A DNA stretch of 64,000 bases from Arcuatula senhousia (taxonomy: Eukaryota; Mollusca; Bivalvia; Mytilida; Mytilidae), in the NCBI GenBank assembly GCA_963971305.1, contig OZ020307.1:8941501-9005500 (forward strand), written 5' to 3'. How positions within the stretch are numbered: position 1 is the stretch's first letter; every line of letters begins with the position of its first letter. Below, one piece after another: positions 1 through 64,000 of the stretch. A program made the translations under genes and the position numbers. The notes under the pieces are model-generated. The model had not been told where the DNA came from. It worked only from the letters and a program-made list of their open reading frames with translations, and searched no databases.

Positions 1-1355
1 TTTGTCGACTTCCAAAAACCTTTGAAAGCATTCACAGAGAGAGCCTATGGAAAATTGTTAGATACAATGGAGTTCCATCAAAAATTGTAGACATTATAAA
101 GAGGTTTTACACCAACTTCACATGCAGCGTAGGAATATCAAATTCCAAGTCAAAACAGGTGTACGTCAGGGATTTGTCATGTCTTCTGTGCTTTTCATCA
201 TGGTTATTGATTTGGGTTATGAGAAAAAACAACTAGTGAGACAAAGAGAGGGATACAATGGAGGATCAAAATACCAAAACGCGTGTGTAAACAGTTAGAT
301 ATGCTATATATCGATATTTCAAGGAGTAAACTCTCATCAGTAGCATTTAAATCAAAACATTGGAAGGTCAAATTCCAAAACTGTTGAAAACGAAAAGTAC
401 TCAAAACCAAAACGTTCGAACAAGGAAGCCAAATCCATCACCGAGGATATCGACCATGCGCATTACATTGAATGAAACCTGGTGTTTTAAACAATTTTGA
501 ATTTAAAAATCGGACATTTCAGCGACAAAAATATAAGAAATTTTATGGTAAATCGTGTCAGACAAGTCTGACGACCAGGCCTGTGATTACCCTCGAGGAC
601 CTCTGGTCCACCAGCAGCGGTTATTAGAAATCATAGACTTTGCTGATGACTTAGCGCTGCTATTGCATACACATCAGCACATGCAGGAAAATACCCAACA
701 ACTATCTCAATATACCCAATACATCGGTCTAAAAATCAGTGAAACAAAAACCGAGGTAATGAAGCTGAATACTACCAACAGTCACCCTATACAGATATCT
801 AATAAAGACCTTCCAACGACTGATAGCTTCACCTACCTTGGAAACACAGTAAGAAATGATGAGAACCGGATTGGAAAGACACGCAAAGTTTTCATCTCCC
901 TTAACAACATCTGGAAGTCCAGTCAGTACAGCAAAACCACCAAGCTGAAGTTATACCAGAGCTGCGTATTTTCAACAATCTTATATGGCTCTGAGTGCTG
1001 AAGAATGACTGAACACGATCTGGCTAAGCATTTTGCAAGTCTTCTGGCCAAGAACTATCAGCAATGACGACCTACTTGCAGCTTTTAACCAACAGGATAT
1101 GGCCACCATCCTGCTTAGGAGACACTGGAAGTGGATAGGACATGTCATAAGAGACAGTACATCGCATATCAAAGCTGCTCTTTAGTGGAGACAAGAAGGA
1201 AAACGGAAGAGGGGAAGACCCCAAACACATGGAGACGAACAGTAGAAGGAGAGATGAGAAGTTGGGGCCATACTTGGGGAACCATAGAAAGGCTGACAAA
1301 AGATCGTCACCAATGGAGGACCTTTGTTGCTGCCCTATATGTCACCAGGAATTAA
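1..1355 (+). pseudogene. Decayed LINE (RTE-like) reverse transcriptase
   Basis: Remnant of a non-LTR retrotransposon polymerase, which copies its RNA into chromosomal DNA at a nick. Bases 1-115 encode the motif A region (VDFQK, then ESIHRESLWKIV after a one-base shift). Bases 155-215 encode the next block (GVRQGFVMSSVLF) in another frame. The catalytic FADDLALL block lies at about 639-662, inside the open stretch 555-1001, which continues with EVMKLN, FTYLGNTV and LYQSCVFSTILYGSEC. A stop follows at 999-1001. The distal part (FWPRTISNDDLL, WKWIGHVIR, KRKRGRPQT) continues in shifted frames to about 1355. The 5' part and the endonuclease lie outside the window or are lost. About 270-300 bp near 285-590 do not fit the polymerase and look like an insertion. 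I recognise the family from mollusc endonuclease/reverse-transcriptase LINEs; RTE is the likely clade but is unproven. Frameshifts and stops make it inactive. Confidence 0.85.
285..590. other. Unexplained insert inside the LINE polymerase
   Basis: The polymerase reads up to GIQW at about 240 and resumes just before the FADD motif at about 610. In this family those two points are normally separated by only a dozen or so residues. The AT-rich sequence between has no recognisable coding content and no obvious terminal repeats. It is probably an insertion or a rearrangement within the dead copy. Confidence 0.45.
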
Positions 1356-1375
1356 GGGCAGTAAGTAATTAAGTG

Positions 1376-1797
1376 AAATGAGTAGGATATAATTTCAGAA
1401 TGTTTTTTTTTTAGATTTTGTGAATTTGCATAGGAATTAAAGGGAATTAAAAAAAAGCAATTTCTTTAGAGACGAGAGTTCTCCTTTGCCCTTTTCACAA
1501 TGATAATGCCTTACTTTATTAAATAACATTGTTACATTTATCTTAAATTGTCTTATTACGTCAAGAGCAGATGATATTTAAAATCTTAAACCAATTTTTG
1601 CATGATTCTGCGTAAAGCAATCCCAAACTGTTAATTCGCTCAATAAAGTAGGACAAATCATGCAGATGAATTAGTGTAAATAACTTCGATTTAGGACATT
1701 TTAATTTTTAACTATGTATTTCCACCATTTTGGGGTATGTGTTCTTACCATTCTTTTTTGATTTTCCTTAATTATTTCAATATATGCAAATATACTC
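1376..1797. other. AT-rich spacer
   Basis: No gene, repeat or structured element was recognised between the end of the LINE and the first Penelope-like tail fragment. Confidence 0.5.
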
Positions 1798-1830
1798 GGA
1801 TGCCCCATTGGTATATCTGCTTCTTTTGAA
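1798..1830 (+). mobile_element. Penelope-like 3' tail fragment
   Basis: Short stretch reading TCGGATGCCCCATTGG and on to GCTTCTTTT. It matches the extreme 3' end of the Penelope-like element whose fuller copy ends at 33035. It faces a second copy on the other strand about 60 bp downstream, so the two 3' ends point at each other. Confidence 0.7.
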
Positions 1831-1888
1831 AAGTGGAGAGTGATTATATAACGTTCGTTTGCCTTTTTCTATCTAATATCCAAAAGTA

Positions 1889-2135
1889 TCGAAAGAAGCA
1901 GAGGTACCAATGGGGTATCCGAATGTCAAAAGTCCGAAAGGGCAGATACAAAACCAGTAAACACCAACAAGAACGGGACAAAAACAGACAACATGTAAAA
2001 CATGGAAACACAAAATAACTGAATATCAATCAACAACGCGAACTCCAGTCGAAACAAGAGTGAACTCTGGTGCTCCGGAAGAGTAAGCAGTTCCTGCTTA
2101 CTATAGCAAACCCGTCGCGTTGCAAAATCTAGGGT
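1889..2135 (-). mobile_element. Penelope-like 3' tail, 5'-truncated copy
   Basis: Read on the minus strand this is the same tail as 32,815-33,035: the GTTGC start, a conserved stem-loop (AAGCAG, 3-base loop, CTGCTT) at 2085-2099, a T-rich middle, then GGACTTTTGACATTCGGATA and the CCCCATTGGTACCTCTGCTTC end. No reverse transcriptase coding remains, as expected of a 5'-truncated retrocopy. Open frames here (about 61 codons on either strand) are incidental. Confidence 0.8.
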
Positions 2136-2264
2136 ACCATCTTCGAATAAGCCTGGTAGTAAAAACAGATTTTTAAGGTTTTACTGAATTCAAAACTAAT
2201 GCTTAGAAATTGATGCATGTTAATGCAAAGATGTTTATTGGATTGGCTTTGTTTCTCCATTTCT

Positions 2265-3390
2265 ACCTACCTAATGTCTGCAGTATAACTCGACGGTGGA
2301 GGTATGACAGATTACCGAGCTACCTAATGTCTGCAATATAACCTGAGGACAAAAAGATGACAGATAACTGAGTCACCTAATGTCTGCAGTACAACCCGAC
2401 GGCTGAGGGATGACAGATTTCAGAGCTACCTGATGTCTGCAGTATAATCCGACGGCAGAGGGATGACAGATTACCGAGCTACCTAATATATGCAATATAA
2501 CCCAATGGCGGAGGGAAGATGGATTGCTAAGCTACCTACTGTCTGCAGTATAACCTGAGGACAGAAGGATGACAGATAACTGAGTCACCTAATGTCTGCA
2601 GTATAACCCGACGGCGGAGGGATGACAGATTTCAGAGCTACCTAATGTCTGTAGTATAATCCGACGGCGAAAGGATGACAGATTTGAGAGTTACATAATG
2701 TCTGCAATATAAACTGATGGCGAAAAGATGAGAGATTACAGAGCTACCCAATGAATTATCTAGGACACTGCAGTATAACCCGACGGCGGAGGTATGACAG
2801 GTTACAGAGCTACCTAATTTACTACCGGAGTCACTGTAGTATAACCCTACGGCGTAATGGCAGATTAAAGAGCTACATAATGAACCACCTGGGTCATTGC
2901 AGTATTACCCGACGACGGAAGAATGACAGACTACAGAGCTATCTAATGTCTGCAGTATAAATCGACGACGGAGGGATGACAAACTACAGAGCCATCTAAT
3001 GTTTGTAGTATAACTCGACAGCGTAGAGATGACAGATTACAGAGCTACCTAATGAACCACCTGGGTTAATGCAGTATAACCCGACGGCGGAGAAATGACA
3101 GATTACAGAGCTACCTAATGTCTGCAGTATAACCCGACGGCGGAGGGATAAAAGATTACAGAGTTACCTAATTTCTTCAGTATAACCCGGCGGCGGAGGG
3201 ATAAGAGATAATAGATGTACCTAACGTTTGCAGTTTAACCCAACGGCGGAAGGTTGACATATTTTGGATCTACCTTATTTCTGAAGTATAACCCGACTAT
3301 GGAGGGGGCAGATTAAAGTGCTACCTTATGTCTGCAGTATAACCCGACGGCGGAGGTATGATAGATTAAAGACCTACCTAATGTCTGCAG
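2265..3390. repeat. 53-bp minisatellite, left block
   Basis: About 20 tandem units of roughly 53 bp. Each carries CTGCAGTATAACCCGACGGC followed by GGAGGGATGACAGAT and AGAGCTACCTAATGT. Units vary by point changes and small indels, and some contain a longer spacer with AACCACCTGGGT. It is more GC-rich than its surroundings. The array resumes at about 3833 after a LINE insertion. Confidence 0.93.
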
Positions 3391-3832
3391 ATTTACTCTA
3401 TTATATGGTTCAGAATGCTGGAGGTTAACACAAAAAGATGGCCAAAAATTGAAAGGTTTTTATTCTAGTTGCCTAAAAAAATTTGTAAGATCTACTGGCA
3501 AAAGAAGATAACAAACACCAATCTCTTTGAAAGAACAGGTCAGCAATGCATCATCACTACCATCAAACAGAAACAATTTAAATGGATAGGCCACATAATA
3601 AGAAAAGACCAAAATTCCATCACAAAAACAGCACTGAAATGGACACCAGCAGATGGTAAAAGAAACAGAGGACACCCAAGAGAAACATGGCGGCGGCACA
3701 TCGACAGTGAGGTCAGAAAGATTGGCAAAACCTGGAAAGAGCTAGAGAAGATTGCGATAGATCGACCCAAATGAAGACAACTGGTTTCAGCCTTGTGTGC
3801 CACCAGGAACGAAGAGGATAGGTAGATAGGTC
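3391..3832 (+). pseudogene. LINE (RTE-like) 3' end inserted in the minisatellite
   Basis: C-terminal part of a LINE polymerase of the same general family as the copy at 1-1355. It starts at LLYG-equivalent sequence (about 3397), with a frameshift near 3470. The open part 3469-3774 encodes FKWIGHIIRKDQNSITKTAL, KWTPADGKRNRGHPRETWRR and a stop after IAIDRPK, with SALCATRNEE readable beyond. It ends in a short simple repeat (GGATAGGTAGATAGGT), a 3' tail style typical of RTE elements. Minisatellite units lie on both sides, so this is a 5'-truncated insertion into the array. ATGTCTG flanks both sides, but that motif also belongs to the satellite unit, so it cannot be claimed as a target duplication. 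Not functional. Confidence 0.85.
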
Positions 3833-5235
3833 ATGTCTGAAGTTTAACTCAACGGTGCAGGGATAGGAGATAACAGATCTACCTAATGTCTGCAGTGTAA
3901 CTCGACGGCGAAGGGATGACGGATAACAGATCTACCTTATGTCTGCAGTATAACCCAACGGCGAAAGAATGACATATTATAGATCTCCTTAATTCTGCAG
4001 TGTAAGCCGACGGCGGAGGGATGACAGATTGAAGCGCTTTCTTATGTCTGCAGTATAACCCGACGGCGGAGGGATGACAGATCAAAGAGCTACCTAAGGT
4101 CTGCAGAATAACCCGACGGCGGAGGGATGGCAGATAACAGATCTTCCTAATGTCTGCAGTAAAACCCGACGGAGGAGGGATGACATATTATAGATCTCCT
4201 TTATTTCTGCAGTATAACCGACGGCGGAGGGATGACAGATAAAAGAGCTACCTAATGTCTGCAGTATAACACGACGGCGGAGGGATGACAGATAACATAG
4301 ATACCTAATGAACCACCTGGGTACCTGCAGTATAACCTGACAGCGGAGGGATGACCGATAACAGATCTACCTAATGAAGCAGTATAACACAACGGCGGAG
4401 GGATGACAGATAACAGAGATACCTAATTAACCACCTGGGTAACTGCAGTATAACCCGGCGGATGAGAAATCACAGATAACAGATCTACCTAATGAAGCAG
4501 TATAACACAACGGCGGAGGGATGACAGATAACAGAGATACCTAATAAACCACCTGGGTAACTGCAGTATAACCCGGCGGCGGAGAAATCACAGATAAAAG
4601 AGCTACCTAATGTCTGCAGTATAACACGACGGCGGAGGGATGACAGATAAAAGAGCTACCTAATGTCTGCAGTATAACACGACGGCGGAGGGATGACAGA
4701 TAACATAGATACCTAATGAACCACCTGGGTACCTGCAGTATAACCTGACAGCGGAGGGATGACCGATAACAGATCTACCTAATGAAGCAGTATAACACAA
4801 CGGCGGAGGGATGACAGATAACAGAGATACCTAATAAACCACCTGGGTAACTGCAGTATAACCCGGCGGCGGAGAAATCACAGATAAAAGAGCTACCTAA
4901 TGTCTGCAGTATAACACGACGGCGTAGGGATGACAGATAACAGAGATACCTAATAAACCACCTGGGTAATTGCAGTATAACCCGATGGCGTAGGGATGAC
5001 AAATAACAGATCTACATAATGAACCACCTGGGTAATTGCAGTATAACCCGAAGGTGGAGGGATGACATATAACAGATCTACCCAAATGAACCACCTGGGT
5101 AACTGCAGTATAACCCGACGGCGGGGGGATGACAGATTACAGAGTTACCTAATGAACCACCCGGGTAACATCAGTTTAACCCGACGGCAGAGGAATGGCA
5201 GATAACAAATCTACCTAATGAACCACCTGGAACAG
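3833..5235. repeat. 53-bp minisatellite, right block
   Basis: Continuation of the 53-bp array with about 25 units. Here many units alternate between the short junction (CCTAATGTCTGCAG) and a longer one (CCTAATGAACCACCTGGGTA), giving a compound period. The last clear unit ends near 5230, where unique AT-rich sequence begins. Confidence 0.92.
4254..4925. repeat. Higher-order duplication within the 53-bp array
   Basis: A multi-unit block starting at the CTGCAGTATAACACGACGG unit near 4258 recurs starting near 4669. Unit types come in the same order: long-junction unit, CTGACAGC unit, AATGAAGCAG short unit, then GGAGAAATCACAG unit. The first copy holds one extra pair of units. This points to recent multi-unit unequal exchange. 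Confidence 0.75.
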
Positions 5236-8200
5236 AAATTAAAACATAAAATCTTAACAGCAAAAGATGAGCCGCTTTGATTTCTCCACATTTTTGTTCA
5301 TATGTTTTCATAAAATTCGACTGACTTTCTAAATTTGTTATTACCGTAACGACAGTATATATCGTTCAATTGTCAATGTTTTCAAGAAATCAACTCTTAC
5401 ACATCACTTGAAAATAAAGAAAGGAAAATTTATGTATTGTATTTTTAGTCTTGGGCCAATGCAATACGGCGAGCAGCGACCTCTGGTCATGTTGAAGACT
5501 ACTGGCTGTTTTTCATTGTGATTTTTTTAAATTGCCGTTTCTTTATTTTGGTTGTGTCGTGTACACGTATTCCAAGTTTACTTATCGTCTATTGAATGTA
5601 AATTGATAAAGGATCTTAAAATAATTGTAGAAAGAAAGAGAGGCATTCATAAATATCTAAGAGGTATTTTACTTAAGTTTCTAGGTAATAGACAATCAAG
5701 AAAATGTTGAGTTGTTGGCTTAAGTCTACTAATAAAAGGGCACCAAGTAACTGACGCAACACACACAGGACCACTGGATTGTTTGTATCAGGTATAGAAT
5801 GGGACAACCCTGTCATACTGCATGCCGTGGACGTCAGGCTATAATGCAAAAAACCTGTGGTTACCACCTGAGTAGGACCTGTAGGATCCCATCTCATGCG
5901 AAATCTGTTACATCAGGAGATGGACATGACAGGGGTTGAGTATTGAAAAAGAGACACAAAGAAAAAAGTACATGCTCTGTCATAGCATTTGAAAGATGAG
6001 TTATGAAATCTGTCATATAATAATTACTATAGATGCAAGCAAGAAAATTGAAATATTCTGTCTCCCTTTTTTTCAAACAAATGAGTTTTATAATGTAAAA
6101 ATAGTGCAAGGGTATTACTGGTCTAAATACCTTCAGACGGTTGCCTTAGCCATTACTGTCGTACAGATAGGGGTAATGGTTTTTATAATGGAGATTCCTC
6201 TCATATATCACGTCCAAAACAATAAGACATTGTAATAGTATCATTCGAGGGATCATATTTATTGTCTTCTTTCTGATAGAACTCACAGACAAAAGTAATT
6301 GAAATGATACAAGCCTATAAAACAGATTTACTTCACATTATAGAAAATTAATATGTGAAATGTAGAGCTAGTTACCCGGCAAGTCTGTCAGGAGAGCAAG
6401 AGGTCTCCATTAGGATACAGTCACGACGCTAATAGGCATTGCTTTTCTATTATTTCTCTATGCATTACAGAAAATAATTTGAAAAGAGACATTGAGAGAA
6501 GATGAATAGGTGGTCAGGGCATTAGTATCTCTGTAAACTTCAATAACAGTCTCCACTACACTCCTGCCCTCGCTGTAATTGACAATTAAAAAGGCTGTCC
6601 TCACTAAATTGTATCATTATAGAAAACACTCAGATAACATCTACGTAACAAATAAATAAAATAAATATAATTTATATGTCAGTTTGTAAGACAATGAATT
6701 CTACGATTTGATTGACAATTTTATCTACTTGTAATTATTTCCTTAAGTATGATAAAGACGATAGGTTTGTCTGTGTCCGAAATAGCAAAGTCCATCAGAC
6801 AAAAAGTCAAATAGCAATTGAATTATTACAATTGGTAGATATATTTCCATTCGTTATACTCACTGATATTGGTCTTCTAATTATCTGCTGTATAACACAA
6901 TATGAATTGCTATAGATTTGTTATACTTCAAAGCCAGTATGAAAAAAAAAACTTTTAACGTTTAATGCTAAGTTATGAATTTGGATTACTAAATAATGTA
7001 CTTTTCTTTTATTGTGACATCCAATTAAGTAGGTCTATGGACTCCCTTATAGTTAAAGAAATCTTTCTCTCTCTCGATATTGTGTGGTTTCTCCGCTAAT
7101 GTCTTACCCTTCTTTAAAATTGTTTAAATCTTGTGGGTCATTTGAGGCATCAATTATAGGAAGCCAAATTTGGTTGGTTGCTCGGGGGTTGGTAGGTTTT
7201 TTCCTTAAAAAGATCGTATGCATAAATTGGGACACAACCCCATGCATAAATGGTAAAAACAAGAAAGAAAATACACACGGCCTCCAATGTGCTCTCGATC
7301 GTGCAATATATATGGTGTCAGATCAATGGTCGTTTACGGGAACTTTATTCAGGCCGGTATTTTCTTTACTTGAAAATTACTTCGTTTATTTAGCTTGCGC
7401 TTATAAAGGACATCTTTTCATATGCTGATTTGTGATTGTGTTTTCTGTTTGGATATTTATTGTCTTTATATGTCTTTTTCTACACTTTCATTGTGTCTAT
7501 TTTCTGACTGATTTCATTAAGGGGAGATAAGCCTCGTCAACGAAATAGATTTACTGTTGTTATTGTCCATTATGGATCAGTCAGGGATTTTCTCTTTTTC
7601 CATTTTCTGATTGATTTCCAGGGAAGACCGTTCATCCAGGATTAACTTAAATCTCTACAAATGAAATGACACAAACTATAATTATACTTTTAATAGATTT
7701 CCTAGAAAGAGCCTTTATTTTATGTGTTCACTAATCTGCAGGCTTTAAAATGTATTAGTCTCTTTAATTATTGAAAGGATTCTCCTTAAACTGTCAAATT
7801 AAATGCATAATATGTGTATATAATACGCAGTAATACTCTGGAATAAGTCCTCTGTAATTCGACATCTGACATCTGGTCTTGTTTTGTCTCGCGGGACACT
7901 GCGACCTCACAGAGTCTAACAAATGGCTTAAAATCCCTTTAAGTAATACAAAATCATTGTAGAATTTAAAACAATGCTGGAAAATGAGACCGATCCGATC
8001 TGGGAGGTTGAGAGATTCATTTGACAAGTAATAGAGAAGATTTTAGCTAAGATTGAGCCTTGAAAGTCCCAGAGGAAGATAGCTTCAATGTTAAATACTT
8101 CAACCAAGCACAAAAATAGTTAGTTTCAATTAAAAAGCGAGATTATCAAATTTCTCCATCAAAATATAATTAAAAATAGTGTCAAAAATTGATTAAGCTT

Positions 8201-11200
8201 ATTTCACGCTGAATGAAATGTCATTGAATCAAAATTCAATTGAATCCGTTGAAGAATGTTGGTTTGTGTTAGTAAGATCATTGAATGATGAAATACAATC
8301 AAACTGTTTTGTTAAATCAACTTAGTCCTGGCAGTAGATTGTTTTTAATATTTTTTTAAACAGCATATATATTATTCCTCCGTTTAAGGCTTTCGTTATA
8401 TTCAAAGCATTTGAGACACAGAGTTAAACTATGTACCACACAAAAACTAATTATGAACCTTATTGAAAAGTTTCTTTAAAAAAAAACTTAGAAAATATCA
8501 AAGAACATAGTTTGAAATCAAACAAACAGCTAAGATTCATTGTAAGTCAAGATTGCAAGTACAATGTATAAAAAGCACCAAAAACAACTGGCATTGTGAA
8601 TTTAAGGTCGAATCATGTTAAGCAAAAGACAAAGATTTAGGTTGAAAAAATACTAAATGTGCAGGTTATAAGGTTTAATATTTTTGCTTAGGCAGGACAA
8701 GCTTCGTTTTGTGTTTTGTCTTCGTTGATTTTTCCATATCAATGGCCCGTAAATTTTGGTGGTATATTACCTTGTCTCTTTACACGACTGTCAATATATC
8801 CCCTCAGCACAATTACTTTAATGGATAGATTTTGATGAAATGATGGAAGCATAATATACGAAGAAGTTTATAGAGACACTTTTTTTAATCCCTCCGGATT
8901 ATTGAAAGAATTTTACCAAATGTCCAATGTGAAGCGGATGATATTCTCAGAGAGGTCCCTTACAGTAGTTATTCAATTTGTTATTTTTTAAATATAAAGG
9001 GTTTCATAAACATAAATTTAAGACAGAATAAAACTCGTATAAGACATTCTTTAGAAAAGTGATCATCAAATTCTTTCTTCTGAGGGCCACTGTTTGACAC
9101 GCTGTCAATCTTGAAGATCTTGTCAATTAGAAAACACTTGTTATATTTGCTAAAAAACTATTCAAGTGTTCCGTTAATCAGTTAATTATATTATAGTCTG
9201 ACACAGCTGTGTCAAGTAATCCGATGTACAAATTACAGATAATTTATCAAATATTAAATAAATGATCGAAATTATTCAATTTTCTGTCTTCGACTCTTCA
9301 TTATTTGTTAATAACGTTATAATGAAGACACCAAGAGAGAAGCGACCCTTAAACTTCGTAAATAGAATTTAAATCGTTCATAATTCTCCATTCATTCCAT
9401 TGCTATATTGGTGACACTAAATGTATTTATTTAAAACAAATCAAATAAAATGAACGCCACCCTCAAGTGAATGAAAAAAATCTTTATATATTAAATATAT
9501 CCACTAGATTAACACTTAATTTACCAAGATCTGCAATGTCAAATATTAAATTACTTTTCTTCACAAATCTCACTTCATGTTTAGAATTATAACATTTTTG
9601 GGGCAGAGATAATTAAAAGAACACCCGTATTGGAAACTGTCAAAAACCCTTGTTTGTTTTAACGTTTAAACGGAGCTGTATTACGTGTCAGGATTACTGC
9701 ACGACTTACTCTTACTTGGGTAAACATCCACTGTGCTTCACATCATAATCTAAGCACCAAATAATAAAGGAAACACCATCTACAATCAGAGAGAATGCCA
9801 CGGCGTGCCATCGTCCTGAACGGTTACTTCAGAGCGGGTACTCGTGTTTCATCTCAGTGTTGTTTGAATAACAATAAAACAGTTCTTATAATTAATTGCA
9901 AAGCAGCATAAGATTGCAAATTGGGCTTGCCACCTGTGTGACCAATTCATATATTTAATTTGCTCTCCCAATTTTAGAAAAAAAAACTTCTGCTCAAAGA
10001 ATAGTATTTCAATTCTTGCAACATTAAAAATTCTTCAATCCAAACATTTTCTCTGAATAATGTTTAAACTTGAAAAAGAAAGAATAAAACTATAACATTC
10101 GATACTATCTACCCCTGAGAATTGAAGGAATCAAAATAACAACAAAATCAGAGCAATACATTTCAACGCCTGATGCGTTTTACGTCTATTAAAGACTTAG
10201 AGCTAGACCGACCTTTTACCTTAAAAGGGGTGGGACTAGAATTTTTTATCTGGTCAGGAAAAAAAATGGAAAAGGGGCCTGGACAACACAGTTTTTCATT
10301 ATCAACGTTATTTTATATAGCAAAAAGCCTTCTTCAGAATAAACGTTCTCAAATTCTGATGCCAGAATATTTTTTTCATCACAAAGCAGATTTGAAATAT
10401 TTCAAGTGAAAAATTAACGTTAAAAAGAATACAAATATATATATATTTGGAAATAGATTTTAATTTTTAAAGAACTTATGTATCAGAATTTTGACATGTA
10501 TCTTGGAGAGAAAGTGATCGGATCTTCGTGTAATAAATGATCAAAGCGTGGTTCTATAAGTACCGATCCAGTTAACAGTGTTACGAGGTATAAACATAAT
10601 ATTCAATTACCTCATTGGAAGAAGAAATGAGATATCTGGTTTTGAAGAACTCTAAATCCTATTATTCCAAAAACTATTAAGATTAACGTTAAGCAAAAAA
10701 CAAATCATAAAATGAAATACGAAACAGGTCTTTTACACAAATTAGCTTATTTAATGAAAAACTGGAGTGAAAGGTCACGCTAATTACTTCGTACTTTTGT
10801 CACAAGAAAACAGATCTTAAATCAATTAGTTTGGGTTGAAAACTCAGACATGGCTAAAAAACAACTGAAAAATTCGAGAAGTTCATTAAGTGAAATAGAT
10901 ACGTTTGTCTTGGTTGTTCATATTGGGCCGTCAATAACATTACTAAAATACTTCAGCTCTATTTGAAAACTTATATCCTTGATTTCAGTTGAACTTCGTT
11001 ATCTATATCTTAAGAGATTGCTCATCGAATTTGTCCCTAACCACATCACATTTAAAGTAAAGACATCTTAAATCTATATAAAAAAAAATAAATTTAAGTG
11101 ACAGGAATTTTCGGTAATAGTTTTTTGACACTAACAACTTCATTAGTATTCCTCTGCGGTCTCATGGTACACTATATTTGTCTATCAAATATTGATTTAT

Positions 11201-12085
11201 CTTTAATAATTCAATGAGCAAAGTACACAAAACATTACAATTCAGTAGTTTTTATTTTTGTATTATTTTATTCAATTTTATTTAATTTTCAAATCAATAA
11301 ACCGATTTATCCACAAAAGGAAACAATATAAGCAAACACTTACACGACCCAGACAATAGGGATGTGCCAGGTGCAGGTCTTCTGAATGTTTGTTTTTCTG
11401 TTTGCCTCATCTCGGACCAGACGCTTGTAATTTGTTATAGTTTGTGGTGAACATAGGCCACCATCTAATTAGGACCGATTATTGGGTTTATCCGTAGCTT
11501 GAGCAAATTCCTTTTCCTATTGAATATTTGACCACCTAAGCTGCATCTGTTCTGTCTAATAAAAAGAAGTGGAAGAACGTATTTGATTTAACAAGGAAAT
11601 GTTAGGAATTAATATGATGCAGATTAAACCTGTGGCGCTCCCGAAGTTTGAACGTATCCTTAAATATTTTACAAAGCTAAAATAATTTTTCAAATGTTTA
11701 TTGGGCAATTAATTAAAAAAAACTCTTATTCGAAAATAAAAACAAACTAGCTCTTCTTGTGGGTCATGTGTGCGCTTAATGACGTCCGAAATTTTCAAAG
11801 AAATAAGCATTAAAAAGACGCAGAAAGTCCGGGAAACCGCGCGTGTTTAACCGGACGTTGAAGGAAAATTGAGCCCATAGTACAACTAGAATATTGACAT
11901 TTCTACCATTATCGCTCCCTAAGGGAGCGTAATAAGAAGTCTTTCCAAGTGATATAAACCAATCAAGCAACAAAGCATCTGTCCAAAATTTAAAAATATT
12001 CCCATCAATTTCCATCATTGCATCTAAGATCTTTAACTTTTAAAAAAAGGGAAGCAAGATACTTCGGGCAAAAACCATTCAGATA
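5236..12085. other. Unique AT-rich region, no gene recognised
   Basis: No recognisable protein domain, RNA gene or tandem repeat in about 6.8 kb. Short open frames (for example 7084-7428 and 5996-6235) have no motif I recognise and resemble chance frames in AT-rich DNA. A 7-bp perfect hairpin (CGCTCCC, 3-base loop, GGGAGCG) sits at 11913-11929. Introns or regulatory DNA of a gene outside the window are possible but cannot be shown. Confidence 0.5.
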
Positions 12086-12660
12086 TAACCCTTTAAGGTT
12101 AATGCAGACAGGTGTCACATGACTTTTGTACCTTTAAAATGCAAATTTTAAGACCAGTGTCTATAAAGTCAATAATAAAGAATAGAACATTTGAATTTAT
12201 TGAAATGAGTAATAAATATTCAGTTGTTTATAACAATTGCATCTATCCTTTCTTGAATAAGGCAATTTTGTCAAAAACAAGGGAGATAACACACTACAAA
12301 ATTTCCCTAAATTTACAATGGAATTGAATAGTAGATAAAAATCTAACCTGGTGACCCCCTGTTTTCTATGTTTTATTTTAACATATAGGTAAAAATATAA
12401 CTTTTGACAAAATAAAAACAAGATCCTATTGTAAGGATTTTTTCTGAGACATGATTTTATGCCTAAAATTTGGCCTTTCCTATATAATCTATTGTAATTC
12501 AGGCATACTTAAACCACTTATATTGCAAAAACGAGCATGGTGACCTATCCTTATTTTTATTTTAAATAAAGGATATTAATAACATGTTTCATTTTAGACC
12601 ATAAAATCAAATGTTTAATGACAGAATTTTTTTCAGTATAGGTGTCCACATTAACCTTAA
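12086..12660. mobile_element. Possible MITE with short inverted ends
   Basis: The left end reads CCTTTAAGGTTAATGCAGACA at about 12091. The right end, reverse complemented, reads CCTTAAGGTTAATGTGGACA at about 12643-12662. The match covers about 20 bp with a few differences and encloses about 550 bp of AT-rich non-coding sequence. No target duplication was identified, so this is only a candidate. Confidence 0.4.
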
Positions 12661-13111
12661 GGCACATCATTACTTAACATTTTGAAAAACGACTCACCGT
12701 GCGGCGCTTCGGGTAAACGACGAAAATATTGTGAGACAAGTTGCCTAAGCTAAATAAACAATTCAGGTTTGAGTAGGATACTATGTCTGAAGCACAAAGA
12801 AAAAAGTACTGTACTTTCAGAATGGGTTAAGGGTTCTATCCTTTGAAACTTAGACAAAATCAATTTTCAACAACCCTGATGTTGTCAAGACATTGTCTTC
12901 CTAATATGATATATGTTTTGTGCAATAACATTAAAATGACTGTATTGTATATTCTCTTTCACGTGTAAAACTTATATCAAGATTGGCAAATGCAGTTGAT
13001 AAAAGGAAGAAAACAAAACGGAAAAACACAGGTTCACATATCTAGTAGTGGATTACATAAAAGGCATGTTTGTTTATTCACAATTCTTGTATAAGGTTCA
13101 AATGTACGACT
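12661..13111. other. AT-rich spacer
   Basis: Nothing recognised in this stretch before the next Penelope-like fragment. Confidence 0.45.
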
Positions 13112-13265
13112 TGAGTTAGCGTTGTTGATTTCCGTTCGGTTGATTTTGTGTTTTGTTTTTGTTTCTTCATGCTGTTTTTGTTCGTGTTTACCCGTTTCAT
13201 CGTTGCCCTTTCGGACTTTTGACACGAATGCCCCATTGGCGCCTCTTTGCTGCTTCGTTCAAATG
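13112..13265 (+). mobile_element. Penelope-like 3' tail fragment
   Basis: Plus-strand copy of the same tail: CGTTGTTGATT, a T-rich middle, CCCTTTCGGACTTTTGACAC, then TGCCCCATTGG. It lacks the 5' part of the tail with the stem-loop. A reverse transcriptase fragment in the same orientation follows about 75 bp downstream. Confidence 0.75.
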
Positions 13266-13339
13266 TATATGATATAAAAAACAATTCAATCGAAAGGCAC
13301 AGGTTTTTATCGACAATATACTTTACACACATTTAGGTG

Positions 13340-13557
13340 TTTCAGCACACAATCGGCATCCCGATGGGTACTAATTGTGCAAAAAATGGGTTGCTCATTT
13401 GTTTGTTCATTCATACGGAGCGAATTTTTTACACTCATAAGTTACAAAAAGGACCACAGTCTTGTTCATTTTGTTAACATATTTTTTCGTTATATTATCA
13501 ATGCCTTTTCATTAAACAATACTCAATTCGATGGTGATCTAATATCCTTGGGAGTAT
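13340..13557 (+). pseudogene. Penelope-like reverse transcriptase fragment
   Basis: Bases 13353-13380 encode IGIPMGTNCA, the conserved block before the catalytic site. After frame changes, 13480-13556 encode FFRYIINAFSLNNTQFDGDL. The better copy at 32 kb has FRYIDDVLSLNN at this position, so both catalytic aspartates are gone here. Fragment length and frameshifts show a dead copy. It is sandwiched between a plus-strand tail (13112-13265) and a minus-strand tail (13571-13800). Confidence 0.75.
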
Positions 13558-13570
13558 GAATGGAGTATAG

Positions 13571-13800
13571 AAAACACAGGGGTACCAATGGGGCATTCGA
13601 ATGTCAAAAGTCAGAAAGGGAAAATATAATTCCAGTAAATATAAACCAGAACAGCAAGAAGAAACATAAAGAACATAAAACCACAAAAAACAACTGACAG
13701 CAATCAACAACGAGAAGTCATAACGAGATTGAACTCAGGTGCCATGGAAGAGTAAGTAGTGTATGATGCCTATAGCACTTCCGTTGTGCTGCCAATGGTG
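13571..13800 (-). mobile_element. Penelope-like 3' tail, truncated copy
   Basis: Minus-strand tail copy ending in the CATTCGAATGCCCCATTGGT motif at about 13,587-13,606. The stem-loop near 13,745-13,765 is degraded (AAGTAG on one side). The opposite orientation to the adjacent fragments gives a second tail-to-tail arrangement in this window. Confidence 0.75.
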
Positions 13801-13989
13801 CTTTCAATGATGTTAACAAGTCTGCACCATATTTGAATTTACATCTTGAGAAATTGCCCATCAAGGAAGTCTGACTTCAAATTTCCCATTTTCATTATGT
13901 CACAATTTTATATGAAAGTTTCATGACGAGATTGCTACAAGAAGCTGCATTAAAGTTGAAAATTACTTTGACAATATACTCTCATTAGT

Positions 13990-14275
13990 CATGTAAAGAG
14001 GAGTTGCAGCAACAAAGAATTTATATGGTCTAAATGAACAAAGTCGATAGAGTCCCTTAACTCTTTTAGAATTTGTCAAACAAAATGGCATTGCGATATG
14101 ACCAACTATATAAATATCATGACAAACAACCTACAAAATTTCATCAAAATCCATTGAGCGGTCTCAGAGGAGTTGCGTCTCGCATGCAGTGTTCCCATGA
14201 CCTAAAATGAATAAAGTTGATAAAGTCCCATAACTCCTATAAAATTTGTCGACTAAATGTGGCGTTGTGATATAT
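13990..14275. repeat. Two-copy tandem repeat, ~169 bp period
   Basis: GAGGAGTTGC at 13998 and again at 14167. Each is followed by a diverged copy of a block with AAATGAACAAAGTCGATA, GTCCCTTAACTC and AATTTGTC. The copies are strongly diverged, so this is old. The matching period with the satellite at 47-56 kb looks like coincidence, since the sequences do not resemble each other. Confidence 0.55.
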
Positions 14276-15596
14276 ATATAACGCAAAAGGGTATACGTTT
14301 CCGAAAGTCATTTATACAAGGTGAAATGACAAAATCTGTCAAAGTAAAAAAATAGCTGGATTTCGTTAAACAGGAAGTAGGTGAGCGATAAACCTGAAAT
14401 CATATCCCACCTAATGGGCCCCACCCTGATGCTGTATACAGTAGTTGCATGGGGAAAATTGATAAGAAAATTTCTTCCATGTCCGCCCGCCACTCACCAT
14501 TTTTTTACTCTTTGAAACCCGGCCAATAAAAAAAACATAAAGAACAGTTGCAACGGTTTTTGTCAGTTAATTGATTGTCTGCTTACTTATTAGAAAAAAG
14601 TTCAAAAGTTCGAATATTCAGCTTATAATGGGAAATGCTATAGCCATGTAGAACTTTTAATAAATACAAAGATCAAAGATATCTTGTGATACATTTATAT
14701 TTTTGATGATTTTGGAAAAGATTTAAATTAGCTATAGATGATGACATAATAATATAATTGTCTTCGCAATCGCTTAATGTATTCCAACTATGATCATATA
14801 ATTTTATCCTTGTTAGAAAATTCGCGCCATTTATGTTCTAGATGAGAAGAAAATCGCTAAATGATATGCCATTGCAATACACTATTGTTACTGAATTGTT
14901 CCCAATTGCTAAATTGACCTCCGTGCATACTGGTCATCAAGGCAAATAACAATTAACTACAAATTATTTTAATTTGTCACTGCATTAAAAATGGTGCACA
15001 ATATCTTTTCATTTCCGAACAACAACGGTTATTTTAATTTTCGGCCATAGTCGTTGATTACCGCCCGGAAATGAATAAACTTTGATACCTAAATAATATT
15101 AGCTCCCAAATGAGTTATATCTCTTCCTAGACCTTCTGTCAGATTTATACCACAAAGTACCCTACTGTTGTCCGATTACTTTTTGATTTACGACAACAAG
15201 TTATAAATTAACGATAACAATGATGAAAACAACCCCGCATCCATGCCGATAATACGAATTAAATGGCAAGGGGCGGACTGGCAATAAAGAGGATAATAAT
15301 GATTAAGACGTCGATTTGGGGTATCGTTGTACTTTATACGATTCAGCCATGAACAAGGAAGGAGTATAGCAATATGGTTAGACTATAATTAATGTATAGC
15401 TCATGTGAAATGAATAATTTTTAGGTTGCGCTACAAATAAATTAAATTCAAGAAAGTATTTATATGAGGTGATTTTCTTGAAAAAAGTCTACATAATTCT
15501 GGTTTATTGAAATACAGACACAAAGTAGCGAAAGTGTACTGGTAAAAATAAATAAAAAGATCAAAAACGCCGAAAAACTCCAAGCGCCAAAAGCTA
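14276..15596. other. Unique AT-rich region
   Basis: No gene or repeat recognised. Confidence 0.45.
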
Positions 15597-15734
15597 ATAC
15601 ACAGCGCCTTTAAGGTAGAATATGACTGTATTCGGCCATAAAACTCGTTCCATCAACCAGATGTAAAATATAACTCATCAAAATCAATGAAGTAATATAT
15701 GTGAAAGTTTTAAGGTATTTGAGTTATATTGACA

Positions 15735-16150
15735 TGGGCCGAAATGATTTAGGGACGAAAGGGGCGAAATCCTGGGACGAAAGTTTCGACTCAAAAGTTC
15801 TAGGGAAAGCCGGGGTCACAGCTTCAAAATTTTTATCTTAAAACGATTGTCATATTATATTCTAACGAAATATTGCCGTGCCTTGATCTCTTGCACATAC
15901 AATTTTGAAAAAAAAATGAGAATTTATTGTTCAAATTAGCGAGTCCGAGCCTACCTGGTGACAATTTATGCTAATCATATTATTTGTCTACCAAACACAC
16001 TGTTTGCACGGCAATATTACGTTAGAATGTAATATGGCAATCGTTTTTAGGTAAGAATTTTGAAGCTGTGGCCCCGGCTTACCCCAGAACTTTTAAGTCG
16101 AAACTTTCGGCCCAGGATTTCGTCAGTATCGTCCGTAAGATATTTCGCCC
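15735..16150. repeat. Long hairpin: ~145-bp inverted arms
   Basis: The arm at 15735-15882 is roughly 85% identical in reverse complement to 16006-16150, with a loop of about 123 bp. Both arms share GTCGAAACTTTCG, GAAGCTGTG, GGCAATATT and CGTTAGAAT in reverse complement. Such a structure is typical of hairpin MITEs. Confidence 0.8.
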
Positions 16151-16193
16151 CATATAAAAATAACACAAATATCTATAAATTTCACATATATTA

Positions 16194-16924
16194 GCGAGCA
16201 TAGCTCGCAAGCGGGCACGAAGTGCCCGCTCGAGCGGAGAGCTCTACAGTATTTGTTTTCGCGAGAAATTTGCTAATGCTGATTTAGATTTTTTATGGTC
16301 CGGAAAGGGTTATTATTTTTACAGGACCGGAGTGAATGTTAAAATAATTTATAAGAAAAGAAATAATGCTTAAAAATAATTAATTGCGCTTTTTACAAGA
16401 AAACAATATTCTTAAAATAATAAATACACATAAGCTGCTCGTTTCGTCTTGGTTATATGCACGTACGAAACTAACGTGTCTCGAAGTTTAATCGCCCCAT
16501 ACCATCTCGCCCCAAAAAAGCAAATTGAAATATTGGAAATTAAAAGATAGCGATAGCCCTGAATGTCGACATTAAGAACAAAATATGAATAAAAAATATA
16601 TATGAAATAGATTGTTAGAAATGGAAAAACTTGTATACCAAATAAACTTATGAATTTTGTGTAATTAAAATGAACCAAAGGTCGTGCACTAAAATGTTCG
16701 TCTGCTTCTGATTCTGAATATCCAACTTGAGTAGATGCCCGGAGTAGATCCAACACAAAAATAATATTCTGTCCACTCAAACACACTTTTTGGTAAGACA
16801 AAGGTACAAAAACAAACAAGACTTTAAAGACAAAAATGCCCCTACATGAATATCAACCATTTGATTACATTGATTATGATCATCATTATATAAACAAAAC
16901 GTAGTCCCTTTTAGCTATGCTCGC
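16194..16924. mobile_element. Short-TIR element, copy 1
   Basis: Bounded by GCGAGCATAGCT and its reverse complement AGCTATGCTCGC. Next to the left end is an internal GC-rich hairpin, GCGGGCAC-GAA-GTGCCCGC, around 16210. A second copy lies inverted at 37597-38050 and shares both flanks, but lacks about 340 bp corresponding to about 16550-16890 here. No coding function seen. Confidence 0.65.
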
Positions 16925-17046
16925 ATTTAGGCAATGCCTTCTCCATATTATTTAATTGATCTTGACGGGTCTTATTTCACATCTGGTTGACGGAAAGAGT
17001 TTTATGGCCAAATACAGTCATGTTCTGCCTTAAATGCGCTGTGTAT

Positions 17047-17610
17047 GGGCCATATTTATTTTCTTAATTTTTTTCGAGCATGTTGTTTGGCCAATTATTG
17101 ATACATTATTCAGCAATGTGAGTTCGGTTCCTCTTATTATTTCCTACGTACCTTACTTTCCTTACCAATGATGACATAATTGTTCTTAGTGTTGGATGTG
17201 TTTGTACAGAGTTAAGCATTACGTGAAGCTAGAAGCAAATCTACTGTTTTCTGTTTGCCAAAATCGAACTTTGTTCACATACCTATAAAGTATCATGTCT
17301 ACACTATAGAATCTTATTTACTTTTTGTACGCAGGGTTTTAATCAAAACTTCCAAATGAATTTTGAATACTTACTGAATTGACTTCTCTATGGCAATCTT
17401 GAATACTCTTATAAAGAAGGGTTAATTCTCAAAATATACAAGCGCATGTATCAGTTCAAAAGACTATATATATACAACTAACGTGCTTGATTGTTTTCTG
17501 CTTTATTGCTCAGTTATAGCCTAAGTTCGTAATGGAACAGGTAGGTTTGGCGCGCCATGAAACCTCATTTAACCCACCATTTCATTTGAAATGCCTGAAC
17601 AAAGTCAGGA
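17047..17610. other. AT-rich spacer
   Basis: No gene or repeat recognised. Confidence 0.4.
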
Positions 17611-17614
17611 TCAT

Positions 17615-17730
17615 TGCGATCTATAATTTTTCCGGTATGTCTTCCATGTTTTGTCTTTTCTCTTTTAACCTTGAGATTAATCCACCTCCAAGTTCGGTTA
17701 TTTTCTTATTACCTTTATGTATTGAGATTT
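17615..17730 (-). repeat. Dispersed repeat, copy 1 of 3
   Basis: On the minus strand: AAAGGTAATAAGAAAATAAC, then CGAACTTGGAGG and ATGGAAGACATA. Related pieces occur at 62390-62475 and 63570-63640, also on the minus strand. I believe this opening motif belongs to a common mussel repeat, from memory and not checked here. Each copy happens to give a short peptide beginning GNK; see the rejected list for the exon reading. Confidence 0.55.
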
Positions 17731-17895
17731 TGGTCAAAACTATCAAACAATTAGTGTTATAGAGCAAATAAAATGTTAACAAGTGAAAAGGATTAAGACA
17801 AGAGAAGGACACTGAGTCTGCTACTTGGAGAGGGGTAAATACGAGCACGAGTATCAGTTGAGGTTGTTAGCTTTCACAGTCAGATCTCTTAAGTT

Positions 17896-18119
17896 CAAAT
17901 CAGGACGTTCTTCAACGAGATCACTATATGGACAACATGGAATCTTTGATTCAATCAGGACGTTCTTCAACGAGATCACTATATGGACAACATGGAATCT
18001 TTGATTCAATCAGGACGTTCTTCAACGAGATCACTATATATATATAACATGGAATCTTTGATTCAATCAGGACGTTCTTCACCGAGATCACTATATATAT
18101 ACAACATGGAATCTTTGAT
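17896..18119 (+). repeat. 55-57-bp minisatellite, four units
   Basis: Four units start at 17896, 17951, 18006 and 18063, each with AATCAGGACGTTCTTCA and CATGGAATCTTTGAT. The first two are nearly identical. In units three and four GGACAACA is replaced by a TA-dinucleotide run, lengthening the unit to 57 bp. Confidence 0.92.
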
Positions 18120-19305
18120 TAAAGCACCGTAAATGTACATAAACTCTGAAAGAAGATGAAAATACTTACATGACAAAAAAGCCAACTTGAGTAAAATCGA
18201 GTAAATAAATCAACTCTATTTTTAATGAGACTTTTTTTAGCAAAACATAATTCGAGAACTGTAATAATAATATGCTGACAATTTAAAGCTGTCAGGGTTG
18301 AACGCCCATGATAGCTACAATTTAAACTGTGCGTTTGTTACCGATATAAATTTTCATCAAATATGGTAAGAAACTTGATACAAAAGATGTTTCTTTTTAT
18401 TTCACGGGGCACTACACATTAATTTGAATTAATCATGTTGTATCCGATAATTAGGCTTTTTGATGTAACGATAGACCTGATTGGCCACTAATTGATGAGA
18501 GGGTACTAAATACTGGTTTAATCCACCGTCTAAAATGGTCATAAATTGATGGAACCCTAGACTCTTGTTAACCGGTCCTGTTATTGGGAACCGACGGCCC
18601 GTGAGGTTGTAAGTAATTTAAACTATGTACGGATCTGTAACATAGGACTGGACAAGCACTTTAAGGTTTGAATGGTACGAGGTAGAGTTACAGAGAAACA
18701 CTGGTGTATGACGGCCTGGCTAATGGTTCCCAGACTTATATTGTAAAGTCATTAGTTGTAACATATGTAGATGAACAATTAGTATAAACTGGTTCCTGGT
18801 ATACACAGAAACAGATGGTGATTTTTCTCTGAAGATACTTTGTGTTGAGTAGAATCGAGGAAAATATGATTTTTCCCATTCTTTGCAAGCCCAAGTGTCA
18901 AAAACAAAATTTTGAAGTATCAGTATTTTTGTATCAGGTCCATGTGAACTCAGTCACAGCAAAAACAACAGTCAGTCATTTTTTTTTACCTGTGCGGGTT
19001 TTTGGTGGCGATAAGGTTTGATGCAGCCTTAACTTGTGGGGTAATAGTCCACAAAAAGAGCGAACAGTACCCTAACGACGCATGTAAATTTACACATGGT
19101 GTATCAAATCGGGGAGCTTTGTAAACAGAGGGACTGAGATGTGTTCCAAGTTGTTTAAATGGGAAGATCTGTCATCTTGTTTGCCGGAATTGTCAGGCCA
19201 TAAAACAAAACCTGCTGCAAGTTTTGGTAAGAAGTCCGCTGAATCCCCTTGAAGTTGACTAAATTTACACGATCTTACCGATCCCCCTTTTCAATGATAT
19301 TCAAA
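18120..19305. other. Unique AT-rich region
   Basis: No gene or repeat recognised. Confidence 0.4.
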
Positions 19306-19425
19306 ATATGTTTACCCGATTTGGCTCGTGTCTCTCAATTTCATGTTTACTTTATCACCACTTTCATGTTTATTTCCCTGATATATACTTGGGAGTTCAG
19401 CAATAACTAACCTTACATATTTAAT
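19306..19425 (-). repeat. GC-richer dispersed repeat, fragment
   Basis: The reverse complement matches the core of the repeat at 26600-27119: the motif around GGCCAATCGG (here CCGATTTGGCTCGTGTCTC), then CATGAAAGTGG-type and AACATGAAA-type segments, ending in a degraded GTTA tail (AATAACTAACC). Confidence 0.6.
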
Positions 19426-20838
19426 TAATTCTTTAAATGTATATTTTGTAGAAATCCAAAAAGTTATTTTAATTATGTAACCAGGAAAACATGTTAAGTG
19501 AATATGTAACCAAGAATCAATCTGAGGCCTGTTTCGTGTGTTCTGGTATTTACAGAGTTACGATGTATCTGTACAAGAGAAGTTTATGTGATTTTAGGCC
19601 ATAAACATCGATCAACAGTTAGCTTTGTCATTGTCCTTATTGATCATTTTCATTTACCACAATTTATTTTCTTAAAAAAACAATTTATGATGTAAATATC
19701 AACAGACTTAATTGATAGTACGATTGTTTTAATTTGTACTTCCACACTTAGATATTGGCGACAATGTCTTAACCGCACACAAAGAACAAAGGACTGCAAG
19801 TCAAAGAATTGATGGAAGACACACTAAATAAGTGATTAGAGAAATATATTCGATCAAAACTTGTAGGAAAATACATTTGTAGACTTAAATCTAAATTTAA
19901 AATATAAAAACGAACAAACCGAAGATATACTTTGACTTTCCTCCGCACGTAATTTTCTTGTTTGTTTTTTGTGGTTAATTCCCGTTAATTGTATGGCCGA
20001 TTTTCGGACTTTTTGGATCGTTTTATTGAAAAAATAATAATAACAATTTTTACCTAACAATTTTTGTCCTATTTAATGAAATTATTTTTTTTAATCTTAA
20101 AATATACCTCTTGGTTTTTATGAATGAAAGTTCAAAGAAAGGTAATAAGTGAAGTTAAAATACTGTATATAGTCCCTTAACGTAAAAGTAATATAGAGTC
20201 CTCGAAGTGTTTCACGTGCTGTCTAGTCAAAAAGGCGTCAAATATTACCAGTAATAACACTTTGTAATACCTTTACTGCCGGTTAATATATTTAGTGATG
20301 ACATTAAGTCGTCTGGATCGATCTAATATAACAACTTAAGAAAGAGCCATAATCATCAATTATTGAAAAAATATCAATTATAACCTTCAAACAGATTCTA
20401 TTTTTTTATGAAGATATTTATATGTAGCCAAACGTTTATTAATGAATATAAATTGAGTCATCTTAAGTAGACTTTTAAAAAGTCAGATAACATTTAAATG
20501 TTTGATCTCTATAAATATTTTAGGATAAATGGTAATTGGTATAAATTATTAATTATTAATGTTTTTTTTTCAGATTTCACAAGGTTGGTCATACCCAGAA
20601 CATGGGATAAAGACATGACAGGAAAGTTTGGGACATTATATTTCCTGTAACCATAAGTGTTTTTAAAGCAAATGTTAATTACATACCCTTAATATGTCTG
20701 CAATTTGTACTTTATATATTGAATATCACATGTCCAATTCTGTATCACATGCTGTAAAGCCTAAGAGACAACTAAGCCAGGGCTCCGCAGATAGCCCCGC
20801 TTTTTCCTATGGGATGAGACACCCTTTACTTGAACTTT
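19426..20838. other. Unique AT-rich region
   Basis: No gene or repeat recognised. Confidence 0.4.
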
Positions 20839-20907
20839 CTGTAGCAATTAATTTTTTTTCTGACATAGAACATATCAACTATGTCAGAAAACAATAAATT
20901 TCTACAG
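20839..20907. repeat. Imperfect hairpin, ~28-bp stem
   Basis: CTGTAG at 20839 pairs with CTACAG ending at 20907. The inner part TTTTCTGACATA pairs with TATGTCAGAAAA around a 12-base loop. Most of the 28-29 positions match. It could be the remains of a small palindromic element. Confidence 0.7.
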
Positions 20908-21710
20908 CTGCCAAAATTTGTTGACATTTCATTTCAGTTTTGTGAATTTTCAGAAAAAAATCTTAACCTGGATTATCGCACGACATTTTACTACAGTTTA
21001 TTGTAGACCACATTGTGAATTTTCAGAAAAAAAACTCAACCTGGATTATCGCACGCGTTTACTTTCTATTTCATTCCAAAAAATCAATAAGCAAACCTAC
21101 AAGTAGCAACACTAAATTATGTATTCAAATTTTGGGGAAGTACCAAGCACCATATCTTATCAAAAAGCTCATGTTTAAATATCAGATAACCATAGCAACA
21201 CATTGTTTTATTTTTGTCGGTATTTTGAACCCTATCCGAATTTGGGGAAAATATGTGGAATTTCATCTATATCGCCCTGGGGCCATCGACCCTGAAGGGT
21301 GCTTTTGGTATAGGGTTGTAGCATTAAGTACAGATTTTGACATTGTATTTTCGCCTTGAAATTACTTTTGTGATTTTGGTTAGGGTTTTAATTTAGGTCA
21401 TGCGATATAGGGCATGTGATATAGGGTATGTAATATAGGTCATACGATATAGGTGCCGAATTAGGTCTTCTAATACCTGGCAAACAGATATTCACCTAAA
21501 AATGGCGGGAAAGGTAATGACGTCGTTACATTATTTTTCTGTTTGGCTTAATTTTTTTTTTATTACTTCAAATGCATATTTTTGTCAGATATTGGATAAT
21601 AGAATTAAACAATTACTGTCTTTTGTTTCGATAAATGTGAGTGTTATTGACTTAAGAAAAACTAAAGATATTCACCTCGCCCTTCGGGCTCAGTGAATAT
21701 ATGTTTTTCA
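20908..21710. repeat. Region of small direct repeats and a hairpin
   Basis: A ~50-bp block with TTGTGAATTTTCAGAAAAA and CCTGGATTATCGCACG occurs twice, at about 20938 and 21012. At 21395-21450, four units of about 15-16 bp end in GATATAGG. At 21667-21701 a hairpin pairs GATATTCAC with GTGAATAT, with an inner GCCC-TTC-GGGC stem. No gene was recognised here; open frames such as 21015-21359 have no known motif. Confidence 0.65.
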
Positions 21711-24419
21711 AAAGTCAAAAACACTGCACATTTACCTTAACAGAAGACAGTATTTGTATAATATTATACAAAGATTGATATGTATAGCGTTTTACCATAT
21801 GACAATTATAATATAGGTTGGTATTTATTCTTAAAATGTAAATAAAAACACACACTTTTGCTTCTTGAAGGCCGTTGTTTCGGCCTGGTAGACTGTGTAA
21901 TGTTTTATTTACACGAAGAAAATCATTTTGATTAGGTTATTTGGACTGTTGCACCATTTTATAGCACTAAACAATTCTATCAAAATTTCAGAAGGCACAT
22001 TTCAATAAATATCATAATTTTAAAAGAAATATCGAACAGCGATTTTTTATAGTTTGATTTGAATACTAGATTTCGAGAAGTATTAAAAGAATGTGTGTAA
22101 TATCAGTATTTCACAGTGAAGGCCTTTTATGACCAAAATCTCTTTCCATTTGCCATATTTATTGAAATATTTGTACTTGAAATATAATAAAAGTACTATA
22201 ATGTCCACGAAGCTGTTAACAAGTTATTCAGAAGATGTTTTTAATTGGAGCTTCAATTATATATATATTTATTGAGGTTAGATAGTTACCATGCAGGAGC
22301 AATTGAGTTGAAAAATCGACTCGGCTTAAATTGTCAAAATTTGTCAAAATGATTTTTTTACATAAGAAGATTGATTTTTCTCGTTCTGTTTCAATCCCGA
22401 TAAGGACAATCCTGACTTTGTCTACCCAAAGAACTGTGGAGTTAGCCTGACCTCGCTGCCCAAAGAATCACGGAGTTTGCCTGACTTTGGCTACCCATAG
22501 AACCATGTTTGTATTCTTACATCTCTTACAAGTAGAAAAGTTTATAATGAAATCTATTAACAGGTTGTTGTTGAACTTTTATATACGTTACTTTTCCCGC
22601 CAACTGATTCTTAGACATTTAAAAAAAATCTCTTGATTATAATGAGAGAATGCAGCTTACATTTTTATGCATGTGTACTGGCCGAAGTTCGAGAGTTACA
22701 AAAATTGTAAACCTCTTCCGCCTGAAGGAAAGTATATAATAATGTTTAAATTTAAGTTTTTTAATAATGTTCATTGTCCTTGCTTTGTTGACGACTCTAA
22801 TGTTTGAATGTTTTCTGTTTTACTGAGGTTACTTAATATGTCATTGAATGTGTATAACAAAATCTTTGATGCTTCGTTATGTATAATAGTTCGACATATT
22901 TCTTACATGACCGACAACCAAACCTGAAGAAAAGTAGAGTAAAAAAAAAGAGTAATTAAAAATGTAGAGTAACAAAAAACAGTAGAATCGCAAAAAATGT
23001 AGAGTAAAAAAAAAGAGTAATAAAAAATGTAGAGTAACAAAAAAAAAGTTAAAATAACAAAAAACTCTTATACTGAACAGATGTTAGACCAAATGTCAAT
23101 AGACAGTTTATGAACCCCAAGAAGAAAAGTGGAAATTAACTTTTAGTTAGAAGCGGCTCCTTGCAGAAAGTTGTTTATGTAAATATTACAAGGAACATTC
23201 GTTGATGAATTATTAGATTAATAAGTAATGTCAATCCGTTAAAACATAAAACAATGCAATTTTTTTGAATTTTTAGTCGTTATCTGTACGGTTAAGCGTA
23301 AAAGGAAATTCCAATACCTTATTCATGTCTGAAAGGCAAATGAATTTATCATGCATAATACAAGATGTTAAATTTTAATATTAATACTATATCAGTTATA
23401 CTGCATCTTTCCCCTGGCTGAATACAATGATTAAATCTCTAGATTTGTACACAAGGGGAAAAGAATTTCCCTTTCATTGAATTATATGCTTAGTAGAATG
23501 AATTTGAATTAGAAAATTGTATTTTCTTTTATTTTTAAAACAATTAATAATTTAAAATGAAAACTTCACTCCTTGAACTACATACTGCTTGATATTCTCA
23601 GGCTAAATTTAACTTCTCTTTTTGAACTTTTGGGAATGATAACTTCTCTTGTTGCAGGTCCTTTATGCCTATTAGGCCAACATTAGCACCAAACATTTTA
23701 GTAAAAGTTTTTGTAAGAGAACCAACGAAGTGTGCGTGAAGGGAAGAATCCATCTGCATAAATTACATACATGTATTTAAGAGAAATCGATTGCGCCACA
23801 TGTTTATTTTTAGAGGTTTCTTAATATGCGTCAGTTTTCGGAACTTATTTGCGCAAATTCAATGGCCTGTTCAAGTTTTGAACCATCAACTATATTATAT
23901 ACTACGACCACTGGATTGGGTAATTGTGTCATCTTGTATGACGGGCAGTCGGGCAATAAAATAACCAAAAAAATAAAACTGATCATAAACCATAAAAGTT
24001 CACCGTGCGGATAAAAAAATCCACGTTCCTTACATAGTACAAAGAACTGAAACAGGTCTCAATAACAGTAGGACCAGATGAAACCCCCTTTTTTCAGTGG
24101 CAGTGATAACTCGCTACCACGATTGACCCCGTGACCCACTTCATCATCTTTTATGTATAGCCATGCTTGAGCTGTTTGGGAGTAAAGCAACATAACTTAC
24201 TAATAATATTCCATTTTCGACCCTATATTTCTTTTGGCTCAAATGTTTCTGAGTCATTGAATTATCCATATACAACATTATCATCGTCTAAAAAGCAACA
24301 TTTGAACGCAGAGAAAATGCTCGTACATCACAGCAAGTATAATGCTTACTTTTCGGTAAATCAATATTTTGGACGACTGTTTCCATACCCAGTAGCGACT
24401 TGTCTTTAGTGGGGACAGG
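21711..24419. other. AT-rich region with low-complexity block
   Basis: Nothing recognised except a low-complexity tandem block at 22926-23065, with a period of about 65 bp, built of GTAGAGTAA followed by A-runs and GAGTAAT, and a short degenerate three-fold repeat around 22410-22500 (GCCTGACTTTG ... CTACCC). Confidence 0.5.
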
Positions 24420-24995
24420 CGTTGTCAATATTTTATGAAAGGATATGGGGTAAATAAACATGAGACCATAACACATAAATAAACTCCAACTGCAATTATT
24501 TTTATGAGCTGTTTGGCCATTTCGGAATTTTATTTCTAATCACCAGCTTTAGAACCAAAGCATAAGAAATTAAACAAGCGTTGAAAATGCATAAAACCAA
24601 ATAAAATCCGAATAATCAGTTATATCAAATAAATATAATGACAGACTTCGACGAAGGGAGTTAAACAGAATTTACATAAATTAAGATACTATAGTTATAC
24701 TAGTACTATATATTAGTTTATCAACGTGTACACATGCGATACGATCTAATGTACAAGTACGCCATATCTCAGAAAAATAAAGAGCATACATCAGAAACAC
24801 AGGGAACTCCACACGGCATTAAAGGCAAACTCCTGTAATAAATATTTTATGAAAGGATATGGAGTATAAATGTACATGAATCCTTAACACATAAATAAAC
24901 CCCAACTGCAATTAATTTTTACATGTTTTAGAGCTGTATGGTCATTTCGTAATTTTATTCCTCGTCAGCAGCACTAGAACCCAAACATAGGAAAT
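24420..24995 (+). repeat. Diverged direct repeat, ~150 bp twice
   Basis: The block at 24425-24575 (ATTTTATGAAAGGATATGG, CACATAAATAAAC, CCAACTGCAATTA) recurs at 24842-24995 in the same orientation, about 415 bp downstream, with many differences. No known family. Confidence 0.7.
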
Positions 24996-26484
24996 CTACA
25001 ATTCAGAACAAGTAGTTATGTTATAATATATACAGAAACCTTATTGCTTTCTTTTTTAAAGGGGGAGGAAAGGTGCAATTTTTCATACACTGCCTGGTTC
25101 AATTTGAATCGCTGACCAAAATTGCATTTTTTTTTTCACAACTTTTTTTATAAGTACAAATTATTATACCGATTGATCATTAAAAATGTCATTTTGCCAT
25201 ATTTTTTTCTATGATCCATTTACAATATGCAGGTGGTGTTGATGTGGTAGAGTGTGGTGCATCTATGTCTTCGATTTTATCATCACTCGTAAAATATTAA
25301 AAGATTTCTATCTATATAATGATATTAATGCAAGGACTGATCACAAGCTTATGCCTTTTATCGTTACAAATTAAGAGATAAAAGCCACACTATGCTCCCC
25401 AAATCTCTGCCAATATATGGTAATATATTTAAGAATATTGTATTTTATTTCAAATTAAGACATCAGTATAAAATTTAGAAGTTTATACGATTCATTTCCT
25501 TTCACAGGTGCATGAATGGGAAAAAACTTCTGAAATTAAAGTAGATGAAAATTATTTATATTTCGTAATATTTATCATAATTTATATCTCGCCAATAAAC
25601 AGATTTTATCTCTTAAATATGAAAAATTGTATCAAATTGTATAAAATTAAGATATTATCTTTATGAGTTTTTCCATTTGCTAACCTTTAATGTTGCTGAC
25701 GATATATTTTTATGAAGAACATCAATTTCCTAAGTCTTTTTGAGACTTCGTCGAACCAAGTAGGCAGAACGTAAAAAGATGCTTTAAAGTTTGACCCACG
25801 TTGTCACCTCACTTACTTGGTTGCATTTTGTGTCATTTTAATTTGTTAATAATATTGGTCAAATTAACTTAAATTTAATGGATTTTGCATATTAAAAAGT
25901 GTTTGAACTGATTTATTTTTTACGACTTTTTCTGTTGAGAAATTTATTCAGAGGTATAATGTATTATAATTATATTTTATATAGTTTAAAGTGCATCGGC
26001 TTGTTTTTATTGATATCATTGGTAGAAATTAAAAGACATTAATATAAAATATTACCACAAATTAATGTAACCTATAGAAATCCATCAGCTTCACCCTCAT
26101 AAACAGGCAAATAAAAGAGAATATTAACATTCAAATTCACACCAAAAATTGTAATTAGGATGCACAAATATCATATAATACATATACTATAATTTGCAAT
26201 ATTAACAGCACAATCTGTAACTGATACCTTTGCACACATTTTAGAAAATAAAGAAAATGACTAGAAAATGAAACAAATAATATAATATTGTTGGTATGGA
26301 TGTTTCTCATTCAATACTTTTGGGATTCAGAAATAAGAAAAATTGCTATAGAAAAAAAAATTGGTTTCGATATTTTTGTAACATGTATATCGACCATCAC
26401 ATTTTTTTCAAATTCATTCTGTTTACTCATTAACCGTTCACGGACACCCGATTTGGTTCCATCTAACTTATCTGTATATCCATG
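24996..26484. other. Unique AT-rich region
   Basis: No gene or repeat recognised. Confidence 0.4.
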
Positions 26485-27420
26485 TTAGCCGAGCTGCACG
26501 AATTCGGCGAGATGAACAAGAGAGGGAGTGCATGGAATGAATATGAAATGATGTTGAAATGAGATAGGATAATAGAATAAACAAGTTTATAATACAACTG
26601 GTTAGTTAGTTAGTTAGTTATTGCTTTACCCCCAAGCAGCGCGATTTCGGCTATATCCGGGAGATGAACATGAAAGTGGTGATACAATGAACATGAAATG
26701 ATGATGAAGTGGAGGAAATGGGGACACAAGGCCAATCGGGTAGGAGTTTTGACTGCCACTGGAAAAAGGAGTGATGGGTAGGGACGGGAAATTTAGCCTC
26801 CTGCATGGGGATCCTACGGGTCCTACTCTTACCGAGACCTGTAGCAGGGTTCTTTAACGTGCAAGAAACGTGACATTTTTCCCAACACGGTTCACCACTA
26901 TGGTTTGCGGTCAGGTTTTCCGCATTATCGCCTGACGACCCCGCATCTCTCGATGTCAGGGCTGCCCCATTCAACCACCTGGGGCACACATCCCAGTCGC
27001 TTTGTGGGCAAAGCGGCCTGACCCCGATGTCAGGTTTCTGAGCGCTCTTTAGTGGACTTTCTCCGACAAGCTTAGCGCTGCTGCGGGCCTATTCGCCTCC
27101 CGGATCCCGCACGGGACTATAATACAACTGGAAATGGAGATATGGGAAGGTCGGCGAATATAGCCTACTGCGGGGATACTACCCATACTGAAACTGCAGC
27201 AATATAACGATGGATTTACCCCACACGGTGGAACCTTATGGTCAGTTATCCCTATCATACCCTGGTAACCTGGGTATGCAAAATGATATTGTTTCCACAT
27301 TAAAAAACTCTTCAGTATATATACACATTGCAGTCGTTTTGTGGGCAAAGCGGACCACGTCGACGTCAGGGACTAGGTGTTCTGTAGCGAGCCTTTTCTA
27401 ACAAGACAAGTGCGGTCTTG
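26485..27420 (+). repeat. GC-richer dispersed repeat, partial tandem copies
   Basis: A small partial copy (26485-26590) is followed by a longer one (26600-27119) and a degraded one (27120-27420). The long copy starts with (GTTA)n at 26601-26622. It then has GAACATGAAA motifs, ACACAAGGCCAATCGG, GGTCCTACTCTTACCGAGAC, GTTCTTTAACGTGC, GTGGGCAAAGCGGCC and a GC-rich end. The third copy repeats GTGGGCAAAGCGG and GACGTCAGGG. Other pieces lie at 19306-19425 and 40262-40496 (minus) and about 59592-59620. The (GTTA)n end suggests a SINE- or LINE-like tail, but I cannot assign the family. The 112-codon minus-strand frame over 26651-26989 is part of the repeat. Confidence 0.7.
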
Positions 27421-29170
27421 AATCCCCCCCAAAAAGGAAAATATGCCCTTTCCTAAATATTTTACTGAACCCCTAACGTAGATTCAATGTTAAACGAATT
27501 TTCACACGAGTTTCAGAAGCATGTAATCTTTTGATCGATCAAATATAAAGTAAAATCTGTTTTAAAATTTGGGTGGCATTGCCAGTTTCCTCGTGAGCAA
27601 AAGAGTACTAATTTAATTTCCACTAATGACTACTTAGACCATATAATCCCAAAAAGCAGGTAATGCATGTGTATATTTAAAACAGCAAAGTTGACAGTTT
27701 CTTTTTGCAAGGTCACACAACCATGTACAAATACAATGCGGTCGGTTAGTGCAAGACCACAAAAATTCCTACAAATTAATATTTTATATCTATTTTCTCA
27801 GGTAGATTCCATAAAGGTATACTTTGGTCATTGAAACGGTTGGATTCTTACGACCTTTGTATGAGCTGCGAGTGTAAAAACCATTTAGAAGTAATTGGAG
27901 GTCATTTGGAAGAGATAAGATAAGATTGTTTGTTATCAGATTTCTTTAAAGCACTACATACCCTTAATCGGCACAACTGTATACGGTTAGCTATAACCAT
28001 ATCACTGCTCTGTTTTGCATTTAATGTCCCTTGTTCCTCTACCTTTATGAGCAGTGTTGTTACAATTAAAATATATTAATCTTTGATTATGTTACGATCA
28101 TAGTAAAATCTACTCTTTAATTTTCTGATTCTTAAAACTGTGAAATTTACAACAGAAATCTGTGATTACTTCTAAAATTAAAACAAAGAAGGCTTTGTAA
28201 TGAAAATCCTTTAAAGAATTCTTTTGTTTTAAATAAATCATTTTAATTTTGAGGTTCAGGAAGTTAAAGCATTTTATTTTTCAATTTTCAATGATCAACA
28301 GCTGATGTAATAGTCGCTTATAAAACCAGTACAGTAGAACGAGCTATCAACACTTTGTTCAGTAAAAAAAATACTGTTTATTTACTTTTTCAAGTTATTT
28401 AGATACATTAGCCCAAGCGGTAGGGGTTTGGGGTAATACAAATGGCCCGCCTAAGCGCTAAGATTGTCTGTCCGCAAAAGAACGCGGAATTGTGTGTCAA
28501 TCCGCTTCTGTAACAAGGAGATAGGGTATAAACATGTCATCATGTCGGCTATAATAGAGAAAACCTATAAAAATATGTACCATGTGAGAACATACTGCCA
28601 GGCTCCTCACACATATAAAAAAATTCCCTACAAGTTTCAATAAGAGAGGATACTAGGCTTCAATCCAGTATACTGAATTGTCCCTTACTCAATCATCCCG
28701 CCTTTTGCGTAAGCGACCTTGTTCATTATCATTTGATGTTCACATTATCAGCCAGCCTTTTCAGTATATTAATTATTATAACGTGTACTATTCAGAGTCA
28801 GTCAACATTTTATTTTTTGTCTTCTTTTTTGGATGAAATTTGTTTTCTTTTTGAATAATTTAAGATGACAGATCAAAATTAAAACCTTCTTTACATAGAA
28901 ACGTTGCCACCCGGTCTTTTCTATATCATTTCTTTGAATATTTTTAAGTTATTTTCTCGGAGGTCTCTAAATGTCGGAAGAGAAATCCTTTCGACATTCA
29001 ATTTGTAAAAATTGTCAAAGTAATTCTCCTTTTCAAGAATATTAAGATAAAAAAGTATGCTTAAGAAAAACACATAAATCAAATGCCAGAATTAACTATC
29101 TACATGTTTTTGATAATTCTGCTAGATTATATAAACGAAAGTCACCTTTAGTATTTTTATTCATTCGGTT
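27421..29170. other. Unique AT-rich region
   Basis: No gene or repeat recognised. Confidence 0.4.
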
Positions 29171-29209
29171 ATACCACCATTGATACATATTTTGGGTGAA
29201 TGCTGATGA
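29171..29209. repeat. Single 42-bp minisatellite unit cut off by insertion
   Basis: One nearly full unit (ATACCACCATTGATACATAT and on to GAATGCTGATGA) lies immediately outside the 3' end of the Penelope-like insertion. The rest of the array is on the other side, from 30481. Confidence 0.9.
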
Positions 29210-30478
29210 AAGAAGCAAAGGTGTACCAAAGGGGTAAACAACATATTAAAACCATAAAGACAAAGACAAAACCGGTAGACAAAAAATCATCTTAACGAAA
29301 CAAACCACACAACATAAAACACATACACACATACACACACACATAACAACAAAACCGTATTCAGGAACGTGAGCTCAAGTCGAAACGAGAGTGAACTCAG
29401 GAAGAGTAAGCAGTTCCTGCTTGCTTTAGCACCCCGTCACGTTGCCAAAGATCGATTTAGCGTTGGTCAAATCAAGAAAGGATGACATTACCAAACTCAA
29501 TGTCAAACCAACATCTGTGCTCATCTGAGAAATAGAAATCCCGTATTTGTCTATTAGTGCATGATGTCTTCCGTAGAATTTCTTGAGTGATGACAACAAC
29601 CTGGAAGCAACGTACACCTGTGTTAACAATTTGCTTGTCAGCCGTGTAGCTCTATCAAGGAGTCGTTGTAATCCCCGCATGCTCTGGAATAACGAGTCAA
29701 TTGTGATGCGTAAACCCCACATGCCGGAGCGGACGGAACGTTGCTACACAGAAAAGGAAAGTTAACTATTGGAAAATTGAAGTCATTACGTTTGACACAG
29801 AGCTTTGTACAAATCCTTCCTAGTGTGTCAATTTCGAGAATTAGATCCAAATATGAAGCAGACCTCCTAGAATCTGTAGTGTCCTTTATCTCAAGTTCCT
29901 TCGGATATAAGAGATGTAAATAGTCACCAAATCGAGGATTGTTTAGTGAAAGGACATTATCAATATAACGAGCAAGTTTGCGGTCCTTTTTGTCTAGAAG
30001 TGATTGTAAGAAGTCCGCTTCATATGAATGAAGAAACAAATCGGCAAGCAATGGTGCACAATTTGTGCCCATTGGTTACCTATCGTCTGCTGAAAAATAC
30101 GTCCAGCAAACTGTACAAATATCTTGTCGATTAGTAAGTATTTTTATTATTTGATATTCTTTAAATTTGTTTTTCTTGCTACACTCTTGGATGACAAAAT
30201 AAGTCTTTTTATAACCGACTACCAAATACTTGTACCTGCGTTTTCCGTTCTTCTTGATAAAGCTACGTTTAATCAACTGGGCCAAACGAGATTTTAATTG
30301 TGAATGTGGAATTGAAGTATATGATGTAGAGAAATCAAAAGTTTTAATACTACTGCATGATGAAAATGTCTTCGAATGGAGACTTTCCATCAGTTCTTTA
30401 GAATTTTGAAAATCCACAATTGATTGACGTCATTTCTAGAGTAACAAAAATCGAAATACTTTTGAAGGCTTGATTTTA
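29210..30478 (-). mobile_element. Penelope-like retroelement inserted in the 42-bp array
   Basis: Minus-strand element running from about 30478 to 29210. It consists of a reverse transcriptase pseudogene (30417-29426) and a ~245-bp 3' tail with the conserved stem-loop at 29408-29422 and a (CA)-rich segment near 29320-29345. Minisatellite sequence abuts both ends. The 5' part, including any N-terminal domain, is absent. The tail matches truncated copies at 1.9, 13.1, 13.6, 33.0, 36.4, 41.7 and 60.0 kb. Confidence 0.85.
29426..30417 (-). pseudogene. Penelope-like reverse transcriptase, decayed
   Basis: The polymerase of the element above; it would copy element RNA to DNA. In order on the minus strand: MDFQNSKELME and FDFSTSYTSIP (motif A, first catalytic Asp) at about 30417-30300, KKNGKRRYKYLVVGYKKTYF, a frame change, MGTNCAPLLADLFLHSYEAD from 30072, YIDNVLSLNN, SASYLDLILEIDT, FPIVNFPFLCSN, a frame change, KLLTQVYVASRLL and KKFYGRHHALIDKYG, ending near 29426. 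The catalytic YIDD is YIDN, and about seven residues before it are missing compared with the 32-kb copy, so it is inactive. No GIY-YIG nuclease follows the polymerase. That fits the Naiad-type Penelope-like elements, whose nuclease is N-terminal; this assignment is inference. Confidence 0.85.
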
Positions 30479-30480
30479 TA

Positions 30481-31345
30481 TATACCACCATTTATACATA
30501 TTTTGGGTGAATGCTGATGACATATACCACCATTGATACATATTTTTGGGTGAATGCTGATGACATATACCACCATTGATACATATTTTGGGTGAATGCT
30601 GACCACATATACCACCATTGATACATATTTTGGTGAATGCTGATGACATATACCACCATTGATACATATTTTGGGTGAATGCTGACCACATATATCACCA
30701 TTGATACATATTTTTGGTGAATGCTGATGACATATACCACCATTGATACATATTTTGGGTGAATGCTGACCACATATATCACCATTGATACATATTTTTG
30801 GTGAATGCTGATGACATATACAACCATTGATACATATTTTGGGTGAATGCTGACCACATATATCACCATTGATACATATTTTTGGTGAATGCTGATGACA
30901 TATACAACCATTGATACATATTTTGGGTGAATGCTGACCACATATATCACCATTGATACATAACTTGGATGAATGCTGATGACATAAAACACCATTGAAA
31001 CATATTTTGGGTGAATGCTGATGACATAAAACACCATTGAAACATATTTTGGGTGAATGCTGATCACATATACCACCATTGATACATATTTTGGGTGAAT
31101 GCTGACCACATATATCACCATTGATACATAACTTGGATGAATGCTGATGACATAAAACACCATTGAAACATATTTTGGGTGAATGCTGATGACATAAAAC
31201 ACCATTGAAACATATTTTGGGTGAATGCTGATGACATAAAACACCATTGAAACATATTTTGGGTGAATGCTGATCACATATACCACCATTGATACATATT
31301 TTGGGTGAATGCTGATCATATATACCTCCATTGATCCATATTTGG
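30481..31345. repeat. 42-bp minisatellite, ~20 units
   Basis: Tandem units of 42 bp: ACCACCATTGATACATATTT, TGGGTGAATGCTGA, then either TGACATAT or CCACATAT. Variants have ACATAAAACACCATTGAAAC or ACTTGGATGAATG. Variant types alternate in pairs, giving an 84-bp or larger super-period in the middle. Because 42 is 14 codons, a long minus-strand frame (30492-31331) reads through with a 14-residue repeat; this is not evidence of a protein. Confidence 0.95.
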
Positions 31346-31388
31346 GTGAATGCTTTGCAAATTATTAGTATAGAATGTATCTACGACA

Positions 31389-31692
31389 TAACAGATCACG
31401 ACAGCAGACCATGATAGTATACTGAATTAACTTCCTTCATGGAAACGTAGGCGACAGCCTTAAGGATTCTGCAGCCATATTCACAAAAGTTTGTAGACGT
31501 AAAGTCAGGCGTAAATAACATTCACAACATGGGCAGGTACGACAAAACTTACGTTAATGAACTTTTGTGACTTAGTGTCCTGAAGTAAAAAGTGTAATGG
31601 CCTAGACGAAATACGGTTAGGTATACACGTGCTTCGTAGTTGGTACACGAAGGAAGTTAAATTATCATGGTCTGAAGTCGTGATCTGTAATG
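31389..31692. mobile_element. Possible MITE with ~48-bp inverted ends
   Basis: The left arm at 31391-31440 (ACAGATCACGAC, CAGACCATGAT, TTAACTTCCTTC) matches the reverse complement of 31646-31690 with a few changes and one small indel. About 205 bp lie between. No clear target duplication. A 66-codon minus-strand frame spans the element without a known motif. Confidence 0.65.
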
Positions 31693-31878
31693 GAACCTCT
31701 TGCATCCTTAACTTTTAAAATAGAAAACAATGTCAAATGAACAACAATAGATAGTATATTGATTCATTTTCTTTGCCAAAAGAAAACAAATCTCAATTTG
31801 TTCCCCTTTATTTGTTGTTATAAGGAACCAAAGTCCAGCTTAGTAAAGCCGACGATGCAGTTTATAGCATTATTTCCA

Positions 31879-32028
31879 GGTTTACATCTAGTGTTGTGGA
31901 CGTGTTTCGGTTTACATCTAGTGTTGTGGACGTGTTTCGGTTTACATCTAGTGTTGTCGACGTGTTTCGGTTTACATCTAGTGTTGTGGACGTGTTTCGG
32001 TTTACATCTAGTGTTGTGGACGTGTTTT
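31879..32028 (+). repeat. 30-bp minisatellite, five units
   Basis: Five units of exactly 30 bp: GGTTTACATCTAGTGTTGTG then GACGTGTTTC, with one G-to-C change in the third. It runs directly into the reverse transcriptase of the next Penelope-like copy, and the last unit merges with its coding sequence. A frame encoding GLHLVLWTCF five times is a by-product. Confidence 0.95.
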
Positions 32029-32815
32029 CAAAAAGAATGGAAAACGCAGGTACAAATATCTACTAGTCGACTATACCAAGACTTCCTTTGTCAGCCATGA
32101 GTCTAAGGAAAAGAACAAATTTACAGAAGACCAAATAATCGACGTGCTCAACTTTCTTATTGACAACATATTTGTTAAGTTTTCAGCAAACAATAGGGAT
32201 GTCAATGGGCACTAATTGTGCACCTTTGCTTGCCGATTTGTTTATTCATTCATGTGAAGCAGACTTCTTACAATCTCTTCTAGACAAAAATACCGTAGAC
32301 TAGCTCTCTCATTCAACCTCACGTTCCGTTATATTGATGATGTCCTTTCACTAAACAATTCTCGATTTGGTGACTTTTTCCATCTCATATATCCCCAGGA
32401 GCTTGAGATAAAGGACACAACGGATTCTAGGAAGTCTGCCTCATATTTAGATCTACATTTCGAAATTGACTCTCAAGGAAGACTTCAACAAGGCTCCATG
32501 ACAAACGTGATGACTTCAACTTTCCCTTCTTGTGTAGCAACATTCCGTCAGCTCCAGCTTATGGAGTTTACTTACCTCGATTGATTCGTTGCTCCAGAGC
32601 GTGCGGGACTTACATCGATTTCCTTAGCAGAGCGACACCTCTGACGCACAAACTGCTCACACAAGATTATGTTGTCCCTCATCATGCACTAATAGACAAA
32701 TATGGGATTCCGATCTCTCAGATGAGTGCAGATGTTGGTTTATCATACGGTTTTGTTTTGTCTTCCTTTACCGGATTTGACACGCTGAATGGACTATTGG
32801 CAACACGACGAGTGT
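32029..32815 (+). pseudogene. Penelope-like reverse transcriptase with intact YIDD
   Basis: Encodes, in order: KKNGKRRYKYLLVDYTKTSF, KFTEDQIIDVLNFLIDNIFV, a frame change, GTNCAPLLADLFIHSCEADF, a second frame change, LALSFNLTFRYIDDVLSLNN (catalytic YIDD intact), RFGDFFHLIYPQELEIKDTT, SASYLDLHFEIDS, a third frame change, CSNIPSAPAYGVYLPRLIRC, THKLLTQDY and HHALIDKYGIPISQMSADVG, then a C-terminus of uncertain extent. The FDFSTSYTSIP block seen in the 30-kb copy is missing because the sequence begins downstream of it. At least three frameshifts make it non-functional, but it is the best-preserved catalytic core here. Confidence 0.85.
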
Positions 32816-33035
32816 GCTATAGCAAGCAGGCACTGCTTACTCTTCCGGAGCACCTGAGTTCACTCTTGTTTCGACTGGAGTTCGTGTTGTTGATTGATAT
32901 TCAATTATTTTGTGTTTCCATGTTTTACATGTTGTCTGTTTTTGTCCCTTTCTTGTTGGTGTTTACTGGTTTTGTCTCTGCCCTTTCGGACTTTTGACAT
33001 TCGGATACCCCATTGGTACCTCTGCTTCTTTCAAA
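32029..33035 (+). mobile_element. Penelope-like retroelement, plus-strand copy
   Basis: Reverse transcriptase remnant (32029-32815) followed by the complete ~220-bp tail with its stem-loop at 32824-32838, ending in CCCCATTGGTACCTCTGCTTC near 33,029. It starts abruptly at the 30-bp array, so it is 5'-truncated or rearranged. Two further polymerase fragments follow at 33036-33870. Confidence 0.85.
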
Positions 33036-33440
33036 AGACTATCGGCATTCAAATGGGCATTAATTGAGCACCGTAACTTGCTGATTTGTTTCTTTAATCA
33101 TATGAAGCAGATTTCTTTACAATCACCTCTAGACAAATTTCTCGTAGACTTGATCAATCTTTTAACCTGACCTTCCGTTATACTAGTACATGTTATAATT
33201 ACGATATCATCTTACGGAATAATAACTGCTTTCTGAGGCTTTCTCCCTTTCGTATTTCACACAGGAATCTTGAGATAGACGACATTACGGACTCTAGGAA
33301 TTTTGTAATAGATCTAGTCTGGAAGTAAACACTAAAGGAAGATTTCATATATTGCTCAATAACAAACATGACGACTTCGACTTTCCAATTGTCAACTCTG
33401 CCGTCCACTCCAGCATATGGAGTTCTTTACATATCACAGC
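33036..33440 (+). pseudogene. Penelope-like reverse transcriptase, strongly decayed copy
   Basis: It begins with ATCGGCATTCAAATGGGCAT, equivalent to IGIPMGTNCAP. It continues with matches to HSYEADFLQSPLDK, the LEIKDTTDSRK region (here LEIDDITDSRN) and KHDDFDFPIVNSA. The YIDD region is destroyed. It lies directly after the tail of the preceding copy, in the same orientation. Confidence 0.7.
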
Positions 33441-33870
33441 TAAGTCACAGGCTTGCTCTATCCTTTAATTTCACATTCCGCTACAAGTTCATGATATCTT
33501 TTCATTGAACAATTCTCGGTTTTGTGACGTGTTTCATCTAATACTAAGTATATACATACTCAGGAACTTGAGATTAAGAACACTACAGCTTCTCCAAAGT
33601 AAACTTCCTCGTATTGTGTGGCAACAAACCAACCCTTCAGCTTATGAAGTTGGCGAATCATATTTGCATTATTCTTTATAATAGATTCCGGGGTTTGCGA
33701 TGTGTAACATCATTTTCTTGAGAGAGCACCTCTTCTGACACTCAAATGTTGCTTACACAAGGGGTTGTCGTCACGCTTGAAATTTTACGCAAGATATGTG
33801 ATCATTTACTAATTGAGTATTTCTCTGAAATGTTTGTTTTTATTTCGTCCTTTTCAGGATAGACCTACCA
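33441..33870 (+). pseudogene. Penelope-like reverse transcriptase, second decayed copy
   Basis: It restarts at RLALSFNFTFRY-like sequence (about 33450), at the point where the previous fragment had already passed this block, so it is another copy. Recognisable pieces are the SLNNSRF-equivalent (near 33508), a degraded PQELEIK block (near 33560) and LLTQGVV near 33750. Many stops and shifts. Confidence 0.6.
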
Positions 33871-35209
33871 TAAATTGATCGTTGGAAAAAGCCTTTGGAA
33901 TAAAAAATAAAGCTCTACAAATTTAAAGCCTCCATTGACTGGAAGTTGTTATATGGCCCTTTTCGGGAGTTATGACCATTTAAAATAAAATAAAAACCAT
34001 ACATTTTTTCATGTGTTTGTTCTTTAGATGAAAATTACTGGAGAAAGAGAAAAACTGTTGCTTGTTTTAACCTCAGTTTATTAGGGTCTTCATTTGGTCT
34101 GAAAAAAGTTCTTGATTGCTTAAACCTTCAGCCGAGTAGGCTCTACAAAAGTAATCATTAGGTCGATCTTGTCAGAGAGGGTTTATGGTCTTTTAAAGGT
34201 TATACAAGCGTTTGTTCTATGTATAAAATATATGGATAGAGAAAAGCTTTGCTTGCTTAAACTTTCTGCTTATTGAGCTCTACAAAATTCTTCATTAATT
34301 CAAAATTGTCAGATGACCCCTTACATGCCATGTGTCTCATAGAAGAGATCCATTGGCTTTAAAACTAAGCGAGCGTTTCAGGCTCCTGGGGCGGGGGCCT
34401 GTCGTTATCGTCTTGTCTTTTATGTCTTCTGATTGGCCTTAGCCTTTTCGATTGGTAATCCTTTGTTTGTCCCATAACCAGAGTCTGTTTTGTTTTCTGT
34501 AATGAGGGCTGTAAAATTCCAGCAATGAGTTAACCAAACTATAAAACCCACTTTAATAGAAAATTGTACATTTCTTATTCATTTTCATTGAATATGTCGA
34601 AGCAATGAAGTAAAACTTCCATCAGCAAGTCAATTTTTCACAGCGCTGACAAATTTGCCAACCAAAACTGCAGTTGATTAATTCAAATTTAATTATGTAG
34701 GACATTGATGTTCCGGCATTTTCCTTGTGAAGAAGACTTCTATTACTTGGTTAAACTAAGCATGCAATTTATTCGATTGTCTTCGGTATCAGTTAATGCA
34801 AATACAGTCATAAAATTGTCGGTGACGACGTGAGGGATAAAACAGTACCAAACTATCGATAACGTAGGATTACAGACGTGGATAAGGAATGTCCCAATGT
34901 TAAATGTACAACGTAGATAACCGGTATAATTTCAATAGCTGACCGAACGATAAATGATAACTAAGACACGTAAATCCTACTTAATTGTGCAATTATTTTA
35001 TATGAATAATTAGTAGCATTACTTACAACATTATCAATAAACAAGATTAAGGAAACTGAATTGTAAATGAGATGGAATAAATTTGTTTTGAAACAAATAT
35101 ATATAAAGAAGTTTAAGGTTTAGAATGGTTACTAAACAACAACTACTTCTTTTTGATGATGTTACAATGTAAATCTCATGTTAAGGTATATGTGCAATAA
35201 ATTCTATCA
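33871..35209. other. Unique region
   Basis: No gene or repeat recognised. A C/G-richer patch near 34380-34440 has no identifiable content. Confidence 0.4.
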
Positions 35210-36200
35210 AAAATAAAACTAAAAGGACTAGACTAGAAATTGCGATCAGCCCTTTGAGTTATTTTTTTTACCATAAATCATCATCATTATATATACTGTA
35301 GGAGTTTCATAATGTCTGGTACCTAATTTGTGAGTTCAAATCTGAACAAAAAAAATCTGTTCGCAACTTAATTTGCACCTTCCTACAGAAGATTCTATTT
35401 CTGTTAACCCGCAGATGTTTGTTTAGGCTTTTGCACATTTTTAGAATAATTTCAAAAACAACACCTTATTAAAATCAAAAGTACAAGAGCAGGAATTGCG
35501 ATCATCCCTTTGAGTTATTTTTTACCATTAATCATCATGATTATATATATATACTGCAGGAGTTTTGCTAAGTCTGGCACCTAAATTGTAAATGTTCAAA
35601 TCTGAAAAAAAAAAGTTTCCTCACAACTTAGCACCTTCCTACAGCAGATTCTTTTTCTGTTAGGGACTGGTCAATATTTATTGGAGTGATAGGACCGGTG
35701 CAAATGGTAGTAGGACACATACTGTTTTCTTTGAAAATCTTGATAGGGCCAAAACTTTTTTTCCATCAGCACTGATAGGACAGCAACTTTTTTTGGCGAA
35801 AAAAAATTTGTTAGTGTAAAATTCTGGAGGTGCAAAATTTAGATAATTGTTTTCACTTTGATATAGCAAAATATAGCCAAAAATAATTCTATCCAACAAA
35901 GTTTATTTGTATTAGGAGTATATAGAAATACGTTTCAAAATTGATAGGACATTAACTTTTTTTCATTACAACATATATAGGACATTTATTTTTGTTGCTT
36001 TTTTCATATGTAGGACATTTTAAATGCACCGGTCCCAACTCCCTAACAAATATTGACCGGTCCCTTACCCTGTTTATGTAGATGTTTGTGTAGGCTTTTG
36101 CACATTTTGAAAATAATTTCGTAAACAACACCTTCTTAATTTAGATGTTGCAGCATTAAGAGTAATTTAAAAAACACCACCTTCTTACTGCTCTACATAC
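35210..36200 (+). repeat. Tandem duplication (~265 bp), one copy split by a MITE
   Basis: Unit one (about 35210-35470) and unit two (about 35475-36140) share ATTGCGATCA(G/T)CCCTTTGAG, TTACCAT(A)AATCATCAT, CACCTTCCTACAG(A/C)AGATTC, GTAGGCTTTTGCACATTTT-like sequence and AACAACACCTT. Unit two carries a 402-bp insert. A partial third unit ends near 36180. Confidence 0.85.
35663..36064. mobile_element. PIF/Harbinger-like MITE with TTA target duplication
   Basis: 402 bp. The ends are GGGACTGGTCAATATTTATT and, in reverse complement, GGGACCGGTCAATATTTGTT; the similarity continues through GGACCGGTGCA to about 60 bp. TTA flanks it at 35660-35662 and 36065-36067. The first unit of the surrounding tandem duplication holds the unfilled site (CTGTTAACCC). 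A TTA/TAA duplication and GGG ends are the signature of the PIF/Harbinger superfamily. No transposase is encoded. Confidence 0.85.
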
Positions 36201-36440
36201 ATCCTCAGTTAGGTGTTATTTTTGAATGAATTGTATATATTAATGTAATGTTTCTAACCAACTCAAATTTACAGACAATTAATTGACTTCAAAATTAAGA
36301 GTAAAAAGAAAACAATTGTGCTATACTGGCATAGAAAAAGGACGATTGGTTTAAAACAAAGTACTGGTTTCGAAGAATTTTAGATGTACAAGAAATTAAT
36401 ATATATACGTTAGCAAGAAGTACACAATTTGAAAGTTCCG

Positions 36441-36484
36441 GGGTTTTGACATTCGACTGCCCATTGGTATCTCTTTGCTTTTTC
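36441..36484 (+). mobile_element. Penelope-like 3' tail fragment
   Basis: GGGGTTTTGACATTCGACTG then CCCATTGGTATCTCTTTGCTT, the extreme 3' end of the tail only. Confidence 0.65.
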
Positions 36485-37509
36485 TGCACTTATCTGAGAG
36501 ATCTACCCTTCTTTGTTTTATGTATGTCTGTGGCTTTGCTTCTTATTGACGTTTCTCTTTTCACGCCTCTCTACCTTTATCTTAGATTTTTACACAATGT
36601 ACAAGACATAAGTTAATTAGAACAAGCTATATGAACTTTTGTAAAATAAATAAAATAAAATGTTTTATGTGTACTGTTTTTTCCAAGTGATTTTAGGCTA
36701 TCCAGATACCACTGCAGTAACTAAGCAATTTTACCTCTATAACTACTGAAAAACTTTAGGGATGTAGGTGACTATCCGATGAATGTATATATAAGGGTAT
36801 TTTTGTTTGTTTCAAGTAACACCATAAAGATTCTTCATAAACAAAGGCTGTTTGGCGGTATTCTTTTGTGGTTTTTTCCATTTTTTCTAAATTACCGCTT
36901 GTTTTATGTGAGCTGTGTCTTGTACACTTATTCTACATCATATTTTTTTCTGCTAAATAAACAAAGAAGAAAAGAAAAAAAACGTGACCGGAAAGCTCGA
37001 GGATTTTGTTTGGCTGTCATTCATTTAAGAAGTTAGATAGTTTTGGGGTTAGTAAAAAGATTATACTTTTTCATTTTGATGCTTTGCCAAGTGATTTTCG
37101 GTGGTAATTATTAGCCCAACAGCACTGCAGATTCGAGTCTCAAATGTGTCGACATTTTCTGCAGCTTCCCTTTCTCGAGCAGTTCGCCAATTTTTCATCT
37201 CAAATGTCCTTCCCCCCTTTATTACAACCTCCCATGAATGGGGAAAAATTGGCATAAAATGACTACATGCTTAGAGAATCCAAAATTGCAAAACCTACAA
37301 TCATTTACATTTTAAATGGAAGATATTAACATGTAGACTATAAAATCAAATGTTCATCGACAGGAGTGTTCTGATGGTATATATGCGATTCAGGAAAACA
37401 CAAAAGCTAGCAAATGAACATCGTCAATAAAACGTGGGATTAATGGAAAGACGAAATTTATGATCCTATAGATATGAAGGTCATTTAATATGAATAAAAA
37501 AACCCAAAC
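36485..37509. other. Unique AT-rich region
   Basis: No gene or repeat recognised. Confidence 0.4.
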
Positions 37510-37556
37510 AAATCAACAAGCGGTTGTGCAGATTGAGTGCCCATTTGGATGCCGAT
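37510..37556 (-). pseudogene. Tiny Penelope-like reverse transcriptase fragment
   Basis: The minus strand reads ATCGGCATCCAAATGGGCAC, encoding IGIQMGTQSAQP, the conserved block before the catalytic site. Nothing further is recognisable on either side. Confidence 0.55.
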
Positions 37557-37596
37557 TGCCCAATAAAAACACTAAAAACTACTTACGTGTTGTCTA

Positions 37597-38050
37597 TAAA
37601 GTAATATGGAGTAGGCATTGCCTAAATGCGAGCATAGCTAAAAGAGACTACGTTTTGTTCTGTTTTATTTGTTATCTTTTCTTTGGTATATCATTTAATT
37701 TCCAATATTTCCATTTGCTTATTTTGGGGCGAGATGGTATGGGGCGTTAAGCTTCGAGACACGTTAGTTTCGTACGTGCATATAACCAAGACGAAACGAG
37801 CAGCTTATGTGTATTTATTATTTTAAGAATATTATTTTCTTGCAAAAAGCGCAATTAATTATTTTTTAAGCATTATATTTCTTTTCTTATAAATTATTTT
37901 AACATTCACTCCGGCCCTGTAAAAATAGTAACCCTTTCCGGACCATAAAAAATCTAAACCAGCATTAGCAAATTTCTCGCGGAAACAAATACCGTAGAGC
38001 TCTCCGCTCGAGCGTGCACTTCGTGCCCGCTTGCGAGCTATGCTCGCTAT
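37597..38050 (-). mobile_element. Short-TIR element, copy 2 (inverted)
   Basis: Reverse complement of the element at 16194-16950. It shares AATATGGAGTAGGCATTGCC, GCGAGCATAGCT, GGGGCGAGATGGTATGGGGC, CGTACGTGCATATAACCAAG, the CCGGACCATAAAAAATCTAA segment and the end hairpin near 38005-38035. It lacks about 340 bp that copy 1 contains between the TTATCTTTT-like motif and the GTTTTGTT end. Identity in shared blocks is high. Confidence 0.8.
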
Positions 38051-40261
38051 TAGTTGTGCATTGCGATTTGCTTTGCTGTAAATTTGTTCATTTTACCAGA
38101 CTGGTAAATTATGAATAAGTCTTAGCAAAATATGTGAAGTTGCGTTTCTAACTTGCCGCATTTCTTATGATTCAAGTGTCTACCGATAATTTATTAATGA
38201 GGGATATACACATTTTTATTTACTAGTGGTGTGGACAAAATATAAATTTAATATGAGAATGATGAAACATATCTTGTTGAAATCTAATCCAATCTAATTA
38301 AGTTTTAATAGATCATTTTTCGATACACTTAAGCTGTTTTGCACACAATTTTATTTTACGAAAATTGATGAAATATATACAAACATTACCAAATGAAGTT
38401 TAAAAGTTTTAGAATAATTAGTTATTTTGTAGGTTTATTAATAATAATATAGAAATTAATCGCTTGTTTAAATCTTAAATTGTTGAAATACATAGGTTTC
38501 TATCTTTTTAAGCACATGGTCGATGCCTGCCTGGTATGTCTTCCGTTCATAGAGGTTCTATGTACGACTACTTTTCTTGGATTATTATTAGGTACCTCAA
38601 ATTGTTTTTGATTCATATGCTGTTAATAAGAAATATTTGAAATACATGTATACATATACAGCATAACCATGATGACACTGACTTTTGTGCCTTCCATTTA
38701 CAGACATTTTCAAAGTAGTATATTTCAACTATTGAAATAAACCAATACATTATTTTGGGCCAAAAAAAGGACTTAACTGACAATTATTTGTGTTTTTGTT
38801 ATTGCTCTCTGCATGACAAGTCTTTTATCAGAAACAAAAATCAAATAAAGAAAAGATCATTTAAAATACCTAGCCAATAACATGACTGTTAAAATTCCGT
38901 AACGCCCCCTTCTATGTCTTAAGTGTAAATACTTTAGATCTATTTTACCGTCTATTCATTAGTATTAACAGCCATTGTATTTTTGAACATAATTACCCTC
39001 ATTGTAGCTGATTTTCAATAATTTATTACTGGTTTACAATATTAAGTTTCATGCTAATAACTTTTTGAAGTATTTAAAAATACTTAGAGGGTACAGCTCT
39101 GAAGCAGTTCATTTTAGGCCGACATGGTATAGAACCTAATGACACACACTACCTTTTGTCTTTACGCACCCATTTTGTTGTTCGGAAACAATCCGCACGC
39201 AACTAAGCTAAAGAAATGATTTAATAGACGCTTTTGTTGGGGTTCAGGTTACTATCAAAGTATACGAAAGATTCACGCTTAAAAGAATTAAGTCTAAATG
39301 AAGACTAATTACCCCAAAAAGGTCATACGTGGCAGGTTGGGTGTTTCGGGTTTTATCAATAATACACGAACCTTGCAAATTGATAAATACTAAACGGATT
39401 TAATTATGCAGAATTACAACTCGGGGTCAGACCAGACATAAAAGAACCAGCAATGCGTGCAGTTTTTTCTATTATTTATGGCTTTTAAATAATTGTAATT
39501 GAAACTTTTTCTTTTAAATCAAGCAAGACAAACACATCACGAAAGATTCTTTACAATCAGATAGAAATTGCATTAGTAAGATATGTATATCAATTAACAG
39601 AGACAATAATTCTGTATAAATAATTAATTTGAACGTCACTTTAAGGTGTTTTTCAATTAGAAAGGTATTGAATTAGTTTATAAAGTTTGATTATAAAACA
39701 ACGACATCACACGTTTGTCTTCAGATCTTCAAACTTAAAACCAATAAAAACTGCAAGATAAACAATCAGACCGGAAATTGGTCCAGTAAACTTCGTTTTA
39801 AACTTTCCCAAGGTCTAAGATAAAGGATGTTTGAAAATAGTCCTGTTAGATATTGAAAAGTAGATAAATGTCGAACTGCAATAAACTGTAAAGTTCCTAG
39901 AATATAAAATCTTGCCGAGACGTTCTCACGTTAGATTTCAAATTAGTTTAAATTGTGCTGAAATATGATAAATTACTCTGGTTGCTAATTTAGGAACAGC
40001 CGCGTTGAAATCTTACAAATGCATTTTGTAAGAAGTAAAAACACGTTTCAGAATAAGAACATACTTAGTACTAGTTTGCTTAGGACAAAAATAAAAATAA
40101 TCAAATAAAAACAAAAATATAAATGGAAAGTGAAGCAAAGAATAGTTAAATGTGCTTATCCGTGTTATTGTCCAAGTTAAATAGAGCTTTCAAGTATTAT
40201 CTCAAACTCGGATAAGTTTAATGTTTTAAAACCAGAGTGGTGGATCTTGTTCGGAAAAAAT
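38051..40261. other. Unique AT-rich region
   Basis: No gene or repeat recognised. Confidence 0.4.
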
Positions 40262-40496
40262 ATCATCTCCCTCTCGCGTAAAAGAACCCTGCAACGTGTC
40301 TCGATATGAGGTACCCTCCATGCATAATAGTCCGATCCTACCCATCCCTTCTTTTTACAGGGTTAGACGAAACTCTGCATTCCGATTGGCCTTGTGTCTC
40401 CATCATCAGTTTATGTTCATTTTATCATCCTTTCATGTTCATCTCTCTGATATAGCCGAGTTTCTGCTGCTTGTAAGTATGGCAATTACTGACTAA
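40262..40496 (-). repeat. GC-richer dispersed repeat, copy
   Basis: The reverse complement matches the 26600-26870 part of the long copy: GGGTTCTTTTACGC, the GTCGGATCATAC-type segment, GGACACAAGGCCAATCGGAA, the GATGATG/ATGAACATAAA segments, and a degraded GTTAGT tail. The 66-codon frame at 40296-40496 is part of it. Confidence 0.65.
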
Positions 40497-41693
40497 CTAT
40501 TTTGTTTAAAACCAGACCAATGAATTTTTCTTATTTAGAGGCTTTTATCTCGCAAGTTAAACTATACAGGAAACAGTGAAACATGTTACCCTAGGCTTTT
40601 AGTACTAGTAATTGATAATTCTTATGATACTTTACCCACAAGGAAGGATTTCATCTTTAACCACTAATGCAATACCATAGGTTGTATACATCAATGGTGA
40701 GACTATGAGACTGTATAAAGGCCCACCTACGTCTCTTCCTTGTTACGTAATTAATTAATGCACCTTGTTACAAAAAGATACAATTGTACACATGTCATAG
40801 AGTTTCCTAGGTCTACACCTGCTCTGACCTTTTGCAATTTTTACATATATCAGTTCATCAAATACAGGTAAGGAAATTAATTTGTACAGAATGTTAATTG
40901 TTTAGTGTGTATACCTCTACCATGAATAGAGCCATTACTAAGCGGTAATCAGTTGTAAAGTAGGAATAAATTTATGTGAATACCATGCACTGTATATTAA
41001 ATTAAAATCTCATTTCTTTCATTTTGTCGTGACCTGAAAATCTATTTACAAAGATTATATATATTTAAATGAATAAGTTTCAACCTTATCTAATTAAGCC
41101 TACTCGTGTTTTAAATCAATAAGAATATGACACAAACGAGGAGTTATTCCCCATAAACAATCCATATATCTGAACTGATTGTTCAATCAATTGTCTTGCA
41201 GTAGACAGAAAACAAAGGAGCCAAACAGAGCATGTTATATTATGAATAAAGAAACATGACTGACGGGACATAATGAGCCATATGATACACCAAATGATAT
41301 TCCCATGATGGTGACCTCTGATTTCAGTGACCTTTCCTATTGTCTGTAGGTCTTTATATGCTCATTACCGATCTTGTTTTGTCTTATAGAATCCTGGCCA
41401 GTAAGTATACAGTTCTGCTGGACCTTTATAAGTTTATGAAAGGCTAGATAAGTTTTGATATTACTGTCAAGTGTCAGGGCTTCGTACCAGTTAGGTTGTG
41501 GTACGAATATTTATAGACACTTGTAGTAAATGTCGAGGTGGGCTAAATGTTGGACCAAAAAATCTAACTTGAAAGGAATCAGTTTCCCACATTTCATCGC
41601 AAGAAAAGTAACTGTCTTAAATCACAGACAACCATACAAAAACGCCGAGGAGATATCTGTTTGTGAATGTTTAGGTTTCATAAAAGTTGATTT
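40497..41693. other. Unique AT-rich region
   Basis: No gene or repeat recognised. Confidence 0.4.
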
Positions 41694-41945
41694 AAAGAAG
41701 CAGAGGCACCAATGGGGCATCCGAATGTCAAAAGTCCGAAAGTGCAATGACAAAACCAGTAAACACCAACAAAAGCAGCGCGAAGAAACAGACAACACAA
41801 AACAACCACAAAACTAAAAAAAAACCAACTGAATGTCAATCAACAACGGGAACTCAAGTTGTAACGAGAGTAAACTAAAGTACTCCGGAAGAGTAAGCAG
41901 TTCCTGCTTGCTATAGAAGAATTATCGCGCTAGCAATGCCAGTGA
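41694..41945 (-). mobile_element. Penelope-like 3' tail, 5'-truncated copy
   Basis: Minus-strand tail copy close in sequence to those at 1.9 and 33.0 kb: stem-loop at 41895-41909, ACCAATGGGGCATCCGAATG and TCAAAAGTCCGAAAG near 41,709-41,742. The frame ending at 41817 runs from unique DNA into the tail and is incidental. Confidence 0.82.
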
Positions 41946-42582
41946 TTAATCCAGAATTAAGAATGAAGAATGAGGCTTTAAGATAATATTCGAGGATAAA
42001 TACTTGAAATAGAGAAAGCTAGATAGATACGACTTGAAATAAAAGATCGACTGTGTAAAATATGTGAAAATGAATTTGAAGATGAATTACACTTTCTAAT
42101 AAATTGTAACTTGTATAAAGATGTTCATCATTAACATCTCCTGAAATAAAAAAAAAACTTTCAATTTTTAACTGATATAAACAAAATTAATTGGCTTCTT
42201 ACTCAAGAGGATTAATCTGTTATCTTTATCCTTTCTAATATGATAAGGCCAAAACCTTATATAGAAGAATTAAATCTGAGCTAACCTTTTGTCTCAGAAA
42301 TATATATTAATAAATTTACAACAAAAGCTAACCCCTTTCAAGTGTACGTGTAACTCATACACTATACATTTATACCCGTATGTTTATTTTAATATATAAA
42401 TTGCAACTACTTTTATTTATAATTTCTAAATGTTTGTCTTAAGTTCATAACATATCAACAACTAATGTAATCACTATCATATTATGTTCTTTTCTTTCAA
42501 TGTTAAATTTGATTGAAATGGGCGTCCTGATTGGCTAAATGAAATGTCCTGTATCTTGAACTGGACCACGAAGAGAGAGAGT
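41946..42582. other. AT-rich spacer
   Basis: No gene or repeat recognised. Confidence 0.4.
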
Positions 42583-42758
42583 CAGGGGTGGATCCAGATT
42601 TTTTTTTTAAAAGGAGGGGGTATCATATACTGGTTACTGAGGACAAAAGGTGTGTGTGATGGGGGTGTTTCCATACCAAATTTGCCGAAAATCTACATGA
42701 AAATTACAAAAAAAAATTGCAGGAAAGGGAAGGGTTCCAACCCATGGGTCAGCCACTG
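42583..42758. mobile_element. hAT-like MITE candidate
   Basis: 176 bp starting CAGGGGTGGATCCAG. The reverse complement of the right end is CAGTGGCTGACCCAT; 10 of 15 positions agree. hAT-superfamily ends often begin CAG(N)GGTGGATCC. It is flanked by AT-rich DNA, but I could not see the 8-bp target duplication. Confidence 0.5.
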
Positions 42759-45700
42759 ATAGTTCAACAGATTACTATTAGTTAATCTAGTTTTTAATTG
42801 TCTTTTCAGATACTGTAATAGTAAAACTAATAAATGTACTTAAATCAACAATTCAGATTCCTTTTATTTTTTTCATGTTTTTTTTTAAAGATATACAAAT
42901 GGGAAAATCGAATATCGTAAGTCTGAAAAAGGGCCAACTGAGGATAAAAAACATAAAAAAAATAAAATAAATAAGATAAAAAAGTACAATATAGAAAAAC
43001 AATATTACAATTAAACGACAACCAGCAATGCGATTTAAGGACGATCCTATTTAAATATGAATAACTGTTTTGAAACAAACGGTAAAGTAAAGACCACAAA
43101 CTAAAAGACAAAGCAACAGAACAAAATAACGACGAAAAACAAACAAACAGACATAAATTACATTCTCAGTCGCTTGGCGTCATTCAAGACACAGCCGAGA
43201 AAATATAGCTAATAGATTAAAAGAAAAAAATAGCAATCGAAACAGTAACATATTCAGCAATAAACTAGAAGAAAAGTCTGTGTTTTATTTGTGTTTTATA
43301 TCAAAAACTAGAAAATATGGAACATCATCACTTCATTTCATAAAACTAAAACATTTCTCAACTTAAATAAAGAATGCAATTGATATATCTCCTGCTAAAT
43401 TATAAAAGGTGTCTATTCGGAAGGGTAATACGGATGACAGTCCCGCACTGAAGTGACAGACTCGGGGATTTTCGTCCTAACCTATCAGATTACATCTTTC
43501 ATTAACTGCGGAATATCTTTTTGTGTGATAGACAGGTCGACAATTTACCCATCTGCTAGGATCAACAAAATAATTAGTTTGCTATCAGAACTACACATGA
43601 GTGACTTTTGAATTTGTACAAATAAGACAATGAATAATAATTTATCAAGATTCACCAATTTATCAATAATACTTGATCCCCTGTAACCATTAGCATTTTG
43701 TAGAAAAATCTGCATAAGAACGTTAGCCAAACGGCGAAGTGAAGTAAAAATCAGTACAAATAAAATACCAGATACATGTACGTGTAGAAAATAGGTTGTA
43801 TAACATTAAAAATATTTGAAATTCACTCTCGCAATATACAATCGAAATAAACAGATATTATATGTACCATATGCATGATATGTCACAAAAAGTTATGGTC
43901 TTGAGGAAAAAAATATGAAAATCTTATCAAGATCAAACAATATAGTTATCTACAAAACAACACCTACAAAAACAAGGTGTTAACATACAACACGAAAAAA
44001 TATTAAAATCTTTAAGACTTAACAAATATATTTTGCGAGAAAATTCACCAACGGTGAGACAAAAACCAACAAACAAACAACAAAAACCAACGAACAAACA
44101 ACAAAAACAAACAAGCAAATGACAAAAACAAATATGTTTATTACCAGTTGAAATATAAGATGGACATTTGAAAAAAAAAGCTTTATAGATATGCGTTGCC
44201 AATAACCATGTATCATTTTTGAATAAAAAAATATTCTGAGGCCGCATAAATATCAATTTCATGCATGAAACTTGTTCTTTTGAAATGATCACTAGTAAAG
44301 TTCGTTTTTGAATCAAACTTTTAAGAAGATCCTGTACAATGTAGCTTAAGGGCCTAATCTGTCAAATTTAATTTCTCTACCATTTGCGACTAGAAAAACG
44401 GATGTTAAACAATTTTGTTGATTTCCAAGGAAATCTTATAAATGTCATTTTATTCATCTAATTCCGGAAATTTCAGGGCAAATTGAGTAGGTATAAAGTG
44501 GAATAGAGCCATAAAGGAAACTGTTTTATTAAGTGCTTCTGTTTCAATTAATACCCAATCCCGGTCTGTCAGGCAGGACTAGATATCTTGTAATTATTTC
44601 AAGCATATTCCTGATAAAAGGAAGCCTATAAGACGACCCATAATGGCCTCTTTGAATTAGATCAATCTCCACTATAGAAGCACATTTAGTTGGCACACAG
44701 ATGACGGTTCATTGAGCTTAGATCTTCATTTGGACAAAGACATTACATAAAATTGAAAGTAACATATCAGAACAAATTAAATGAGAGTTTGATGGAATTT
44801 CTCTTATCAAATTTGATTCGAATGACCGGCGATGTAGCCATAATTCAAATGTAATTTCAATAACTTTTTCTTGGCTGAATGAGCTAATAAGACGTCGTAT
44901 TTGTTAGATTGAGAGCTAACAATGAGTTGGTGGTGAATTATTTTAGAAGGGCTTTTGTAGCAAATTACATGGCAGATTATATCTTAATAGCTAATTCAGA
45001 CAAAAGGCGCAGAAATAATAGTGTTCTCTACAACAGAATAAAACCACTTGATTTATGTACACAGAAACAATCAATTAAATAGATGTCTTTGTTTTAAACG
45101 AGTTTACTAAATATTTATAATTCATATACGGGGTATATTTATGCAGGAATTTTCAATAGGTCATTATGAATATTAATTTGAAACTTTGAAGCAGTTGGCT
45201 GCTTTATTTTGAGTTTTAGTTTTATTGGAGTATTTTGAATAACAGAAATTCCCATGAATGCAGTTTATTTATAAAAATTAACATATGAAGCAAAGCAGAT
45301 GATGTATAAATTAACCATTAAAATTTAACCATTACTATTAAAAGTTAAATTTTAATTTTTAACATTAAAATAGTTTTAATTTTTCTGAAATATCATATTA
45401 ACTTAGTGGATATATAGGACTTGAAAAGGTAATATGGATTAACTTATAGGCAATACATATTTATATCTACATGTACACACAATTCAAAAACTATATTGTT
45501 TTTTCTTACTTGAGAACTTCAAGATATATCTTAATCTGGCTGATTCTGGCAGAACAAAAAAAGCGATTTGTTTTTAAGCTTCAGTATTTTTCATTGAAAC
45601 TAAGAACAAATAATGTAAGAATAATTTACATATGTATTATATAGAAAATACAATTTATTTACAAAATATGCAATAACTCAGAATAAAACTAATCAAAAGC

Positions 45701-46888
45701 AAAACATTTAAGTCCAAACAAAAACTATCAAAACTTAAAATATAGCAAGGAAAAAAGTAAACAGATAGTTTGTTTAATCCTATCTCTGTTGAAGGAAGGT
45801 TGCAACCATCATTGGGACACAAACAAGTTGTAATATCTAGATGAAAATAGAACGATTCCGACTGAAAAGAATAAATTAATCACTGTATTCGTTAACCTTG
45901 TATAGGACCAGAATGTGTGTGTCAGAGCGACCATACAAACAGACGGTATGACACGACAGTTTACTCCATGTCTTTATCTGTAGCCCTGACAACATAATTA
46001 CAGAACTCGACATCTCACGCCATGCTAACTATTGACAACAATATTTCACCAACGACAACAAATCAACTTTATCATCAATAATTGTTACATTTCAATTTGA
46101 TGGTTGTTTACACCTGTTAAATTTATCAACTCGCCATTCAATGGGCACATTTCCCGCGTCTTGCTGAAATTTTTAAGTGAATGCTAAAATTATAAAAGCT
46201 TCTATGATACTAGTATAATATACTTTTTTAGATTGTTTTATTTAAATTGCTTGTAAACAAATAACAAAACCTTCTCTTCCATAGTCGCTTTTAGTATATT
46301 GGCCGTGACCATACTGACCACAAGCCTCGAACATAATATAAAAATGTCAAAGAAAGAAACAGAACGTGCATGTCGACATGTCAGAAGTTTACATATAAAT
46401 AAATACAACAAGGTTCTGAAATTGTTTGAAACGTATCTAAAGAATGTTTATTCGAAATAGATAAAAATGAGATGGATAGTTACAAATGAAAGAAATATTA
46501 TTTTTGTAATTGTAAATAATGCTCAAAAGATAATATGAACAAAACAGTTCTTTTTTTTCGTTAAGTCTAAACGCTTATACTTTCTCATACAAATTCTATC
46601 TCTGACTCACCGATTCCTTCTCCTTTCAGCGAGAAGAAATATGTATTTATTTGATCACAAATATTTTAATTTCTTCTAATTACGGATATGGTCTATATTT
46701 CACTTTTGAACAAACTGATTAATGGGATCAGAGAACGCAATCTCTAAAAGACGGAGCGTGTAAATCATTTATCAGAGCTGCTTAGACCATGAGTAACATT
46801 TGTCAGTTTATATGGAACAGAAAATTGCTCTTACTATTGTCCGTTTATTCATTAAATTTTTTCTACATCAAATTCGATTTAATAAAAG
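42759..46888. other. Mostly unique AT-rich region
   Basis: Contains a weak, diverged match to the Penelope-like tail on the minus strand at about 42893-42940 (AAATGGGAAAATCGAAT, GTCTGAAAAAGGGC) and a CAAA-rich low-complexity block at 44060-44130. The minus-strand frames at 43933-44316 are due to that block. No gene recognised. Confidence 0.45.
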
Positions 46889-46897
46889 ACAAATAGA
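46889..46897 (+). repeat. Target-site duplication, left
   Basis: ACAAATAGA immediately before the element's first base. The same nine bases follow its last base at 56673-56681. Confidence 0.9.
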
Positions 46898-46910
46898 ATG
46901 GACGTCAAGT

Positions 46911-47262
46911 TGGTTACTTATTCCTTATTCCCTATTCGTTACTTATTCCCTATTCCCTATTCGTTACCTATTCGTTACTTATTCCCTATTCCCTATTCGT
47001 TACCTATTCGTTACTTATTCCCTATTCCCTATTCGTTACCTATTCGTTACTTATTCCCTATTCCCTATTCGTTACCTATTCGTTACTTATTCCCTATTCC
47101 CTATTCGTTACCTATTCGTTACTTATTCCCTATTCCCTATTCGTTACCTATTCGTTACTTATTCCCTATTCCCTATTCGTTACTTATTCGTTACTTATTC
47201 CCTATTCCATATTCGTTACTTATTCCCTATTCCCTATTCGCTACTTATTCGTTCAACGAATG
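46911..47262 (+). repeat. 36-bp minisatellite, left terminus
   Basis: About eight units of 36 bp, each TATTCGTTACC, TATTCGTTACT, TATTCCC, TATTCCC (11+11+7+7). The same pieces occur once in each 169-bp unit as the CATTCGTTACCTATTCG segment, suggesting local expansion of that segment. Frames of 126-176 codons arise because 36 is a multiple of three. Confidence 0.93.
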
Positions 47263-50067
47263 GAAAACGAATAGGTAACAGGCTTTTCACAGCTAGAAAA
47301 TACATGCGATCGGCACTTTATTGCCATTAAAAGATTGGTTATGTCAAGTCTGACTGCCTGTTACCTCACTTATACCAATAAAAAGTATTATAGTAGGGCC
47401 GATGTACGCTAGATCGAAAAGGAAACGAATAGGTATCAGGCTTTTCACAGTTAGAAGACACATGCGATCTTCATTTTATTGTCATGAAAAGACAGATTAT
47501 GTCAAGTGTGACTGCCAGTAACCTCATTTATCCCAATAAAAAGTTTGTAAGGAGGGCCGATATACACTAGTTTGGATAGGCAATATATAGGAATGGGTAT
47601 CAGGCTTTTCACAGCTAAAAGACACATCAGATTTGCACTTCATTGTTATGAAAAGATTAACCATGTCAAGTCTGATTGCCATTTACCCCATTTATCCCAT
47701 TTTTCCCAATAAAAAAGTCTTTAAGTAGGGCCAATATACGCTTGCTTGAATAGGCAACGAATGGGAAACGAATAGGTAACAGGCTTTTCACAGCTAAAAG
47801 ACACATGAGATCTGCACTTTATTGTCATGAAAAGATTAACCATGTCAAGTCTGACTGCCTGTTACCTCAGTTATCCCAATAAAAAGTATTTTAGTAGGGC
47901 CGATATACGCTAGTCCGAATAGGCAATGAATGGGAAACGAATTAGTAACAGGCTTTTCACAGCTGAAAGACACATGAGATCTGCACTTTAATGTCATGAA
48001 AAGATAGATTATGTCAAGTCTGACTGCTAGTAACCTCATTTATTCCAATAAAAGGTCTTTAAGTAGGGCCAATATACGCTAGTTCGAATAGGCAACGAAT
48101 GGGAAACGAATAGGTAACAAGCTTTTCACAGCTTAACGACGCATGATATCTGCACTTTATTGTCATGAAAAGATAGATTATGTCAAGTCTGACTGTCAGT
48201 AACCTCATTTTTCCTAATAAAAGGTATTTTAGTAGGGCCTCATCGCTAGTCCGATAAGGCAATGAATGGGAAACGAATAAGTAACAGGCTTTTCACAGCT
48301 GAAAGACACATGAGATCAACCCTTTATTGCTATGAAAATTATGTCAAGTCTCAGTTTTAACCTCATTTATCCTAATAATCAATCTATTGGTAGGGCAGAT
48401 TTTCTGTATTTCGAATAAGAAACGAATGGAAAACGAATAGGTAACAGGCGTTTCACAGCTAGAAGACACATGAGATCTACATTTTATTGACATGAAAAGG
48501 TTAATTATGTCAAGTCTCAATGTCTGTAACCTCACTTATCGCAATAATTAATCTTTTGGTAGGGCAGATTGACGATATTGCGAATAGGAAACGAATAGGT
48601 AACAGGCGTTTCACAGCTAGAAGACACATGAGATCTACACTTTATTGACATGAAAAGGTGAATTATATCAAGTCTCATTGCCTCTAACCTCATTTATCCC
48701 AATAATTAATCTAATGGTAGGGCAAATTAACGCTATTTCGAATAGGTAACGAATGGGAAACGAATAGGTAACAAGCGTTTCAAAGCTAGAAGAAACATGA
48801 GACCTACACTTTATTGACATGAAAAGGTTAATTATATCAAGTCTCATTGCCTCTAACCTCATTTATCCCAATAATCAATCTATTGGTAGGGCAGATTTTC
48901 GGTATTTCGAATAAGAAACGAATGGGAAACGAATAGGTAACAGGCTTATCACAGCTAAAAGACACATGAGATCAACCCTTTATTGCTATGAAAAGGTTAA
49001 TTATGTCAAGTCTCATTGCCTCCAACCTCATTTATCCCAATAATCAATCTATTGGTAGGGCAGATTTTCGGTATTTCGAATAAGAAACGAATGGGAAACG
49101 AATAGGTAACAGGCTTTTCACAGCTAGAAGACATATGAGATCAATCCTTTATTGCTAGGAAAAGGTTAATTATGTCAAGTCTCATTGCCTGTAACCTCAC
49201 TTATCGCAATAATTAATCTTTTGGTAGGGCAGATTGACGATATTGCGAATAGGAAACGAATAGGTAACAGGCGTTTCACAGCTAGAAGACACATGAGATC
49301 TACACTTTATTGACATGAAAAGGTTAATTATGTCAAGTCTCATTGCCTGTAACCTCATTTATCCCAATAATCAATCTATTGGTAGGGCAGATTTTCGGTA
49401 TTTCGAATAAGAAACGAATGGGAAACGAATAGGTAACAGGCTTTTCACAGCTAGAAGACATATGAGATCAATCCTTTATTGCTATGAAAATGTTAATTAT
49501 GTCAAGTCTCATTGCCTGTAACCTCACTTATCGCAATAATTAATCTTTTGGTAGGGCAGATTGACGATATTGCGAATAGGAAACGAATAGGTAACAGGCG
49601 TTTCACAGCTAGAAGACACATGAGATCTACACTTTATTGACATGAAAAGGTTAATTATGTCAAGTCTCATTGCCTGTAACCTCATTTATCCCAATGATTA
49701 ATCTAATGGTAGGGCAAATTAACGCTATTTCGAATAGGTAACGAATGGGGAACGAATAGGTAACAAGCATTTCACAGCTAAAAGACACATGAGACCTACA
49801 CTATATTGACATGAAAAGGTGAATTATATCAAGTTTCATTCCCTGTAACCTCATTTATCGCAATAATTAATCTTTTGGTAGGGCAGATTGACGATATTGC
49901 GAATAGGAAACGAATAGGTAACAGGCGTTTCACAGCTAGAAGACACATGAGATCAACCCTTTATTGCTATGAAAAGGTTAATTATGTCAAGTCTCATTGC
50001 CTCTTACCTCATTTATCCCAATAATCAATCTATTGGTAGGGCAGATTTTCGGTATTTCGAATAAGAA
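47263..50067 (-). repeat. 169-bp satellite, left arm (~17 units)
   Basis: Minus-oriented units of about 158-179 bp, mostly 169. Landmarks on the plus strand: GGTAACAGGC(T/G)TTTCACAGC, GACACATGAGATC, TTTATTG(T/A)CATGAAAAG, TATGTCAAGTCT, CCTCATTTATCCCAATAA, GGTAGGGC and GAATGGGAAACGAATAGG. Two types occur. Type A (47.28-48.29 kb) has GGGCCGATATACGCTAG and GTCTGACTGCC. Type B (48.3-50.07 kb) has GGGCAGATT and GTCTCATTGCC. Short frames of 64 codons recur and are non-coding by-products. Confidence 0.93.
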
Positions 50068-53000
50068 AGTGCAGATCGAATGTGTCGTTTAGCTATGAAA
50101 AGCCTGTTACCTATTCGTTTCCCATTCGTTGCCTATTCGAACTAGCGAATATCGGCCTTACTAAAAGACTTTTTATTGGGATAAATGTGGCTACTGGCAG
50201 TCAGACTTGACATAATCAATCTTTTCATGACAATGAAGCGCAGATTGCATGTGTCTTCTAACTGTGAATAGCCTGTTACCTATTCGTTTTCCATTCGTTG
50301 CCTATTCGAACTAGCGTATATCGGCCCTAATAAAAGACTTTTTATTGGGATAAAAGAGGCTACTGTCAGTCAGACTTGACATAATTTATCTTTTCATGAC
50401 ATTAAAGTGCAGATCTCATGTGTCGTTAAGCTATGAAAAGCTTGTTACATATTCGTTTCCCATTCGTTGCCTATTCGAACTAGCGTATATCGGCCCTACT
50501 AAAAGACTTTTTATTTCGATAAATGAGGTTACTGGCGGTTACACTTGACGTAATCAATCTTTTCATGACAATATAGTGCAGATTGCATGTGTCTTCTAAC
50601 TGTGAATAACCTGTTACCTATTCGTTTCCCATTCGTTACCTATTCGCAATATCGTCAATCTGCCCTACCAAAAGATTAATCATTGGGATAAATGAGATTA
50701 CAGGCAATGAGACTTGATATAAATAACCTTTTCATGTCAATAAAGTGTAGATCTCATGTGTCTTCTAGCTGTGAAACGCCTGTTACCTATTCGTTTCTTA
50801 TTCGCAATATCGTCAATCTGCCTTACCAAAAGATTAATTATTTGGATAAATGAGGTTACAGGCAATGCAACTTGACATAAATAACCTTTTCATGTCAATA
50901 AAGTGTAGATCTCATGTGTCTTCTAGCTGTGAAACGCCTGTTACCTATTCGTTTCTTATTCGCAATATCGTCAATCTGCCCTACCAAAAGATTAATTATT
51001 TGGATAAATGAGGTTACAGGCAATGCAACTTGACATAATAAACCTTTTCAAAGCAATAAAGGGTTGATCTCATGTGTCTTTTAGCTGTGAAAAGCCTGTT
51101 ACCTATTCGTTTCCCATTCGTTTGTTATTCGAAATACCGAAAATCTGCCCTACCAATAGATTGATTATTGGGATAAATGAGGTAAGAGGCAATGAGACTT
51201 GATGTAATTAACCTTTTCATGTCAATATAGTGTAGTTCTCATGTGTCTTATAGCTGTGAAACGCTTGTTACCTATTCGTTTCCCATTCGTTACCTATTCG
51301 AAATAGCGTTAATTTGCCCTACCATTAGATTAGATATTGGGACAAATGAGGTTAGAGGCAATGAGACTTGATATAATTCACCTTTTCATGTCAATAAAGT
51401 GTAGGTCTCATGTGTATTTTAGCTGTGAAATGCTTGTTACCTGTTCGTTTCCCATTCGTTACCTATTCGAAATAGCGTTAATTTGCCCTACCATAAGATT
51501 AATTATTGCGATAAGTGAGGTTACAGGCCATGAGACTTGACATAATTAACCTTTTCATAGCAATAAAGGATTGATCTCATATGTCTTCTAGCTGTGAAAA
51601 GCCTGTTACCTATTCGTTTCCCATTCGTTTCTTATTCGAAATACCGAAAATCTGCCCTACCAATAGATTGATAATTGGGATAAATGAGGTAAGAGGCAAT
51701 GAGACTTGATGTAATTAACCTTTTCATGTCAATAAAGTGTAGGTCTCATGTGTCTTCTAGCTTTGAAACGCTTGTTACCTATTCGTTTCCCATTCGTTAC
51801 CTATTCGAAATAGCGTTAATTTGCCCTACCATTAGATTAGATATTGGGATAAATGAGGTTAGAGGCAATGAGACTTGATATAATTCACCTTTTCATGTCA
51901 ATAAAGTGTAGGTCTCATGTGTATTTTAGCTGTGAAATGCTTGTTACCTGTTCGTTTCCCATTCGTTACCTATTCGAAATAGCGTTAATTTGCCCTACCA
52001 TAAGATTAATTATTGCGATAAGTGAGGTTACAGGCCATGAGACTTGACATAATTAACCTTTTCATAGCAATAAAGGATTGATCTCATATGTCTTCTAGCT
52101 GTGAAAAGCCTGTTACCTATTCGTTTCCCATTCGTTTCTTATTCGAAATACCGAAAATCTGCCCTACCAATAGATTGATTATTGGGATAAATGAGGTAAG
52201 AGGCAATGAGACTTGATGTAATTAACCTTTTCATGTCAATAAAGTGTAGGTCTCATGTGTCTTCTAGCTTTGAAACGCTTGTTACCTATTCGTTTCCCAT
52301 TCGTTACCTATTCGAAATAGCGTTAATTTGCCCTACCATTAGATTAGATATTGGGATAAATGAGGTTAGAGGCAATGAGACTTGATATAATTCACCTTTT
52401 CATGTCAATAAAGTGTAGGTCTCATGTGTATTTTAGCTGTGAAATGCTTGTTACCTGTTCGTTTCCCATTCGTTACCTATTCGAAATAGCGTTAATTTGC
52501 CCTACCATAAGATTAATTATTGCGATAAGTGAGGTTACAGGCCATGAGACTTGACATAATTAACCTTTTCATAGCAATAAAGGATTGATCTCATATGTCT
52601 TCTAGCTGTGAAAAGCCTGTTACCTATTTGTTTCCCATTCGTTTCTTATTCGAAATACCGAAAATCTGCCCTACCAATAGATTGATTATTGGGATAAATG
52701 AGGTAAGAGGCAATGAGACTTGATATAATTAACCTTTTCATGTCAATAAAGTGTAGGTCTCATGTGTCTTCTAGCTTTGAAACGCTTGTTACCTATTCGT
52801 TTCCCATTCGTTACCTATTCGAAATAGCGTTAATTTGCCCTACCATTAGATTAATTATTGGGATAAATGAGGTTACAGTTAATGAGACTTGATATAATTC
52901 ACCTTTTCATGTCAATAAAGTGTAGGTCTCATGTGTCCCTTAGCTGTGAAATGCTTGTTACCTATTCGTTTCCCATTCGTTACCTATTCGAAATAGCGTT

Positions 53001-56000
53001 AATGTGCCCTACCATTAGATTAATCATTGGGATAAATGAGGTTACAGGCAATGAGACTTGACATAATTAACCTTTTCATGTCAATAAAGTGAAGATCTCA
53101 TGTGTCTTCTAGCTGTGAAACGCCTGTTACCTATTCGTTTCCTATTCGCAATATCGTCAATCTGCCCTACCAAAAGATTAATTATTGCGATAAGTGAGGT
53201 TACAGGCAATGAGACTTGACATAATTAACCTTTTCATAGCAATAAAGAGTTGATCTCATGTGTCTTTTAGCTGTGATAAGCCTGTTACCTATTCGTTTCC
53301 CATTCGTTTCTTATTCGAAATACCGAAAATCTGCCCTACCAATAGATTGATTATTGGGATAAATGAGGTTAGAGGCAATGAGACTTGATATAATTAACCT
53401 TTTCATGTCAATAAAGTGTAGGTCTCATGTGTCTTCTAGCTGTGAAACGCTTGTTACCTATTCGTTTCCCGTTCGTTACCTATTCGAAATAGCGTTAATT
53501 TAATGCCCTACCATTAGATTAATCATTGGGATAAATGAGGTTACAGGCAATGAGACTTGACATAATTCACCTTTTCATGTCAATAAAGTGTAGATCTCAT
53601 GTGTCTTCTAGCTGTGAAACGCCTGTTACCTATTCGTTTCCTATTCGCAATATCGTCAATCTGCCCTACCAATAGATTGATTATTGGGATAAATGAAGTT
53701 AAAGGCAATGAGACTTGATATAATTAACCTTTTCATGTCAATAAAGTGTAGGTCTCATGTGTCTTCTAGCTTTGAAACGCTTGTTACCTATTCGTTTCCC
53801 ATTCGTTACCTATTCGAAATAGCGTTAATTTGCCCTACCATTAGATTAATTATTGGGATAAATGAGGTTACAGTTAATGAGACTTGATATAATTCACCTT
53901 TTCATGTCAATAAAGTGTAGGTCTCATGTGTCCCTTAGCTGTGAAATGCTTGTTACCTATTCGTTTCCCATTCGTTACCTATTCGAAATAGCGTTAATGT
54001 GCCCTACCATTAGATTAATCATTGGGATAAATGAGGTTACAGGCAATGAGACTTGACATAATTCACCTTTTCATGTCAATAAAGTGTAGGTCTCATGTGT
54101 ATTTTAGCTGTGAAATGCTTGTTACCTGTTCGTTTCCCATTCGTTACCTATTCGAAATAGCGTTAATTTGCCCTACCATAAGATTAATTATTGCGATAAG
54201 TGAGGTTACAGGCCATGAGACTTGACATAATTAACCTTTTCATAGCAATAAAGGATTGATCTCATATGTCTTCTAGCTGTGAAAAGCCTGTTACCTATTC
54301 GTTTCCCATTCGTTTCTTATTCGAAATACCGAAAATCTGCCCTACCAATAGATTGATTATTGGGATAAATGAGGTAAGAGGCAATGAGACTTGATGTAAT
54401 TAACCTTTTCATGTCAATAAAGTGTAGGTCTCATGTGTCTTCTAGCTTTGAAACGCTTGTTACCTATTCGTTTCCCATTCGTTACCTATTCGAAATAGCG
54501 TTAATTTGCCCTACCATTAGATTAGATATTGGGATAAATGAGGTTAGAGGCAATGAGACTTGATATAATTCACCTTTTCATGTCAATAAAGTGTAGGTCT
54601 CATGTGTATTTTAGCTGTGAAATGCTTGTTACCTGTTCGTTTCCCATTCGTTACCTATTCGAAATAGCGTTAATTTGCCCTACCATAAGATTAATTATTG
54701 CGATAAGTGAGGTTACAGGCCATGAGACTTGACATAATTAACCTTTTCATAGCAATAAAGTGAAGATCTCATGTGTCTTCTAGCTGTGAAACGCCTGTTA
54801 CCTATTCGTTTCCTATTCGCAATATCGTCAATCTGCCCTACCAAAAGATTAATTATTGCGATAAGTGAGGTTACAGACATTGAGACTTGACTTAATTAAC
54901 CTTTTCATGTCAATAAAGTGTAGATCTCATGTGTCTTCTAGCTGTGAAACGCCTGTTACCTATTCGTTTCCCATTCGTTTCTTATTCGAAATACAGAAAA
55001 TCTGCCCTACCAATAGATTGATTATTAGGATAAATGAGGTTAGAAACTGAGACTTGACATAATTTTCATAGCAATAAAGGGTTGATCTCATGTGTCTTTC
55101 AGCTGTGAAAAGCCTGTTACTTATTCGTTTCCCATTCATTGCCTTTTCGGACTTGCGATGAGGCCCTACTAAAATACTTTTTATTGGGATAACTGAGGTA
55201 ACAGGCAGTCAGACTTGACATGGTTAATCTTTACATGACAATAAAGTGCAGATATCATGTGTCTTTTAGCTGTTTAAAGCCTGTTACCTATTCGTTTCCC
55301 ATTCGTTGCCTATTCGAACTAGCGTATATTGGCCCTACTAAAATACCTTTTATTAGGAAAAATGAGGTTACTGACAGTCAGACTTGACATAATCTATCTT
55401 TTCATGACAATAAAGTGCAGATATCATGCGTCGTTTAGCTGTGAAAAGCTTGTTACCTATTCGTTTCCCATTCGTTGCCTATTCGAACTAGCGTATATTG
55501 GCCCTACTTAAAGACCTTTTATTGGGATAAATGAGGTTACTGGCAGTCAGACTTGACATAATCTATCTTTTCATGACATTAAAGTGCAGATCTCATGTGT
55601 CTTTCAGCTGTGAAAAGCCTGTTACTTATTCGTTTCCCATTCATTGCCTATTCGGACTAGCGTATATCGGCCCTACTAAAATCCTTTTTATTGGGATAAC
55701 TGAGGTAACAGGCAGTCAGACTTGACATGGTTAATCTTTTCATGACAATAAAGTGCAGATCTCATGTGTCTTTTAGCTGTGAAAAGCCTGTTACCTATTC
55801 GTTTCCCATTCGTTGCCTATTCAAGCAAGCGTATATTGGCCCTACTTAAAGACTTTTTTATTGGGAAAAATGGGATAAATGGGGTAAATGGCAATCAGAC
55901 TTGACATGGTTAATCTTTTCATAACAATGAAGTGCAAATCTGATGTGTCTTTTAGCTGTGAAAAGCCTGATACCCATTCCTATATATTGCCTATCCAAAC

Positions 56001-56290
56001 TAGTGTATATCGGCCCTCCTTACAAACTTTTTATTGGGATAAATGAGGTTACTGGCAGTCACACTTGACATAATCTGTCTTTTCATGACAATAAAATGAA
56101 GATCGCATGTGTCTTCTAACTGTGAAAAGCCTGATACCTATTCGTTTCCTTTTCGATCTAGCGTACATCGGCCCTACTATAATACTTTTTATTGGTATAA
56201 GTGAGGTAACAGGCAGTCAGACTTGACATAACCAATCTTTTAATGGCAATAAAGTGCCGATCGCATGTATTTTCTAGCTGTGAAAAGCCT
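50068..56290 (+). repeat. 169-bp satellite, right arm (~37 units)
   Basis: Same satellite in the opposite orientation. Order from the centre: type A (50.07-50.6 kb), type B (50.6-55.1 kb), type A (55.1-56.29 kb). The outer A and adjoining B units are collinear with the left arm. The inner A block and much of the B block have no collinear partner on the left, so the right arm is about 3.4 kb longer. Confidence 0.92.
51339..52870 (+). repeat. 507-bp higher-order repeat (3 x 169 bp)
   Basis: Three consecutive 507-bp blocks, starting near 51339, 51846 and 52353, are nearly identical, while the three units inside each block differ. The same trimer reappears at about 54024-54530 and partly again from 54531. 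A further segment of at least 370 bp at 52690-53060 recurs 995 bp downstream at 53685-54055. Confidence 0.88.
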
Positions 56291-56307
56291 GTTACCTATT
56301 CGTTTTC

Positions 56308-56659
56308 CATTCGTTGAACGAATAAGTAGCGAATAGGGAATAGGGAATAAGTAACGAATATGGAATAGGGAATAAGTAACGAATAAGTAACGAATAGGGA
56401 ATAGGGAATAAGTAACGAATAGGTAACGAATAGGGAATAGGGAATAAGTAACGAATAGGTAACGAATAGGGAATAGGGAATAAGTAACGAATAGGTAACG
56501 AATAGGGAATAGGGAATAAGTAACGAATAGGTAACGAATAGGGAATAGGGAATAAGTAACGAATAGGTAACGAATAGGGAATAGGGAATAAGTAACGAAT
56601 AGGTAACGAATAGGGAATAGGGAATAAGTAACGAATAGGGAATAAGGAATAAGTAACCA
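56308..56659 (-). repeat. 36-bp minisatellite, right terminus
   Basis: Exact inverted counterpart of the left terminal array, with the same number and order of units as far as I can read, including the variant unit next to the satellite junction (CATATTCG). Confidence 0.93.
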
Positions 56660-56672
56660 ACTTGACGTCCAT

Positions 56673-56681
56673 ACAAATAGA
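56673..56681 (+). repeat. Target-site duplication, right
   Basis: ACAAATAGA directly after the element's last base, matching 46889-46897. Confidence 0.9.
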
Positions 56682-57699
56682 AATGTAACTTTACAAAACA
56701 TGCATTAATACATGTTGAAAAAAAAATAATTATAATTGTTATGATTTATTATTATTTTCTATTGCAGTATACATCCCCATGAAAGTATAGCTTATAAGTT
56801 TCGGTCATAAGAGTATTTTGATTTTGCTTATTAACAAGCGGGTGTCAAAGGAACGCATTGCTAATCTGGTTGATGTAATAATTACCATTAAGGTTCTCTG
56901 AAAAAGACCAAACAAACAACGACACAGAATCTCTTGAAGACGGCATAGGCTACTTATTTCTTGCAATTTGGAAGCACACATCAATATTTGAAATAAATAA
57001 GAAATTAACCATATTTTGTATCCATATTTCATATTTGATGTATAAGCAAGATTCGTTTTATAGCCAAATTAATTTCGAACATTTAGACTTTCGCTAAATT
57101 AGTAATTTTACCATAGACATATTTGTGCTACTTACCGGCTCTTCCAAAAAGAACAAAAATAGCTATTATTTCATTAATATGTTGAATCGTATAAAAACGA
57201 TATATTTTTGTCTTTAGAAACATTCCTATGCATAATCACGGAACATTTGGTTCATTATTGAAGTATTAAATCAAAAAATATATGTTAAAAATTATGTTGA
57301 ATTTCTTATGTTTGTTCATTGTATTTATTTGTTTATATCAACATAAATGAAATAATATTTTCTTAATTAAATTGGATTAATAAAGGAACATTTTTACTGA
57401 TAACATTTCTGATTTGTTGTTTCGTGCACATAGCAGCATCTAGAGCCGCTCACCCTTTTTGAATCACGTTAGGTACACTCTCTGTGTTTTATGTTATGTT
57501 ATGCAATTCGTGTTTGAATATCATCCTAGTACTGCTTTATTCTTTGCATTTTCGGATTTACGATATTTGAATGGCCCTTTGATAGCCTATTGTTTCTATC
57601 CTATTTGTGACTGGACAGGCCAATTCACTCGAAAAATAGATATCATTGAGATGGCACATCTCTTTGGGCTCCGCTATAGTTCACATCTAAGGCAAATTG
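56682..57699. other. Unique AT-rich region
   Basis: No gene recognised. An 85-codon frame at 57459-57716 has no known motif and runs into the next repeat. Confidence 0.4.
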
Positions 57700-58380
57700 C
57701 ATACACCGTATGGTAATATAGGATAAAGCTGTATAGCGAATATCAGACCTCTATCTCATGTAGTTGCTTGGTTGGCAAATTGTGGCGAAAATTCTTCATG
57801 TCCATTATGCGTAAAGTCTAAGTATTTGGTAAGCAGGAAGTAGATAAACTAAGAGCATAAAATTGGTATACACCATATGGTACTAAATAATAAAGCTGTA
57901 TACAAAATATCAGACCTCTATCTCATGAAGTTGCTTGGCTAATTTTTACGGAAATTTTGCATGGATGTCCATTATGTGTAAAAACCCAAGTAATCGGTAA
58001 AAAGGAAGTAGATAACCTAGAAGCATAAAATCTGTATACACCATACGGTACTATATATAGGATAAAGCTGTGTTCAAAATATCAGACCTCTATTTCATGT
58101 ACAATGTATTTGCTTGGCAAATTGTGACGGAAATTTTGCATGGATGTTCATTTATTATGTGTAAAAACCCAAGTAATCGGTAAGCAGGAAGAAGATAACC
58201 TAGGAGCATAAAATCGGTATACACCATATGACACTATAGGATAAAGCTATTTGCAAAATATCAGATCTCTACGTAAAGTACCGGTACTTACTCAAGAACT
58301 GTGACGGACATTTTGTTACGGACGAACGGACAAGGGTTAAACAGTATACCCCCTCTTCTTCGAAGCGGGGGTATAATGAG
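57700..58380 (+). repeat. ~170-bp tandem repeat, four units
   Basis: ACACC(A/G)TATGG-type starts at 57703, 57870, 58040 and 58221. Shared landmarks are AGGATAAAGCTGT, ATATCAGACCTCTAT, TTGCTTGG, GTGTAAAAACCCAAGTAATC and GGTAAGCAGGAAGTAGATAA. The last unit is degraded and ends in a hairpin, TATACCCCC paired with GGGGGTATA, at 58345-58375, a terminal structure I associate with common mollusc repeats. Confidence 0.85.
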
Positions 58381-58632
58381 CGAAATCTAACAAAATGTAA
58401 ACTAGGTCTGTGCCTCGTCAAGGTAGACTCACCTACCAAAAATTAGTTCATCGCCTGGAAGGGTTTAGAACAGGCGGAGAACTGAAATTTCATTTAATAT
58501 TTTATAAATAAAAGTAAAAATTCGTGAGCCGCAAAAACGTATACTTGATCAGGAACTAATTACGATAGACTAAACATACCAAAATCAGTTCATTTAGAAA
58601 AAAATAGTGGAAAACTTAAATTTCAGCCAATT

Positions 58633-58730
58633 TTCAAATTTCAAAGGGCCATAACTCACATACAAGTTTGTGGACCGAAGCGAAAGGTATACTTGATCAG
58701 AAACTTATCATACTTGAATCACATACAAAA
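58633..58730 (+). repeat. Perfect inverted duplication, left copy (98 bp)
   Basis: Includes AAAGGGCCATAACTCACATA, TGTGGACCGAAGCG and TACTTGATCAG. It is identical in reverse complement to 59710-59807. The surrounding sequence (58400-58860) looks like part of a larger mollusc dispersed repeat, with a diverged internal repeat of the TATACTTGATCAG segment at about 58540. Confidence 0.88.
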
Positions 58731-59709
58731 TATCAGCCTAATATCCGCAAGCATATGGAAAAAAGTGAGGAAACTGATTTCGATATACGGACGGAAGGAC
58801 GATTACTTTACGGCGACTGCCACTCTGGCGGAGCCTTAATAAAAAAGACATATAACCTTATGAAATAATTGTCGACACTTTCCAGAGTTGCAAGGTGTTT
58901 GAAAAGTTCAGTTTATGATCAGTGAACTTTCCAATATTTTGACTCAAATGCTTGGCATTTGGTTTACAACCTGTTTAGAAAATTTATTATAAAAATGTTT
59001 GATATCAGAATAAGTTGAGACAAAAAATTCTGAGCAAGGTGGCCACGACCGGGAGATAACTTTTTATATGTGTCACATTGGAATTTATGGCTGTCAACTG
59101 TATTCTTATTCAAAGAGTCTTTTTACTGTATTTTTTTCCGAAGTATTATATCTTTAAAAATCAAAACTTTTTCTTCAGTTTTTATTGTGAAGAATACATT
59201 TTTTTATACTCCAATAACTCAAAGATGAAAGAAGCTAGATCATTTATTAAAAAATATCACCAAGTAGATGTTGCGAATTTCAATTGCTTTGACATGTCTT
59301 TGCCTTGTTTTCTTGGAAATAAGAGATTGATCATCAAAGTTCGGTATAATTTTGTTGTTATCTTTGTGGTCCACGTTGTAAAGGAATAATTTCTAAATAA
59401 AAAAAAAATATATATATATTCTAAATATCTAAAAGAAGATATAATAAAATCGGAGAATAACAAAACAGTCGGGCGATAAGGTGTTAATACTGGGAGAATC
59501 TTTCCACAAAGGAATTTTCAAGCACTTTAGGAGGGCGTACATCATTGAAATATAGAAAGTTAAACAAGGCCGGAGGTGAACACGACGGGCCTGATAAAAT
59601 GAACATGAAATGATGTGAAAAAAAAATACATACAGGTTTTTACTATATAAATCATTCAATTTACTTATTATATATTATCAAATATAGAAGTCAAAAGTCA
59701 AAAGTCCTT
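58731..59709. other. Sequence between the inverted copies
   Basis: Contains the end of the left repeat (to about 58860) and AT-rich unique sequence. A 103-codon frame at 59078-59389 has no recognised motif. A short piece of the GC-richer dispersed repeat lies near 59592-59620. No gene recognised. Confidence 0.45.
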
Positions 59710-59807
59710 TTTTGTATGTGATTCAAGTATGATAAGTTTCTGATCAAGTATACCTTTCGCTTCGGTCCACAAACTTGTATGTGAGTTATGGCCCTTTGAA
59801 ATTTGAA
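59710..59807 (-). repeat. Perfect inverted duplication, right copy (98 bp)
   Basis: Exact reverse complement of 58633-58730. The matching stops sharply on both sides. Confidence 0.88.
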
Positions 59808-59937
59808 AGTTTCTTTAGACCCTAAAAGAAGATATAGATATATACTATATATATGTAGGCATTAAATATAGGCAAAATACGGCCAAATCCCCAAACACAA
59901 CTTATAATACTTGTTCTTTAGTTGTATTGTATAGCGT

Positions 59938-60045
59938 GTTTTTTTTTTTTTTTTTTTTTTTAAACCTTTCCACTTTTATTCTCTTCCATTGTGTCATCTT
60001 AGCCTTTTCAGACGTTCGATGAATCCCCGATTGGTACTCATTTGC
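59938..60045 (+). mobile_element. Poly-T run and Penelope-like tail fragment
   Basis: A run of about 25 T at 59938-59962 is followed by a diverged copy of the tail end: CCTTTTCAGACGTTCGATGA then CCCCGATTGGTACTCATTTGC. Plus-strand orientation. Confidence 0.5.
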
Positions 60046-62389
60046 CTATTTTATAACATCTACATTCAAAAATAACGAACTGCTTAAGGCCTTGATGAGC
60101 GCAGAATTCGTAGAATCTCCTGAACCAGGTTGAAAGGCTAACCCCATCTTCTATTGCGAACTTGCAGTCCGGAAGTGACACAACATTGTTGTGTGACACA
60201 TCTGAGAAAATTCGATGATAAGTTCAGTTCATCAGGAATTTAAAATATAGTTAATGAAAACAATGAATCACAGACCATAATCTCTAAAACAGTCTTCTTT
60301 AAATGGCTAATATCGAAAGAAAAACTATTTCGGAGTCCGAACGAGACGAATTTTCTAAGATCTGGATTCACAGACACAACTCTGTCGGTTAAAAAAGGAA
60401 TACAATGTACAAACCCTGCTTGCAATTCACATAAGCTGTGAAGAATACACAATACACAACATGCATGTAACAAGTACCGGTATTTTTTAAGTAACGAATA
60501 TAAATAATGTTGATTTGTCCCGTCTTATATGTATATAGGTTTATAATTATTATATGCACCATACAGGCGTGAAAGAAATCTTACAAATGTTCGCTTATAT
60601 AAGGGAATCGTTTTTGCAATTCGTGATTTGGTTGCGTGTATAATTTTAAAGTGATTTCAATACTATTAATATAAATTAATAAAGATGCAATGACGGTATT
60701 CCCACTACTAACATCATTTAGAATAATTTGATTATAAAATAGAGTTAAATGCAAAACTCAAATTATAAAGTTTCAATAGAAAGCGACTGTTTGTTTGTTT
60801 AAGATGCAGAGATTGAATATCAAGTCCAATCAAAATGCTCTTTTGTTAATTTTGTTTGTCAGAGCGAATCGTGCACATTTAGCTGCAAAGCTTGAAATGG
60901 TAATTGTACTATTTTTGTCAGTAAATTGCAATGGGATGGCAAACTGTAGTTAATGGATATTTTTATTACCAACCATTGATAGAAAGTTTAATGAGTTTTA
61001 ACATCAACTAATGTCAGCAGATATCTAAAGAGATTTTGCATTTCTAGATAGCACATTGATACGTGAAATTATTGTACAGGAGACAGCATCTACAAATGCA
61101 GGAGGAACTTGAAAGACCGACATTGTTAACTGCTTGCAATACGAGTTTAACCCATTTGAAGCGTGCTGTAGGTACTGGGCATACCAAAGTGGTTAGGTGT
61201 AGAATTTACACCCAAATTAGTGTCACTTAGAATAGAAAATTAAATTTTATTGAAAGTTTATACAAAAACTTCAATACAACTCACAGAATCAACCATGATT
61301 TATATCAAATTAAATTACAACAGATTACTTTGAAACTTGTTTAGATGAGAGAGGCTTTTAAAATATTTACTTGGCAACCGTACAATTAATTTGACAAGTT
61401 GTTCTTTAAGTAGTTATCAGATCACGCGATAGTTTTCAATGATGGACTTCTCTCAAATTGAATATACTCTGCCTTTGACGAAAACTCGACAGTTTATCTG
61501 ATTTGAGCCTATAGTGAGAGGCAAAGGTGAACTCGTGCTTTACTGTTTGGACAAAACACCTTTTTAATAAATGCTCATTTGGGACTTAATGAAGCGGAAC
61601 AGTGAATTCTCTTCATAACAGTCGACAGCTTATCTCGTCTTGTCATACTAAAGATTTGAACACTTATTTTCTATAATTTTTTTAATGAAATAGGATTCAT
61701 ATTAAATTTTAAATATGACATAATTGGATTTGATCTTATTTGGATAAAAACGAATACATTTAAAAAATAACAAAAACAAGGACAACTGCCTAATTGTTTG
61801 GACTTCTAGAATTGCAATAAAATTTAAATCATATTGATAGCCTTCAAAATTAAAATGATAACAGTTTTAAAATCAAATTAAAGCACATATAAATTTCTCG
61901 CAAAAAGATATTACAACTTCGATGCAAGATGACATATTTTCATAAAAGCTTTTTTTCAAATCAAGAAATAAATATACTCTTAAAATATAAAAAAATGACT
62001 ATCATCGACGATATAAAAAAAAATAATTTTGACAATATTTTATAGGACATAATTCTTTTGATTCATAGTATATAGCAAGTTAAAAAACAGAATAATAGTA
62101 TTTAATAGAATAAAACAAAACCAAAGATTCACATAAGTATATAGCTTGGAAACAACTAAAATATTGTGTTCTTACATGGAAGATATAATGTTTATATTTA
62201 CATGTAATTATGCACAATGTATTACATTAGTTAAATACAATGAAGAAAAAAGGGAAAAACACAAAGCATGATAAAACAAAGTAAATAAAAAAAAATGTAC
62301 AAATTAAATTAAGTTTGTATTCTGCGCGTTTTATATAACACTCTTTTTTTACTTGTAGAAATTGTAAATAATTCTAGAAAATTATGTCT
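60046..62389. other. Unique AT-rich region
   Basis: No gene or repeat recognised. A small palindrome (CACAACATTGTTGTG) lies near 60180-60195. Confidence 0.4.
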
Positions 62390-62475
62390 ATGTCTTCTTT
62401 GGGTTGTTCCTTCTCTTGGACATTTGAGATTGATTCTCCAAGGTCGGTAGTTTCCTTATTACCTTTATCTAGAAA
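62390..62475 (-). repeat. Dispersed repeat, copy 2 of 3
   Basis: Minus strand: ATAAAGGTAATAAGGAAACT then CGACCTTGGAGAATCAATCTC. It is related to 17615-17730. TTTCTAG precedes it and would also read as a splice acceptor, but DNA-level copies elsewhere favour a repeat. Confidence 0.5.
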
Positions 62476-63569
62476 GGGACAAAAAATGTATTAATCACAT
62501 GAACCAGGAACTTATGGAGAAGATATTTATAGGCCTTGGCCTGCTATCCAATCCTTTTCTTATTGAATAAAATATGTTTAAAGCAAACATGAACCAACAC
62601 AATCACAAATATGCACAAGCAGTCAGTTTTTTTTTAAATAAACTGTTCTGACATAAAAAATAAAGAAAATGTATTGCAACCTTGAACTAGGTTTATATGT
62701 TTTAGCAATGTTTTTTTTTAAACATATTTATTATTTTTTATCGCTGAAAAAATTGTCCGACACAGGCTTGAAGATATTGGAGACAAAGGTTTCTTTGTCA
62801 TGAAGTTTGTTTGTCACTCAATAAAAATCATTTAACTGGTTAAAATATCATAAAAGAAAAGTTAGATTCAACTAAAAGGACATCTCCATCTTAAGTTTCA
62901 AACAGAATTCCGGTACAAAATTACTACTGGACCGAAAATAATTCAGTTTTCTTGTCAACATCCGCTTTGCATCAACCAATTTCCTGTATTTGATTGGCTC
63001 TCTTAATCTTACACGATTGTTAAGTAATTCTCAGAAGATGTTAATCCGATCAGAATTGTGCTTTATCAATAAATATTATTTTATCAATTTAAGCCATGTA
63101 AAATAATACATGTTTAACAAAAGACACCAAAAAGATCGTGTTAAGATTTTGAAACATTTTTCACGATTGCGTGCTCACCGATTTCCGGTCTGACGATGCC
63201 AGCTGAACCACGCCCACTTTTATTGTCTCCCCTTTCTCGGGTAGCCAAGTTAACAAAGCATGTCCCGGATATTGATTCAGAAACACTAATTGCATGGTGC
63301 ATAATAAGAAATTAGTCTCTGTGATATTATTATAATTTACTCCCTGCTGGAAATATTGATACTTTAACGCATTTACATTAATTTCCTTTCAATACTAAGA
63401 GAACCCACCAAGGCAGAACGTGTACTAATTTATGCAATTTGTAACTAAAACCTGTTTTTTCAATACAAACTTAGAAGATAAACATATTTTTGATACAAGA
63501 CTTTCCATATATTTGTCAGTAATGTTTGTACGTTGATTTTATTGGGATCAATCCGACACCTTTTCTCAA
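62476..63569. other. Unique AT-rich region
   Basis: No gene or repeat recognised. A less AT-rich patch at 63175-63260 has no identifiable content. Confidence 0.4.
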
Positions 63570-63640
63570 TCATTATGTCTTCCATGCTGATCCTCCAAGT
63601 TCGTTAATTTTGTTATTACCTGTATTGTGCATTAACAAGA
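63570..63640 (-). repeat. Dispersed repeat, copy 3 of 3
   Basis: Minus strand: AATACAGGTAATAACAAAAT, GAACTTGGAGGATCAG and ATGGAAGACATA. It is shorter than copy 1 by an internal deletion between GGAGG and ATGGAAGACATA. Confidence 0.5.
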
Positions 63641-64000
63641 AGGGATATGGTTAAAACCATATCCATTGGTACTCGAGTTACATATGTCACAGTAAGGCTC
63701 CTGAAACATGCATAATGCATTTAGCATCATAGTAATACCTACCATACTAGAATGAAAGATAAGGTTGAAAGGATTCATTCATTGTTATAAGCATCATTTG
63801 AACAAACCGTACCAATATGTTTTTCTGGCACTTTCTAGTTATAAAACAATATGGAAATTGAATGATTCTTTGTAGGTGGTTATTCGTCTGGAAGAACAGG
63901 TTTCAGTTAATTTCGAAGCATACGATTGCATAGTATCATTAGATGCACCTACTACTGGTAAACTGAAAAAAATGTTGATAGGACAGGCCACCCAGCTAAG

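What the first reader, a model, noticed from the sequence alone, without database searches (positions are those of the whole stretch)
46889..56681. A 9.8-kb Foldback-like element made entirely of satellite DNA
Seen: long inverted ends, exact 9-bp direct repeats (ACAAATAGA) at both borders, terminal tandem repeats, no coding sequence. Known: Drosophila FB elements combine inverted repeats made of short tandem repeats with 9-bp target duplications; Mutator-like elements also make 9-bp duplications. Inferred: a whole satellite array is being, or has been, carried as a transposon, a direct route for seeding satellite DNA at new loci.
Basis: partly seen in the sequence, partly recalled or inferred. 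Interest (0 to 1): 0.92.

Follow-up and report, generated by a model that had tools for sequence, protein, structure and literature searches.

The report
Giant jumping element built from satellite
A stretch of satellite DNA in this animal genome is a mobile element: nearly thirty relatives of up to fifty thousand bases sit at other places, most flanked by the nine-base duplication that a jump leaves behind, so satellite DNA here spreads by jumping and then grows where it lands.

Summary
The element is 46898-56672 (9,775 bp) between exact 9-bp duplications (ACAAATAGA): two inverted arms of 169-bp satellite capped by identical 356-bp ends of 36-bp repeats. It is not unique. Its terminal 16-mer occurs 90 times in the 1.04-Gb genome (reversed control 0), giving 29 two-ended elements of 1.2-50.3 kb: 22 with exact 9-bp duplications, 1 with 8 bp, 1 cut by a contig start but matching, 4 with none, 1 untestable. 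For the 50-kb copy an empty site is visible in the host satellite it interrupted. At least 22 of 29 contain a non-satellite core whose edges were found only inside these elements; the window copy lacks it. Ends and core edges are shared between loci, while array middles are most alike within one arm: seeded by transposition, enlarged in place. No transposase was found in the copies examined. The 9-bp duplication, and Mutator-type genes in this genome whose flanks are also inverted tandem repeats, suggest a Mutator-like transposase acting in trans (inferred). It works like Foldback elements (Tetris, Tm1), but fetched arms reach 17 kb. New variant of a known kind.

The parts
46889..46897 (.). 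left 9-bp target site duplication ACAAATAGA
   Evidence: exact copy at 56673-56681
46898..47253 (+). left outer terminal inverted repeat: terminal ATGGACGTCAAGTTGG, then a 36-bp tandem repeat (8.2 copies)
   Evidence: 356 of 356 identical to the reverse complement of the right end; TRF; terminal 16-mer 90x in genome
47254..50066 (-). left satellite arm, about 17 monomers of 169 bp (strand sign is relative to the right arm)
   Evidence: TRF, satellite map, inverted alignment to the right arm
50030..50110 (.). region where the arms meet; larger relatives carry a core between the arms (8.4-20.4 kb in the three read whole)
50067..56316 (+). right satellite arm, about 37 monomers of 169 bp
   Evidence: TRF, satellite map
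56317..56672 (-). right outer terminal inverted repeat with 36-bp tandem repeat, ending CCAACTTGACGTCCAT
56673..56681 (.). right 9-bp target site duplication ACAAATAGA

Best explanation
A non-autonomous terminal-inverted-repeat DNA transposon of Foldback architecture. SHOWN: copies with the same ends sit at many loci, most of them between 9-bp target duplications; the eight two-ended copies read whole (window, C7:27.4M, C8:49.8M, C9:52.1M, C13, C15, C465, C2:75.0M) have the same plan: 36-bp-repeat ends and satellite between them, with or without a core or core remnant. SHOWN: outer ends are more alike between loci than array middles are, and array middles contain copy-specific segmental tandem duplications. 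INFERRED: a transposase made elsewhere in the genome, most likely of the Mutator (MULE) superfamily, recognises the terminal 16-22 bp and perhaps the repeated motifs, and inserts the unit with a 9-bp staggered cut. INFERRED: between jumps, unequal exchange in the tandem arms lengthens and shortens them, and conversion between the two arms of a copy keeps them alike in some copies. INFERRED: the window copy is a core-less derivative of the larger elements.
For: 90 exact terminal 16-mers vs 0 in the reversed control; 29 two-ended elements (26 exact pairs; C15, C64, C1655 added; recount). Target duplications: 22 exact 9 bp, 1 of 8 bp, 1 with 7 of 7 visible bases, 4 none, 1 untestable. Empty site of the 50.3-kb C465 copy in flanking host satellite (96.7% over 120 bp, one 1-base gap away from the joint). 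Core left edge in 19 places (18 at 96-100%, C15 in two pieces) and right edge in 22 places (two split), all inside these elements. C9:56.5M core collinear with C13 over about 9.5 kb at 97.3-98.9%, with the same reverse-transcriptase-bearing insertion, which C465 shares in part and C15 lacks. Register: 708 of 845 windows at 0-1 kb, falling to near chance beyond 4 kb. Median best identity, outer 1.5 kb: 0.982 to other copies vs 0.837 within the arm; beyond 6 kb: 0.965 vs 0.991. Segmental duplications inside arms; core and satellite matches of C7:61.3M recur at a 19,326-bp spacing. 2 of 10 MULE transposase loci have inverted tandem-repeat flanks.
Against: No transposase was found in the cores examined, and 0 of 132 genomic MULE matches lies inside an element; the 10 MULE loci examined do not show the terminal motif at fewer than 3 mismatches. 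4 of 28 testable pairs lack a target duplication, three of them short (1.2, 1.3, 3.8 kb) and one 31.9 kb. 35 of the 90 terminal matches are single ends. In the outer 1.5 kb, 46 of 126 windows are still most like the same element. Insertion polymorphism between individuals could not be tested.
Confidence: 0.9

Rival explanations
1. A small foldback element with short arms inserted at each locus and almost all satellite length arose afterwards by local unequal exchange, so arrays themselves do not travel.
For: Beyond 6 kb the same element holds the best match in 114 of 156 windows (median 0.991 within the arm vs 0.965 to other copies); register is lost beyond about 2-3 kb; arm lengths differ widely between copies whose cores are about 98% identical (C13 left arm 4.4 kb; C9:56.5M about 12.7 kb from coordinates).
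Against: The copies read whole have satellite with outer blocks of roughly 1-3 kb in the same register, and core-bearing ones also share 0.2-1.2 kb next to the core, so the transposed ancestor already had satellite arms of about a few kb; no satellite-free version with a core was seen among those read.
Confidence: 0.3
2. The transposase belongs to another superfamily that can make 8-9 bp duplications (for example Merlin, recalled), and the Mutator label is wrong.
For: No transposase found in the elements; Foldback architecture is convergent, e.g. Galileo is a P element (PMC3573991, passages).
Against: 22 of 23 complete duplications are 9 bp, within the 8-11 bp of MULEs (PMC6446971 passages); MULEs with inverted tandem-repeat flanks are present in the same genome.
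Confidence: 0.2
3. A static palindromic satellite or assembly artefact, not a mobile element.
For: Long inverted repeats and satellites are prone to mis-assembly.
Against: 22 loci with exact 9-bp duplications of differing sequence at the element borders, an empty site, no N in the stretches held.
Confidence: 0.02
4. A Helentron-type element carrying central satellite repeats, as in oysters.
For: Those also disperse satellite-like repeats (PMC7492417, passages).
Against: The oyster elements show no target duplication and only subterminal inverted repeats; here 9-bp duplications and long terminal inverted repeats are present.
Confidence: 0.02

Closest known systems
Tetris (Drosophila virilis Foldback; PMC4079207: passages, part 1 of Results and of Discussion)
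   Same: Foldback plan; tandem repeats (about 220 bp) inside the terminal inverted repeats; 8-10 bp target duplications; no transposase found; repeats expand into satellite inside the element; a short motif shared between outer end and repeat unit (37 bp there; about 22 bp here).
   Different: Tetris inverted repeats reach 1,735 bp, only three structurally complete copies were found, and its authors suggest that large arrays may disrupt transposition. Here fetched arms reach 17 kb, 17 elements over 20 kb have exact 9-bp duplications, and there is a shared core (8.4-20.4 kb in the three read whole).
Tm1 (Mutator/Foldback family of root-knot nematodes; PMC3169594, abstract and passages)
   Same: Composite ends with variable numbers of tandem units; 9-bp target duplications (8-10 bp in 45 of 53 there); many non-autonomous members.
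   Different: Tm1 units are 13-15 bp, 1-9 per end; a Phantom-like transposase is known in one group. Here units are 36 bp plus 169-bp satellite arms and no transposase is linked.
Drosophila FB elements
   Same: Inverted repeats made of tandem repeats, 9-bp duplications.
   Different: FB repeats are short modules; no satellite arms of many kilobases (recalled).
Cg_HINE Helentrons of Pacific oyster (PMC7492417, passages)
   Same: A transposon disperses satellite-like arrays of 140-180 bp monomers.
   Different: Rolling-circle type, no target duplication, longest array about 29 monomers.
Galileo (P superfamily, Foldback-like; PMC3573991, passages)
   Same: Long inverted repeats, some with internal tandem repeats that expand and contract; chimeric copies lack matching duplications.
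   Different: 7-bp duplications, ends up to about 1.26 kb.

Membership tests
Foldback-type (architecture) | long terminal inverted repeats composed of tandem repeats | tested here: met
Foldback-type (architecture) | dispersed copies flanked by target site duplications | tested here: met
   22 of 28 testable pairs exact 9 bp
Mutator (MULE) superfamily | 8-11 bp target duplication | tested here: met
   22 of 9 bp, 1 of 8 bp
Mutator (MULE) superfamily | MULE DDE transposase encoded by a family member with the same ends | tested here: not met
   0 of 132 PF10551 matches inside an element (150 of 284 candidates scored); no Pfam match at E 0.1 in 20 of the core frames; 10 MULE loci lack the end motif. 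So it is not filed as a proven MULE.
Tetris family | sequence similarity to Tetris ends or TIR-220 | not tested
   no Tetris sequence was fetched; comparison is by structure only
Helitron/Helentron | no target duplication, no terminal inverted repeats | tested here: not met
P superfamily (Galileo) | 7-bp duplication | tested here: not met
   9-bp duplications; a P-type transposase was not searched for
Classical satellite DNA | long arrays independent of a transposon | tested here: inconclusive
   the 150 listed of 232 satellite matches lie in paired elements or in contig C716, which bears one terminal motif, but only 13 of 177 candidate regions were scored

The most novel reading that the evidence does not exclude
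A satellite family that lives only inside a transposon and travels as whole arrays of tens of kilobases: the tandem arms are themselves the functional ends (many transposase binding sites), so array growth and mobility help each other instead of opposing each other, and the family is an active engine that seeds new satellite and heterochromatin at arbitrary loci, including inside other satellites.
Probability: 0.3. Interest if true: 0.85.

Novelty: new variant of a known kind. Interest (0 to 1): 0.74.

Why it matters
How satellite DNA reaches new loci is a long-standing question. In Tetris the proposed course is one-way: the repeat expands and the element is disrupted. Here elements over 20 kb (52-61% satellite in the three read whole) have intact ends and exact target duplications at 17 loci, one of them inside another satellite. 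The family offers a natural series (core-bearing, core-less, short, without duplications) in which seeding by transposition and growth in place can be separated, and a testable claim that long tandem arms do not prevent transposition.

Tried and rejected
Assembly artefact and static palindrome: rejected by many independent duplications and the empty site. Helentron: rejected by target duplications. An autonomous copy among the large elements: cores of C13, C15 and C465 were read whole, that of C9:56.5M and one of the two in C7:61.3M in large part. They are mosaics with a retroelement fragment (a 96-aa frame whose DNA is a common repeat), a reverse-transcriptase-bearing insertion that I call a LINE (RVT_1 match in C13; its DNA also in C465, C9:56.5M and C7:61.3M) and, among these only in C465, a Pao-type retrotransposon piece. 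No transposase was recognised; the searched frames are 20 of the core frames, 18 from C13 and 2 from C15, out of 80 listed for C13 alone (LINE part left out). Two single ends with an odd continuation (L102, L103) were read for 1.2 kb: no transposase recognised; L103 meets the 36-bp-type repeat again after about 570 bp, L102 does not. 'All arrays travel complete': not supported beyond a few kb. The window's own empty site could not be searched. In the outer-arm tree the C7:27.4M right arm is an outlier, probably because I cut that short element at an arbitrary point; both C7:27.4M arms were dropped as queries (not as targets), and the C2:75.0M arms were dropped. One search failed on a too short search term.

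Full report
WHAT IS THERE. The window lies in an unnamed 1.036-Gb assembly of 1,803 contigs at C5:8941501-9005500. The element spans 46898-56672 (9,775 bp). Left and right 9-bp duplications ACAAATAGA are exact. Each end begins ATGGACGTCAAGTTGG and runs on as a 36-bp tandem repeat (8.2 copies, 99% matches); the outer 356 bp of the two ends are identical. Inside lie two arms of a 169-bp satellite, in inverted orientation, about 17 and 37 monomers, meeting near 50066. A 22-bp stretch (CGAATAGGTAACGAATAGGGAA) of the 36-bp unit matches the satellite monomer at 95%. The only frames of 110 aa or more touching the element are the 36-bp repeat read in several frames.

A FAMILY OF GIANT ELEMENTS. The terminal 16-mer has 90 exact matches (43 forward, 47 reverse) against 0 for the reversed control. 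Pairing each + match with the next - match on the same contig within 51 kb gives 26 elements; three more (C15 and C64 with one mismatch at one end, C1655 with its right end cut by the contig end) come, so 29 in all. Lengths run from 1,185 to 50,334 bp, median 31,864; 21 of 29 exceed 20 kb; the total is about 834 kb (C1655 counted to its contig end). The other 35 matches are single ends; I read short pieces of 19 of these, of which 17 continue into a recognisable 36-bp-type repeat by eye.

TARGET DUPLICATIONS. Of 29 pairs, 22 have an exact 9-bp duplication, 17 of them on elements over 20 kb; one has 8 bp (C9:2.4M); C64 starts 7 bases after its contig start and those 7 match; four have none (C2:54.4M, C2:75.0M, C10:51.3M, C10:58.6M); C1655 cannot be tested. 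The four without could be recombinants between copies, as suggested for chimeric Galileo copies (PMC3573991, passages). The 50.3-kb C465 copy sits in a 165-bp satellite of other sequence: its joined flanks with one CCCCTTATA match an uninterrupted neighbouring monomer at 96.7% over 120 bp, the single 1-base gap lying away from the joint; a second neighbour matches at 93.9% over 99 bp and one on the right side at 87.9%. This is an empty site.

THE CORE. C13, C15 and C465 have 10.9, 8.4 and 20.4 kb of non-satellite DNA between the arms; C3:74.1M shows at least 2.6 kb of the same core in the piece fetched, and C8:49.8M keeps 668 bp of its right edge. C13 and C465 cores align at 97.6-99.3% over the long shared parts, C13 and C15 at 91-97%. 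A genome search with the left edge finds 19 places (18 at 96-100%, plus C15 in pieces) and with the right edge 22 places (two of them split); all lie inside the listed elements, C7:61.3M having two, and together they mark a core in 22 of 29 elements. The other rows of both searches are partial matches, mostly 82-86%, to dispersed repeats; each search scored only 40 of its candidates (4,032 and 3,435). The C9:56.5M core is collinear with C13 for about 9.5 kb at 97.3-98.9%, with the same LINE-like insertion. I infer that core and arms moved together. The window copy, C9:52.1M and C7:27.4M have no core and are best read as deletion derivatives (inference).

TRANSPOSITION PLUS GROWTH IN PLACE. On 16 arms I asked whether a 400-bp window finds its best match in another arm at the same distance from the end: 708 of 845 at 0-1 kb, 222 of 939 at 1-2 kb, 53 of 871 at 2-3 kb, 29 of 756 at 3-4 kb (18 expected), 16 of 495 at 4-5 kb (11 expected), then at or near chance. 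Blocks next to the core are also shared in register, 0.2-1.2 kb, at 84-99% identity (lowest with C15). Longest in-register blocks between loci: C13 right/C465 left 3,103 bp at 98.2%, C3/C465 left 2,991 bp at 96.9%, C13 right/C3 2,854 bp at 97.0%. With 338-bp windows on 14 query arms the outer 1.5 kb is on the median more alike between loci (0.982 vs 0.837 within the arm; another copy is best in 74 of 126 windows, the same element in 46, tie 6), whereas beyond 6 kb it is more alike within the arm (0.991 vs 0.965; same element best in 114 of 156, another copy in 34, tie 8). Arms hold their own segmental tandem duplications (C465 right 4,576 bp at 98.6%; C4 2,929 bp at 98.3%; C13 right 2,462 bp at 98.3%), and in C7:61.3M core edges and satellite matches recur at a 19,326-bp spacing. 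The two arms of one copy can be nearly identical (C9:52.1M 99.5% over 3,578 bp; window 99.6% over 1,342 bp) and pair on a tree in the window, C8:49.8M and C9:52.1M copies but not in C15 or C465, which suggests conversion between arms in some copies. So the satellite is carried to new loci by transposition in arms of about a few kb at least, and much of the final length is made locally.

WHICH TRANSPOSASE. No Pfam match was found in 20 core frames, and none was recognised by eye in 80 frames of the C13 core. PF10551 has 132 matches in the genome (150 of 284 candidates scored); none lies inside an element (compared by coordinates). Of 10 MULE loci fetched, none shows the end motif at fewer than 3 mismatches or the satellite, but 2 of 10 have matching inverted tandem-repeat arrays on both sides of the transposase: L057 (19-bp units, 790-aa frame) and L061 (21-23-bp units, 374-aa frame); I saw no target duplication at those two. 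A third (L060) is an AT-rich low-complexity match within a palindromic stretch and is not counted; seven showed no such pair. Tandem-repeat ends therefore also occur on transposase-bearing MULEs of this genome. With the 9-bp duplication this makes a MULE acting in trans the best guess; it is not proven.

IS THE SATELLITE ELSEWHERE? A 341-bp satellite query gave 232 matches; the 150 listed fall in paired elements or in C716, a contig that carries one terminal motif. Only 13 of 177 candidate regions were scored, so free arrays are not excluded.

KNOWN KINDS. Foldback elements with satellite-forming tandem ends are known: Tetris (ends up to 1,735 bp, 8-10 bp duplications, three complete copies) and Tm1 (9-bp duplications). 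Mutator elements in a broad survey have ends of 14-500 bp in its text, and Rehavkus has 9-bp duplications and a minisatellite (PMC6446971 passages). Oyster Helentrons carry up to about 29 satellite monomers without duplications. I saw no title or abstract describing Foldback elements of 20-50 kb with satellite arms in my seven searches, which cover open-licence PMC papers only.

Noticed in passing
G000:C465 around 24200-24713 and 75048-76000 (L017, L022): A second, unrelated 165-bp satellite is the host of the 50-kb insertion; one satellite-bearing transposon has landed inside another satellite.
   Followed up: yes
G000:C7:61318728-61368305: This copy contains two core starts and two core ends at a 19,326-bp spacing, and satellite matches at the same spacing: apparently a tandem duplication of core plus array.
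   Followed up: partly
G000:C12:9065274, 9082859, 9100444, 9118029: Four terminal motifs exactly 17,585 bp apart; the first two were read and share one 25-bp flank, as does C12:10244905: a tandem duplication of a larger unit, or an assembly feature.
   Followed up: partly
L061 (G000:C10:29573000-29579500) and L057 (G000:C2:57152000-57159000): Transposase-bearing MULE loci whose flanks are inverted arrays of 21-23-bp and 19-bp tandem repeats; several other loci have a 374-aa MULE frame like that of L061.
   Followed up: partly
L060 (G000:C1089:5500-13000): A 2.2-kb inverted repeat at 99.6%, with MULE domains in both orientations on the contig.
   Followed up: no
window 2267-5230: Large array of 53-bp repeats with longer higher-order variants.
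   Followed up: no
window 30480-31354 and 29638-30429 (-): A 42-bp tandem array that keeps long open frames, beside reverse-transcriptase-like frames (PMGTNCAPLLADLF, recognised from memory); related fragments (KLYDKRDD..., CSCEKSPF...) occur in the element core.
   Followed up: partly
window 57701-58271: A separate 167-bp tandem repeat (3.3 copies) 1 kb outside the element.
   Followed up: no
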